Positions 1 through 64,000 of a stretch of 64,000 bases of DNA are shown here, one piece after another. The notes beneath the pieces were generated by a model. The model did no database searches and was not told the origin of the DNA. It saw nothing but the letters and a program-made list of their open reading frames with translations. The stretch is from the NCBI GenBank assembly GCA_032622095.1, contig CP136066.1, positions 90,231,319 to 90,295,318 of the forward strand, in the 5' to 3' direction. Within the stretch, counting starts at the first letter, position 1; each line of letters starts with the position of its first letter. This DNA comes from Siphonodentalium dalli (taxonomy: Eukaryota; Mollusca; Scaphopoda; Gadilida; Siphonodentaliidae). A program made the translations under genes and the position numbers.

Positions 1-929
1 ATTAATCCACTACATCGATACATTAGAATTTCCATTTAGCAGTGTCGAATTTGACCACCCATGTAGACCTAGCATGCTTTCATCACACACTCGCCTGGAA
101 ACCCCAATACATATATGCAGTAGACAAATACCTATCAGCCATAATTTGAAAAATATCTTCATATTTTCCTGTATTAACATTTTTTTTAACTAAAAGACTT
201 CTGAAACATGTCAAACTGTCATTTGAACAAAAGGAGATAATTTTCCAGTGATATTAGTAGGGTTTTATGTGGTTTTAGACCAACAGTAGTGACATTTGGG
301 GGTGGGTAACAAAAAATTGGGAGTAATTTGTTTTATAGGTTTGAGGGTGGTGGGTCCCCCAAAAATACCAGATGCAAAAACAAAACGGCATACGTTCCTG
401 CAAATCTGTCACTACCCCTGTCTATATGCTCAGAAATAAAAACTTGCATAGCAATTTCCGGCGGTTTTCTTTTTTTATTTTTGCAGAGAATGAAGAAAAA
501 CGCTGTATATGTTTATGACATTACAACAGACAAACACGATATGTTCTTTATTGTTCCATCCTGGATAATAATCGGTGCGTTGTTTGTCTAAACTCAGTTG
601 CACACTTTAAATTCTTTTTTAATTTGGCACATAAGACAGCCAGTATGGGAGCCTGCGATTTTGCTGCGAGCCTGTATTCTTAGAATTTCTTGATATTGTT
701 CCTATTTGAGGTTATATTTCGACTTTTAAGAGTTTTTTCTGATTTGGTTACTTGTATGCAGCTCATTTATAAGACAACGCAGAAGTATGTATTCCATATA
801 CTATATATTCTTTTAAACCTTCACTCCAAATAAAGTCAGCGTGTCAGTGGAATCTGTGGCCAAGCGGCCTTTTATTCAATTTAGCTTCATGCTTTGGTGT
901 GATCCACTGCAACTGCAGTATCCCATTGA
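1..929. other. Unassigned AT-rich stretch
   Basis: I see no recognisable gene, RNA or repeat here. A strong pyrimidine tract followed by CAG ends at 486 and is followed by an open frame. It looks like a splice acceptor, but no good donor of matching phase follows, so I do not call an exon. If the iGluR gene further right extends into the window upstream of 4412, its amino-terminal-domain exons would be expected in this and the following region. Confidence 0.4.
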
Positions 930-2170
930 ATCGTCAGACTCGTCTCTTGTCTGGTTTCGCCACTGTGTTAATTGCCTCAACAGCATTATATCTACAACAC
1001 AGCTGGTGCTGCACTTGCTTTATCTTGTCGTCAATCGCAATAGCTACATTCTTGACAATGTCTCTGAGATAGAATATCTGCAATTGTAAGAATACGCCCA
1101 ATATATACATCTCAAGCAGATCAGTCCATCGAGACAGCTGACGTATATTCATAAACCGATGCTCGATAAGTACGAAAGTGTTTGGCAGCTTCTACTTCAC
1201 CGAATTTATTCCTTGTATTACAGTAATTGCGCTCAGGTTTTGATAGAGACCGCAATATGTGACCACATATTTTCCTGGATCGAAATTTTGTGATAGCACT
1301 GCTCTGGGGAGATGGTGGCTAGTTTCTGTATCCATTATGAAAGTCTTTGTAAGTCAGGATACTTTAGAACTTGGTTCTTCATTAATGCATCATTTAACTA
1401 GGATAATGAATCCTGACACTGTTCTACATATATCTTTCACATCCCATAGTTGACACCCATGATTGGATAGCACTGATGTGGTTAAGAACAGGCCCCACAC
1501 CGCTCTCAGACACGATAGGTCACATGGAATGTCATTATCTTGGTGTAAACGAGTTTTGGGAGAGACTTTGAAACCGACCTCCTTCATTCTTTATGATACC
1601 GCGTCAAATTTGAGCAATGTTCTCCAAATGTATTTGAGAACACCAACACGTCGTCACTGTACACCATACATGTGTTACACTGCAATCGCGCCAACAACAG
1701 TTCAGCAACGTTCCGATGGTTGGCCCAGAGTTACAAAGACCAAAAGAAATATATCGGAATTGATATTGTGAGTTTGCAGTCATATTTGAAATGACAAAAG
1801 CAGTCTTTGGCTTAACTCTCTCTGCAAACGGGATTTGACAATATCCTGCGACAAAATCAATGCCTGAATAGTATCCGGAGTCTCTTCATGCTTCAATGCT
1901 ACTCCTGGAATTGGATAGGAGTCTTTCATCGTAACATTGTTCAATAATTTCCGCAAATCAGTGCAACGTCGAATACTTGTTGGTTTACCATCTAAGACTG
2001 GGTTTCCCTTTCTGACTAAACAATGAGACCACCCAACGTGACTTGGATTCTCCTATAACCCCTGCCTTTAACGTCATTTTTTTATCTCTTTATCCTGTTC
2101 TCTGATATCATAAGGGACTTGTCTGTGCGTTTGCTTCATTGACCAAGCCTCCCCAGTTTCAATTGTGTGC
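930..2170 (-). mobile_element. Ty3/gypsy-type LTR retroelement pol fossil
   Basis: Read on the minus strand, the segment keeps recognisable Ty3/gypsy pol text in several frames. At the high-coordinate end (near 1800-2165) are the start and palm of the reverse transcriptase, with resemblance to the usual arginine-rich entry, the lysine/proline-rich fingers and the FGLCN-like block. Around 1390-1590 is the thumb-side text (KVSPKTRLHQ). Near 1090-1150 is RNase-H-end text (RQLSRWTDLLEMY). The copy is clearly broken, with several interruptions, and I found no flanking LTR pair, integrase or gag. It looks old. The family assignment comes from protein text recognised by eye. Confidence 0.65.
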
Positions 2171-2584
2171 TCAACTAAATGGCTTTGTCCTGTCAAAAGA
2201 CTCATGTTTCAGGATAACTTGTTTTCAACTTCTCCATCTTTATCACTCAGTGTCCGCATTGTTCCATCAAAACTTGCATGTGATTTGGTAAAGTCATTGG
2301 CCTCTTTGTTCTTTCATTATCAGCTTGGTCATGAATATCTAGGCGTTCAGTTAGTTGATTAACTGCTGCTATCAAATGTGATCTGGTGAACTACTCATCT
2401 GCTAGATGGATCTTTGCATATAGCTCTTTTTGTGAACTTGTTCCGGATTCATCACCCTCACAGATACTATACTCTGGTTAGCATCAAATTCACTATGAAC
2501 CAACAAGAGACCTATTTCGTGAACGCACTGGCTGGCCATCACAACCATAGCATTTCTCCATCTGCCAAAATATGGCTAATTACT

Positions 2585-2780
2585 TTTATGCATAACGACC
2601 CAGGGTTAAAGTGAAGAAAGATGAAGACATTGTTTGATTGTGGATATGGCTCCCATCAGCTGTGTTTTTGAGATGGGACATTTATATAGAAAATCATAAA
2701 ATATTTATATACATAGCGAATCCTGAAATAGAATATTTACATAACCTAAAAATAATGTTGCGGGCGACCAAAAGACCGCC
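2585..2780 (+). repeat. Direct duplication, copy 1 (196 bp)
   Basis: This block and 3257-3453 are almost identical in the same orientation, from TTTATGCATAACGACC to GGGCGACCAAAAGACCGCC. By eye they differ mainly by one base near position 2717. The copies are about 670 bp apart start to start. The near-identity implies a recent duplication. They are too short, and lack the TG...CA ends, to be called LTRs of the neighbouring gypsy fossil. Confidence 0.85.
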
Positions 2781-3256
2781 CCTGAAGAAAAGGTGGTGCT
2801 CAATGGGGTGGTGGTGGGCCAAGAAACTAAAAATTGAGTGTTGTAAAAGTTTGTGAATTTAAACAAAACGTGTTGAAACTTAGAAAGCAAGGAAAAACCA
2901 CGACGAATTTTTTTTGCGTCCTACACCCAACGAAAGTTCTTGTAAAAGGACTCTATCCTATTAGCTTTTAGATTTCTCAAGCTGTCCCCCCTCGTAATAA
3001 CTCATCAACCAATGAGAATGTTTAATTAGTCATTAGCGTAATGAAGTAACAGCCGCTGTCTTGCGATGCTGGCTGTTCTTAGAATCTATATCGTTGATTG
3101 CACAGTGTCTTTCGAATGTGTGCGCGAACCTGATTTAACGTTACACTGCGCAACTTCCGGTTCTTATAATCGTAACCAAATTAACTATTTGAACTAGGAA
3201 GCAATGATCGTCTGTGACGTTAAGCATAAAAACACACGACTACGTGCGAATGTATA

Positions 3257-3453
3257 TTTATGCATAACGACCCAGGGTTAAAGTGAAGAAAGATGAAGAC
3301 ATTGTTTGATTGTGGATATGGCTCCCATCAGCTGTGTTTTTGAGATGGGACATTTATATAGAAAATCATAAAATATTTATATACATAACGAATCCTGAAA
3401 TAGAATATTTACATAACCTAAAAATAATGTTGCGGGCGACCAAAAGACCGCCA
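3257..3453 (+). repeat. Direct duplication, copy 2
   Basis: Second copy of the block at 2585-2780. The sequences immediately outside the two copies differ, so the edges are sharp. The 476 bp between the copies holds no open frame I recognise. Confidence 0.85.
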
Positions 3454-4411
3454 CATGCAGATGAAGTTGAAAGACTTCATCACTTTGTTACCATGCATCT
3501 GTTTAAAATCCTTCTTTCTCGCATCAATAGTCTACCTATTTGTTTGCTAATAATTTAGTAATAATAATAATAATCACATATTTTATATAACCATAAAACC
3601 ACAGGTATGCTCTAAAACGGTTTATAAAATTAATATTGGCACGACACGTGCGATAAAATATTGCACACAAGTAATCTAAAATAAATACATAACATATAAG
3701 ACCATCTGCATATAAGTGTTAAAGGTACGGTTGGCCTTGGCGGTGGGTATCCTGTGAAAATATTTCCACCCGTCAAAAACCGCCACAAACAGAAAGAACA
3801 ACAAAATGTAGGCAGACTTTGTCCGTATACAAATAAGAAATATCGCATAAACAGTATGTTATTGTCATATTTTTTACCATTGTTATGTAAACAAAAGCAT
3901 AAAAAGTTACTTTTCTGGTGTTTGTTTATATTATGATGGTAAACATAAAGAGCGTTCTTTGTGGGTGAATTCCTGATATGGAACGAATCAAGAGCGTTTA
4001 TGCCATTTGTGTGTGATTAGCCAGCAGCATTGTGTTGTCTTCTGTAACACAATCAGGCTCTTGCTTAGGTAAAATATAGTAAATCTTTATGATAACATGC
4101 TGTTTACGCGATGGTCATGGTATATATGAACGAAACTGTATGCGTTTTAATGTTTTTCTGTTTACGGTGATTGGAACAAATATGAATATTTTCGACAACT
4201 AAGGCCTCACGTGCCTTTAACAGTTTTAAAATTTATATGGCAAAGGAATATAATGTACTGATTTCAGCCATTATACTATACTTAATCATTCCCTGTCCAA
4301 CGTATACATGTAGCGTTTATCGTTTGGACAGCTCTTTCGGAAGTCCAGAGAAGATGCGCCTTTCTTCGATTCAAGGGGTTATCTTGCTGAATCTTTATTC
4401 AACTTATGCAG
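3454..4411. other. Non-coding stretch before the first recognised iGluR exon
   Basis: AT-rich DNA with no gene I can support. Open frames here are short and match no family. It is probably intron, because the exon that begins near 4412 needs an upstream exon ending in phase 2. Confidence 0.4.
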
Positions 4412-4559
4412 TATATGGACTGGGCATGGTCCCCGTCAGCGCTCTAGAGAAATTGGACAATGGCAGAATAGAACAGGACTCAAGCTTACTGGGAGTGAAA
4501 TGTTTCAGAATACCTTGGCGGATTTTGGATACAGGACTCTTGTGATAACGACAGCGGAG
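4412..4559 (+). CDS. Ionotropic glutamate receptor, exon encoding the end of the amino-terminal domain and start of S1
   Basis: Ligand-gated cation channel subunit of the iGluR superfamily, acting at the plasma membrane. In the correct frame this exon ends with GQWQNRTGLKLTGSE and then FGYRTLVITTAE. These match the family pattern of a VG.W....GL block followed by a TLVVTT strand, which leads into the first lobe (S1) of the ligand-binding domain. The donor is GAG|GTATCT, phase 0, and joins the phase-0 exon at 9032 to read TTAE-SAPFV, as in other iGluRs. The 5' edge is uncertain. I chose the acceptor after the pyrimidine-rich TTATGCAG (start 4412, phase 2); an acceptor at 4440 is also possible. 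The longest open frame over this place is a different, meaningless frame, so a simple ORF scan misses it. Upstream amino-terminal-domain exons were not found. Confidence 0.75.
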
Positions 4560-5699
4560 GTATCTTTATATGCTATTAAACGCATCATAACGTTGAATCC
4601 GCAATATTGTTAGGTGCCATAATATCATTATGTCTCCCGTTACGATAGCTTCTATCACTGCATTACCCCCCCCCCCCCCACACACACACACCCTTACACA
4701 CACACACTCACACACGCATGCACACACACCACCACCATCACCGCCACCCCAACGAAGTTGTGGTTTGGTTTGTGTGTGTATACATGTAGTACAATCAGCT
4801 TGTCCGTCCGTGGGCGAAACATTATCCGAGCTATCTGTTCTCCTGAAAATAAGCTCATATTGAACTTATTTCAAAGATACAAATACGCCAGATTCGACAA
4901 TATTTGAATCTGAATTACGGTGAATTATCTGAATCTATATGAACCTAAATCAAATCGACATACCAGATTCATGCTTTTTATAATGTGTTTTCACTGCAAT
5001 GTGACCGCACCATGCATGAAACGGAATAACGAGTATAAGGGCACTATAGGCTTATTTCAGAATCAAATTAGTCCAATATGAGCATATGTGAACATTATTT
5101 CCAATATGAACCTATTTGCATTATGTTAATAATTATGTTGGTATTATTACATTTTGGTAATTTTAGTAAACTTGGCACATATAATTATACCACCATGGCA
5201 CCATGCGCACCTGCGGTTGTGACCTTATTTTTCTCGAAATTGTACTCCTTCATTTCCTGTGAATTGTTTCAAAACTCGGCACATAATTTTTGTGTCGTTA
5301 TGCGGGTGGATCTGACTTTTGTTGAGTTATCTCCCTTTTTACTCAGATATTTATTGTGACATATAAGTTTTATTCCAATTGTATTCATTCATTTATTGGG
5401 CAATTGTTATGAACGTTGACATAAATATTTTATTTTAATATATACCGTCATGTGAGCCTGTGCATTATTTTCAAATACATGTATGTTAATTATATGGATA
5501 ACCGTAAAGTATATGTATCCTAATTGCATTGCGATAGTATCCTTAGTCCCACCATGACAGCCTCTTATCTAGTTTTGTTTCCGTGAGGCATATAGAGTGC
5601 TGCAAAGACTTCAGAATAAAAGAAATTTATTTGCTGTCTACTTTCCACTTGATAAATGCCACCAGATTTGGCGACAACTCGTGCGAGTCACAAGGTGTA
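4560..5699. other. Intron sequence with poly-C and CA microsatellite
   Basis: Part of the intron between the exons at 4412 and 9032. It holds a C run (about 4666-4679) followed by a CA/CAC-rich simple repeat to about 4735. The rest is AT-rich with no recognisable gene. Open frames over the simple repeat are artefacts of its composition. Confidence 0.6.
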
Positions 5700-6900
5700 T
5701 CTTCAATATCAATCATTCTGTCTATATTCATACCACATATATTTGAGACCCTATTAGTTGAGAAGAACATGGGCATCCTGAAAAATATGCTCAAGCTGTC
5801 AAGTGGTATTCCACAATTACCAAAATGGATCTTTCACGCTGATGAAATTATTTCAAAACCAATAGAAATTGCTAAAGCTTTTAATGACTATTTCGCGCAA
5901 ATAGGACAGAAAACTGGCGACGAAGTGCCATCTAATTCATGCAAAGGGTGTACAGATTACCTAACTAATACAAATTCTAAATCATTATATATATTTCCTA
6001 CTAATTCAAATGAGGTGCTCAATGTTTCAAAGAGTATTATCGCTAAAAGAACCACCGACGTTGATAAATATCGTCTAAATTAATGAAAACTGGCATCACT
6101 GAAACCGCAAAAGTTATTCCTCTTTATAAAGTAGTTCACGTGACGAAGAGGAAAAATTACAGATCAATCGGTATTCTCCCCGTTTTCTCGAAGCTTCTAG
6201 AAAAGCTGATGCAAAAACGATTATTTTCATTTATCTCGAAACATGACATCCGACATGACATGAATATGGTTTTCGCAACAAAAACAACACTCAACATTTC
6301 ATCCATTATTACATCTGCTAAACTATGTGGCCGAAAATCGCGATAAAAAAACTAAAGACTCAACATTAGCTATCTTGGATATCTCCAAAGCATTCGATAC
6401 CATTCATCGCAATATATTATTGGACAAAATGGAACATTACGGAATCAGAGGGCTATCAAACGAGTGGTTCAGGAGTAACCTAACGGGAAGGCAACAATAT
6501 GTGGAATTACTAGGATCAAAGTCTGATACAAAGAACATAACGTGTAGGGACCCCAGGAATCAATCCTCGCGCCTACAATTTTTCTGATTTACGTCAACGA
6601 CATGCCGCAGTACACATCCTTGCGATTACTATCGTTCGCGGATCATACTACCCTTTATACATCGGATCATGACATGAGAACATTTGTGAATTGTGCTGTT
6701 GCAACAGACTGTCAATATACCCTTCTCAGTGAGAGCAAATACATATTGATCCACCTTAAAAATAATGACAATAAATGGAGAAAATTCAGATTAAAATTGA
6801 ACGGCAGTGATTTAATCCGAGTTGGTAATCAAATGCAAAAGACATCTGTTAAAGTTCTTGGATTCACGATAAGATCAACCGCACTATCTATCTACTGAAC
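5700..6900 (+). mobile_element. Degenerate non-LTR retrotransposon (LINE), reverse transcriptase region
   Basis: Protein text of a jockey/CR1-like LINE reverse transcriptase is spread over several frames. A linker region at 5760-6080 contains KPIEIAKAFNDYFAQIG. The fingers lie at 6085-6240, with AKVIPLYK and YRSIGILPVFSKLLEKL. The palm carries ILDISKAFDTIHRNILLDKM at 6370-6430, and SFADHTTLYTSDHD at 6630-6675 corresponds to the catalytic FADDT box, with H replacing the second D. The GVPQGS block (near 6545) is disrupted by a frame change. At least three frameshifts separate the pieces, so the copy is dead. No endonuclease domain or 3' tail is visible. It lies in an iGluR intron. Confidence 0.8.
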
Positions 6901-7635
6901 AAAGTCCAACGTTTTCTGCCTAAGTGCCACTGCAGCTGCGATTTTATCTACGTGATCGATCACACGATAGCATTTAAATTGTGAGACCAGTTCGACCATG
7001 GTCATCTGAAAGCTAAATCTTGGCGCGTGACCTTGACAGGGTCACGCCACGATTTTCCTGGTAAAAATCAAACATTGCTGGATCGCTACGATATGGCTGT
7101 GATATTTTCGAGAGCATGCGCATTCGATGCTCCATCTGCGATTTTCCCCACTTACGATTTTAATGGCAGAGTCTGCTGTGGCTCTCAGAACTCGAGAAAA
7201 ATATTTTACTATTCCTTTGTACATAGTCGCTTATTATATGGCATACAGCTATGGGAAATACCAACCAAATTATAGCCGACTTTTTACCAGAAATAGATGT
7301 TATTCATTTTACCACTTCACTATCAAATTAGAAATGCATGACACCCCTTTATTGTTAAAATAATTACTCCGATAGATTGGTGTAAACAATATTTATTCCC
7401 AATACAAAACAAGATTACTATTTTAACAGAATGCTAATGGATGATTATGGGTGATTGGAATGGGATGAGACAACAAGCCTATTGTGGCTTTTTTGTAAGA
7501 CCTCTCCCTGATCGCTCAAATTTCCCGAACGACATAATGCCGTTCGGGCGAGTCAGGTGGGAATTTTTGCTGGTTTGTTAGATAACTCAGTGTTGAGTTT
7601 AATATTGATACCACACTCAACAACAGATAGCAAAA
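6901..7635. other. Unassigned intron sequence after LINE
   Basis: No gene is supported. The first part may be the decayed 3' portion of the LINE ending near 6900, but no family text is readable after that point. Confidence 0.4.
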
Positions 7636-7740
7636 GATAGGATGAGAAGTGGAGTGGGTGAGATAGGATGAGAAGTGGAGTGGGGTGTATTGGATGAGAA
7701 GTGGAGTGGGTTGAGATATGATGAGAAGTGGAGTGTGGGC
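7636..7740 (+). repeat. Minisatellite, GATGAGAAGTGGAGTGGG unit
   Basis: Four tandem copies of a unit of about 26-30 bp built on GATGAGAAGTGGAGTGGG, with small spacer differences. Open frames on both strands here are produced by the repeat. Confidence 0.85.
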
Positions 7741-7884
7741 TCCGATAGATTGTGTTGCCCAAGTACACACGATAAACTCAGTTTCCCAAGTACATAATTA
7801 TGTTGTAGAAATTATAGATCCTCTTTCTCTATGTTACGATGATATATATTACTTCATTAAGGGCCCCTGTACAATTTATCGACA

Positions 7885-8160
7885 TCTTTACCTATTATGT
7901 TCAAACAAAGGGTGTCGTCGAGTGGCCACAGCCCTCAATATGTTTTGTCGGTCCCTTGGCCGATTTCATTCCAACAAATACATGTATCGCCCTATCGTGT
8001 CGCTAAGATGTCTTAATTTCTTTTTCTTTAATCTTTACCGATTTTGTTCAAACAAAGGCTGTCGTCAAGTGGCCTCAATATGTTTTGTCAATTCATTGGC
8101 CGATTACGTTCCAACAAATATCGTCCTGGTGTGCAAGTCTCTAAAATGTTTGAATTCTCG
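7885..8160 (+). repeat. Two-copy tandem duplication (~140 bp unit)
   Basis: The text TTCAAACAAAGG, GTGTCGTC, CAATATGTTTTGTC, TTGGCCGATT, CCAACAAATA occurs in the same order near 7900-8000 and again near 8045-8125. The copies have diverged by substitutions and a small deletion. Confidence 0.75.
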
Positions 8161-8214
8161 AATTGATCTGAAACCCTACTCACAACCAACGGCGATGCGC
8201 GTTTATATATATAT

Positions 8215-8820
8215 ATATTTTTTGTAAATAAAGTTTATTTGTGCATAAGTGTCATCAATAACAGATCACCAGTCCGGTCAACAGGAAAACCTATATAAGA
8301 CCAGACCCAAAAACCAATAGTAAAAATTCAATACACTTGATCGGGTGAAACAGTGAAATAAGAAAAACAAAATGAAACAACATAATAATTCATTGCTCAG
8401 CAGAAAATGAGGACGGCTTCTGGTGGGCATCAGGCAATTAACTACCATAAGGATGTACGTGAGGCTGTGGTGTAGAGGGGTGATACAGTAAACAATATAT
8501 GTACTTGTTCAATCAGGTTTAATTGTATTATATTGAGGATTTTGAATTAAACTGCTTGGTAGATTCGAAGTATACATGTACCGTAGATGGTCAGTATTAA
8601 ATATAAGATTATTTTGTTGCACCACTGTCAGAACTGTTTTCATAAAGTAAGTTTTAATATTTATATCCACCTTCATGTTCGTTATTGAACTATACATAAC
8701 TGCCCTTTGACCTCTGAATAGTGCACAGTGCATGAGATAATGTTCAGTAACGATATAAACGTGCAACGCTATTTTAGTATAAAACAAAGCACGAATAACG
8801 ATTTGCAACGACAATCATCT
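8215..8820 (-). mobile_element. 3' end of a LINE (minus strand)
   Basis: The minus-strand open frame at 8509-8814 contains TEHYLMHCALFRGQRAVMYS. This resembles the histidine/cysteine-rich carboxy-terminal zinc-binding segment of LINE ORF2 proteins (E.EHYL..C.L...R). Below it, at 8220-8240, is an AATAAA-containing A/T-rich end next to a TA run, consistent with a 3' tail. No reverse transcriptase is attached, so this is a short 5'-truncated fragment. Confidence is limited because one of the expected cysteines is not seen. Confidence 0.5.
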
Positions 8821-9031
8821 TCGTCATTGTGCGGCATCTGGCCATTATGTGTATATGTACAATGTCGTTCGATGACTGGTTGAACTGCCGATTCATGATA
8901 ACGTTGAGCTCTCTACCATTAGGCCTGGCCATTGTACTGGTATGAAATGCCAATACCTAGGCTACATATACATCGGACACAAATGTAAACATATGAGGTT
9001 GTCAATTGATTGGGAATTTATTTCATTACAG

Positions 9032-9132
9032 AGTGCCCCGTTCGTGAGAAGCCCGAATAAATACAATAAAACAAGATATACAGGCTTATGTTTTGAAATT
9101 CTAGATGAATTGGCGAGGCGGTTAAAATTCAA
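9032..9132 (+). CDS. iGluR exon, start of ligand-binding S1
   Basis: The exon encodes SAPFVRSPNKYNKTRYTGLC followed by FEILDELARRLKF. This is the S1 start of an iGluR: the .PFV strand, then the glycine/cysteine-containing turn and helix that correspond to GYC.DL...A..L.F. The acceptor is TTTCATTACAG|AGT (phase 0) and the donor is AA|GTAAGT, a consensus donor leaving phase 2. The left-over AA joins T of the exon at 23178 to make AAT (Asn), giving KF-NYTVVEPP without a break. The glutamate found two residues before PY in AMPA receptors falls on Ser here by eye, with a Glu one residue earlier. The following intron is about 14 kb because mobile elements fill it. Confidence 0.92.
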
Positions 9133-9467
9133 GTAAGTAATATTCAACCAATCGTGTTCGCGCCTCTGTATTTAAATTTGCCACATCGGCACAAATAAGA
9201 TAACAAGTTTTCGTTGCATGTAAATTTAACCTAAGTTTGTTTTACATTAAGAGAAAACATCCCGGGCGAATTGTTTCTGGGCAGACTTTCATATTCGAAT
9301 CCACCCTGAATAGATATACATTGTACATGTACGCAAGATTACGCAAGTTATAACCAAACCAATAGATGGATCTGAATGCATCATGCGCCAAATGTTATGA
9401 CATCATAGTTAGAAACTGGCAATGCTAATATTTCCTTTCATACAAGTAGTGGAGTAGATTAGTAAAA

Positions 9468-10500
9468 GAATTGTTCACTTCGTGACTAAAGCATGAAATT
9501 TTGCACATATGTACATATTGACATACCAATTGATATTAGATATGGAGCCACGCTGAAATTTTACTTTAACCCCTCTTTTGAGGGTTTTTCCGAGTTTCAA
9601 GAGCGTTTCGTGATTATATAATTTAATAAATGTCACATTTAATCTTACCATGGAATCTGCGCTTTAAAATTAGGCACATACAACAAGTATGACTTAGCGC
9701 GATATAATGGCACATTTTTAGGGCGAAATTGGAACATCCCGTTCAAGATGACAAGTCAAAATGGCAAGCGCAAGTGGAAAAAGTAACGTTTTTTTCACTA
9801 ATATCTTCTAGATCAGTTTCTTATGTACGGAACGTGTTCGGAAATGTGATTTTATTTTTTATTTTTCGTGTTAATTGGTCACTAGAGCAATGAAATGTGC
9901 CATTCTTGGGATCCTGGCCCCTTCCGATCCCTCAATAATTTGATTTTATAGAACGCAGTATGAAATTTCATAAAAAATCACAATTGGGATTATAGTCATA
10001 TTTCAACAAGAAATGAGCAGAACTGTGCAATGTAAGTGAGGTATACCATTACTTATGAATATTTCAACTCAATGGAATCCATATTGGCGCCCAAAATATG
10101 GAAAATTGTAAATATTGTCCCGTCCGGCAATGCAATCGCTTAAAAGTTGTGGATGATGAAGAAAATTGGCTGTTCTGTCATATATACATTGAATACTATC
10201 ATGTATGATGCATCTTGGATAAGTGTACTATTACATTACCAAAATTATTGGAATTTTCTCACAAAATCGGCAAAAAAAATCACTTTTAAGAATTTGCACA
10301 ATTTGTTCAAGTAAAATGGAACCATCTGTTGTGTTTATTGTTTTGATCCGTCTTAAATGCGTCACACTTTTGTGTTTTTAGAAATATATACTCAAGCTGG
10401 TTTGCAAAATTTTCACAACATTTAGTAGAAAAGTTGATATCTTCAAATATATCCCGGGCATTATTCCCTGCTCTTCTGTAAAGATAGCACATTGTAATTC
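9468..10500 (+). repeat. Left arm of the long fold-back element
   Basis: Pairs with the reverse complement of 19633-20190 (positions to about 10055 of this arm) and of 13870-14345 (the remainder). It holds the word pattern 'aagatgg..gtcaaaatgg' typical of this family. No coding function is seen. Confidence 0.7.
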
Positions 10501-10959
10501 ACTTGGTCATTAGACATGTTACTTTATCAACTGACAACTATATGTTCTATTCTGGTTGTCCCAGTACCTTCTTATGGGATTCTGACCATGATTTTGAACG
10601 GAACTGAGCAGAACTCTGAAACTGAACTGGGATGGGCATAATTATGTGCCTACTCAGGCCCAATAACATGTGAAACCATCAAATGTAAGTGGGTGTCAGA
10701 CCAGGTAACACGTCTATAAGGATAGGCGTCCCAACACCTACATGTAGTACACCAGAATTGCAGAAATAGCCAGCGTAAAGCACTGGCAGGTGGACCAGAA
10801 GGCAATTTAGAACGTCAAGCTAGCAGAAGAGTAAAAACACTGCTTAATAACATCAAATTATGGGCCATTGGCATCAAGCTTGATTGACTAATGTCAGGAA
10901 AACCGTTTCCTCCATTTGTACATATAAAAGGCCACCAAGATGAAGAACTCTCTGACATT

Positions 10960-11340
10960 ACCTGCCAATCGATTGAGATATACTTCAGTTATTATGGAAA
11001 GTGATAGCCACCGAAGGTCCAACTGCACAACACTCATGACCATACAATCATGTTATATATACAGAAACATCACACAAATGACCATGTGGCCACTCGCTTT
11101 ATGAACATCCACCTCACCCATGACCATACAACCACATATGGGTTTTCCCGAAAATCACACATATGACTATACAGCCACGAGTCAACCATTGTATAACCCT
11201 TGTATATATACAAATGCCCCGCACATATGGCCGTTCACACACCCAGGCTTGAATATACGCCTCACACAAGACAATTCAGCCACTCACCAGTGCCTATTAT
11301 GGAATCACTCCACATCGACAGCTCACCATTGACCATGCAT
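10960..11340 (+). repeat. Degenerate minisatellite (TGACCATACA-type), block 1
   Basis: Irregular repeats of about 50-60 bp are built on ATGACCATACARCCACTC and TATATACATATACACCTC. They continue on the far side of the 131-bp arrays at 12850-13610. The arrays therefore look inserted into, or grown within, one larger minisatellite. Confidence 0.65.
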
Positions 11341-12057
11341 ACATCTATTATATATTTTGGAAGATCTGTGTGTCTGTGTGTCTGTGTGTTCGCGATGAAC
11401 TCGAAAACGGCCGAGCCGATTTCGATGAAACTTGGTATGTGGGGGTATTTTCGGCCGGGGGGTGGCATGGTCCTATTAATTTGTCCGTGCGACGTGACCT
11501 TGACCTTGAAATCGGGTCATTTCAATGTCAAACGCCCGAATATCATGGGATTTCGATGAAACTTGGTATGTGGGGCTACCTTCGGCCGGGGAGTGGCAAA
11601 GGCCTATTAATTTGCCCGTGCGATGTGACCTTGACCTTGAAATCGGGTCATTTCAAGGTCAAACGCCCGAATATCACGGGATTTCGATGAAACTTGGTAT
11701 GTGGGAGTACTTTCGTATGGGGAGTCTCATAAGCATATTTATTTACCCGTGCGACGTGACCTTGACCTTGAAATCGGGTCAATTCAAGGTCAGATCGCCA
11801 ATTTTTATGGGATTTCGACGAAATTTGATACGTGGGGTTACTTTTGTCCACTGATTGTTTTGGACGGGTCAAATCGTGACCCCGACCTCACATTGACCTT
11901 CAAAATTATCAATTCAATATCAAATCGGGTAAAACCGGATGGATTTCGACGGGTACTTTTGTGTTTTGGACGGGTCAAATCGTTACCCCACCTGACCGTG
12001 ACCTTCAAAATGGTAAATTCAAGGTCCAAGCCCGGACGAAGTCGGGTCACCTTCTAG
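11341..12057 (+). repeat. 131-bp tandem array, block A
   Basis: The word GATTTCG(A/G)TG or GATTTCGACG recurs at 11418, 11549, 11680, 11811 and 11942, exactly 131 bp apart. Each unit also has TGACCTTGACCTTGAAATCG. The block starts with TATTATATATTTTGGAAGAT plus a TG-rich run and ends with AAGTCGGGTCACCTTCTAGT. Open frames across it come from repetition, not genes. The last two units have diverged from the first three. Confidence 0.9.
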
Positions 12058-12838
12058 TCTATTATATATTTTGGAAGATATGTCTGTGTGTGTGTCTGTG
12101 TGTGTGTGTCTGTTCGCGATGGACTCGAAAACGGCCCAGCCGATTTCGATGAAACTTGGTATGTGGGGTGTTTTCGGCCGGGGAGTGACATAGGCCTATT
12201 AATTTGCCCGTGCGATGTGACCTTGATCTTGAAATCAGGTAATATCAAGGTTAAACGCCCGAATATCACGGGATTTCGATGAAACTTGGTATGTGGGGGT
12301 ACTTTCGGCCGTGGAGTGGCATGGGCCTGTTAATTTGCCCGTGCGACGTGACCTTGACCTTGAAATTGGGTCATTTCAAGGTCAAGCGCCCGAATATCAC
12401 GGGATTTCGATGAAACTTTGTATGTGGGGGTATTTTCGGCCGGGGAGTGGCATAGGCTTATTAATTTGCCCGTGCGACGTGACCTTGACTTTGAAATCGG
12501 GTCATTTCAAGGTCAATCGCCCGAATATCACGGGATTTTGATGAAAATTAGTGTCTAGGGATACTTTGGTAAGGGGAGTCTCATAAGCCTATTCATTTAC
12601 CCGTGCGACGTGATCTTGACCTTGAAATCGGGTCAATTCAAGGTCAAATCGCGGATTTTGATGGGATTTCGACGATATTTGATACGTATGGTTACTTTTG
12701 TCCACTGCACGTTTGTCGGGTACTTTTGTCCTGGCAGTGTTTTTGGACTGGTCAAATTGTGACCCCACTTGACCTTGACCTTCAAAACGGACAATTCAAG
12801 GTCAAAGCCAGGACGAAGTCGGGTCACCTTCTAGTCTA
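12058..12838 (+). repeat. 131-bp tandem array, block B
   Basis: Second complete copy of block A with the same head (TATTATATATTTTGGAAGAT) and tail (AAGTCGGGTCACCTTCTAGT). Unit marks are at 12142, 12272, 12403, 12534 and 12665, spaced 130-131 bp. The head-to-tail junction of blocks A and B is precise (12057/12058), so the whole block moved or duplicated as one unit. Confidence 0.9.
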
Positions 12839-12849
12839 TATATAGCAAT

Positions 12850-13610
12850 ACAACACGCGACACCTCACTATTGGCCATACAGTCACTCCCTGTATTCATT
12901 TTTTCCACACATATGACCATATACCCACTCAAGATATTCACATACACCCACGCATTACCATAGAGTCAATCCAGGTATGCATATACATCTCACCAATGGA
13001 TATACCAATACCCCGCACGACCATTCGTACACTCCAGATTTGAATATACACCTCGCCCATGACAATTCAGCCACTAGATGAATATTGACACACCCCATCC
13101 ATGATCATACAGCTACTCTCTGTATACCTATACATCCACCAATGATAATACAACAATCATGACCGTATAGTCATTCCAAGTACACATATATACATTGAAC
13201 ATGAGCATACAACCACTCCCTATTTATCCATACACCCACAGTCCCAGACATGATCATACAGGCAACATATGTATACGTATACACCCATTCATGACAATAG
13301 TCACCAAGGTAAGCATGTATATCCCACACATGACCATACAGTCGCTTAAAATATACATACACAACACACAAATAAACATACATCTATTATCAGAAAACCC
13401 ACACACCAATTCAATAACCATACAAATATTGCTATTCACCTCACACTTGACCATACAGTCACCCCTTGTATACCTATACATCTCACCATAGACACACCAC
13501 CCCATCACCATATAGGCTACTCCTTCGCAGCATTCGTGACCATACAACAACTCCCTGTAGAAATATTTACCTCATCTATGAGAAATCTATGCCATTTTGA
13601 CATACACCAT
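12850..13610 (+). repeat. Degenerate minisatellite (TGACCATACA-type), block 2
   Basis: Continuation of the minisatellite at 10960-11340, with repeated GACCATACA, CACTCCCTGTATA and TATACATCTCACC words. The period is loose. Open frames on both strands are repeat artefacts. Confidence 0.65.
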
Positions 13611-13869
13611 ATATTAAATTGATTTTTATGCTAATGGTCGAGAGTTCCGTTAAGACGTTCTGCCCATTTCCGTTCAAAAATATGGCCAGAGTCCCAAAAC
13701 ACATTTTTTGCAAAATTCCTTACTACAGTACATCATTTAAAATGAATTTGTCATGCCTCAGAACGTACAGGGACAACGAGAATGAAACAAGTAGTAGTCA
13801 GTTGATTAAGTAACATGGTTAATAACCAAGTGAGTTACAATTTGCTAACTCTTGGGAGCAGAGAATACC

Positions 13870-14345
13870 GGTCGGGATATATGTAAAAAAATAAAACAAT
13901 TACAAATGTTGTTGCCATTTTGGAAGCCATCTTGAGTAATGTTATCTAAAAACACATTAGTGTGACGCATTTAAGACAGATAAAAAACAATAAACATTTT
14001 TGATAGCAAAAAATAGTTCCATTTACTTGAATAAATGATCCGAACCTGAAAAGTAAATGTTTGCCGATTTTGATGTCAAGTTTGTGATATAAAATCCAAT
14101 AATTCTGGTAATGTCAGTGGTTACATTAGTAAGACTTAACCAATGTACATCAGAACTGTTAGATTGTAATGTATATAAGACATCATAGCCTTTTGTGTAC
14201 GTCAATATCAACGTGTAAGCGATTACAAAGCATGATGGGGCAATACTTACCATTTTCCAGGTTTTGACCGCCATTTTGGCAGCAATTTTCAGACAAAGTG
14301 ACAATTTTTGTTCCATTGAGTTCAAATATTCATAAGTAATTGTAT
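13870..14345 (-). repeat. Inner part of the right arm of the long fold-back element
   Basis: The reverse complement matches about 10055-10490. Both contain TTACTTATGAATATTT, AACTCAATGGAA, TTCAAGTAAATGGAAC-like text and CTTAAATGCGTCACAC. The arm is cut at 14345 by the nested element. A minus-strand open frame at 14023-14400 lies in the repeat and resembles no protein family. Confidence 0.75.
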
Positions 14346-14552
14346 GGTTGGCATTGAAAAGTACATAGCACAGGGTGTTACGTTCTGCGAATGATCGCAA
14401 TTAACCGGAAACGTCGCTAGCGTTACTTAGCAATGGCGTCATTTTAAAACATGCAATTAGTGCTTCGTACCTACAAATTTGAATCGACGCAAACAATTGT
14501 AATTTAATTATATGCTGATTAGGGGCCAAAAACTATTTAAAATGAACTTTAA

Positions 14553-15144
14553 AGGGGTACTGTACGCCATTTTCAATAAATTCCCGGTGATAACAACGAT
14601 CTATTATCGATACTATATAGAAATATAAGTAATTTGAGTCGAAGATGTATTCTGTAAACGCTCAGGTTAATAGGCTATCTTAAAATTTAATAATTTAAAA
14701 GTTAATAATTTAATATAAATTGATTTTATGGCTCCAGCCATAAAATGGCGTCTCTTAAAATTCGAATTTCCGTGTACAAAACGTAATCAAATTATAATTG
14801 AGGGATACTGGATTAGGAAAACAATTGCACACACGATCGTTTGAAACATTATGCTTATACGGGGAGAAAACCCAAGCCACTCATTGACTAGTGACGGTAC
14901 ACTAACTTAAATGAGTATATGGGACTACTAAGCATATAATATAATGTTTATTTGATTCATTTGGTTGAAAACTTTACAAAAATTACTCGACAACGACAAT
15001 TTGTATTTTTGCATTCCGGTAAATTTGCCATCCGTAACAATACTTCGTACTCAACAGACTTTCAAAAAATGGAAAAGTTGTTAACTTATTCTCCGACTCG
15101 GGGATTATAGAAACCAACAACAACATCTTGGGTACAGTACCCCT
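14553..15144. mobile_element. 592-bp TTAA-flanked MITE
   Basis: The inverted ends AGGGGTACTGTAC (14553) and GTACAGTACCCCT (to 15144) are flanked by TTAA on both sides (14549-14552, 15145-15148). TTAA duplications are typical of piggyBac and Kolobok families. The interior is AT-rich with no open frame of note. It lies within the 14346-19622 transposon and is therefore younger than or carried by it. Confidence 0.8.
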
Positions 15145-15216
15145 TTAAACAATAAAATTACTAAATGGCACAGTCATAAACAGATCACTCTATATAATTA
15201 TGCTATATAGTAGTCG

Positions 15217-16325
15217 ATATAGGCACACCATATGAGGGAAGCAATCCCCCAGTAGCCCCTAGATCCCATTTATGACCATGAAAATTGTATAGCTATATGC
15301 AGGATATGTCTCATTTATAAAATATACTAGATCTCTGAAATGGAGACATAAATTCTTGGGGACAGGGATGCTGATGTTATGAAAATAGGGATCCCCCCCC
15401 CCCCCTATTTCATGTCAATAAGTGCACCATATGAAGGAAACAACCCCCCCCCCCCCGGTAACCCCTAATACCCTTTTTATGGCCATGGAAATGGTATATA
15501 TCTGTGCAGGAGATGTCCCTTTAATACAATATACTAGAGCTCTGGGAGTGAGGCACCAATCCTTGGGACACCAGGGACAGAAATGCTGATATACATATGG
15601 AAATATGTTTTTTCTTCAACCTCGAGTCTGTATGGGGCCATTGGGACTATTACTATGGGCCCATAATAATATACAATGAGATGGACTCAATCATTCACAA
15701 TCAGAGGGAAGTAAGGGAGTGTTAGGTATTTGCGATTAAGCGCAAATGATTTCCGCTTAAGCCCAAATGATTTTCGCTTAAGCGCAAATAAATTGATAGA
15801 CACATATTTGCACTTAAGCGAAAATAAATAATAAATGTGAAAAGGGCCTCCCATACTTTTCACATTTGTTATTTATTTACGCTTAACTTAAGCGCAAATA
15901 TGTGCAAATATTTGCGCTAAGTTAAGTGCAAATAACCTCTATCTTTTAGTGCAAATATTTATGCTTGAGCAAAATCAATTGAGCTTAAGCGCAAATCATT
16001 TGTGCTTCAGTGTAAATCATTTACGATTAAACACAAAACATTTGCGCTTTAGCACAAATAAAAATTAATATGCATTGATCCCCCCTGAATGAATTTTAAA
16101 TGGCACAGGCCTGAACACATCACTGAACTTAAAGTTTATATAGGCTCAACATATGAGGCAAGTAATCCCCCAGTAACCCCAAGATCCCTTTTATGACCAT
16201 GAAAATGGTAGGCCTATATATTTATAAAATATACTAAATCTCTGGGATGGAGACACAAATTCTTGGGGACAGGGATACTGATAATATGAAAATAGAGTTT
16301 TCCCCCCTATTTCAAGTCTATTGTG
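15217..16325 (+). repeat. Three dispersed copies of a ~190-bp repeat
   Basis: Copies start near 15217, 15417 and 16137. Each has CACCATATGAGG-like text, a run of C then CAGTAACCCC, ATGACCATG(A/G)AAATGGTAT, CTAGATCTCTGGGATGGAGA-like text and CTTGGGGACAGGGATGCTGA-like text. The second copy is expanded by a long C run. The first two are in tandem, and the third lies beyond the palindrome cluster at 15725-16070. Confidence 0.75.
15725..16070. repeat. Palindrome cluster, TTAAGCGCAAAT type
   Basis: About a dozen half or full copies of (TTTGC)GCTTAAGCGC(AAA) occur in both orientations. At the centre, 15830-15880, are AATAAATGTGAAAAGGGCCTCCCATA and its near mirror image, matching the terminal sequence of the MITE family at 45379-45681. 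It looks like two partial elements joined end to end. Confidence 0.75.
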
Positions 16326-17359
16326 TACATGTACTTATAGGTGTCGTTGATCTAAGACGACTAATAAACAATTATTATTAATTAATTAATCATATACCAA
16401 AAATAGTTGGACTCTGATTGCTGGAAATTCATATATAGGGGGAAATTAACACAGGAGGTCCTGTTGGATAAGTATCGTTGATCCTAAAGGGGGGGGGGTA
16501 AAAATATATTATCATATATGGTCATATATTAATATATAGAGTGTTCCTTATCAGCTTAGAAGAGCGTTCCTTGTCAGCTTAGACGATATTAAGAGAAACT
16601 GACACACATCGGTCACCTACCGTAACTAGGGAAATATCATGGGATATGTGCCTTTATTCTCAGAATTGGGGGGCTAATAAATTATATTAACATACAAGCC
16701 TGAGTTTAATGTTCCTGTCACCAAATGCATGGCCTCGTCTGCTATGGGAGACATAGACTCAAATTGAAGTTCCCAAGTGATAAATATTGTGATGTACACC
16801 CATTGGGAACCTCAATTATGCAATGTGTTGTCTGCCAATTATGGGGGAAATAGTCTTCCAAAATAGAGAAACTAAACTTAAAAAGAAATAGAATCTATAT
16901 GAAGAAGTTTCTATAGAAATTTGATAATAAACAAACTTGCCAGAGAAGATGAGGCCTAAGCAGAATGAGGTCCCCAGAGGGTGAATTTAGTGATGCTGGA
17001 CTGATATGCTGGATAACGATCAACAAAGAGCGCTTGTTATCAGATCAGAAGATATATAATGGAAAATTTGCACACAGAGGTAATTTGAGGGAGTGACATA
17101 GGTAGATGGCATTGACCTCATATGACTTAAAGTAACACTAATAATTACAAATAAAGACCGTTTATTATCAACTTAAAGTGAGAAACTATGGCAATGTGCC
17201 AAATTCCATATTTTCTGGTCAAGTATTTCAAAAGCTAGAGAAACATTAAATAAATTGAAATCCATATGCTCTACTTTTTTCATATTAACTTTTAGTATGC
17301 TACATGTAGATTAAACAAATGGAAAAATAATTACAAAAATATTTTTGAAGAAAATTAAT

Positions 17360-17580
17360 TGCCAGTGATGGCCTTATGAATCCTTTAGTCAAATTCATTA
17401 TTGCGCTTAAGCGCATTTAGCTCCTATTGCGCTTAAGCTCAATAAGGAATCTCTTATTGCACTTAAGCGAAATAAGGAATGTTCCTTATTTTCCCTTATT
17501 GCGCTTAAGTGCAATAAGGGATTCCTTATTATGCTTACGCTTAAGCTCAATTATTTATTAAATGTCAATTTGGCATCCCA
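17360..17580. mobile_element. MITE of the TGGGAGGCC family with palindromic interior
   Basis: The right end reads TAAATGTCAATTTGGCATCCCA followed by TA (17581-17582), the same end as the copies at 45681 and 62189. The interior (17400-17550) holds repeated TTGCGCTTAAGCGCA, TTGCGCTTAAGCTCAATAAGG and similar palindromes. The left end is eroded. Confidence 0.65.
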
Positions 17581-18466
17581 TAGTTTTCAGCATCAATTAT
17601 ATATACTTATCTCAATGCCTTTGTTAAGGAAATGAGAATAAATAAATTAATTGAGCCTGGGGTCATGTGAGGGAGGGGTAGTGATGGCACCACCGATGAC
17701 CTCATGGAGAGATTGATTCAAGAAGACTGATTTTCAAATTGATTTATTGTGATATTTTAATGCTATGAATTTTCACTAAATGAATCAAAATATAGTCAAG
17801 TGGTTTAGCTCATACTTTTGAATAACTTTTCAAGTATCATGTAACTAACTAAAATATATGAATACAAGATTTGTCAATAAACTGAGCACCACAAATGACT
17901 CTCACTAGTTAGCTGACTTGAAATTGAATCATGGATCCTGGATTGAGATTACAGATTTACTATCATGGGAATCATGGGAATGCGAACTGACAATTTGAGT
18001 CAAGTCAATCCTCGCACATATTCTCAAATCTCAAAGGCAATTTTGATGGAATGTTTTATGTTTAATTGGAATGAAATCATCTACTATAAATGGCAATTAA
18101 CTTATATTTTGCTGTGTGGCAAACCTCAGCTTCTGGCAGGATTTAATTGATTTATTGTAGGTCAATATCACCGCTTTCGCAGATTCCTGCAGCCGTAGAG
18201 TCGACTCAATTATATTTATTGTAGAATGTTTGGCTACTAGTAATACTAGTAACAGCCTTGAGCTACAGATATGTATTAACACATTACCTCAATACACCTT
18301 CCACATTAGGGTTATTTATTTTATGCCAAATGATTGATACTTGAAAAAATTCAAATTAGTCATTTTAAATTTACTAGTAGTGGTAGTTCAACATGACCGC
18401 TTTCGCAGATTGCTGCAAGAATACGCACTACGTTCATGACTGAACTAGTATTACTAGTAACTGTTG

Positions 18467-18884
18467 CTGAATAGGTCACTCTCACCGGTTTTCTGTGATA
18501 AAGTTACCCAGGTTCCTAAATTTGTGATAAAGTTACCCAGGTTCCTAAATTTTGTGATAAAGTTACCCAGGTTGGAGATAATTGTGATAAAGTTACCCAG
18601 GTTAAGAAAATCTCACAATATCAACTCGGTTTAACAGTGACAGAGGGAAATATATTGTTCAGTTTTGGCAAGTAATAGCCCTTATTAAGCATACATTAAG
18701 ACATATCAGTACCGTACTGTAGTTCGTCATTTTGATCGCAAAAATCAATAATTTGTTGCTAAACATAAAATGTTATTAACCTGGGTAACTTTATCACAAT
18801 CCTCTCCAACCTTGGTAACTTTATCACAATTTCAGGAACCTGTGTACCTTTATCACAGAAAACCGGTGAGAGTGACCTATTCAG
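18467..18884. mobile_element. 418-bp fold-back MITE with ~29-bp internal repeats
   Basis: The inverted ends are CTGAATAGGTCACTCTCACC (18467) and its reverse complement ending at 18884, and the pairing continues through CGGTTTTCTGTGATAAAG. Just inside the left end, TGTGATAAAGTTACCCAGGT repeats about four times with 29-31 bp spacing (to 18602). The same unit repeats in inverse near 18780-18860. No target duplication is obvious. Confidence 0.85.
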
Positions 18885-19632
18885 TGTGTTGTAGCACAAA
18901 CTATCTTGAACATCCATAATTCCATTGAAATTGAATATGTACATACTCCAGCTAGATTTAAGTCCAGTTCAGTCCAAAATCCTAATTGTATTGTCAAATT
19001 CCACTGTGGTTGGTACAATACTACTAGTACATCTCATTCTGTTGCTACTGCTAGCCACATTGTTGTTGTTCAACTTGTTGTGTTCCAGTAGTCACTTGCA
19101 GTTGGCAACATTAGATCACGTGTGTTGTGGTTTTCTTCTTGTGAGAATGATCGCTGGTGTATAATCAGTTTGTGTGTGTTTACTCTCTGAGGTTCCCAAA
19201 TTCTTTCGTTGTGAAACGAGTGTTACCGCTGACAAAATTCAATCAAAATGTCAACAACATGTGAATGTCAACATCACGATTCACGGTCAGTCAGTGTCAC
19301 CAGAACTTCGATTCAAATCCAGTTTTTATCCAGTTTTACCAGGCAATAGTCGTTGAATTCATATGGAAGGATGTAACGTTCCCACTCAACACCACATTCA
19401 TTTTCCCTAAACTACGATAATACGTGTTCTAACCAATTAAGTTTGAATTCAGCAAGAGAAAAAACTTTACGCAAAATTGCATATAGCGCATGCGCGAAAC
19501 TTAAATTTTACTTCCGTCGAGAAAAAGACAGAACGATGAGGCTGAAAGTAACTTCACAGGAATACAATTTTGCGCATGCGCATAACGCAACACCCTGTGC
19601 TATGTACTATTAAGTGCCAACCGTAATTGTAT

Positions 19633-20190
19633 GCCTCGCTTAATTTGCACAGTTCTGTCAATTTCTTGTTAAAATATGAGTAGAATCCTAACGGTGATTT
19701 TTGGTGAAATTTTATACCGAGTTCTGTATAATCGAATTATTGAGTGATAGGAAGAGACTGGGATCACACGAATGGCATATTTCATTGCTCCAATGATCAC
19801 CCAACACGAACAATACAATATAAAGTCACATTTCCAAATCAGTTCCATACAGCAGAGCTGATCAAGAAGATATTAGTGAAAAAACGTAAAATTTCCTCTT
19901 TCAGCCGCCATTTTGACGGCCATCTTGGACGGGGAGTTCCAATTTGACCCTAAAATGTGGCAATATATATCTCACAGTCATCCTTACTGTATATGCCTAA
20001 TTTTAAATCGTATTTCATGGTAACATTAATTGCGACATTTATATAATCACGAAACACTCTTTAAATTTGGAAAACCCCTTAAAAGAGGGGTTAAAGTGAA
20101 ATTTCAGCGTGGCTCCATATCAAATATCAATAAGTGTGTGAATATGTACATATGTGCAAAGTTTCATGCTTTATTTACAATTTGAACAAT
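19633..20190 (-). repeat. Outer part of the right arm of the long fold-back element
   Basis: The reverse complement matches 9468-10055, including ATGGAGCCACGCTGAAATTT, CTTTAACCCCTCTTTT and CGTGATTATATAA. This copy retains the words AAAATGGC and GTCCAAGATGG better than the left arm. It resumes directly after the target duplication of the nested transposon. Confidence 0.75.
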
Positions 20191-20829
20191 TGCCTTCAAA
20201 TTTGACTGAAGCGTGATCCGCTTCTATATCAAATACACACCATTTAGTGTGGTAGTCGCGCATTATACATGTTTTACTGGTAAACCTACTTTCACATCGG
20301 ACATAGTGTTCGAGAAAGAGTCAACTGCATTATGTATGTGTGTTATTTTTTCGTGTGTGGTGTTCGACAATTTGGTGACGCCTCTTTAATTGTCGACTGT
20401 CTTATTTTTCGCAAAACAATATCCCATATATCAACGCGAATGACATTGGACAGTGTTGCACACACCTATACTAACATATACATATATATAGGTGGTTATC
20501 GATACTCCTTTTAGCATAATACTCTTTCATTATCCGGATTCCAGAAGGACAAATTTCAACATGCAACACAATATCTGTTTTACTGTGTACCCGTATACAC
20601 TCTCCGGAATATTGAGGACCAATATTCAGATTCTTCACAGAGAGAACCAACCCAGAAAGTTGATTGTCTATCAGTATCTCTTTTCGCACATTGGTTCTCG
20701 AAGCGCCATAAAACACATAACTGGCTCAAGAATAGAGTTACAGTTCCTGACTGAAAGCGTCCCTCTAAACCGCACATGAAAGGCGAATACAAGTGTGAAA
20801 GCGCCGTTTTTTTTAGCTCAAATTCATTT

Positions 20830-21850
20830 TGTTAAGTTTAAGCTAGTCGTTTGGTCGTCCGTCGACCGTGTGTGCGTGCATGTGTGCGTATGTCCGTCAA
20901 CGATATCCTTTGGCACACCCCACAGGCCATATCCCTCATCCGATCGTCACCAAACTTCATAGGGATCGTCGGGGTGACCTCTGAATGGGAGTTTACCATT
21001 ATTTGTTCTCCGAATTTCGTTGAAAAACAAGGACTCCAGCGCCATCTTGGATTTCAGTTTTGAATTCATCAGCACACCCTACATGCCACATCGCTCGCCC
21101 AAATTTAACCAAACTTCATACGGATCATCGGGGTGACCTCTAGATGGGAGTTTACCATTTTTTTTTTTACGAATTCTGTTAAAAATAATGGCTGCCAGCG
21201 GCCATCTTGGATTTTATTCTTTGAATGACTAAATCATTTAGCACACCCTACAGGTCACATCTCTCATCTGATCGTCACCAAACTTCATACGGATCTTTGG
21301 GGTGACGTCTAGATGGGAGCTTACCATTTTTTCCGAAATTTGTTGAAAAACATGGCCACCAGCGGCCATCTTGGATTTTTCTCTTTGCATAAATAAATCC
21401 TTGGTCACACTCTTAAGGCCACACCCCTCATCCGATCGTCACCAAAATTCATATGAATCGTCGGGGTGACCTCTGGGAGCTTACCATTTTTTTCCGAAGT
21501 CTGTTTTTTTAAATCTTGTCTTTGATTTTTACTCTTTGTATGACTAAATCCTTTAGCACACCCTACATGTCACATCTCTCATCCGATCGTCACTAAACTG
21601 CATATGGGTCTTCGGGGTGTCCTGTTGGTGGGAGCTTACCATTTATTTCCAAATTATGTTGAAAAACCTGGCCACCAGCGGCCATCTTGGATTTCAGTGG
21701 TGAATCCATTAGCACACCCTATATGTCACATCCCTCACCCGATCGTCACCAAACTACATATGGATCATCAGGGTGACATCTATGTTTTTTCAGAATTATG
21801 TTAAAAAACATGGCTGCCAGCGGCCATCTTGAATTTTACTCTTTGAAACA
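20830..21850 (+). repeat. ~160-bp tandem array, six units
   Basis: The core CGATCGTCACCAAACTTCAT or variants recurs near 20952, 21111, 21280, 21444, 21595 and 21751, with spacings of 151-169 bp. Each unit also has TTAGCACACCCTACAGG-like text, GGGGTGACCTCTAGATGGGA-like text and CAGCGGCCATCTTGGATTT. It is preceded by a GTCCGTC-rich leader (20845-20900). The units are diverged from each other, so the array is not recent. Open frames inside it are artefacts. Confidence 0.85.
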
Positions 21851-21859
21851 TCAGAGTGT

Positions 21860-23177
21860 TGGATGCAATAGAATTTTTCACAACCGCGAAGTTGATCAAG
21901 AGGTGGCTGCAGCATCAAGGTTTAAAGGTCCGTTTAATTTTCGAGTCACCGATTATTTTTTATAGTTCCTTGATATACGGTTTTAATAAGAACCTATGCC
22001 ATAAAATATGATTAAAATACTATAATTCATCACCATTTGGAACATCCTTGTCTTAGAAGAGTAATAGAAAATAGCTGAAATCATAGAAACATTTCACTCG
22101 TTGCGGCTCCAGAAAGCAACATAATTCAAACTATAGTTTATTTCCAATGGAAGGGGAATAACTCTATATCTTTAATATTATATAATGTGATATGGGGGTT
22201 CGAAAATGCCTTTAAGACAAATCTCTACAACGAGCTGCAACAAAACCCGTGATGATTTGGAACAATTTGGAAATTAGAGTGGGTGTATTAATGTACTATG
22301 GGAATACTAGTGTAATAGTATTTTTATTTGCATATGTGGTTTGGGGGGCGGGTGGGGTCATGTAAATTTTGATACATTTCGCCCAGAATAGAAAACGTTC
22401 GGAATAGCAAACCTTCGGAATAGAGAACCTTCGGAATAGCGAACCTTCGGAAATTCAATAGAGAACCCTACCCAAATGTCTCTTCCCATCTACAAAGTCG
22501 ACATTAACCATTTCTATAATAAATATATTCTCCCAGTCTGTAAAAAGAGCACATCGGAGTTGTCTATTATTTGAATGAATCATGTTTATTGAGAGAAATG
22601 TTTAGATAATAGGTTCAACAAAGACCTATGGTCGATTGTTGAACTTATTATCTGAACATTTCATATGAGATAACTATTCATGAAATATGCTTTAGTATGG
22701 AATCAATAAAATATTCTGTTTTTGTAACTGGGGGGTTCTCTAAGCTCGAACATGCCTTTCGCCACAGTAACGGTGTCTGCACTGCCCGTTTTTATTCTCT
22801 TAACCTTTATGTGTCCCATTAGGATCATCACAAAAATTATATAAAGTCGTTCTCAAAAATGTATAGTTTTTCACCCAAAAACGTGTTTGGGGAGACGCAG
22901 CTAAACAAAATAAATCGCACACCATTCAAACGTTCCATCGAATTCTTTTAAAATATGATTGCGGATAACAACTACATTAATTTATTTTGACAATATTCGT
23001 TTGAATGACAGTGTTTTACAAAAGATATTTCCACGAAAAAGAGCGATATTTCACCAAAAAAATACATTTCTCGGCAACCATACAGTCGAGTCGAGATATA
23101 TATATATAGTTTCTTGTCGACGGCATGCGAGGTCAATTAAACACAAGAAGTCATACAATATCAGTATTGCATTTCAG
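21860..23177. other. Intron sequence with a short minisatellite
   Basis: At 22385-22450 an 18-bp unit GAA(C/A)CTTCGGAATAG(C/A)(G/A)A repeats about four times. Around 22560-22690 there is an inverted pair of about 55 bp (TTATTTGAATGAATCATG and ATAGGTTCAACAAAGACC regions) that could fold. Otherwise it is AT-rich with no gene. Confidence 0.55.
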
Positions 23178-23268
23178 TTACACAGTTGTCGAGCCGCCAG
23201 ATAAATTATGGGGTGCACAAAACGAGGATGGTTCCTGGAACGGTATGGTCGGAATGGTCGTGAGAGGG
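23178..23268 (+). CDS. iGluR exon, central S1
   Basis: The exon encodes (N)YTVVEPPDKLWGAQNEDG then SWNGMVGMVVRG. It aligns with the iGluR S1 stretch YKL..V.DGKYGA.....WNGMVGEL..G. The aromatic that stacks over the ligand in AMPA receptors (Tyr450 of GluA2) falls on Trp here by my alignment. The acceptor is TATTGCATTTCAG and the donor is GG|GTAAGA, phase 0. The next exon then reads EVDLGVGPFTIT, as expected for the family. The WNGMVG motif is strongly diagnostic. Confidence 0.95.
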
Positions 23269-24514
23269 GTAAGACTATATATGATCACACACCCTCTGCA
23301 TTCACACAATTAGCTTCCTTGAGAATCAGGACAAATTGCGATACGGTTACACGTATGTTTCTGACGTTCATCGGGCAATATCTGAAGTCGTGCACTTCAC
23401 CCCAAGACGACGTTGGGCATCACCCGAAGCGGATCGTTGACATAATGTACGTCATCTTTCTTGACGACAACGTAAACAATAATAGTTCCTGCTTGTATTG
23501 CACTAGAGGTATTCAATAATATGTATTTAATGACCAGCAACTTAAACTTTTCTCAAAATGTTCAAGAGTTGGAAATATCATACCTAAAACAAGATTAGTT
23601 AGAAATTTCACACTAACAATAGGTTGAAATAGTTCCATAGTTTGATTTTCCAACAATTTGTGGAATTTGTCGTTTAAGCCAACATTTGCATATTTTCCTA
23701 CATTTTGTAAAAAAATTACTGAAATTGCCAACCTTAGGGGTGTGAAGTTGGAAATTTCCAAAACTTGGAAAGCTTTATACTGGTCCCTCCCCCGTGGCCA
23801 GTCATTAATTAATTTAAGAAAACAATATTTTCCTAATTTTGGTCAAACCATTTCGGCCAGTCTAGTTGCTAGGATTTTGCGAGTTTCATCTCAAAATGTT
23901 CTCACATTGGGCAGAATCATGGTCGCGTCACAGTGGATTGTGTTCCTACCTCTGTCTAAAGACAAGACTACTGATCCATTCATAATAGGCTACCATCCAA
24001 AATAAAATCGAAGGGGGTGCAATTGAAAACTTTGGTCTGGGTCAGGGGGAGTGCAGTTGGAGATTCCGTTCTAAGGTGGACACCCCAATGGAGACCCTCT
24101 ATCCACGTCCCTGTGATAAATCTCGTTGAGCTTTTGTTTACTCCTTGAATGTATAAAATTTCAACATTGTTTTTGAATTTGGAAGATGGGCTTAAAGGCA
24201 CGGATGGTCTTGGTTGTAGGTTATAATTTAGAAATAAAAGTTACTAAATTATGAAACTTTCCTCAAGAATATACTCCCTACGTGGACTGAATACGCCAGT
24301 CACGATACGGTGCTGCAGTAACGAGATTCATATTTAGGTTGGAAATAGGAGCTGTTTCGACAGCACCGGAGCGAGCTCTAGGCTGGCGCAAATTGAATAG
24401 AAATATTTGAACATGACTATCGTGTTGGAGCAGAATGGAGGAAGACAGCGCTTCTGGAACTGTACATGACAATGAATAATATGTGAAGTATGAGGTTAGC
24501 ATTGTCTTTTCCAG
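23269..24514. other. Intron between the S1 exons
   Basis: The shortest of the completely seen introns except the last. It holds an open frame at 23658-24005 that matches no family I know and lacks splice-compatible context. Text near 24040-24125 (GCAGTTGGAGATTC, CCTCTATCCACGTCCCTGTG) resembles the outer flank of the fold-back element near 55545, so a repeat fragment is likely. Confidence 0.5.
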
Positions 24515-24848
24515 GAAGTGGACTTGGGTGTGGGTCCTTTTACAATAACGGCGATAAGAGAGAGCGTCATAGACTACTTATGGCCATTCATGGGAACCGG
24601 TGACACAATCCTTACTTTGCGACCACAAGAACATGAAGTCGAGCGGGTGTTCAAGATGTTCAGGCCATTCTCCTGGACAGTCTGGGTGTGTACAGTAATT
24701 GCCATTCTTGTGTTTGGGTGTGTCCTGTTTATTACCAACCGTCTCAACCCACACGTGATCTCACCAAGTAGCGCTGTCGGTTCAGCTCGAGAAGACACGG
24801 GGTTAGCAGAGCATCTTTGGCTTGTGTTTGGTACCTTCATGGAACAAG
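24515..24848 (+). CDS. iGluR exon, end of S1, M1 and pore loop
   Basis: It begins EVDLGVGPFTITAIRESVID, the S1 block that carries the Pro, Thr and Arg contacts for the ligand alpha-carboxyl group (P478, T480, R485 in GluA2); all three are present. PFMGTGDTIL follows, then M1 (WTVWVCTVIAILVFGCVLFI). After a loop comes the pore helix LAEHLWLVFGTFMEQ. The position corresponding to the AMPA-receptor Q/R site is Glu here (FMEQG versus FMQQG). The acceptor is TCTTTTCCAG|GAA. The donor ATGGAACAAG|GTAAAT leaves phase 1, and the single G joins GC of the exon at 38468. The next intron, 13.6 kb, contains the whole 12.7-kb long-repeat element. Confidence 0.96.
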
Positions 24849-24991
24849 GTAAATTATCATATATGTGTACATGAAACACACCCACCATCACCAATTAAAC
24901 CAACCCACTCCGTTGCATTCCCGGACGCTGCCGCCTGCCAAACGTCACTCAATAACGTAACATGTTATATAGCTCAGCATGCATTTCGCAG

Positions 24992-27450
24992 AGGTCCGTG
25001 AAGTTGGATCGAAGTTCGAAGTTCGAAATTCGGTGGAGATTCGCGTGAAGTTGGATCGAAGTTCGAAGTTCGAAATTCGGTGGAGATTCGACCCCCACTT
25101 TTTTTGCATCAAGTGCGTTGTTGTGTTCCAATTCGTGCTCCCCTGCACGAATTTTGGGTCAAAAGTGATTTTTTTCACTTTTTCTGAGATACTGCTGGAC
25201 TTATAAAATTTAGGCACGGCGCTGGACTTAGAAAATTTCGCCTTCAATATTAAGGTGCCGAGGGGAAGTGGCACTGTTTATGGCTGGATCGGACTGAAAC
25301 TTGGCAGTTTTGATACTTTCCATCAGAGAATCTAGCAAACTAACGCTCAGCTTCGAGAAATTACTCGATCTATAGGTTTGAATTTCAATCTGAGCGTTCG
25401 AAATTCGGTGGATATTCGTTCGAAGTTCGAAATTCAGATTGAAATTCAACCCCCACTTTTTTTTGCCCCAACTTCGTTGTTGTGGTCCAATTCGTGCTCC
25501 CCTGTTCGAAATTTTGGTCAAAAGTAATTTTTTTCACTTTTTCTGAGATACTGTTGGACTTGGAAAATTTAAGAGAATCTAGCAAGTTAACGCTCAGCTT
25601 CGAGAAATTACTCGATCTATAGGTTTGAATTTCAATCTGAGCGTTCGAAATTCGGTGGAGATTCGTTCGAAATTCAGATTGAAATTCGACCCCCACTTTT
25701 TTGTGCCTTAAGTTCATTGTTGTGTTCCAATTCGTGCTCCCCTGCTCGAATTTTGGGTCCAAAGTGATTTTTTTCACTTTTTCTGAGATACTGCTGGACT
25801 TGGAAAATTTAGCCTTCAATATCAAGGTGCCGAAGGGAAGTGGCATTGTTTATGGCTGGATTGAGCTGAAATTTGGTATGTTTGATACTTTCCATAAGAT
25901 AATCAAGCAAACTAACGCTCAGCTTCGAGAAATTACTCGATCTATAGGTTTGAATTTCAATCTGAATTTCAATCTGGGCGAATTTCGATCTGGATTGAAG
26001 TTCGAAATTCAGATTGAAATTCGACCCCCACTTTTGTTTGCCTCAAATGCATTGTTGTGTTCCAATTCGTGCTCCCCTGCTCGAATTTTGGGTCAAAAGT
26101 GATTTTTTTCACTTTTTTTGAGATACTGCTGGACTTGGAAAATTTAGCCACGGCGCTGGACTAGGAAAATTTCGCCTTCAATATCAAGGTGCCGAAGGGA
26201 AGTGGCATTGTTTTTGGCTGGATTGAGCTGAAATTTGGTATGTTTGATACTTTCCATAAGAGAATCAAGCAAACTAACGCTCAGCTTCGAGAAATTACTC
26301 GATCTATAGGTTTGAATTTCAATCTGAGCGTTCGAAATTCGGTGGAGATTCAAGCAGCGTGAATTCCGTTACTTATTCCTTATTCACAAAATTTGGGAAA
26401 ATGTGGCAAATGACCATGGCAACGTCTTAAGTAAGGCGAGACGAAATTTCGTGTGGAAAAAAATCCGGGAAAAAAGTTCAAAAATGCCTCCAAAATAGGC
26501 AAAGTCCGAAAATAAACGGAAATAGTCCGAAACAAGTGGGGGTCATAAATGGCCACCTCGGCCAAAATTTTGGGTCAACAAAATTTGGGTCGAGTCCGAA
26601 AAAGTGGGTCGAATTTCAGTTTTCGCTCTGCTCGGTCGGGTCAATTTCGGAAAAAGTGGCAAACTGTCCCGTATTAAAAAATGGCCATCTGGGCCGAACT
26701 TTTTGAGCCGAAAATATTTTGGGTCGAGTCTGAAAAAGTGGGTCAAATAGAAATTCCCGCTCTGCTCGGTTAGGAAAATGTGGCAAATGACCATGGCAAC
26801 GTCTTAAGTAAGGCGAGACGAAATTTCGTGTTAAAAAAAATCCGGGGAAAAAGCTCAAATATGCCTCGAAAATAGGCAAAATTTGGGAAAATGTGGCAAA
26901 TGACCATGGCAACGTCTTAAGTAAGGCGAGACGAAACTTCGTGTGAAAAAAAGTTCGAAAATAAACGAAAATAGTCCGAAACAAGTGGGGGTCATAAATG
27001 GCCACCTCGGCCAAAATTTTGGGTCAACAAAATTTGGGTCGAGTCCGAAAAAGTGGGTCGAATTTCAGTTTTCGCTCTGCTCGGTCGGGTCAATTTCGGA
27101 AAATGTGGCAAACTGTCCCATATTAAAAAATGGCCACCTGGGCCGAACTTTTTGAGCCGAAAATATTTTGGGTCGAGTCCGAAAAAGTGGGTCAAATAGA
27201 AATTCCCGCTCTGCTCGGTTAGGAAAATGTGGCAAATGACCATGGCAACGTCTTAAGTAAGGCGAAAAAAATTTGGGTTGAGTTAAAAAAAGTGGGTCGA
27301 ATTTCAGTTTTCGCTCTGCTCGGTCGGGTAAATTTCGGAAAATATGGCAAACTGTCCCATATTAAAAAATGGCCACCTGGGCTGAACTTTTTGGGCCGAA
27401 ATTTTTTGGGTCGAGTCCGAGAAAGTGGGTCAAATAGAAATTCCCGCTCT
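24992..27450 (+). repeat. Left terminal inverted repeat (outer part), arrays A and B
   Basis: Array A (24992-26350) has units of about 240-360 bp with the words GAAGTTCGAAATTCGGTGGA, CGACCCCCACTTTTTT, CCAATTCGTGCTCCCCTG, TTTTTCACTTTTTCTGAGAT and CGCCTTCAATATCAAGGTGC. Array B (26380-27450) has units of about 410-480 bp with GGAAAATGTGGCAAATGACC, ATGGCAACGTCTTAAGTAAG, GGCGAGACGAAATTTCGTGT and GTCGAGTCCGAAAAAGTGGG. A joint word, GTGAATTCCGTTACTTATTC, marks the A/B border (26359). The reverse complement of the right repeat has the same order. Open frames across this region on either strand are products of the repeats. Confidence 0.9.
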
Positions 27451-29388
27451 ACACCGACTCGATCAACAAGTGCGAAGGTGACACCAGGCAACTTTTCAAA
27501 GTTGTGAAAAAAATGTGTGAGGAGAAACCGAATGAGACACTACCACCGCATGATGACGCAGGAAAATTGGCGGAGCAGTTTGGTGAATTCTTTTCTGAAA
27601 AGATAGAACTTATCCAAAAGAAGATTGACAACATCACCGTGAAAGCGCCTTGTGTCGACAAAGAGGAAGCCACGGAAACGTTCACAACATTCGACGATCT
27701 CGACCTTGACGATGTCGTTAAAATCATCAAACGCTCTTCAAATGCATCTTGTGAACTCGATCCTATACCAACAACGCTACTCAAGAAATGTGACTCCCTG
27801 ATACCTATCATCACCCAGTTGATAAACCTATCATTAAGCCAAGGACATGTTCCCAGTAGCTGGAAAACAGCCATAGTTCACCCTCTTCTCAAGAAATCCG
27901 GTGCTGACCTTGTTTTCAAGAACTTCCGACCCGTCAGCAACCTATCCTTCATTTCTAAATTGTGTGAAAAGGCAGTAATAGACCAACTCATTCGGCACAG
28001 CGAACAACATGCACCTCTTCCAATAAACACTTCTGCTTTCCGTCAACACCATTCAACTGAAACCGCGCTGCTTAAAGTCCAAAATGATATTCTCTGCAGC
28101 ATGGAAACAAGAAAGGTCACTCTGCTTGTGCTACTAGATTTGAGTGCTGCTTTCGACACCGTCCGCCGTGATATTCTTCTAGATACTCTACAATCTGACT
28201 TTGGTGTTCGCGGCACTGCAGCTATCTGGTTGAAATCTTACCTCACGAACCGATCACAGCAAATATCCATTAATGGCTCAAAGTCTACAAATTTCCCCAT
28301 CGAGTGCGGAGTTCCACAAGGAAGTTGTCTTGGACCCGTGCTGTTCTTATTCTACATTTCAAAATTATTCTCTGTTGTTGAAAGTCACCTCCCCGATGTT
28401 CACGGCTATGCAGATGATACCCAAATCTACTTTTCATTTCGACCGACAGAGAGAGGCGAAACTAAAGCACGTCAAATTGTGGAGAACTGTATTGTGGACA
28501 TTAGAGCGTGGATGATTACCAACCCACTCATGATAAATGACGATAAGACTGAATTCATAATCATTGGTTCTCGACAACAACTTCAGAAAGTCAACATCAG
28601 TTCAATTCATGTGGGAGACGCCGACATACCAACAAAGGACACTGTTCGCAACCTGGGATCGTATTTTGACACAAACATGACAATGGATAACCATATCTCT
28701 AATATGTGTAAGAAGGCGTTCAGAGGTTTATACAAAATCCGACAAATTAGACAATACCTCGATGTAGACTCAACTAAGACATTGGTCCATGCTTTTGTCA
28801 CGTCACACTTAGATTACTGTAATTCTTTACTGTATGGACTACCGGATTACCAGTGTGATCGCCTGCAAAAAGTGCTAAATGCTGCGGCGCGAGTTGTATC
28901 ATACACTCCTCGGCATGAACATATAACTCCAGTTCTCAAGCAATTACACTGGCTGCCAGTGGAGTATCGAATCATGTTCAAAATTATTTTGCTTGTATTC
29001 AAATCTCGTAATAACATGTCACCATTGTATATACAGGATATGATCAAAGACAGAAATGTGTGTACATATGGATTACGATCTGATAGCAGTATGCTTTTGT
29101 ACACTCCTTTCAACAAACAGAAAACGTTTGGCGATAGGGCATTTTCATTTGCAGGTCCACATCTATGGAATAGCATTCCACCTCACTTGAAAATATTCAC
29201 TGATTTAAATATGTTTAAGACCGGCCTCAAAACATATCTCTTTGATGTAGCATTTAATTCCTAGATATATGTGCATGTACATGTATTATGCTGATTAGGC
29301 AATGAGCTCGATGTAATGTAAAGCGCCGTTGAATATGTACTCATAATATTGAGCGCTATACAAATTAATTATTGTATTGTATTGTATT
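27451..29388 (+). mobile_element. CR1/L2-type LINE, 5'-truncated, inserted in the left terminal repeat
   Basis: The insertion is exact. Other repeat units read TTCCCGCTCTGCTCGGT, and here the left flank ends CCCGCTCT (27450) and the right flank resumes GCTCGGTCAGG (29389). No base is lost or visibly duplicated. The 3' end has AAAGCGCCGTTGAATATGTA, then GAGCGCTATACAAATT and a short ATTGT tail repeated three to four times (29370-29388). This short tandem tail in place of poly-A, with an AGCGCTATA-like end, is typical of the CR1/L2 group. The 5' end is truncated inside ORF2, before the reverse transcriptase. Confidence 0.93.
27504..29264 (+). CDS. LINE ORF2 fragment: reverse transcriptase (586 codons, open)
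   Basis: RNA-directed DNA polymerase of a non-LTR retrotransposon, used for target-primed reverse transcription. Visible blocks in order: fingers with WKTAIVHPLLKKSG and NFRPVSNLSFISKLCEK (about residues 115-155); palm motif A LLVLLDLSAAFDTV (about 205-220); GVPQGSCLGPVLFLFYISKL (about 269-288); and the catalytic YADDTQIY (about 300-307). The carboxy-terminal half has HLDYCNSLLYGLP, HITPVLKQLHWLPVEYRI and FGDRAFSFAGPHLWNSIP, all typical of CR1/L2 elements. The frame is open from the truncation point (about 27451) and has no stop inside, so the first Met at 27504 is not a natural start. Intactness implies a young insertion. Endonuclease and ORF1 are missing, so this copy cannot move by itself. 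Confidence 0.95.
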   Translation: MKKMCEEKPNETLPPHDDAGKLAEQFGEFFSEKIELIQKKIDNITVKAPCVDKEEATETFTTFDDLDLDDVVKIIKRSSNASCELDPIPTTLLKKCDSLIPIITQLINLSLSQGHVPSSWKTAIVHPLLKKSGADLVFKNFRPVSNLSFISKLCEKAVIDQLIRHSEQHAPLPINTSAFRQHHSTETALLKVQNDILCSMETRKVTLLVLLDLSAAFDTVRRDILLDTLQSDFGVRGTAAIWLKSYLTNRSQQISINGSKSTNFPIECGVPQGSCLGPVLFLFYISKLFSVVESHLPDVHGYADDTQIYFSFRPTERGETKARQIVENCIVDIRAWMITNPLMINDDKTEFIIIGSRQQLQKVNISSIHVGDADIPTKDTVRNLGSYFDTNMTMDNHISNMCKKAFRGLYKIRQIRQYLDVDSTKTLVHAFVTSHLDYCNSLLYGLPDYQCDRLQKVLNAAARVVSYTPRHEHITPVLKQLHWLPVEYRIMFKIILLVFKSRNNMSPLYIQDMIKDRNVCTYGLRSDSSMLLYTPFNKQKTFGDRAFSFAGPHLWNSIPPHLKIFTDLNMFKTGLKTYLFDVAFNS

Positions 29389-29468
29389 GCTCGGTCAGGA
29401 CAATTTGGGAAAATGTGGCAAATGACCATGGTAACGTGTTAAGTAAGGCGAGACGAAATTTCCTGTGG
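29389..29468 (+). repeat. Left terminal inverted repeat (inner part, after the LINE)
   Basis: Continuation of array B after the LINE: GCTCGGTCAGGACAATTTGG, then GGCAAATGACCATGGTAACG and GGCGAGACGAAATTTCCTGT. It ends at about 29468, where unique, GC-richer sequence begins. Confidence 0.85.
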
Positions 29469-29592
29469 CTGTCCTTGATCCCCTCAGCAAATAAAATGAA
29501 CTCCATATTGGTCAATCCAGTTCAAGAACATCTCCAAGAAGGCCGGGCACAGTGCAAACCTAGTCCCAGATGATGACACGTGGGATGAACTT

Positions 29593-29844
29593 CTACCTCA
29601 TGCGATCGGGCGTCCAGTCATTTTGACCGTTCCATCGGAAGAAGATGTGGTATGTCTGGGCTTTGACCCCTCGGATCCGCATTTCATTGGCGATGCGATG
29701 GGTCGGGGTAAACACGAGGGGGCCTCTTACCCCGAAGAGCTCGATTGCTCCTGTAGTCTTGCCATTGCCCCCGCCACCATTAAAGTAGCTCAGCTGGTGC
29801 CGGGTCAGTGAGTCATTGTAGCTGGGCGCCGTTGATTCGACCAT
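29593..29844 (-). pseudogene. Superfamily-1 helicase fragment (fossil) in the long-repeat element
   Basis: The minus-strand text has a clear Walker A, GGGGNGKTTGAIEL. The spacing and words VFTPTHRIANEMR and GVKAQTYHIFFRW follow, corresponding to helicase motifs Ia and Ib (TPT/TH...F). This is the ATP-binding start of an SF1 helicase of the Pif1/RecD or viral type, an enzyme that unwinds DNA or RNA with ATP. The Walker B and later motifs, which should lie at lower coordinates, are missing because the terminal repeat begins there. It is a broken remnant. The neighbouring minus-strand piece at 29992-30291 reads upstream of it in the same direction and was probably part of the same gene. Confidence 0.75.
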
Positions 29845-29991
29845 CGGTGTGGCTTGGCTACAGTATTCTGGCTTGGAGAGGTACGCGCGTGTTCCTGCGG
29901 CATGTACAACTGCTCCTCCTTATCACGCCACTGAGCCGGGCCCACCGGTAAGAGGAATGGATCCACAGTCAAGCATTTAACACACAATTTC

Positions 29992-30291
29992 TCACCACAG
30001 TCTCATAGTTGGGGCGACGTACGCATTGACACCGTCAAGCTTCTGCAACGCGGTCTTCTGGGCGTAAATGCTATCAGTGGCCACCCGGAAAGCTTCATCG
30101 GGTTCACATCTTGCCAGCACAGCAAGGAGGTTGGTGTGGCCAGCATTGAGGCCCTCAAGTGGGTGTACTGGTGCTGCGAGCCATCGTCGTATGTGAGAAT
30201 GTGGCCAAGGGGACACTGTTGGGGGCGCCAACCAGAGTGCCACTTTGGGGGTGTCCCTTACCAAAAAGTTAAGCTTTCCCTGATCGACCAC
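29992..30291 (-). pseudogene. DNA polymerase B-like fragment (fossil) in the long-repeat element
   Basis: The minus-strand text contains GKLNFLVRDT and RVATDSIYAQKTALQKLDGV. ATDSIY resembles the YxDTDS catalytic motif C of family-B DNA polymerases, with preceding LLAVLARCEPDEAF text at the spacing expected of the palm. More fragments of the same reading direction (for example HPVIPAWFGKHFAYQV and WLPEYRDEGCSIIGKF near 30300-30530) continue at higher coordinates. A polymerase followed by an SF1 helicase would suit a self-replicating element. The resemblance is by eye and the family is inferred. The gene is broken. Confidence 0.5.
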
Positions 30292-30299
30292 AAGCCTCC

Positions 30300-32052
30300 G
30301 TGTCAGTCTTTTGCCGTCGTCATTGCTGTCCTGGATGAACTTGCCTATGATGCTGCAGCCTTCATCACGATATTCAGGGAGCCAGACCGCGGTTCGTTGC
30401 TCAAAGGTGATGATGGCCTCATGGACCTTCAGGCTCTTCAGGAGATCTGACTCAACCAGAAAGGCGAGCAGGTGTGTGGGGGCACAGACCTGATATGCGA
30501 AATGCTTTCCGAACCAGGCGGGGATGACGGGGTGGCAGTTAGGGGCGAACTCCCATTCCTATACCTCGGCGAAACCGGTGCCGATATCTTGGGGAGGGGG
30601 CGTTGATTGGGACCGGGTCATGCGGTGGGTGGGGTGCCCGAATCTGTCAAAATATGGCTTGGCCTCGCCATGGCCTTGGAAGCTGGCCGGTTAGCAGGCT
30701 TTCATGTCGATGCTGGCGACGTCTCTTATATCGCAGCCCGTCACGTTCCAGATGCCTCCATGACCATGCTCGACACATGCTTTCTGTGTGTCATCTCCGA
30801 GATTAGCCTGGTCGGTTTCCAGCCGTTGTGCTCTTTTGTCATGATACTGGCTGTGTGGTTCACACCGACGGCTCGGTCTGCGAGGGACTCATCGCCCAAT
30901 TCAGCAAGGCTTCCTGGAGGTTTTGGTCAGTCTCCAGTGTCCTGTGTGTGCGGCCGTCTTGGAGCACAATCTGGTCCATACTGAGCTCTGTCTTGCATCC
31001 CCTAGCAGACAGACTGAAATCGGCTCGTCCTGGGTTGCGTTTCGAATGGCCTCCCAGATATCGCCTTAATATAAGTGAACCTGCCTGGAGCATGGGAATT
31101 GGGGGTCTTTGGACCAGGCGTGGCTGTTGTGGCAGATGAGCTCTACTTTACCTCTGATCCCGTTGCCCCTAAGCTGGTATTTCCAGTTGGTGTAGATGTC
31201 CTCATCGGCTATATCTCGGAGTATGATCGCACGCTTCAGTATCTTCTCGAGGACGGCGACATCCTCGACCGCGGCCTGTTTGATGAACTCGCTCCTCTCA
31301 CTTCTGAATTTTCTTTCTCCTCGTGGGCGTGAGTCCCTGCCCTCTCAGCGCACCTTCAACGTGTTCCTCCACTGGGCAACACAGTTGATGTCGCCGTCCT
31401 TCATTGGTGCTAGGTTTGCAGGATCGGGGATAGATGCCATAGACGACCGCAGTGACACAGGGTAGGCATTCTCATAGTATGGGCGGTCAATACCCGTCTG
31501 GCGTCAGCACACCGGGCTTGAGACATGAATGATCTCAACGACGCCTTGTCCCTTCTTCCTTTCGGCCCTGACCGGGTCGAACTTGTCTGAAACCACCCAG
31601 TTGCCGTCATCATGCTGCCTCAAGAACTTAACTTTGAGGGTGTACTCTCGTTCTGAAAGCTCTCTGACGACTTGTGCTGCTCTCTTATCTGCCATATGAC
31701 CGTCGAATCTGTTGAGTCGACACTCTCTACCCTCCATGTGGAGAGGACTGCGGCTGCGCCGTCGACTTCAAACTCGTTTTTGGCATCGTTCATCATGTCA
31801 ACCCACGGTTCGTCGGCCGGGTTCCTCACCGAGTGCGGGGCCTGGACATCCAGGTCAAATTGTCCCCTCTCCCTCATTTATCTGAAGTCCGATTCTCTGA
31901 GGACCCCATGGCCTTTTCGCATAATGCTCAGCACGACATTCCATCGCCACTTCCTTTCGCCAATGTGCATCAACGGTTCTTTTCTCCTCATTGGGTTCCT
32001 TTGCAGTCTCTCCTCGATGGTTTCGCACGCCGTGACCTCGGCGTCGATCAGC
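30300..32052 (-). pseudogene. Decayed coding core of the long-repeat element (fossil)
   Basis: GC-rich, minus-strand protein-like text continues over several frames, for example DEPWVDMMNDAKNEFEVDGA near 31750-31820 and VKFLRQHDDGNWVVSDKFDP near 31560-31625. The latter looks like a short beta-rich DNA- or protein-contact segment. The longer plus-strand open frames here are shadows caused by high GC. I do not recognise the families. By position this should be the amino-terminal part of the polymerase-like protein and perhaps one more gene. It is broken in many places. Confidence 0.5.
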
Positions 32053-32283
32053 TTAAGCTTGCAGACGTGAAACAAACTCTGCAGCACGGACGTCGGCAAT
32101 CGCCTTAATTAGATCAGGCTTTTGAAGAGAGGAATACTCCCTCAAGCCGAGATCTTTGGCTTGGGCTCGAAGCTTGCGTATAATAGACATGTCCTGGATA
32201 GGTATATTCATTGTAACCACATATCTAATTGAAAACGTCAATGGCCGCCAACCGAGCAAATCCCTTTTCATTTCTGTAACCAC
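32053..32283 (-). pseudogene. SAP-like domain fragment (fossil)
   Basis: The minus-strand text IIRKLRAQAKDLGLREYS then SLQKPDLIKAIADVRAAEF fits a SAP motif (helix, LKxxGL turn, KxxLI helix), a small DNA-binding fold. It starts just after the zinc-finger piece at 32225-32461 in the same direction, so both may come from one protein. It is inside the long-repeat element and treated as a fossil. The SAP assignment rests on the pattern only. Confidence 0.5.
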
Positions 32284-32461
32284 ACCTCACGCAGAGTGAT
32301 ATTTGGTTCGTTGCACCCTTACCGCAAACACGGCACGGCTTTGTGCATGATCCTTTTCGCAATCGGGCCAGATGAACTTTACAGTACTCACCCAGACAGC
32401 GTAGGGCACAGAGCTCTGTAGAGTTCAAGGTAATCCACCGGCATGAATGTTGACCCTTCAT
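32225..32461 (-). pseudogene. Cysteine-rich zinc-finger fragment (fossil)
   Basis: The minus-strand text TELCALRCLGEYCKVHLARL then CTKPCRVCGKGATNQISLCV and RCGY has paired cysteines (C..C..YC..H and PC.VCGKG....LC..CG) consistent with one or two zinc-binding modules. It lies first in the reading direction, before the SAP-like and polymerase-like pieces. No start region or promoter is recognisable. Confidence 0.5.
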
Positions 32462-32469
32462 ATTACTTC

Positions 32470-35400
32470 AGGAAGTTCAGGTATACCCATAAAAACGGGT
32501 ATATCTAAAAGGAGAATACGGGCCGGTGAAGGTAGTGGGCTTTCCATGACTCTCCCTGCTTGCATTGTCCCAATTATTTGAGTACGTGGAGGTCTATATG
32601 CTTGATACCGGGGAACTGGGGCTGGGAGCTTTTTTGGGTTGAATGAGCTGGTGCATTCACCCCCTGCTGGGGACAGGGGCTGGAAGGCTCAATGGAGCCC
32701 GTTTATGGCCCGAATCAGTTGGCGCGTTCACCCCCTGCCGTTCCTTTGTACAGTATAAGATGATAGTTGTGAACCGAAACCATTGCATCACAGGTGATGA
32801 ATCGTCCGATAGAGGGTGACGATGCAGCATACCATATAATTAGTTTGAAAGTCGTGACTTGAACGGTGGTTTGGTTGAATTCGGAGAATTTTAATTAATA
32901 AAGTGTTGGTTTAAGTAAATGTTCATCTTTATTTCATCGCTGTAGTATAATACTGTATAGCCATCATATTCGTCTGTTCGTATCTGGTGTCCATAAATAT
33001 CAAAACGGCTATGGTTGCCATTTTGGCCACCTCTTGTGGTTTTCGGTTTTTATAGTATCGTTTGGGGCGGACCACCCTACCGCACCGTTTATTTGGTCAG
33101 AATCGGTTCATAAATACCAAAAGGGCTATGGTTGCCAATTTGGCCACCTCCTGTGGCAACCGCACGGGCTAGAGCGGTGCGGTTTTCGGTTTTTATATTT
33201 TATTTTTGGGGTGGGTCACCCTACCGCACCGTTTATTTGGTCAAAATATGTTTCCGAATAAGGAATAAGGAACTGGGAATAAGTAACCGATGTCACCGTA
33301 GTGACAGTTTTAAATGGTCAGATCTTATACAACAGAATAGACACGAACTTATGTATATACAAAATGAGAAGCCAGTAAAACATCGTTTACAGTTCCGTTC
33401 CGAAATTATGATACCAAACTTAGCGACTAAGAGGTGGCAAGACTCTAAATGTTTCGGCGGGTATTTGGCGCGGGTCATCCATCCATGCAGTCAAATTGGC
33501 CGAAATCCTTACCGTTGGTCCATACCACATTTTCACCTCCTCAGGGTGGTACCATCTGGGGTGATGGTGGGGGTAGAGATGTCTCTAGGGGGTATTTGAG
33601 ACAGGCCACCCACCCACCCATGCCGTCAAATTGGCCGAAATCCTCAGTGTTCTCGAAAATGGTCCATATCCCATATTCAGCCCATAGGCCCACTTTTTCG
33701 GACTTGGCCCGAACATTTTTGGCCGAGGTGGCAGGGGGGGGTCTGGGGAAAAATGCACATATAGGGCCCAAAAACTTTTTTCCGACCCCGAGTGAACCAC
33801 CACCCCATTTGTGCAAAAAAAAAAATCCCTCCAAAATTTTGGGGACCCTCCCCCCCCCCCTTTCTCATGTTTTTATCAAAATTTCAGAGTTTTTTTTGGC
33901 CGTTCTTCAATAACTGTGCTAACTGCCTTCCAAACCCATTCCTCTATCCTTTTTTGGTGCAAACTCTTGTTGTGTACCATTAAGACTCGAGCAAAAACAT
34001 ACTTAATTGGTAAACACAGATCAGAAAAACGAAAAATAAACTGTATTTCCAGGTGTTTCCAGGTATTTTCAGTATCTAACAACAATAATAAAGCATTGTG
34101 CAGGTACACTATATGTCTCAAATCACCCTAGACCCCGTTATAGCCTTAATATATCGAGTGTGTTGTGTCTGACTGAGAACACTGGCCAGTGTAAATAGTG
34201 GTAAACAGGTCAGGGGTTCCACAATTATTTGTACATGACCAAAGAACTCTTTAGTCTTATCCACCGGGGTGGGATGGGGGAGGGGAATTGTTTTTGGTTA
34301 GGTATACACATAGATATATGGTTATTATACCCCCCCCCCCCCGATATTAGTCGGCGGGTATATAGTTGACGTCTCGAGCCGTCCGTGCGTCCGTCCGTAC
34401 ATACATTTTGCATTATAACTCAAGAGACGGTTGTCATATTTTGATACCCTATGGCATGGTGACGGACCAGAAATGGGGAACGAATATGCATAATATCACG
34501 GGTTGTGACATGACCGCTTTTGACTAACCATATCAGTAAAGGAAAATAGAATGTGTGGACCTAAATATTATCAAATGTTCAAGAACTGTTGAGTTTTAGT
34601 GGAGCTTCAGTTGCTATGGAATTTAAATATTTGTATGTACATTTGTGCACTAGAGTTTGCAGTCTAGTCTCAGTCAGAGTTTATTCTTGATTTTACTTTT
34701 AGTTTGAACTTTGAAGACATTGAAGAATGTCATTTCTCAATGCATCTGAATGCATCACATTATTTCAGTTCATCTATTTGTAAGTGATAACAGTATATAT
34801 ATATTAGTATTTTAGTTTAGTCTTGTTGAGCAGTAAAGCAGAAGTTCGGAAATTCAATGAGAATAGCGTCACCTTCAGTAACGGTCATTCATCATAACCA
34901 ATTCAGTTTTATTTGGATAATTGTTGCAAATTAACATTCAAGATCAGAAATAACCAGAAGGAATGAATTTGATTACATGCCAGAACAAGACAGTATATCA
35001 GACATTAGAAATTTATGAGATACCCTTTTCAATTTCATGTTATGCAACAATCAGATTAATGGTATCAAGTCATCATTGAGTATTCACCATGTAGTATCCA
35101 ATTTGTGATACAGTTTTTTTGTTTTATTACTTTTATTCAGGTAATATATTAATTTTGTTACTAAATATTTCTTCCGTTGATCATAAGTTTCCTGAACGCT
35201 ATTACGGTGGTCCACTGTGAAGTGGGCCGGGATCTTGTGAAATACAGAATGTTGCTAAATATGAGGCTAAATAGTCACTATAGCTGCCTATATAGCCCTA
35301 TATCAATAAGCATGGTACTAACATGCTTACAAACAACATTACATGGTCAGTACTTGTAAATTGTTTTTTTTAAATCCATTTTTGAAAAAATTTACAAGCA

Positions 35401-35480
35401 CGATTTTTTCGGCCTCTGGACCAATCACCCAACCACCCCGGCCCTATATTCGGATTTTTTTTGCAGACCCCCCCCCCTGG
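32470..35480. other. Non-coding right-hand core of the long-repeat element
   Basis: No gene is supported here. There are two tandem pairs. About 33005-33110 and 33125-33245 share GGTTGCCATTTTGGCCACCT and CACCCTACCGCACCGTTTAT. About 33450-33540 and 33590-33680 share GTCAAATTGGCCGAAATCCT. The stretch 33650-33730 resembles array B of the terminal repeats. A C run is at 34327-34341, followed by a GTCCGTCC-rich leader (34378-34400) like that before the array at 20830. The rest, to 35480, is AT-rich. Confidence 0.55.
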
Positions 35481-37687
35481 ATGTGGCCATTTATGACCAC
35501 GCACTTGTTTCGGACTATTTCCGTTTATTTTCGGACTTTTGTTTCACACGAAATTTCGTCTCGCCTTACTAAAGACGTTGCCATGGTAGTTTGTCACATT
35601 TCCCCAAATTTTCCTGACCGAGCAGAGCGGGAATTTCTATTTGACCCACTTTTTCGGACTCGACCCACAAACTTTTCGGCCCAAAAAGTTCGGCCCAGGT
35701 GACCATTTTTTAATATGTGACAGTTTGCCACATTTTCAGAAATTTTCCCGACAGAGCAGAGCGAAAACTGAAATTCGGCCAACTTTTTAGGACTCGGCCC
35801 AAAAAATTTTCGGCCCAAAATATTTGGCCGATGTGGCCATTAATGACCCATCACTTCTTTCGGCCAATTTCCGTTTATTTTCGGAATTTGCCTAATTTCG
35901 AGACATTTTTTAACTTTTTTTCCGGATTTTTTATCACAGGAATTTTCGTCTCGCCTTAAGACGTTGCCATGGTCATTTGCAACATTTCCCCAAATTTATT
36001 GAATAAGGAATAAGTAACGAAATTCACGCTGCTGGAGATACAACCCCTAATTTTTATGGATAACCACAGCAGCCACGTGACTATCATTGTGGATTCTTCT
36101 TGTGCACCACTAGTCCATCTAGAAATCACAAATCAAGTCACAAGTCCAGCGTCGTGGCAAAAGTCCAGCAGTATCTCAGAAAAAGTGAAAAAACTAAAAT
36201 TTTGACCCAAAATTCGAACAGGGGAGCACGAATTGGAACACAACAATGAACTTGAGGCAAAACAAAAATTAGGGGTTGAATCTCCACCGAATTTCGAACT
36301 TCGAACGAATAGGTTCGAACGCTCAGATTGAAATTCAAACCTATAAATCGAGTGATTTCTCGAAGCTGAGCGTTAGTTTGCTGGATTCTCTACCGGAAAG
36401 TATCAAAAATGCCAAGTTTCAGCTCGATCGAACCATAAACAGTGCCACTTCCCTCCGACACCACCCCTATCATAATATTGAAGGCGAAATGTTTGAGACA
36501 AAAAAAAGTGGGGGTAGAATTTCAATCTGAATTTCGAACTTCGAACGAATCTCCACTGAATCTCCACCGAATTTCGAACGCTCAGATTGAAATTCAAACC
36601 TATAGATCGAGTAATTTCTCGAAGCTGAGCGTTAACTTGCTAGATTCTCTTATGGAAAGTATCAAAACTGCCAAGTTTCAGTCCGATCCAGCCATAAACA
36701 GTGCCACTTCCCTTCGGCACCTTAATATTGAAGGCGAAATTTTCTAAGTCCAGCGCCGTGCCTAAATTTTCTAAGTCCAACAGTATCTCAGAAAAAGTGA
36801 AACAAATAACTTTTGACCAAAATTTCGAACAGGGGAGCACGAATTGGACCACAACAACGAAGTTGGGGCAAAAAAAAGTGGGGGTTGAATTTCAATCTGA
36901 ATTTCGAACTTCGAACGAATATCCACCGAATTTCGAACGCTCAGATTGAAATTCAAACCTATAGATCGAGTAATTTCTCGAAGCTGAGCGTTAGTTTGCT
37001 TGATTCTCTTATTGAAAGTATCAAACATACCAAATTTCAGCTCAATCCAGCCATAAACAATGCCACTTCCCTTCGGCACCTTAATATTGAAGGCGAAATT
37101 TTCTAAGTCCAGCGCCGTGCCTAAATTTTATAAGTCCAGCAATATCTCAGAAAAAGTGAAAAAAATAACTTTTGACCCAAAATTCGAGCAGGGGAGCACG
37201 AATTGGAACACAACAATGAACTTAAGGCACAAAAAAGTGGGGGTCGAATTTCAATCTGAATTTCGAACGAATCTCCACCGAATTTCGAACGCTCAGATTG
37301 AAATTCAAACCTATAGATCGAGTAATTTCTCGAAGCTGAGCGTTAACTTGCTAGATTCTCTGATGGAAAGTATCAAAACTGCCAAGTTTCAGTCCGATCC
37401 AGCCATAAACAGTGCCACTTCCCCTCGGCACCTTAATATTGAAGGCGAAATTTTCTAAGTCCAGCGCCGTGCCTAAATTCCAGCAGTATCTCAGAAAAAG
37501 TGAAAAAAATCACTTTTGACCCAAAATTCGAGCAGGGGAGCACGAATTGGAACACAACAACGCACTTGATGCAAAACAAAGTGGGGGTCGAATCTCCACC
37601 GAATTTCGAACTTCGAACTTCGATCCAACTTCACGCGAATCTCCACCGAATTTCGAACTTCGAACTTCGATCCAACTTCACGGACCT
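35481..37687 (-). repeat. Right terminal inverted repeat
   Basis: The reverse complement follows the left repeat in order: array A from 37687 down to about 36130, the joint word with GAATAAGGAATAAGTAACG (36001-36019), then array B down to about 35481. The unit counts differ from the left repeat (2.21 kb here, 2.54 kb there), mostly in array B. The outermost 20 bases are identical between the ends, while inner array B has diverged strongly. Confidence 0.9.
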
Positions 37688-37696
37688 ATTTCGCAG

Positions 37697-38467
37697 GGCT
37701 TATATAACGCCATTAACTATATACAGTCCTTGTACGACAATCGAAGCATTGTTAATTTGCGTTTACTTCCGATAATTTAATAGCGATTTTGACACTTAAA
37801 GTAATGTGAAACACTCCGCGGTGGTGTTCTGAACGGAATAACAAATAATCATGCAAAACTAATTTATTTTCATAAATTTGTCATTGTTGTAAACAATTAA
37901 ATGCATTGATTCTTTTGCGGATCCATTGCCGTCATATTTATGCCCCATAATTCGTGATGAATAAAGTAATACAAATTTACATTTGAGCGTAGTTCAAACG
38001 TTGTGTTCTCTGAAATGGTACAGTGTTGTGGTTGGAACTGTGGACAATCTCAATTGATTGCTATATTCTTCCAGTGGAGATACTGTTTGGATAATAACAT
38101 ATTGGTTTTATTCACTGAATTAAGTCCACGTTATGTTTTAAAACTCCATCGGTCACCCCAAACACAATACGTTTATGTGTGAAGTTTTCTAACACCTTAA
38201 CCCTTCCATGAATTGAGCTTCCTGAATTTTTGCGAAAATCCTGTGTCAATGCTTTCTTTTATATGTGCGAGTCTCCATGTATAGGGACCCTCGCATATAG
38301 AAGAGAGCCTAGCAATATTTACCTTGACCTTGTATGCCAGTGCATTCTCATATATGCGAGGCTCCATATATGGGGACTCGCATATATATAAGATAATACA
38401 CTGGTACATGCTATTTAATGCTGCACCAGCGCAGTTCTCGTCACGAAAGGGTAACCGATATTTGCAG
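37697..38467. other. Intron sequence before the M3 exon, with a dispersed repeat
   Basis: From 37795 to about 38030 lies a copy of a dispersed repeat (TTAAAGTAATGTGAAACACT, GTAGTTCAAACG, TCTGAAATGGTACAGT) also found near 42553, 63078 and 63648. At 38265-38400 short words such as TATATGCGAGNCTCCATNTA are repeated three to four times in both orientations. Confidence 0.6.
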
Positions 38468-38685
38468 GCGGCGAGCCAAGACCAACAACACCTTCTGGAC
38501 GACTTATGTTATTCTTCTTGTGGGTTTTCACCGTCATCATGACATCCTCATACACAGCAAATCTGGCCGCGTTCTTGGTGGTACATATTCCGAACAAACC
38601 CATTGACAGCATCCATGAATTGGCAACACAGGACGAGATTAAACCTCTGGTGGTATACGCTTCAAACAAATTCACACTCTTGAAG
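38468..38685 (+). CDS. iGluR exon, M3 gate helix and start of S2
   Basis: Joined to the previous exon by a split Gly codon (G|GC) it reads FMEQGGEPRPTTPSGRL, then M3 MLFFLWVFTVIMTSSYTANL-AAFL. SYTANLAAF is the iGluR gate signature. It continues into S2 with HIPNKPIDSIHELATQDEIK and VVYASNKFTLLK. The acceptor is CCGATATTTGCAG and the donor AAG|GTATGC, phase 0. The Ser-Thr pair that binds the ligand gamma-carboxyl in AMPA/kainate receptors (S654/T655 in GluA2) seems to be replaced by Asn-Lys here, by eye. Glu occupies the +4 position after the Q/R site. Confidence 0.97.
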
Positions 38686-39940
38686 GTATGCGTATTTAGC
38701 ATATTTGTAACCAGAACTATACATTTAATATGGATTGCAAGTATTTGAGCCATATCTACATTGACATTGTCACCTCATATGATACTATGTCTGATGTAAA
38801 CCACGGAGGTGACGTCTTGTGTCTGTGTTCGAGATGTTGTGAAATAAATAATACATTCTTCATTGGATATTTTAGGGGGGTTTTTTTGGCAGCCAATTGT
38901 AGCACTATTTACCTTATCGTGCTGGCCTGTTAGATTGACCAATTGGAATGTAGATCTATTGACAGGAGATGATGGCATAGTAGGTTCACCTTGATTGATA
39001 CCGACCCCATATTGAAAGCCCAAGGGGGTGTATGGATTCATATGGGATCGATAGTTCTTGGAACTCTGCCGCCTCGGCGATATTTTCGGTGTATTAATTT
39101 TGGCGCCAAGAAAAGGGAAATCTGTCAGAAATCATGTTCTGCGAATTTAAAGACATAGTACCATGTACCAGAACCTGCATGTGATATATTTGAGGAATTC
39201 TAAAAACTCATAAATTAACTATGAAACTCAATTTGTCGTCCAATACTTCTGATGATTGCCCATTGACTCATGGTACCAATGCGTTCAACACCCATGGCAT
39301 GGCGCGTGACTGTTACATAAGTTAATGGCCACATACAACACACTCAACTTACTAGAGTCTAATGAACTTCGTACAAGTAATTCAAATGCTCACATGATAA
39401 AAATCGTTACAGGACTCTTAGTTGACGGTTACTGTGACATATTAGGCTCAGCGAGATTAATCTCACTTCGCCTCATATATGACAGCGTAACCGGTAACAA
39501 CTCGCCCTGTAACTTATAATATGTATCGCCCGTTACATAATCGGTTTGGACATAAGCTAAAAGACTCGAGTAATATATAGTACTGCTCGCGTGAATCCAT
39601 TCTCCGCCCTTACCACAGATTTCAAACTTACCTGCGCCACTTTGTGTAAAGGCGACTGAAATGATCTTAGAATCAATAAAATGTGTACGTTCATCAATAT
39701 CAACAACAAATGTTGCACTGCCTCAAAACCCCATGCAGCTTCTAAAATCGGCGCCTTGTGTGTTACATGGTCCCGGGCATGCACAAAGGTCAACGCTCTT
39801 CATCTCTCGGAGACTAGTACATGTAACATCAGATGTGCCAAAATTAATACCAAATATCTAACACATGCATGCAGAGACCTTAAAATGTGCATATAGTGTC
39901 CGTCGGCATACAGCGGCCATTTGAGCTTCATTTTTATTTT
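38686..39940. other. Intron within S2
   Basis: No gene or clear repeat is recognised. The open frames are short, with no family resemblance and no suitable splice sites. Confidence 0.5.
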
Positions 39941-39945
39941 TGATT

Positions 39946-40080
39946 CGCTTCGGTGGCCGTGTGATATTGACATCGGACTTTGGGTCGCAAGGCGCGCTCG
40001 CCTTCACCGGCTGGGGTTCGAATCCCACCCAATCCAACACAAAAATTGCACTGTCTGAAAAACACATGCAGCTGACATGA
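39946..40080 (+). repeat. Probable tRNA-derived SINE head
   Basis: A polymerase III B box, GGTTCGAATCC, is perfect at 40015-40025. An A-box-like GGTGGCCGTGTGAT lies at about 39952-39965, followed by CATCGGACTTTGGGTC, which recalls a tRNA-Leu/Ser with a long variable arm. The acceptor stem does not pair, so it is not a working tRNA. It sits in an iGluR intron, 108 bp or more before the next exon. I could not define the 3' tail. Confidence 0.5.
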
Positions 40081-40188
40081 TTAATATTTAAGATATATAA
40101 CTCGTGTTCGATCAAGTTTTACCTCCGTTAAATTGTGATATATATATATTATAAGTATTAAACGTAAGATTCTAGCTGTTCTTTTCAG

Positions 40189-40445
40189 GAGTCAACTGAT
40201 CCCGATTATAGAAAACTGTGGGACGCAATGCGCGATGGGCCGCGCGTGACTGAGGTAGAGGATATACTAGAGCACGTTTATTCTGGGAAATATGCGTATT
40301 TAGGTGGGAGGACGGGAGTGGAAGACATAGCAGCACAGCCTGAACATTGTGGTAATTTCGCTGTGGCAGACGAAACTTTTAACACAGCTAGTTACGGATT
40401 CATTTTACCCGAAGGTGCGGCTTTCAAATGGCTATTCGATAAAAA
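40189..40445 (+). CDS. iGluR exon, S2 lobe
   Basis: The exon encodes ESTDPDYRKLWDAMRDGPRV, then VYSGKYAYLGGRTGVEDIAA and ADETFNTASYGFILPEGAAF. It matches the S2 pattern: ...W..M....., G.YAF(L/I).E.....E, then GYGFALPKGSP. The acceptor is CTGTTCTTTTCAG and the donor AAAAA|GTATGT, phase 2. At the site where an acidic residue holds the ligand amino group (E705 in GluA2, in LLEST) I read Gly (YLGGRT), so the usual Glu/Asp seems to be missing. A Cys (PEHCGNF) is in the place of the conserved S2 disulphide cysteine, and the last exon has its partner KTCTRG. Confidence 0.95.
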
Positions 40446-41990
40446 GTATGTTAAATGTATATTTCTGATATATACTTATGTATTACGTTTTCTTTGTTCA
40501 TGTTGTATATTGTGTACAAAAACAAACACTACTATATGCGTTTATTATCTAATAAAAAAGATATTCAGAGATACAAATATAGAAGATATATTCAACAGAT
40601 TGAGAATGTTGCTGTATATATGTACACTATATGTACACGAACTTCCAATCAGTTAATTTATCATGAACCTATACATAACAGGTATGGAGATAATAATAGT
40701 TAAATACATACAATATTTACATAGGCATGTGAAATTCCGGATGACAAATGTTGTACTACGTGGATGCATACATAACATTCCTATATAGATACATACATGT
40801 ATATCTATAACATGCACTGTACCATGTATATCAAGATTGTAAATATATAAGTATCTATAAATAAATATATTTATTATGCATATATACATATACATATTTA
40901 TATATTGGTAACTTATGGTTACTAGTTCGAAATTCGAAAATCCCACCATCCTCATCACCATCATCACTGTCATCGTGGTAGTCAGCCTCGTCGAGACCAT
41001 CACCATCGCACCGTCATCGTAACCACGAAAACGAAACTTCTCCAACAACAACAACAACTACATTATTATTCAGTAGTGTTTAACTTTCATCACGTATAGT
41101 CAAAATCGTCATCCTTGCAATATTGATGATGGTGATGATGATGGCGACTATCATCATCATCATCGTCGTCCTCGTCGTCATCACATTGTCGTCGTCGAAA
41201 TCGTCGACGTCATCCTTCTAGTCGTTATCGTCTTCCGGTAGCGCATTACGTTTCGTAAACGTCTATAAGTTGTATATGGCCCATGGTTGGGTGAGGGGCG
41301 CCCGGTAAGTTGTATCAACTGTTGGTGCCGTCTCCAAATGCCATCCTATACATGCATATATAGTTAATTAGTTGTACTATAATTTATGTGTTATGAGGAA
41401 TCAAATAGTTCAAACAGGTATATTAAAGCCAGGCGATTGAACGTTGAATTCCGACAACTTTGTATTAACGTTCTATGGGTGCAGTGTATATTTTACTCTC
41501 TACTTTGATCCTATGATAAAAATTAATAATTATGGCTCCAACGACAACCGATAAATTCTAGGAACTTAGTATCTTATTCGCAATTCTTATCAGTAATAGT
41601 TCATTATGCGACAGTTATCAACTGTCGATTTATAGAACGTCGCGGTTCGCATTAGGCGCATACGAGTGTTTCGCTTGAATATAGATACACTCGCGTTAAT
41701 CTATATATAGGTCTGACTCTATGCCTATATATGGACAAAACAAAAATTTACGAATTCCTTCACAATAATTATGCCAGCTTGTATCTGCCAAACGGCGGTT
41801 CAAACCGAGGGGTTTCATAAAACCTGCTTTAAACTGCATGGGGATGAGGAACTGGTCGTTAGGTCTATTGTGAGGCTGATGATTGTATACCTCTTAATAC
41901 ACGCGTGTATGTAAGATGGATTATATAGTTACTGATCTGTTCTACATGCATGTAGGATTTTGCGATTGATTGTATCAATATATGTTTCAG
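40446..41990. other. Last iGluR intron with triplet-repeat tracts
   Basis: It is AT-rich with many TATA/TACATA words. Two compound triplet tracts, ATC/GTC/CAC type, lie at about 40942-41060 and 41120-41230. They give long open frames on both strands that I reject as genes. Nothing else is recognised. Confidence 0.6.
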
Positions 41991-42333
41991 CATAAAGTCT
42001 ATGCAAGAGGCTGGGCTAATTCAGCGTTGGGCAAAAAAGTGGATCCCTTTGACAAAAACATGCACCAGAGGAAAAACAACCAGTGGGGCCACGACCTTAC
42101 GGATGAAAAGCGTGGCGGGACCATTTCTAATATTCGGTGGAACAGCCATAGTCGCAGCCCTCTGCTTTATGCTGGAAATCACTTTCAGGAGAAACACCGG
42201 GACCTCTGGTTCTGCATTGACTAGGATACATATCTCAGATAATATACAAACCGGAACTGAGATGAGCACTAGTATAACAGACAGTGAAATGCATTCGATC
42301 GATCTGGATTCGGACAAAATAACGAAGCTCTGA
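41991..42333 (+). CDS. iGluR last exon, end of S2, M4 and cytoplasmic tail
   Basis: After the split Asn codon it reads IKSMQEAGLIQRWAKKWIPL, the last S2 helix (the family pattern is ..L...G.I..W..KW), then the disulphide-type Cys in KTCTRG. M4 is VAGPFLIFGGTAIVAALCFM. The tail of about 45 residues begins with EITFRRN and ends DSDKITKL; it is Ser/Thr-rich and has no clear PDZ-binding end. Acceptor TATGTTTCAG; stop TGA at 42331-42333. The seven exons give about 497 residues, the size expected for S1 to the tail. No canonical AATAAA was found in the next few hundred bases. Confidence 0.96.
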
Positions 42334-43039
42334 GCTGCATTCTGGCGTTTCTGTCAAAACGTAGAGGAACAATGCAACAACTTTGATATGCAATGTATTA
42401 TGGAATATCATACAATATATATACTCTAATGGCACACACTCTTCCGGAATCAAATGAATAACACGTGACTCATTTGACCATCTTAATTATGTATAGCAAA
42501 TCATGCACGTCAATTCGATAGTCATTTTTTTATCATATATTATCACGTTTAACATGCTTAAGTGATGTGGAAGACTCCGCTTGGGGAAATGTGATGGGAA
42601 TATAAGAAAACATAGTCATTATCATAGATAATATACCCGAATAGGCATCACAACGCGTCATTCTTATACATGTATTTTAAGCAGTGCTCACGTTGGCGAA
42701 ATGATTACCGTTTGTTTATATATAGTTCATATATAATTCTTCCATACTTCCCAAGTGCAGATGTAAATATATTTACAACTGCGCGTGCTTATTCATACGT
42801 TATATATACGTATATATATTTTATTTTTTTATTTTTTTTTAAATGGTACAATCGACGTGGTTGGAATTCTCGGCAATAGTAGATGATCTATCTGGCTATC
42901 TATCTATAGGTTTCTCATAACCTTCATTATGTTGAAGTTTGAAAGGATGCGCATGATTGTGTAGCTATAAATTTTTTATGTGAAAAATGTTTATGGTGAT
43001 TTTTGGATTTTATTTTAATACATGATAAAACTCAGATTA
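42334..43039. other. 3' flank of the iGluR gene
   Basis: From about 42553 to 42800 it contains part of the dispersed repeat also seen at 37795 and 63078 (AAGTGATGTGGAAGACTCCG, then CAGATGTAAATATATTTACA). The presumed 3' untranslated region is AT-rich. No gene is seen. Confidence 0.5.
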
Positions 43040-43940
43040 GGTACAGGTTGAGTTATGGGAGTTTGAAGTGGTCGCTGTAAAGAACATATTTGAACCTGTC
43101 CAGATCTGTGAGGGTAGCAGTAGCAGGTTCAAGATAATTCCATAAAGAATCGTACGTGGGTATGAGGTGCGGATGTATTTGGGTCCAGTGAAACCAGTAC
43201 AAATTCATTACCTATATGGATGCTTTGAAGGGGCAGTGTCTCGTATATTAACGATATTGTTTTTTAATTTGTAGAATATGACAAGTAAGGAATATAATCG
43301 TCGCCGTTCCGGAGAAGGCCATTGTCGGTGTTTTAGCATGTCAGAGGTACTGCTTGGGTAGTTGTAGATGTTCAGTGTATATATATATCGGGCTGCTCAG
43401 TGTTGGAACATTTCCATTTGTTCTCTAAGGTATACATGCCATATGGTTAAGCAATATTCCAGCTTAGGGCGGACATAAGTTTTATAAGCTAGTTCTTTTG
43501 TTTCATGGTTATTTGTCCTGAAGTTTCTTCTCATGAATCTCAATGAGACATTGGCTTTGTTTGTGATGTTATTTATGTAAACATTCCATGACATATCTTT
43601 ATATAGATGTGATTATTCCTAGATATTTTGCCTTCTCTGTGCTATTTAGTTTCTGATGGTGGAGGTAGTAGTCATGGATTATAGGTTCCTTTTTCCTGTG
43701 TATGTGGATTATTTCACATTTGTCGGTATTGAATGCCATTTGCCACTCATATTCCCGTGTATTTTCGAGTTTGAGGAGGTTTTGCTGAACAGTATTGCAG
43801 TCTGATGGTGAGATTATGGTACAGTAGACTATATAGTGTCATCTGCAAAGAGGCGAGAGTGACTTGATAGAGAAGATGATACCACATTATCCCATATTGG
43901 ATAATATCTGGGTACTCACTCAACAAGTTCACTAAATAGA
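43040..43940 (-). mobile_element. LINE fragment (jockey/CR1-like reverse transcriptase end), minus strand
   Basis: The minus-strand text in different frames has the region just after the catalytic box (TISPSDCNTVQQNLLKLENT and WQMAFNTDKCEIIHIHRKKE, near 43700-43820). NNITNKANVSLRFMRRNFRT and ELAYKTYVRPKLEYC follow (43430-43560), the thumb and connection of LINE ORF2. Lower down (43230-43330) is HRQWPSPERRRLYSLLVIFY-like text. Several frame changes separate the pieces, so it is inactive. No 3' tail is evident. Confidence 0.8.
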
Positions 43941-45376
43941 TATAGAGTTTGCTTTAATAAATAACCACATGTTTTATACAAAATTATGTGGTTAACTATT
44001 CTGTTGACAAATTCGTTTTTATTAATGGCGGTGCGCGACCACTCAGATGGTGGCTCTTTGGCACCATTCTTCAAACAACATGCACATTTAGATTCATCGT
44101 ATCATGCGTGTACATTTAAATGACTAGTTGTTCCAAAATGGAGGACACTTTGAAATATAAAGGACTCAGAGTGACCAATTCTGAATTGATATTTCCATGC
44201 GGATATATACATGGAGAAAAACTATATACAACAGAATCGCGCGGAACTGCATTTGGAAAATGCCTGAAAATCCTACCCCGTCCGCCCGTCCCTTACTGGA
44301 CCCATATATGTTATGTATGGTTTATTACCACAAATGAGTCAAATATCATTAGATCTTGAAACCATAAATCAAGAAATATATATTTGTTATACATGGTAAA
44401 TACAAAGAGTTATTATTTACCTCCTGTGCGGGAAGTTGATAATATATGCTGATGAAATGCTTAGATTCAATGACGTGGTTATAGATGGTCCCTAGCGGTG
44501 TGTCCAACTTGGAAAATTCACCTTACCAGGTCCCTTGAACCAGAACAAAATCTCAAGTCTGGGAAATTCCATTTGACCCCCGCCCCCCCCCCCCCCCCAC
44601 CCCCATTTTCGCCATATATTTTCCAACCATATATAGTACGATGAATTTTCCAACGGCTCCAACCTAATACCCCCAATTGTCTGGGAATTGTCCAACTGGT
44701 GGATGTTTTACATCCAGAACTTGACAAATATCTTACCTTTTTGTCTAAAAACGATTTCCCCATCGAGAGTCACTTGAATGATGATGCGTGTTGTCAATTT
44801 GGATATAAATTTGTAAATATAAGATTTTTCTCAATTTCTATATGATCACTCTACAAGAGTTTCACATCACTTTAAAATTGAGCGTTGAAAATTATATTGG
44901 CCTTTATAATAACTTGCTCATCGCATGCATGCAGCTTTGGTATCAGTTATGTACGATAGAGTCTCCCCAAATTCCCGTTATTTTGCACGGTATATATCTC
45001 CGATTCAAAGGAAGCCATGGTAATAGACATGACAAAAAAACATAGTAAATTTACAACAGTATTTTGGGTCGTAGATAAAACTCTGATAATAACCATACTA
45101 CCATGGCAATTACCAGGAGGCAATAACATTGGTAAATACAACGATCTTTTGATGTTAAAACTATGGTAAGTATATACGATAATTTCCCCATAGTCTTTAA
45201 TAACCATGTTTTAAAATATAACCGTGCTCAAAACACAGTTGTAAAAAACTGTTTTGTTTTACTATATATAAAAAAAAAAACAGTATCGTCACATTTAGTT
45301 TTGAACACTTTGTTCAGCGGAATAAAGCTAAAAACAAATTTAAGTCATCAACCACAGCAAGCTCCATGCAGAGATC
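43941..45376. other. Intergenic sequence with poly-C tract
   Basis: A C run with CCCCCAC interruptions lies at about 44578-44603. Around 44490-44700 the words GTCCAACTTGGAAAATTC and CCAACGGCTCC recur, which recall the repeat flank near 55600-55800. No gene is supported. Confidence 0.45.
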
Positions 45377-45378
45377 TA

Positions 45379-45681
45379 TGGGAGGCCAAATTCACATTTA
45401 TTAATAATTGCGATGAAGCGCTATTATATTGCGCTGAAGCGCAATCCAGCTTGATTCATATCAAATCACTGAAGCGCAATTATTGTTACAAGCTTACACC
45501 CCTGAACAGATAGTTTTTCCATTAATTAACTGGGCGTTCCCATATATGGGAAAATAATTGCGCTGAAGCGCAATTAATTTTCTATTGGATTTATTCATTA
45601 ATTAACTGGGGTGTTTAGCCACATATATAAAATTAATTGCGCTGAAGTACAATTATTATTAAATGTGAATTTGGCCTCCCA
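45379..45681. mobile_element. 303-bp MITE, TGGGAGGCC ends, palindromic interior
   Basis: The inverted ends TGGGAGGCCAAATTCACATT and the reverse complement (ending CCTCCCA) are flanked by TA on both sides (45377-45378, 45682-45683), a Tc1/mariner-like target. The interior carries at least six copies of TTGCGCTGAAGCGCAA or halves of it, four of them spaced by unrelated AT-rich text. It is the best preserved member of the family also at 15.7, 17.4 and 61.8-62.2 kb. Confidence 0.85.
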
Positions 45682-45683
45682 TA

Positions 45684-47339
45684 GAGTTCAGTCCCCTATA
45701 TACGCAGGACTTAAATCGTGTAGCGAGGGGACTGAACTCTGTTTTGCAGCTTGCGACCACAGACCAAGAATATATTATTTACAAATCTGCTAATACATCA
45801 GAAGATCGTAGCGTTACGGCCTGCATGTGTGGTCTATATATACAAACTCCAAGCATGTTAATACTAAACGAATATCCGGTTAGCTGCATGCATGCGAACG
45901 ATAGCATTCACGTGCGTGTGATCAAGGCATCGCGCTATCATTCATTCACCTTTTTGAGATCGCAAATCTGAATGCTGAGATGGATGTTCAATTAATTTCA
46001 ATTGAAATACATTCATAATAGATATGTACACAATATTTCGAATATGTTATGGGTTCATATTTCAGATGACATTCGCAGTCCAATTGATCAGTCTTAGATA
46101 CACATAAAAACACTCGAAAACTCATCAGAACTCCTTAAGTCACAGTACTACGCATATTTACTGCACAGATGCTCGGCGTTTGGTGACATCTTCGTCTGTG
46201 GCGTTAACAACTTTCTGTGCCGACAGTGGTCACTCCATACGGCGCGGATATGGAGAACGACACTGATTTTTTAAATTATGTTCAATAATATATTGTTCCA
46301 TAATATAGTGGATAAATACTCCTGCTTCATGTGGACATACACATACGTTGTTCGTTATATGTTTTACGATGAGAAACCAACATATCCCCATATCATATAC
46401 GTGAAAATGACTTTCCCATTTTATCGGCTTTGGCGATACACTCGGCTTTGGTGATACCACGTACACGGGGTGATATTCCTTAAGTTTGTAAAATCTCTAA
46501 ATATAAACACATTATTATTGATTTGCCATTTATATATCAGAAATAAAAATCCTTCTTAATAAGTCATATTGAACTGATGCCCTACAACAAACTATAGTCC
46601 ATTTAGTAATGGTTAGAGCACAAGAATTGTTCTTTACCAGAATCAATCGAGTCGAAGACGAGATTTATTCTGGTAAAGAACTATTCGTGTGCTCCGACCG
46701 ACTTAGAGCACAATTGATCCCACATAATCAACTGAAAATGTGCCATTGAGGGTGTTTTGACCACGACGCACAATCCGTGCGCTGGCCGCGATTGGACACA
46801 ATAGCCGGTTAGCCACACCCAACAACGTGATTATCATGCACTGATCGATGTTGAATGTGAATAGATATGTCCGAAACAATGCGAACTGGTCCCACTTTAA
46901 AGCACCCGTGCGATTTGTCTGTTATGAGTTGCGTGTGCCTAACAATGGGATAATCACTGAACTATTCCTTCGCCAGCCTTGGGAATTGGTGTGCTTTACC
47001 AAAAATCAGTGAACGATTGTAACAATGGGATTGTGCTCTAAGCAGACTCATCAAAACCGAAAGCAATTATATTTCAGGGCCACCAATCAACATTCCCGCG
47101 CAGTGCATATGATACCTCATGTTCTGTTCCAACAAACTCGAACTACATGTATATAGTCGAAGATCACTGTCATCTCGGAATCGTTCTGCAATCCGATCGT
47201 CAATGGGAACACATCTATACAAGAATGCCGGCACTGTTCTTTCACAACTCCGAAAATTAAAGTATATGTTATCACGGGACCCTCGACACATTGTTCAAAA
47301 CAAATATGTATGGCAACTGTGTCGGGGACTCTGCCCCTG
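45684..47339. other. Unassigned intergenic sequence
   Basis: An open frame after a CTGTTTTGCAG acceptor-like site (45754) runs to a stop at 45971, with several cysteines, but I recognise no family and see no linked exon. An inverted pair lies at about 46612-46710 (GAGCACAAGAATTGTTCTTT and its near reverse complement TAAAGAACTATTCGTGTGCT). The motif is also partly echoed at 47030. No gene is called. Confidence 0.4.
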
Positions 47340-48280
47340 ACAGCACAAAATCGACTAGACAAACTATTATACGATGCAGCGCGAGTTGTTTCTGTCCTAA
47401 CTAGATCCTCGCCGAACGCCAATTTACTTAACGAACTTGGATGGAAACCCCTTCAGTTTCGGTAGAGGGGTAAAGTCGCAAGAGCTATACTCGACCTTCA
47501 CCTCAGAATTTGCAGTCACGTTATATTCAACTAATTAACGGGTCTTTTTCAGATGGTTTCTAGAACAGCAAAGTGGGTGGAATATATTGATATATAAGTC
47601 ACATTGCACGTGTGGGTGGAATGGAGTCGATTTGAGATTATAGATGCGCGACCTACGGATTCGCCGAGATGCAGAAAAATTATATCTGATGCACAAAATT
47701 GTCAACTGTAAACCGGTACTACCCCCCCCCCCCCCCAATGTTTGTCCGATCTTCTTCTATCTCGTGACGGTGATATAGGAGTCGTTATACTTTTTGCGCA
47801 ACGCGGATGATTTGAGAACTATACTTTTGTCATCTAGAAACCTTCAAGAAATCTTTCTTTCCGAAAACAATCGAAGTTTGGAACTGCTTGGCAAATGACA
47901 ACAAAAGAATTTTTTTTCAAATTAACAATTTTCCCCAAGAGGACAATATCATCACATGTATATCTCGGTGGCCGACAAACAAATACCATACACTGTCGAA
48001 TAAGTGTAGTAATCTGAATCTTGACAAAGTTGAAAACCACATTGGTGATAACCCCATGTTTACTTGTGGAAGCCCTGTGGAAGATGCAGAACACTTTTTC
48101 ATGTATGCACCCTTTATTCACAACACACAGAACTGTCAAAATAATGTTATGAGATCATTTCGAGTCGTGTCCTATGAAGCGCTTTTAAAAGGAGATCTAA
48201 CTTTAACCGCCAAAGAAAATTTCATGTATACAACTTTAAAATTCATAAAAATGTTCCGGACGATTTGCGACGTGCAATGA
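47340..48280 (+). mobile_element. LINE ORF2 carboxy-terminal remnant, plus strand
   Basis: The text in order is NRLDKLLYDAARVVSVLTRS and NELGWKPLQF (47345-47460), then RRDAEKLYLMHKIVN (near 47662-47705), then in another frame SLELLGK and finally FTCGSPVEDAEHFFMYAPFI (48058-48117). The last piece is the Cys/His-rich carboxy-terminal segment (C.CG..EDAEHFF..CPF), with Ala where a Cys is expected. Frame changes and an unrelated insert of about 190 bp (47465-47655) break it. A C run at 47720-47734 lies inside. The element resembles jockey/CR1-like LINEs; the last open frame ends at 48280. Confidence 0.75.
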
Positions 48281-48550
48281 ATGAGCTCCTGTAAACTCAC
48301 AAAATCGGCACTCTGTACCATAAATGTACTTGCTGCCACAATACCCTTTTCTATAACTTATTCAAACTACCCCTTTCTATTTACCATTTCCCATACACAC
48401 CAAGTAACCCTTTCCCCATACTATACATGTATATATATGCTGCAGTTGTCATACTATAGCCATATGTGTGTATAATTATACTCATTATCCCCCACCACAC
48501 TCCAGATTTATAACAGTTAACACCCATGCATATATCCGTTATATTCGGGT

Positions 48551-48581
48551 ACTCTCTCTCTCTCTATATATATATATATAT
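48551..48581 (+). repeat. Compound microsatellite (CT)n(TA)n
   Basis: CT repeats about seven times, then TA about nine times. Confidence 0.9.
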
Positions 48582-48739
48582 TCTACCCGCCCTACCAAAA
48601 CCTGATATAAATCCAAAGTAAATTGTTATATACGCATGTATGACCTGTAGGAAGCGGAGTTCCATCTAAGTTTTACAGAACTTGTCCTCCAATCCCTTAT
48701 ATGTAATGTATTCTTTATACATAATACTAATAGAATATG

Positions 48740-49930
48740 CTTAAATCAAACTGATTTTAATGAAGATAGTCGGGTGTACGTGATGCAAATGTCATGCGAA
48801 CGATGGGCCATAACTAAATACATAGCGAGAATAACATTTGACCGACATCCAACCCAGTTCAGCAGTTCAAAATCCGTTCAGCACGTTGTCGGGTATATAG
48901 TACATGCAGCAGATTGATTGATTGATTGTTTATTGGTGATATAATGCAATACTTATGTTTATAACAATTACAATACAAGAAGAGTATAACATTATATCAT
49001 CAGGGGATGTCATAATCTCGATGACTGTCTTCCTGACATCCCCTGGCGCAGATTTGGTGATCAAGGCCTGATTATATAAACAACGTATGTACAAGAACAT
49101 GTGAGTGATTTAAATGGTGTCTCTGGTCCATAAATAAGATTTTTCTTGAATGAGTAATTGGTTATTGCTCGGATATAAAGGAAGATTACACCGAACGCAG
49201 TCTAATCTATTTTTAACGAGGATAGTCGGGTATATATAGGTTATGCACATACCTTTTAATCGATATTCCTAAACCAAATACACAGAGAGAACAGTACCAT
49301 TTGACCGACCACCATCCCAGTCAGCAGTTTAAAATCCCGTTCAGCTCATTATCTGGAGCAGATCAGCAGAATCTCTAAAACTCAGTTTAACTGATATTTA
49401 ACAATCGGGTATATATATATAGGCTATGCAAATAACTTGTTATCAACGGGTCATCAACAAATACATGGAGAGAACACCATCTGACCGATGTCCGCCACAT
49501 ATCAACAGTTCAAAATTCCGTTCAGCTCTTTACCGGGAACAGTTCGGCAGATTCACAGAACGCAGTTTAACCGATTTTAGTCGGGTATACTATTGTGCAA
49601 ATGACTTTTTATCGCCGGACCATAACTAAATACATGGGGGGACACGATTTGACCAACCTACACCCGAGTTCAGCAGCTCAAAATCCCGTTCAGCTCTTTA
49701 TCTGGAGCAGTTAAGAAGAATATCCAAAACTCAGTTTAATTGATTTTTAACGAAGATATTCGGGTGCATGCGATTCAAGTGACGTGTAATCGGTGGGCCA
49801 TAAACCAGTAATATTGAGAGAAAACCATTTGACCGACGTCCACCCCAGTTCAGCACTTCATATATGGAACAGTTCAGCAGATTCTCACAAACTCGATCAG
49901 TTTAACTGATTTTTAAAAGGGTATATATCT
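48740..49930 (+). repeat. Degenerate ~180-bp tandem repeat, five units
   Basis: Repeated words in fixed order are TTTTTAACGAAGATAGTCGG, GTGATGCAAATG, ATCGGTGGGCCATAAC, AAATACATAGAGAGAACACC, ATTTGACCGACNTCCACCCC and AGTTCAGCAGTTCAAAATCC. Unit starts are near 48765, 49218, 49400, 49578 and 49757. The first gap is long because another repeat (48911-49195) sits in it. The units differ widely, so the array is old. The open frame at 49426-49629 is an artefact. Confidence 0.8.
48911..49195 (-). mobile_element. LINE 3' tail fragment (minus strand) inside the ~180-bp array
   Basis: It starts with AGATTGATTGATTGATTGTT. On the minus strand this is an AATC tail repeated three to four times after an AATAAACAATC end, as in CR1/L2-like LINEs. 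The following 250 bp has no readable protein. It interrupts the tandem array, so it inserted after the array formed. Confidence 0.55.
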
Positions 49931-51239
49931 TAAACTGTCCATACCCCAATTCCTGCCGCTGATGCAATCTCTATGCATCGTTTATCTCCCCTGATCATGG
50001 CTGTATTGTATGGTATGGTCTGGTGTATTTAGATTCCGCCGATGATTTTACGGCGCACCCCCATATGTGGTAATACATGTAAAAAGACTATACATATCAA
50101 TATAAAACAAAGACAGTTCCTTAAAACATGTAGTCCTGCACAAATTTTGATAACAAAGGTGGTACAACAGCGTGGCATGTGAGGCCTAAAGTTCCGAATG
50201 AAGTTGGGTTGAGTCCAGGTATGAAACGTGAACTGACATCATGTAAGGCACTGAGTATTTCAGAGAACAATTCGCCCGCGAAACTCTGTACACCATAGTC
50301 GTTATTTGGTGGGAGAATCCAGATTCAGATTACGGATTAGTCCCCGTACGACGTGGTTCGGTAAACGAACAGACCAGAATCGGTAAACGAACAGACCGTA
50401 ATCGTAATCAATCGTTATTTCGTCGTAATCCAGATTCAGATCATGATTTCGATTACGGACTCAAACGTTCGTAATGTAAACAAACCGATATTTCGCCACC
50501 TCGAAGTTTAAAAACACAATAAAACATAAGAATCCGTCTCTTGTGTACAAATTATTGCAGAATATAAACGAGCTATATCAAAGAATTTTAAATGCGGAGA
50601 CATTGTTTGTTTTATCGAGTGTAAACTGGGAGAATATTACTGAAATTAACCAAATAATAATGTTATTGATAGTAACGCTGGGGGAGCACTTCGGTTGATG
50701 GCGAAGCAAATCATTATCGATTTCATTGTCACTTTCATATGTCCATTTCGTAATTCCATCCATAAAATACCGCATGTCGATTTCAAATTCGGCGGATACG
50801 TCACCATTGACCGAATTCACGTGAACCTTTATGGATATGATTGTATTCTACTTTGTTCGTTATTATAATGTTTCTTTATATTCAAGAAATAGTAGGATTA
50901 TATGATATCGATGGATTATCAGATACACGTATATACTATCTAGTCTTATAGCAATTTCATATTTAAAATGTTTTGTTTTCGTTAAATGCAGTAGTTTTGT
51001 ACAATAGTCGCTGTATAGTGCAGAAACACAGGCATGTTTTGGCCAACGTATTGTACAATAGTTGGAAAATAAAGCTTTGCTCATGAAGCTAATGTTGTGG
51101 CCTTGTGATCGCACGTGAACTGCATCTCCCAATCATACAAACACAAATGTAAAGCTTATTCTAGGATCTCAGGACTATATAGTGGAAATGTCAGTCAATT
51201 TATTGATTAAGTACCCACACGTACATGTACAAGTTCTAG
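49931..51239. other. Intergenic sequence with part of a larger inverted pair
   Basis: The stretch 50255-50490 (CCCGCGAAACTCTGTACACC, GAATCCAGATTCAGATTACG) is matched in inverse near 56540-56740, outside the fold-back element at 51240-55545. A minus-strand open frame at 50578-50820 has no family resemblance. Confidence 0.45.
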
Positions 51240-54200
51240 GGATAGTGTGGTCGTCAGAGGGTTCGACCCGGAAGAAATTGGTATAGAAGCGGTTTTGGTG
51301 TCATTCGACGCGGGAGAATCTCGTGAATAACATATCCAAAATCCGCTAAAATCCGCTTTGGGCAAAATTCAGGATCCAAGATGGCGTCCAACAAGGCTGC
51401 CGTTAGTCAAAAGATACTCTGACTGAGATTAATTCGATAACAGTGAGAACAAATGTTGTCATATGTATAAATTTGTATACATTTTTGCAAAGGTAAAGTG
51501 TTGAGCCACCTGTTTATGGCAAAAATGGAACCCATCGTCCCAGATGGCCGCCAAAATGGCGGCCTAAACTCGAACATTTGAAGTTTTTGCCTAATATCTT
51601 AAAGATCAATTCCTGTTGTTTGATAATGGTTCAGACTGGCGACATTGATTAGTCATATTCATGTTAATTCATCATTGGAGCAATGAAAGATACCATAAAT
51701 GGGGTCCCAGACTCATCTACACCCTCAAAAATTCGATTTTACAGAACGCGGTATAACATTCCACAAAACTCTCCATTGTGATTACAGTCATATATCAACA
51801 AGAAATGGACAGAACTGTACAATGTAAGTTGGGCATACCAATATCTATAAATACTCCAATTCAATGAAACCCACATTGGCGCTTTGTCTCAAAATGGCTG
51901 CCAAAATGGCGGTCAAAATATGGAAAATGGCGGATATTGATCACAGTGTCATTCAATCCATTATAAGTAGTGGTTGATGAATAAAATTGACTAAATAAAT
52001 ACGAATGAATACCTCTTTATGATGCCATTATGCTAGCTCTATGTAAAAACTTAAAAATCAGTACCAAAAATGGCCACCCGATGTGAAAAATACTATTTTC
52101 TATCACTTCTGTTTATCACTTGTTGCTCTCTGAACTGGGAAACAATGGGTATATTCTTTCAATGATCGTGTCAACTGATCATTACAGCAATGACATTTCT
52201 AATAGATTAGATCATAGTTTACTCCGGTCCTTCACTAATAAGTTATAACGAATGCGGTATGAAATTTAACCAAAATCGACTTTGGGGTTCTGGTCACATT
52301 TGATATTTAGGGATGAGCAGATCTTGTCTACAAAATAATTGATCGTTTCTTTTATTTGTGAACATTCCATCTCAAATAGACCAAAAGAAACAATACATTT
52401 TATCTAATATGGCTTCCAAAACGAAAATGGTAGACTCTGCCCAGCTTATCACATAATGGAAGTTGTGAGTGGTGGATGCAGTTGATAGTTGGCTCATATA
52501 CATGTATGTGGCTCATATACATCAAAACTATTTATTTTCAATCTTTTGGTGGCTTCCCGCGGGTTGACAAAATCTCGACTCATCAGTGCTATAATATCCA
52601 TTATGGCGGGAAATGAGTATTTGATACCATTCGAATCGTGAGAAAAAATCCCATCCGATGGGCCAAACTGTCCTTGCATTGGATGACAAATATTCGCACA
52701 AACCAGTGAAGCAAATGTCGTATATCCAGCGATCTTTACAATTATTCGTACTATGAGGTCGTATGTCCAACAGCAGCCAATCGGACGCTTCATGTTGTCC
52801 ACGTGACTTCTGTTTTGTGTTTGTGAATTCTAAAATGTGTGCTATATGGCAGTATCTCCATGTTAGTCGCGTGATCATTTGGTGATTTAAATTTTGTGAT
52901 TGTTCCACACATTTCTGTATGATGATGCACATGGGTGAATTTTCATAGTGTAGAATAGGCACTTTTTAGTTCATAGACACATGCGATTGCCACCATATTT
53001 AGCCTAATCTGCATTTATTAGCACAACTTCATTATAGCACGGAAACGAATCGTCGCTGGCATACGCGAAATGTCATATCTCCAAACAAGCTATTGCTTTT
53101 TAAAAGAAAACGAGGGAATAAACAGCAAACAATATGTGGTTCAATGAACAGCTAATGTCAGTTTTCATTGGGATAAATACAACAATACGTCATGCTTTGT
53201 CAACATTAGGAGAAATGTTGTCTAAAAACTTCAACCTTCATTTTCTCGGAAAGTTGAAAATGTGGGTTACATTATAGCACTGATGCGACGAAATATTAAC
53301 TATTCGGGCTCGGTCATCATTTTCAAGTTTCAAGCTGGAACTAAATGTAGCCCATGGATTCCCCATTTCGACATGTAAGAAAAGTAGTTTTACTCTGATC
53401 TCTTCCCAGATATCAACTCTCCGGTAAATGGTGATCTCTTATGTTCTAGAAAATACGTGTGCCAAATACATATATGTATGAAGAAACTATTCCCATACAT
53501 TGTTTACACATCGACTCCGTAAGTATGTGGAGGTTTTCTTGGACAAGCGGGATTTTCAAACCTCGAAACCGTCCGTACAAACAATAAAAGTTAATAGGAA
53601 ATGACGTTGGATGTAGGTCTAGAGTACGTCGTCCGCATGAAATAGTTTCGTGTCAATAATTTGCACATAGTTCGTGCTCTGATGAGCATGCATGAACGCC
53701 TTATGTGGCAGTTTGATTGTCTAACATCCGGAAAATAACATGTTCATTGTTCACATTTCTTAGACAAACATGTTGTTAATCACCATCTTCATGTGGCATT
53801 TCTATCCAATGACAACCTTGAAATGCCAGTTAATCAAGCTAAATGGTTGATACCTTTACGCCTACGGGTCAGATCCAGCCGTGACGCACATTGTGTCTAC
53901 ATATCTTTGATGAAATTCACTAAATGTGTAGAAGATATAGGTGCGTCTATATATGTACTAGAATGTTTCTATCCACATGTATATACCCACAATCGCATGA
54001 CACGGAATTGTCACATAAAGTGTGAAGGGTATACAATGTACGTGCGAATTTTCATTTTTCCTCTTGATATTGAAGACAATAATAACCAACTTGCCCACCA
54101 ATTAAGTAAACCCCTGATTATTCGCTTTTCCCTCCTGTCCTTTTCACTTTCGCCAGCACTGGAAAACCTATTATAGCCTGATGCTTCCGTACTAGACCAC

Positions 54201-55545
54201 CGATGCCCATATAATTGATGTTCCGAATGGTCGTTATTAAGTAGAAATGTTGACACTGTGTTTTCAAATAATCCAGATTCGTAGCAATTTAATTTATTTT
54301 TAATTAATTTCCAGATAGTCCCTCGTAATAAGTGGACATCGTGTTGGTTCCTGCAGTAGATACTGCTTAGTTGGAACATTTCGGGCTGAACTGATTGTGG
54401 TAGTAGATTATTGGCAACATGTTTAATAGGTCTGTCATCGTTAGCTCACAACCGAAGTGTTGTTTCGGCTTTCCTCTGAGCAGAACTTAAATTTCGACAA
54501 TTTTCGGTGGCCATTTTGGTAGCCATCTTAGCATTTTGAATCGTGATTGGCTACTCATACCCACAAAAAACATTGATTTCAATCAATGATGTGTATTTGT
54601 GCCGAATTGGCGTTTTGTCGAATGGGTTTTCGTGAATAACTACATATTTGCCATTTTCATTATTATTGGCGACCTTGTTGGACGCCATCTTGAATTCTGT
54701 ATTTGCCCAAAAGCGGATTTTAGCGGATTTTGGATATGTTATACACGAGATTCTCCCGCGTCGAATGACAACAAAACCGTTTCTTTACCAATTCCTTCTG
54801 GGTCTAACCCTCTGACGACCATTCTAAATATCTGCCATTTTCCATATTTTAACCGCCATTTTGGCAGCCATTTTAAGACAAAGCGCCAATTTGGGTTTCA
54901 TTGAATTGGAGCAATTATAGATAATGGTATGCCCAATCTACATTGTACAGTTCTGTCCATTTATTGTTGATATACGACTGGAATCCCAATGGCGATATTT
55001 GTGGAATTTTATACCGCGTTCTGTAAAATCAAATTTTTGAGGGTGTATATGAGTCTGGGACCCCAATTATGGTATCTTTCATTGCTCCAATGATGAATTA
55101 ACATGAATATGACTAATCAATGTCGCCAGTCTGAACCATTATCAAACAACAGGAATTGATCTTTAAGATATTAGGCAAAAATTTCAAATTTTCGAGTTTT
55201 GGCCACCATTTTGGCAGCCATCTGGGGCGAGGGGTTCCATTTTTTCTATAAATATGTGGCATAATACTTTACCTTCGCAAAAATGTATATATTTGTATTA
55301 ATATGGCAACATTTGTTCTCATTATGTCGAATTAATCTCAGTCATAATCTCTTTTGACTAATGGCGGCCATGTTGGACGCCATCTTGGATCCTGGATTTT
55401 GCCCAAAGCGGATTTTAGCGGATTTTGGATATGTTGTAGCAGAGATTCTCCCGGATTGAATGACACCGAGATCGCTTCTATACCAATTTCTTCTGTGTTG
55501 ACCCCTTTTTTGCGTACCACGACCACACTAGGACGTGGATAGAGG
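51240..55545. mobile_element. Second long fold-back element (same family as 9468-20190)
   Basis: The left arm, about 51240-52480, pairs with the reverse complement of 54835-55545. Shared text includes GAAATTGGTATAGAAGCG, CATATCCAAAATCCGCTAAA, ATCCAAGATGGCGTCCAACA, TCATCATTGGAGCAATGAAA and ACAGAACGCGGTATAA. A second, partial right arm restarts at 54832 and runs down to about 54480 with the same outer words. The centre (52490-54480) is AT-rich and has no recognised transposase. The arms resemble the arms at 9468-10055 (GAGCAATGAAA, TTTTACAGAACGC, ATATCAACAAGAAATG), so both elements share an ancestor. Confidence 0.75.
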
Positions 55546-57072
55546 TTTCCTCAGATTTCCCGCCAACTGCACCCCGCCCCCTTAAACCAAACATCAATCT
55601 CACAGGTTCGCAGAATTCCATTTGCACCACCTTGGAAATATCCAACCTGACACACACTAAGATTGGAAAACTACCAACTTTTACTGGTTGAAAAAATCAA
55701 ACAATGAGAACAATTCCAACCTACATACGGTGTCAAATTAATGTCCAACTAATGTTGTGTCATGCATGAAATTTCCAACTGCTGGAAATGTACCAAAGTT
55801 TAGTTTAAACATATATATTTCAAATATTTGTCAAATTTAAATAACACATGATATATAACACATACATGTGTTTGTACAGACACTGGGATTGGAGGACAAG
55901 TGCTGACTCGCTTAAGGGTCCCCCTCTCCCATATGTTATTACACTGAAAAAATAAATAATTAGTAATGACAAAGCAACATGACTACCAAAACAAATTGAA
56001 CATATATACAGATCACCGGTCACCCCTACCCCGAGTTAGTCATAAGTTTGTATATGTATTTATTTAAAATCGGGTTTGTTTGTTGCGTTTGCTGGCCTGT
56101 TCGTATCATTATTTGGAACAGTTAGTCAAAAGAATCCTGATTTGCCTCACGTGTGAATGACTACACAGCTAAGAAAATTGTACCAATGTTCGGGGGGGGT
56201 CGAGACACCCCAATTAGCCCCTGTCGCCACGTCCCTGTACAACTGACACGTTTCGTGTGTTCACCACAATATTTTCGGAATTTGATTCAGGAGACCTAGA
56301 GCTGTTAGAAATGCTTGCCCTCATCAATAAACACACTTTAACTTGAAAAAAGATGCGATTAAGTCGGATTGGCAGCTAATTATGTGCCATGTATAAACAC
56401 ATAGAAGAAACGCATGACAAAAACATGAACTTTATGGATACAAATGATACTTGTGTCAAATACATGAGCCATGTTTGACGCTGGGAAAACATTAAACATA
56501 GTATCGGAGACCATGTGGATTTCAAAATCTGACCTAGAATCAGGAATTAGCCCCGCCCCCGTAATCGGATTCGGATTCTGAATCTGGATTCCCACGAAAT
56601 AACGACTCAGAGGGCAAGTTCTTTCGTGGTGAAGTTGATGTATCGGCGCATATTCAGATCAGCGAACCGCGAAACTTTGTACACCAGGCAATGAGATAAA
56701 CGCATATTCAGTTCAGTGAACCGCGAAACTATGTTATTACGCCACCTGTGGTGTATCTAGCGGCTGATATTTTGATATTGCGTGGTGGACAGGATTCTTG
56801 TGGGGCTTTTATTTATAGAGTTGGAAATTCCGTTTATTTAAAAGTCGGAACTACGCGACCAGTAGGCCAAGTCCAGTAAAACGGTTCGTTATAGGTGCTG
56901 GTTGTTATTGTTATTTTAACGGAATTCTGAGTTGGTCATTCGCGAAACCAATATATTTTATATTCTATAATTAAAACCGTGGGTATATAATATATGATCC
57001 TCTTTATGGATATTATAGGAAGGTAAATTTAGCTAAAGCGGTGGGATATCTTGCAAGACAACACATTTCGGT
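55546..57072. other. Intergenic repeats
   Basis: Words such as GCGAACCGCGAAACTNTGTACACC repeat (56655, 56711). The stretch from about 56915 to 57000 (AACGGAATTCTGAG, AACCAATATATTTTATATT) is repeated in the same orientation at 58180-58260. 56540-56640 is the inverse partner of 50310-50400. No gene is seen. Confidence 0.45.
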
Positions 57073-57785
57073 TTGCGCTATAACTGCTCAATGTTTTAAG
57101 GTGTTACACAACGTCTGATAAAAAGAGTTCTATCTGGAATATTCACACTATTTTTTCAGAGAACATGCATAGAGTAAACATAGTACTATCGGACTATCGT
57201 AAAGTAGTTCCGTTTAATTCGGGATTAATTAACCCTCAGACTGCCGAAACTGCCGACAATAAATTCACTTGTTCATGTCCCTCGAAAATCAAACTTGCCT
57301 GTTTAGAGGTCCGATTTTCGTGGCTAATGGTGATAGAATCACAATTTTTCAGTCAAGTTCATGGATAAATTACAAATATTACACTTAATCGGCTTATGTC
57401 CGCGGCCATAAACCTGCGTTTTGATAACAATTTATTTGAGACAAACTGTTGCGCGGGTATCAGTCGGCGCTTATCGGTTGAAGTTATTATAATCGTGCAG
57501 CCTGCACGTGCAACAAGTGTTCAAATACAACAGAAAAAAAAATACTATGTCAAATAAATAACGTGATCAATGGACAGACAAGTTTCATTTCCGTGGGACA
57601 CGAAAAAGCGAATTTAATGTCGTCAGTTTCGGCAGTCTGAGGGTTTTAATTAATCTCCTTTACGATATCCCGATAGGACTATGATTACTCTATGTTCTCT
57701 GAAAAAAAATGGTGTGAATATTCCCGATAGAACTCTTTTTATCAGACGTTTTGTAACACATTAAAACATTGAGCAGTTAGCGCAA
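57073..57785. mobile_element. ~710-bp fold-back element
   Basis: The ends TTGCGCT(AT)AACTGCTCAATG at 57073 and the reverse complement ending at 57785 pair. The pairing continues about 190 bp inward through CGTCTGATAAAAAGAGTTCT, GGGAATATTCACACC and CCCTCAGACTGCCGAAACTG. The loop is about 350 bp. No coding capacity is seen; the open frame at 57165-57368 lies in the arm. Arms differ by small indels, so it is moderately old. Confidence 0.8.
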
Positions 57786-58404
57786 TTTTCTGAAATTTCG
57801 GACTATTTCGTCTATAAAAATACGATGAGCAACTGAAAATGTTTTTCAACATTCTGGAAGGGGTATATGTCCATGGTATATATGTTTAAAATTTCACGCA
57901 TAAACTATGACAGATAACAAAGTTATAATTAGTTTTATAGGCCCACCATAAATCCCCTATAATAAACGCATGCGGCCGTAAGCACATTGCTTTGCTGTGG
58001 ATACTTTCGTTCCCAGCATGCATCATTCTCGCTATCTGTAAAATGTCTATGAACAATGGCTGTGCCATGCACTCTTAGCTTTGATCCGCATTTAGAAGCA
58101 TTCTGGTGTGGCGACTGAGAAACCTGCAGTAATTTATAAGCCGTAGTTCATTGTAATAATTTGAAGAATTACTTTTCTTAACGGAATTCTGAGGCGGTCC
58201 ATTCATGTAACCAATATATTTTATATTATGATTTATATTTATGGCTAATAATATGATCTTGGTGGCGTTACCATTTCTGACTATGGTTTTCTTGTACATT
58301 AATGTCCATGCTTTTTAACGTCAATGCATAAACATATATTCAGACCGAAGCACTGAGAAACTCTGTATCCAAAGCAAGGTGCGTACCTATTGAGATCGAT
58401 ATAC

Positions 58405-59577
58405 TGCGAAACCCACAGGTATTTGGCCAAAAAATTCATAAAAATATATAAAGGTAAGTATCAAGGCTGATAGTGAAAATAGCAGGTAAAAAATCATCCT
58501 CACAAAAGCAATTTTTTTTATCAAATTGATCTGGAATTCTAGCATTATGTGCCCAAGTAATCATATTTTTTGTTAAAGTTTAGCTTTCCGTCGTACTTTA
58601 AACAAGTGAGCATAGAAAATTATTCGAAGTTGTCAATGAAGTTTATTTTTTGGTACCCGAAACGTCCGTCCAATGAAAAATCAAAAAATCAAATAATTCA
58701 ACCCCTAAATCACCGAAATCTATACTATTATCATCAAATTAAATAGCCCTATTGTTAAACAGACGTTGTTTCATGAAGTACAGCTAATTTGTGGGTGGTA
58801 CTCAACATACATCGAGTTTAATAACGATTTATGCCCTTTTTTTTCGTCAGTTTTACAGATTTCTTTTCGCGGGAGGCCATTTTGCAAAACTGAAAGCGAA
58901 ACTAACTTGAACTTTATTAAATTAGTTTTAATATCTCGCTTTTAATTGATATCCGGCATTCTTAATGACAAAAATCATGCGGTGGATATATATTATATAA
59001 TACCCACTAGATAAGGAATTAGATAAAACATTTTTTGTTATCATTGTAAAATTATTTTATTTTTGAGTCATTTACTGCAGCGTTTCTCGAGTTTGTTTCG
59101 CACTTTCAAAATGGCCTCCCGCGAAAAGAATCATGTAAAACTGACGAGGGAAAAAAAGAAAAAAATCGTTGTATGTTGAGTACCACATCCAAATTAGCTG
59201 TCCTTCGTGAAACAATGTCTGTTTGACAATAAGGCTATTTAGTTTGATGATTAGAGTATAGATTTCGGTGATTTAGGGGTTGGATTGTTTGATTTATTTT
59301 ATTTTTCATTGGACGAACGTTTTGGGTACCAACCAAATAAATTTGATTTATCAACTTTAAATGTTTTTCTATATTCACTAATTTCAAATACGACGGCGAA
59401 CCAAACTTTTTTCAAAAACTATGATTATTTGGTCACACAGTGCTACAATTATAGATCGATCAAAAATAAAATGTTGCTTTTGTAGAGAAAAATGCTGACC
59501 TCTATCAAAAATTAGATAGATACCTTTCCGAGATTTTTATTAAAATTGTGCCTAATACCTGTGGCGAAACCCTGTAT
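58405..59577. mobile_element. ~1.17-kb fold-back element
   Basis: The outer words ACTGCGAAACCCACAGGTAT (58402) and the inverse at 59577 (ATACCTGTGGCGAAACCCTG) pair. The inner arms 58500-58900 and 59100-59480 pair well: GGTACCCGAAACGTCCGTCC with the inverse of GGACGAACGTTTTGGGTACC, and TTTTCGCGGGAGGCCATTTT with its inverse at 59110. The loop is about 200 bp. The open frame at 59285-59485 lies in the arm and is not a gene. Confidence 0.8.
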
Positions 59578-60404
59578 ATACATAGAGCCCATCATGATAG
59601 AGTTGGTGTAACGCATGTACACAACGAAGATCCAGGCTCGCAGTAAAAGTCCACAGTGGCAGAATGATGATGAATTTAACACATTTCACACTTAACTCTT
59701 CATCTGGACCAGCACAATAAAGGTGACATTGACTAAACCTACATGCAGTCCAAAATTAAATTTTAAAAAAATTAATTACAAATCCAACATGGCTGCGGCC
59801 TTCCATAACTCTGTGCATTGGCGGCAAATGAAGCCGGGGCTGGAATGTCACGAATTACTGTCGACAGAGTTCAAGACTCCACTAGAATGAAGTTCCATGC
59901 TCATGGTAAATAGATTGAGGATATCATTTCTATTATTGTTGTTTTTTTTTAGCCACGTGATAATGACTTCGAACGAAGTTGGAAGAAAAAGACAGATATT
60001 GAGCTTAAATTGGCAAACATGGTCAAACTAGAATGCACTCACTGGAGCTGCCTATACTTGCGCCCATCACACATTTGGCATGTTGTGTGGTGTCTTGCCA
60101 ACAACAGTTTGAACCACGGGTGCTGGCCCCTCGTTTGAGAGATCGATAACAAAAATCTAGATATCAAATCTCTGTTCATCCATCGCTGAAATAGTTGTGT
60201 GTACGGACATAATATCCCTGTTATGATGATATGGACCCCAGTTGGCTGCATATTAGGAACGATAACTCTATCCGATCTAATTACAGGTGAGACATATTGG
60301 TAGTGTTTTTTACCTGTTAACCAACTATCAGATTTAGGCCACTCCGATGCATGGTGTATTATCTACATGTATATTACGTGAGGACCTTGATGGGGATAGC
60401 TTCA
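59578..60404. other. Unassigned intergenic sequence
   Basis: No feature is recognised. Open frames are short and lack family text. Confidence 0.4.
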
Positions 60405-60680
60405 GTCTTGAATGTTAAAGTGACACACTGCGCTCGCTGAACGAAGTCTCTCCATGTGAACGATGTATTATCTACATGTATATCACGTGATGACCTCGAT
60501 GAACGATGGGCAGCTTCCGCCCTGAATATTAAAGGGACAAAATGCACTCAGTATTTGAATATTAAAGGGACAATAGGCTCTCACGGGGGATGATTGTTAA
60601 AGTGACACAAGGCACTCACTATGGATGAATGTTAAAGTGACACTAGGCACTCACTGTGGGATAATGTTAAAGTGACATTC
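60405..60680 (+). repeat. Short tandem repeat, TTAAAGTGACACNNNGCACTCA unit
   Basis: GAATNTTAAAGTGACA with (A/G)GGCACTCACTNTGGG recurs about six times, near 60410, 60526, 60560, 60594, 60631 and 60665, with irregular spacing. A larger pair is overlaid: GTATTATCTACATGTATATT-ACGTGA occurs at 60355 and 60465. Confidence 0.7.
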
Positions 60681-60789
60681 GCATTGAAAACTTCAAAAAC
60701 TTCAAACGCGTTGACGTGCGCGTTACTAGGACTGACCCGCAGTTTATAAGGGTATACGTCTTGGATGGTAATTTGGCGCCTATAAAAAT

Positions 60790-60905
60790 TACTAAGTTTT
60801 TTTAAATTTGTGAACTTTTTGAAATTTTTGGAAGTTTTTTGAAGTTTTTGATATTTTTGAAATTTTTGAAGTTTTTGAAATTTTTGAAATTTTTGAAATT
60901 TTTCA
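60790..60905 (+). repeat. T-rich minisatellite, GAAATTTTT unit
   Basis: The unit (G/A)AA(A/G)TTTTT(T)G repeats about ten times with 9-12 bp spacing. The minus-strand open frame of Lys/Phe/Gln repeats over it is an artefact. Confidence 0.85.
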
Positions 60906-61747
60906 ATATTGTTCATTTATGAATGATTTATTACCAAAATAAAACCAGATAACAATGCAAATTAAGTATATATGTGGATTTAAATTACAATTGATGCAAC
61001 CATTTCATATTAGCGCGTGTTCATTTTTTTACAATATGTACTTCCGGTATGACGTAACATATTCACGGAAGGACAGACAAAGATCCGAACCGAAAACATT
61101 ACTTGCGTCCAGCATGGACTGGCGCAAGTAATAAGAAGTTTTCGTCACAGCGAAGACGCGGACACGCATCACTTGTGAAGTTGTGTTAGTCAACTTAGTG
61201 CCGCAGACGATTCAATAAGATTTTGTTTTAAACAACATTTTCGTGGCCCACACAAACTTGTGACACAAACCTTAAAGGGTATCTAATACCATTGAAATCG
61301 GATATAAAAATGACTAGAATAGTATAGTCCCAATTAATCTAATTGGATGCTGTTTTCAGAATTTTTTATTCTGGACAATGATATGTTTCACAGCTAGGTC
61401 AATTCAGATTTATGGTTTAGATGAATGTTTCAGCTCTAATATGGCCAGAACAATTGTATACGGTTTATCTTGTTGGAAAAGGATTCTAAAACTACAATGC
61501 AATTTGGGAAGTAAATCACCTACTTTGTATTTTCATTGGTTTTCCCTGGCGGCAATCCAGTGTGGGGCGTTTTCATTGTGAACACTGCTAACAATGAGCT
61601 ATTGCTGAGCTATTCGAAATTTATGCTTGTTTATCATATGTAATAAATTATTTTTTAATTATTTCACTTGTTGCTTATATTTATACTCCAAAATCAGTTG
61701 GATAGCTCATACAACATTGCGTATATCACTATATAGAGACAAATTTA
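60906..61747. other. Unassigned intergenic sequence
   Basis: AT-rich sequence with no recognised gene or repeat. The open frame at 61378-61581 has no family resemblance. Confidence 0.4.
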
Positions 61748-62189
61748 ACATGTAATAGCTAATCACGCTTAAGCGTATCTCCATTACGCTTAAGCATAAT
61801 TGGTTTTTATAGCAATACAACCTTATATAATTATAATGGTTTCATCTAAGGTAAATGTTCTGGGCGGATGGTAAGGTTACTAACATCAGTAATTGACTTC
61901 ATCAATTTCAGCTTCAGGGGAGTTTTGAGAGATGGAATTTGAATTAAGCTTGAGCGTAATGGCATTACGCTTTTAAAAGCGTAATTCAAATTCCATTACG
62001 CTTTACTTTAGCATAAATGCATTAGGCATAATCGTAACTGCATTACGCTTAAGCATAATGTATTATACTTAAGTATAATGGAAATCAAAATTATGCTTAA
62101 GCATTGCGCATTATGCTTAAAATTTATGCTTAAGCATAATGAATTACACTTAAGCGTAATTAGCTATTAAATGTGAATGTGGCCTCCCA
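61748..62189. mobile_element. MITE of the TGGGAGGCC family with ATTACGCTTAAGCGTAAT-type interior
   Basis: The right end TAAATGTGAATGTGGCCTCCCA is followed by TA (62190-62191). The left end (61748) is eroded but keeps TAATAGCTAATCACGCTTAA, the mirror of the right inner end. The interior has more than ten copies of the palindrome (ATTA)CGCTTAAGCG(TAAT) or variants, clustered at 61765-61800 and 61950-62160. Confidence 0.75.
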
Positions 62190-62976
62190 TATGCGTACCA
62201 TTGTTGTTTCCTACACTTTGCACCACACGTTTGGTTGTTTCGCACCATATATTTGGCCATTTCTCACCACATGTTTCGTTACGTGATGACAGCCCGCCAA
62301 TTAAGCACATTTCTTCTTTTTTTGGGAAAAAAAATAATAAATTGTGACAACAAAGTTCATGTTATTTAAAAAAAAACATCTTACCTCATACAACGACTTC
62401 AGGCTCAGCGACTTCAGGCTCACCATCACCCACTCACGGTGACTCGCGGGTCAGAATACAATTCTAGGAGGGTAGTGACCAGTGATCGAGAGGATATGCT
62501 TTAACTTTCCATCTATGAATTCCTTTTCATAATGGTCACTGTCACTCCCTTTTGTTCAGTTGGGTACCCAGCTTATTTAATTTTTCTGTTGGGTACGCAG
62601 CTTTTGTAGAATTTACATTTGGGTACCCAGCTTTATGAAATCTCACATACAGCGTGATTTAAATGCCCATTAGCGGAAACGCCATGATTTGAAGTGTTTT
62701 CCAATTGAATAAATGTTCGCTATAATTATATTACCCAATTACTCGATTACACATGTAAGAACCACTCATGATTACCAATGACCCAATGAAGAATATTGAT
62801 AATAACGCTACTGAATTTACGATTTGTGAGGACAGCCATCAACCGCACTCCATCTTTTAGATTTGTTTTATCGATATTGAGTTTCTTGTCGAATGAAGTG
62901 TGCACCAACAGGGCAAGAGGTTCAATACCATCCACCCGCGGTGAGAGGAAAGACGTTCTTGTCGTTGTTGAATATA
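62190..62976. other. Possible upstream region of a second gene
   Basis: TTGGGTACCCAGCTTNTTNAATTT-like words repeat three times at 62560-62640. No promoter element can be named with confidence. Confidence 0.35.
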
Positions 62977-63070
62977 ATGGATACCATGTCTCTGTTAATG
63001 TGTGGACTAGTGTTCTTTTTGACAATCCGTCTATCAACTGCTTCGTGCGACAATGCAACGATATGTCTCG
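62977..63070 (+). CDS. Candidate first coding exon with signal peptide
   Basis: From ATG at 62977 the frame reads MDTMSLLMCGLVFFLTIRLS-TASCDNATICL and then meets G|GTAAGT, a consensus donor (phase 1). A short polar start, a hydrophobic core and TAS before Cys fit a secretory signal peptide, with cleavage probably after Ser. A sequon (NAT) follows. This would be the first exon of a secreted or membrane protein running off the right edge. A second ATG three codons in (62986) is also possible. No further exon is recognised in the window, so the family is unknown. Confidence 0.4.
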
Positions 63071-63077
63071 GTAAGTT

Positions 63078-63350
63078 AAGTTAAAGTGATATGAAACACT
63101 CTGGTAAAGGGTGATCAAATAAAATTGAGAATAATCTTGCTCAAAGTAGTTATATTTTACGGATATTAATCCAAATTGACAACACATATCGTCAATCTTA
63201 TATATTAATTAAATGCAATGACTCTCAATGGCGAAATCATGTGTGTTAGTTAATCGTCGATAGTTGCGTCCCGAATGGAGATGTAAATGTTTACAATTGA
63301 GCATAGTTCAGACAATGTTTTCTATGGAGTGGTATGGTCGATTTCTTTTG
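63078..63350 (+). repeat. Dispersed repeat, copy with TTAAAGTGATATGAAACACTC
   Basis: It shares with 63648-63830 the words AATAATCTTGCTCAAAGTAG, ATCCAAATT, TTATATATTAATTAAATGCA and TCAATGGCGAAATCATGTG. It also shares TTTACAATTGAGCATAGTTC-like and GAGTGGTATGG-like ends with 37795-38050 and 42553-42800. It begins a few bases after the splice donor of the candidate exon at 62977. A minus-strand open frame overlapping it is not a gene. Confidence 0.75.
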
Positions 63351-63647
63351 GGAATTTTGGCGAACTTAGTAAAATGCTGCATTCTCCAGGTTGGCATGGC
63401 GTCTGATTACTAACTTATCAATTTCATGGACCCGAACAAGACCATAATATGTCTTTAAACGAACATGCTTCATTGCAGATTTGTTGTGCATTTATTGTGC
63501 ATTGCGTGTGAGAAAATTATGGTCAAACGCTAAATGTGGTCGATGGTTTCTAATTGTTTTATTTGTTAAAGATACTTGACAAAAAAGCTGTGAACTTTTC
63601 AGTGTATGTGTTGTCCGAATTGACATCAACTTAGTGAACATTTCCTA

Positions 63648-63830
63648 AGTTAAAGTGATGTGAAACACTCAGGTAGGGTGAACGGATAGAAATGTAGAAT
63701 AATCTTGCTCAAAGTAGTTATTTTTACGAATATAAATCCAAATTACATCACACACCGTCATTCTTATATATCAATTAAATTCAATGACTCTCGATGGCGA
63801 AATCATGTGCGCTGGATTTCGTTCAGATTT
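63648..63830 (+). repeat. Dispersed repeat, second nearby copy
   Basis: Direct repeat of 63078-63260, about 570 bp downstream, with about 85-90 % identity by eye. GATTACTAACTTATCA/GATTACTATCTTATCAG (63407, 63879) shows that the similarity resumes in the flank, so the original duplication probably covered about 570 bp. Confidence 0.75.
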
Positions 63831-64000
63831 TCGGCGATGTCAGTAGAATTCTACATTCTCCCAGCTGGCACAGCGCCTGATTACTATCTTATCAGTTCCG
63901 TGCACCCATTATCCTGCATCCGAATATAACGAAAGTTTCAATACCACAGTAGCTCATTGATAATGCCATATAGTCAATAGAGCGATAATGTTTGCGGAAA

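Follow-up and report, generated by a model that had tools for sequence, protein, structure and literature searches.

Nested foldback-type elements with a broken gene module resembling that of polinton-like viruses in the genome of the scaphopod Siphonodentalium dalli

The 64,000-nucleotide stretch of Siphonodentalium dalli DNA analysed here (the window; assembly GCA_032622095.1, contig CP136066.1) contains what is probably a nested composite of two foldback-type transposons, the inner carrying a gene module like that of Tlr1-like polinton-like viruses (PLVs) and both mobilised in trans by an enzyme of the MULE/foldback type; the probability of this reading is put at about 0.6. The inner element, with its broken PLV-type replication genes, may represent a transposon-virus hybrid that has spread in an animal genome. 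A sequence-only reading had treated the locus as a single element. It instead consists of two nested elements plus an unrelated LINE (27438-29387), and the replication genes are those of the inner family. The features, in order of position, are as follows.

24983-24991, no strand: left target duplication of the outer (composite) element, ATTTCGCAG
24992-26352, plus: outer terminal repeat, left arm; starts AGGTCCGTGAAGTTGG, with two 47-bp units and larger array units after
26344-26352, no strand: left target duplication of the inner element, GGAGATTCA, within the outer array
26353-27437, plus: inner terminal repeat, left arm, array-built; starts AGCAGCGTGAATTCCGTTACTTATTCC, with the same termini in the family
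27438-29387, plus: nested LINE; open 608-aa reverse-transcriptase frame (RVT_1 E 4.6e-29), ATTGT-repeat tail
29388-29466, plus: remainder of the inner left array, adjoining the truncated helicase
29467-29919, minus: N-terminal portion alone of an SF1-helicase-like gene; Walker A motif GGGGNGKTT; AAA_19 E 0.0018, below cut-off
29992-30888, minus: PolB-palm-like pieces, broken frames; motif C RVATDSIYVQK, motif A SIDMKAC, by eye
31066-31470, minus: vOTU-like stretch, broken frames; DGDINCVAQ ... CHNSHAW, motif reading by eye
32053-32286, minus: SAP/Rho_N-like piece; Rho_N E 2.5e-6, above cut-off
32225-32467, minus: zinc-finger-like piece; CRVCG...CVRCG; phrog_15796 (function-unknown family) E 3.3e-5
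32468-35479, no strand: inner region without recognised genes, largely common to other copies compared
35480-36033, minus: inner terminal repeat, right arm, inverted
36034-36042, no strand: right target duplication of the inner element, GGAGATACA, 8/9 against GGAGATTCA
36034-37687, minus: outer terminal repeat, right arm, inverted; terminates ...CACGGACCT
37688-37696, no strand: right target duplication of the outer element, ATTTCGCAG

By direct reading, the outer element spans 24992-37687, has the ends RGGTCCGTGAAGTT (sequence AGGTCCGTG...CACGGACCT) and is flanked by a perfect 9-bp duplication, ATTTCGCAG. The 20-base inverted ends noted earlier are real and longer than claimed, as 24992-25105 and 37574-37687 form 114-nt inverted ends that are 99% complementary. 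The outer arms are array-built, with long matching pieces at 82-98% identity; the inverted ends of more than 2 kb previously described are indeed arrays, and they comprise two different terminal repeats, an outer (24992-26352/36034-37687) and an inner (26353-27437, with 29388-29466, and 35480-36033).

The outer family, with ends RGGTCCGTGAAGTT, array-built repeats and mostly 0.5-3.9 kb between its ends (31 of 37 pairs among those listed), makes 9-bp target duplications. In the 2.23-Gb genome, the 218-bp left end has a near full-length match in all 40 scored candidates (40 of 1126), several of which form convergent pairs, and 27 bases of the outer terminus have 201 exact occurrences and their reversed pattern none. 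Perfect 9-bp duplications flank seven of the nine readable pairs of a first set (ATTTCGCAG in the window; CTGTTTACA; TGATTATAC; ACAAAATGT; TGAAATATG; TGTTCTTAT; GCACTTTTG) and four of the five pairs of a second, the remaining one matching at 6/9, for a total of 11 in 14 outer pairs tested. The pair at C3:185.1 Mb has a duplication off by a one-base slip within a T run, and comparison of the flanks at C3:37.03 Mb gave no duplication. Three of the 11 perfect pairs share the flank GCACTTTTG as copies of one host repeat, so that the count at distinct sites is 9/12.

The inner family, with ends AGCAGCGTGAATTT, is also array-built and makes 9-bp duplications, and one of its members (26353-36033 in the window) inserted in an outer-family array. 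Standalone inner elements exist, with their own ends and duplications. These duplications are perfect at 9 bp in 13 of 17 inner pairs (11/15 in one set and 2/2 in another), the four exceptions being a 2/9 match, a 1/9 match, an 8-bp match and a pair whose flanks are mutually reverse-complement. Of 380 mismatched left/right inner combinations, only two matched at 9/9, both of them between two elements whose flanks are identical. Outer and inner elements alike have the long terminal inverted repeats of tandem units and, at 9 bp, the 8-10-bp target duplication that define the foldback type. A local inverted duplication or a chance 9-bp match was rejected as an explanation on the duplication counts at outer and inner pairs; the conditions named earlier as refuting a mobile element, a lack of further copies or a chance match, do not hold.

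Both inner junctions lie within the outer array in four copies (window, C6:74.2, C7:127.4 and C2:202.8 Mb), and one inner junction does so at four further loci. The inner duplication in the nested copies is 9/9 in the C7 copy (GGAGATTCA on both sides) and 8/9 in the other three. Outer array units with an uninterrupted insertion site are present elsewhere, for example within the outer termini at C2:117959482 and C3:7698485. Because the inner junctions are shared between copies, the composite must have moved later as a unit via its outer ends, and it is now present at several loci including the window. Its core has long matches, 93-99% identical, in six other copies, which bears out the earlier expectation of several copies alike in ends, duplication length and core. 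The LINE, nested within the inner element, had no counterpart in the core matches found at the other loci compared. The composite illustrates how a short array-only element can acquire and spread a cargo of almost 10 kb. The joint recurrence of ends, 9-bp duplication and core would also be expected if 24992-37687 were the unit of one undescribed class of self-replicating element. We give that reading practically no credence: the inner element, with its own ends and duplications, is found alone, which refutes the larger interval as a unit, and the 0.5-3.9 kb between the ends of 31/37 listed outer pairs is too short for arms plus core.

The core of the window copy (29467-32467, minus strand) contains the SF1-helicase-like, PolB-like, SAP-like and zinc-finger-like pieces recognised in the sequence-only reading, broken by frameshifts. 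The PolB-like pieces have no Pfam match, their motifs having been identified by eye against the published description, and the Cys and His motifs of the vOTU-like stretch, also read by eye, have no Pfam support in the profile search. The helicase is cut off at the array, and the window copy accordingly has no HNH part. With its gene frameshifted and truncated within the helicase, this copy cannot replicate itself; it is a fossil incapable of replicating or moving by itself, in keeping with the fossil state first suggested. AlphaFold2 models of the 400-aa open frame of the vOTU/PolB region (plus 4 pieces; mean pLDDT 40.6) and of gene G2 alone (mean pLDDT 33.0) were unusable. An iGluR-like frame that bears on the possible host-intron site suggested earlier gave four weak glutamate-receptor matches for 97 aa (best E 0.43), no PDB match at 0.001 and, in its 162-aa form, no Pfam match up to E 0.1.

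Position and orientation show that members of the inner family hold, between their termini, fragments of a single gene module: a vOTU-like/PolB-like/SF1 helicase/HNH gene, an RVE integrase convergent with it and an uncharacterised gene, G2. A PolB or helicase match lies within 12 kb inward of 37/100 inner termini among those listed and outward of none of the 100, against a mean of 0.11 and a maximum of 1 when positions were drawn at random 200 times. Of 25 convergent inner pairs, 16 contain one or more of the genes PolB, helicase, integrase and G2, and the G2-INT-HEL-POL order is kept in all 11 inner pairs with two or more of them. The integrase adjoins the replication gene (rve E 1.4e-7, 32.1 bits, just under the cut-off of 32.6) and is convergent with the helicase in 40/40 neighbouring pairs; 30 of 70 integrase matches examined had no helicase within 4 kb among the matches listed. 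An RVE integrase next to the replication gene is a trait of Polintons and Tlr1, not of all PLVs. The PolB-helicase-HNH order and motifs are present in relatives, as are HNH-like and vOTU-like motifs read by eye; no intact frame spans all parts, and Pfam matches are weak or absent.

On sequence likeness, the window module appears to match the 'Tlr1-like helicase' module of PLVs, here broken and truncated. In the available part of the source, Tlr1-like helicases of PLVs and transpovirons combine vOTU, a PolB palm, an SF1 helicase and a C-terminal HNH or GIY-YIG (PMC11071308), and the same excerpt describes the domain order and the absence of the first Asp of motif C found in the PolB-like part here. 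The RVE integrase, reported there for Tlr1, is a further likeness, and the vOTU-like region, the SF1 helicase and the C-terminal HNH of relatives appear to be others. The suggestion of an undescribed class survives in part: the element is no standard Polinton, and foldback ends with 9-bp duplications might, together with this viral module, constitute one autonomous class. Its genes resemble these described helicases. The differences from what that excerpt describes are the animal genome, the exclusively broken copies, the foldback array ends, the 9-bp duplications and the absence of a capsid gene among those found. The module would derive from a Tlr1-like PLV, and the inner elements would be shortened descendants of that virus which, much as in Teratorn, became attached to transposon ends, here of the foldback type.

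Alternatively, foldback elements might have captured fragments of an abundant endogenous virus repeatedly and by chance, in the way of Pack-MULE transduplication, with no functional fusion. Breakpoints do differ, the window type being cut inside the helicase and the C1:112 type starting within the pre-palm part. A module copy at C1:168.6 Mb is flanked by inverted arrays of another family; comparison of its flanks recovered no duplication, which leaves the ends of those arrays undefined. In a tree of the module region (21 rows), the core of the window copy and cores of the C1:112/C3:29 type fall into separate clades, with copies lacking AGCAGCG ends beside the latter, implying either repeated recombination between ends and module or decay of the ends. 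These clades, and module copies without AGCAGCG ends, weigh against the preferred reading too. Chance capture is nonetheless improbable given the constant gene order over 11 inner pairs and the lack, inside inner pairs, of any other family among those searched. Within that range of families, the inner elements carry a single viral module, a more uniform cargo than random gene capture predicts.

Polinton ends are AG...CT, and their target duplication is 6 bp. At 9 bp the present elements are not standard Polintons, as had been noted, and yet the inner ends and the outer ends of the window are AG...CT. The uniform viral cargo favours ends native to the virus and so counts against the preferred reading. 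The inner family could then be a Tlr1-like PLV lineage with the arrays as its own termini, its RVE integrase making the 9-bp duplications and mobilising truncated members and the outer family in trans. The gene content and conserved order of the inner pairs, the convergent integrase and helicase, and the lack of a MULE match inside the termini among the matches listed agree with this. It is nevertheless unlikely, since module copies without AGCAGCG ends exist (C1:168.6 Mb, and C8:23.45 Mb, where none of the window's arrays lies within about 6 kb), no capsid-bearing member was found in a search (profile PF21738, double-jelly-roll) that was uninformative, its controls also giving 0 matches, and published PLV-type insertions with duplications, carrying a tyrosine recombinase or RVE integrase, have 5-7 bp in three cases (PMC7805220). 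A broader version is somewhat easier to entertain, though still tentative: a new kind of hybrid in which a Tlr1-like PLV lineage resides in an animal genome behind foldback array ends and integrates with 9-bp duplications via its own RVE integrase or MULE-type machinery, while its truncated members, together with the outer family as array-only satellites, run to hundreds of copies.

MULE transposases are abundant in the genome (813 candidates, of which 150 were scored and 77 of these, on C1-C4, used). Among the matches listed, PF10551 lies inward of 0/100 inner and 0/100 outer termini, in line with the first impression of a locus with no MULE transposase inside; one listed match lies just outside an inner terminus. 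As no listed match falls inside the termini, we infer the mobilising enzyme indirectly, as a MULE/foldback type acting in trans or an integrase with an unusual 9-bp stagger. Under the preferred nested-composite reading, one MULE/foldback-type transposase would move both families in trans, because 9 bp fits MULE/foldback elements better than the 5-7 bp of PLV-like insertions and because outer and inner ends share CGTGAANTT at positions 6-14.

Known systems each share part of this architecture. In the available excerpts, Tetris foldback elements have long termini of tandem units, a variable middle, 8-10-bp duplications and no transposase found, and are non-autonomous, like many foldback elements without a transposase of their own; their copies are without conserved open frames (PMC4079207), unlike the inner family with its viral replication/integration module. 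MULEs are described with 8-11-bp duplications (9 bp in Rehavkus) and long terminal repeats, with minisatellite in Rehavkus (PMC6446971), unlike the present termini, which enclose no MULE transposase among the matches listed. Polintons/Mavericks share PolB and an RVE integrase, in the portion available (PMC4642659), and differ in that here the duplications are 9 bp, PolB is joined to an SF1 helicase and HNH, and no capsid was found. The decaying endogenous OmPLV of Oxyrrhis marina also fuses PolB to an SF1 helicase, but, in the part of the source available, with the helicase N-terminal and PolB C-terminal, whereas the PolB part comes first here (PMC12721341).

Teratorn is the nearest architectural precedent: it is described as a DNA transposon of the cut-and-paste type that unites with genes of a DNA virus and spreads in animal genomes (PMC10175614). 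Teratorn joins piggyBac to a herpesvirus, while here foldback ends with 9-bp duplications are joined to PLV genes and only truncated copies were seen; neither a transposase nor a whole viral genome was present between the ends in the termini and pairs examined. PLVs are known mainly from protists and metagenomes, according to the available parts of two sources (PMC10120064, PMC4642659), and among the titles and abstract openings searched, with few subscription papers, no foldback-PLV combination in an animal was found. Alongside Teratorn, the locus would be another candidate fusion of a DNA transposon and a DNA virus; foldback ends and PLV genes are here physically linked, in many copies of an animal genome's own repeats and with exact 9-bp duplications, which makes the source of foldback mobility testable.

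Single-protein queries of viral contigs with the helicase piece and G2, a mode that detects close relatives only, gave no relatives. G2 had no match in phage records, and sequence searches of solved structures with the helicase, integrase and ATPase pieces gave no useful match. The best of 150 scored Pox_A32 matches, at C3:230.925 Mb, has PolB, helicase, integrase and G2 matches some 13 kb away; this candidate A32-like ATPase gene matches a packaging terminase family at E 2.8e-10.

The locus is a genuine composite, present in many copies, in which one foldback-type family is nested in another; both duplicate 9 bp of target, and the inner family is linked genome-wide to a gene module resembling that of Tlr1-like polinton-like viruses. 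The window corresponds to C6:90231319-90295318 in a host genome of 2.23 Gb in nine contigs, and holds the following elements (window positions).

24992-37687: outer element, flanked on both sides by ATTTCGCAG (direct reading)
26353 and 36033: ends of the inner element, terminus AGCAGCGTGAATT, flanks GGAGATTCA and GGAGATACA
27438-29387: LINE whose 608-aa reverse-transcriptase frame is open (RVT_1, E 4.6e-29), with an ATTGT-repeat tail

The 27-base outer terminus has 201 exact matches in the genome and its reversed pattern has none; the outer inverted ends extend over 114 nt with 99% complementarity. From the first 100 listed termini of these 201, a total of 37 convergent pairs could be formed, spaced 0.5-3.9 kb apart in 31 cases, 8.4-11 kb in five, and 52 kb in one. 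Perfect 9-bp duplications flank seven of the nine pairs readable in a first set (one other shows a one-base slip and one no duplication) and four of five in a second, where the remaining pair agrees at 6/9. This confirms the sequence-only reading of an element with inverted ends and a perfect 9-bp duplication. Across both sets, 11/14 pairs are perfect, but three of the eleven perfect duplications represent one common flank, a host repeat, leaving 9/12 distinct sites. Outer elements at C1:171.27, C1:14.8, and C1:77.4 Mb (stretches L010 and L087-L090) have identical flanks with the duplication GCACTTTTG, indicating that all three lie within copies of a single host repeat.

Nesting is evident in the window copy, where the ends of the second family (AGCAGCG) lie inside the outer element. 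Both inner junctions are present in four copies (the window, C6:74.2, C2:202.8, and C7:127.4 Mb), where the inner duplication reads 9/9 in the C7:127.4 Mb copy and 8/9 in the other three, and a single junction is present at C1:171.26, C3:185.1, C3:80.9, and C1:222.4 Mb. The uninterrupted site, two to three mismatches from the joined flanks, occurs in outer array units elsewhere (53 matches in total, including the composite junctions and their own arrays). With shorter within-core cross-matches set aside, long core matches are 93-99% identical in six other composite copies, and the PolB piece has nine matches at 80-100% identity across most of the query, the window counted; this inner subfamily therefore spread along with the outer element. 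Nothing in the core matches of other loci corresponds to the LINE, which, because its frame is open, is probably a recent insertion.

The inner family also occurs alone. Its 33-base terminus has 176 exact genome matches, and its first 27 bases have 859 with up to three mismatches; the reversed pattern has none in either search. Standalone elements at C1:112016958-112026079 and C3:29187088-29195306 carry perfect 9-bp duplications (GTACAAATG and GTGATTGAC, respectively), as do 11 of 15 further pairs, giving 13/17 from the 19 listed pairs minus C3:152.87 and C4:214.69 Mb. Of the four imperfect pairs, one agrees at 2/9, one at 1/9, and one over 8 bp, and one has reverse-complementary flanks. At C4:135.72-135.74 Mb (L081, L082), a 21-kb inner pair has flanks that are mutual reverse complements, as if element and flank had undergone inverted duplication.

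The module comprises a vOTU-like/PolB-like/SF1 helicase/HNH gene, a convergent RVE integrase (INT), and gene G2. Genome matches number at least 170 to the PolB piece, 146 to the helicase (HEL) piece, and 152 to the integrase piece, counting best candidates only, several per locus. PolB (POL) or helicase matches lie up to 12 kb inward of 37 of the first 100 of the 176 inner termini and outward of 0/100, with random positions averaging 0.11 (125 features on contigs C1-C4, near-identical copies scored separately and composites included). Such matches lie inward of 10/100 outer termini, consistent with composites. Among 25 inner convergent pairs (19 by the 33-base terminus, six by the shorter 27-base pattern), 16 contain one or more of the four genes (PolB, helicase, integrase, G2), although that at C1:66.4 Mb has a short weak match only. 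In gene positions hand-picked from match lists, the order G2-INT-HEL-POL, reading from either end, is kept in all 11 pairs that contain more than one gene. When 70 integrase matches were compared with 96 helicase matches, 40 had a helicase within 4 kb, convergent in 40/40, and 30 had no listed helicase nearby.

Motifs and neighbours suggest a viral origin for the module. In the minus-strand core, an SF1-helicase-like start (AAA_19) scores E 0.0018, under the Pfam cut-off, and a Rho_N/SAP-like piece E 2.5e-6; relatives have helicase motifs and an HNH-like region, both assigned by eye. Motif C of the PolB-like part lacks its first Asp (ATDS), and a vOTU-like Cys/His pair lies upstream of the palm; neither assignment is backed by a Pfam family. 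The rve match of the integrase has E 1.4e-7 (32.1 bits; cut-off 32.6), and G2, a 417-aa open frame as read at C7:208.47 Mb, had no Pfam match. This apparent layout corresponds to that of Tlr1-like helicases of polinton-like viruses, as described in PMC11071308. Judged by match positions, except for the ATPase stretch (L098), C3:230.91-230.93 Mb holds the fullest apparent viral module located: PolB, helicase, integrase, and short G2 matches occur with an A32-like packaging ATPase within ~14 kb (C3:230911830-230925513). The best of 150 scored Pox_A32 matches follows the module matches there, and its 163-residue open stretch matches a packaging terminase family (E 2.8e-10). Most of the scored Pox_A32 matches share a 227-aa open frame that scores almost identically on every one of the nine contigs and represents an abundant gene family belonging to some other element.

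Counting against native viral ends, module copies exist without the AGCAGCG termini, and the two AGCAGCG-linked clades are not sisters in a tree midpoint-rooted for drawing only, with group labels assigned by the author from the arrays observed. The composite, with its linked module, may represent a new transposon-virus hybrid class. Two other repeats adjoin module copies.

L051:5785-6000, L045:145-1001, L052:215-1969: third, unrelated inverted-array pair, unit ~360 bp, ends undefined, flanking the same gene in a further truncated copy
L049:1430-1849, L050:1612-2068, L044:663-872: partly palindromic ~400-bp repeat adjoining module copies at C8:23.45 and C2:223.88 Mb, which may be one more short inverted-repeat element

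At sequence level, the comparisons show two 9-bp-duplicating families, insertion of inner into outer, movement of the composite as a unit, and module pieces in the inner family. Duplication length and foldback structure suggest a mobilising enzyme of MULE/foldback type acting in trans. Reported duplications are 8-11 bp for MULEs and 9 bp for Rehavkus (PMC6446971), 8-10 bp for the foldback element Tetris (PMC4079207), and 5-7 bp in three PLV-type insertions (PMC7805220). The outer GGGTCCGTGAAGTT and inner AGCAGCGTGAATTT ends share CGTGAANTT at positions 6-14 (noticed by eye, post hoc, without a control), as if one enzyme bound both. Counting against a MULE, 0/77 listed PF10551 matches lie inward of 200 termini; a single match falls immediately beyond an inner terminus. 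In C4:190576121-190582963, a MULE match with a 627-aa open frame is found ~1 kb outside the inner terminus C4:190581735, whose element contains helicase and integrase matches.

Beyond the outer element, a frame at window 40168-40458 resembles an ionotropic glutamate receptor exon (no Pfam match; four weak PDB matches, all glutamate receptors, E 0.43-0.78), and a 164-bp tandem array of 5.5 copies lies upstream at 20905-21782.
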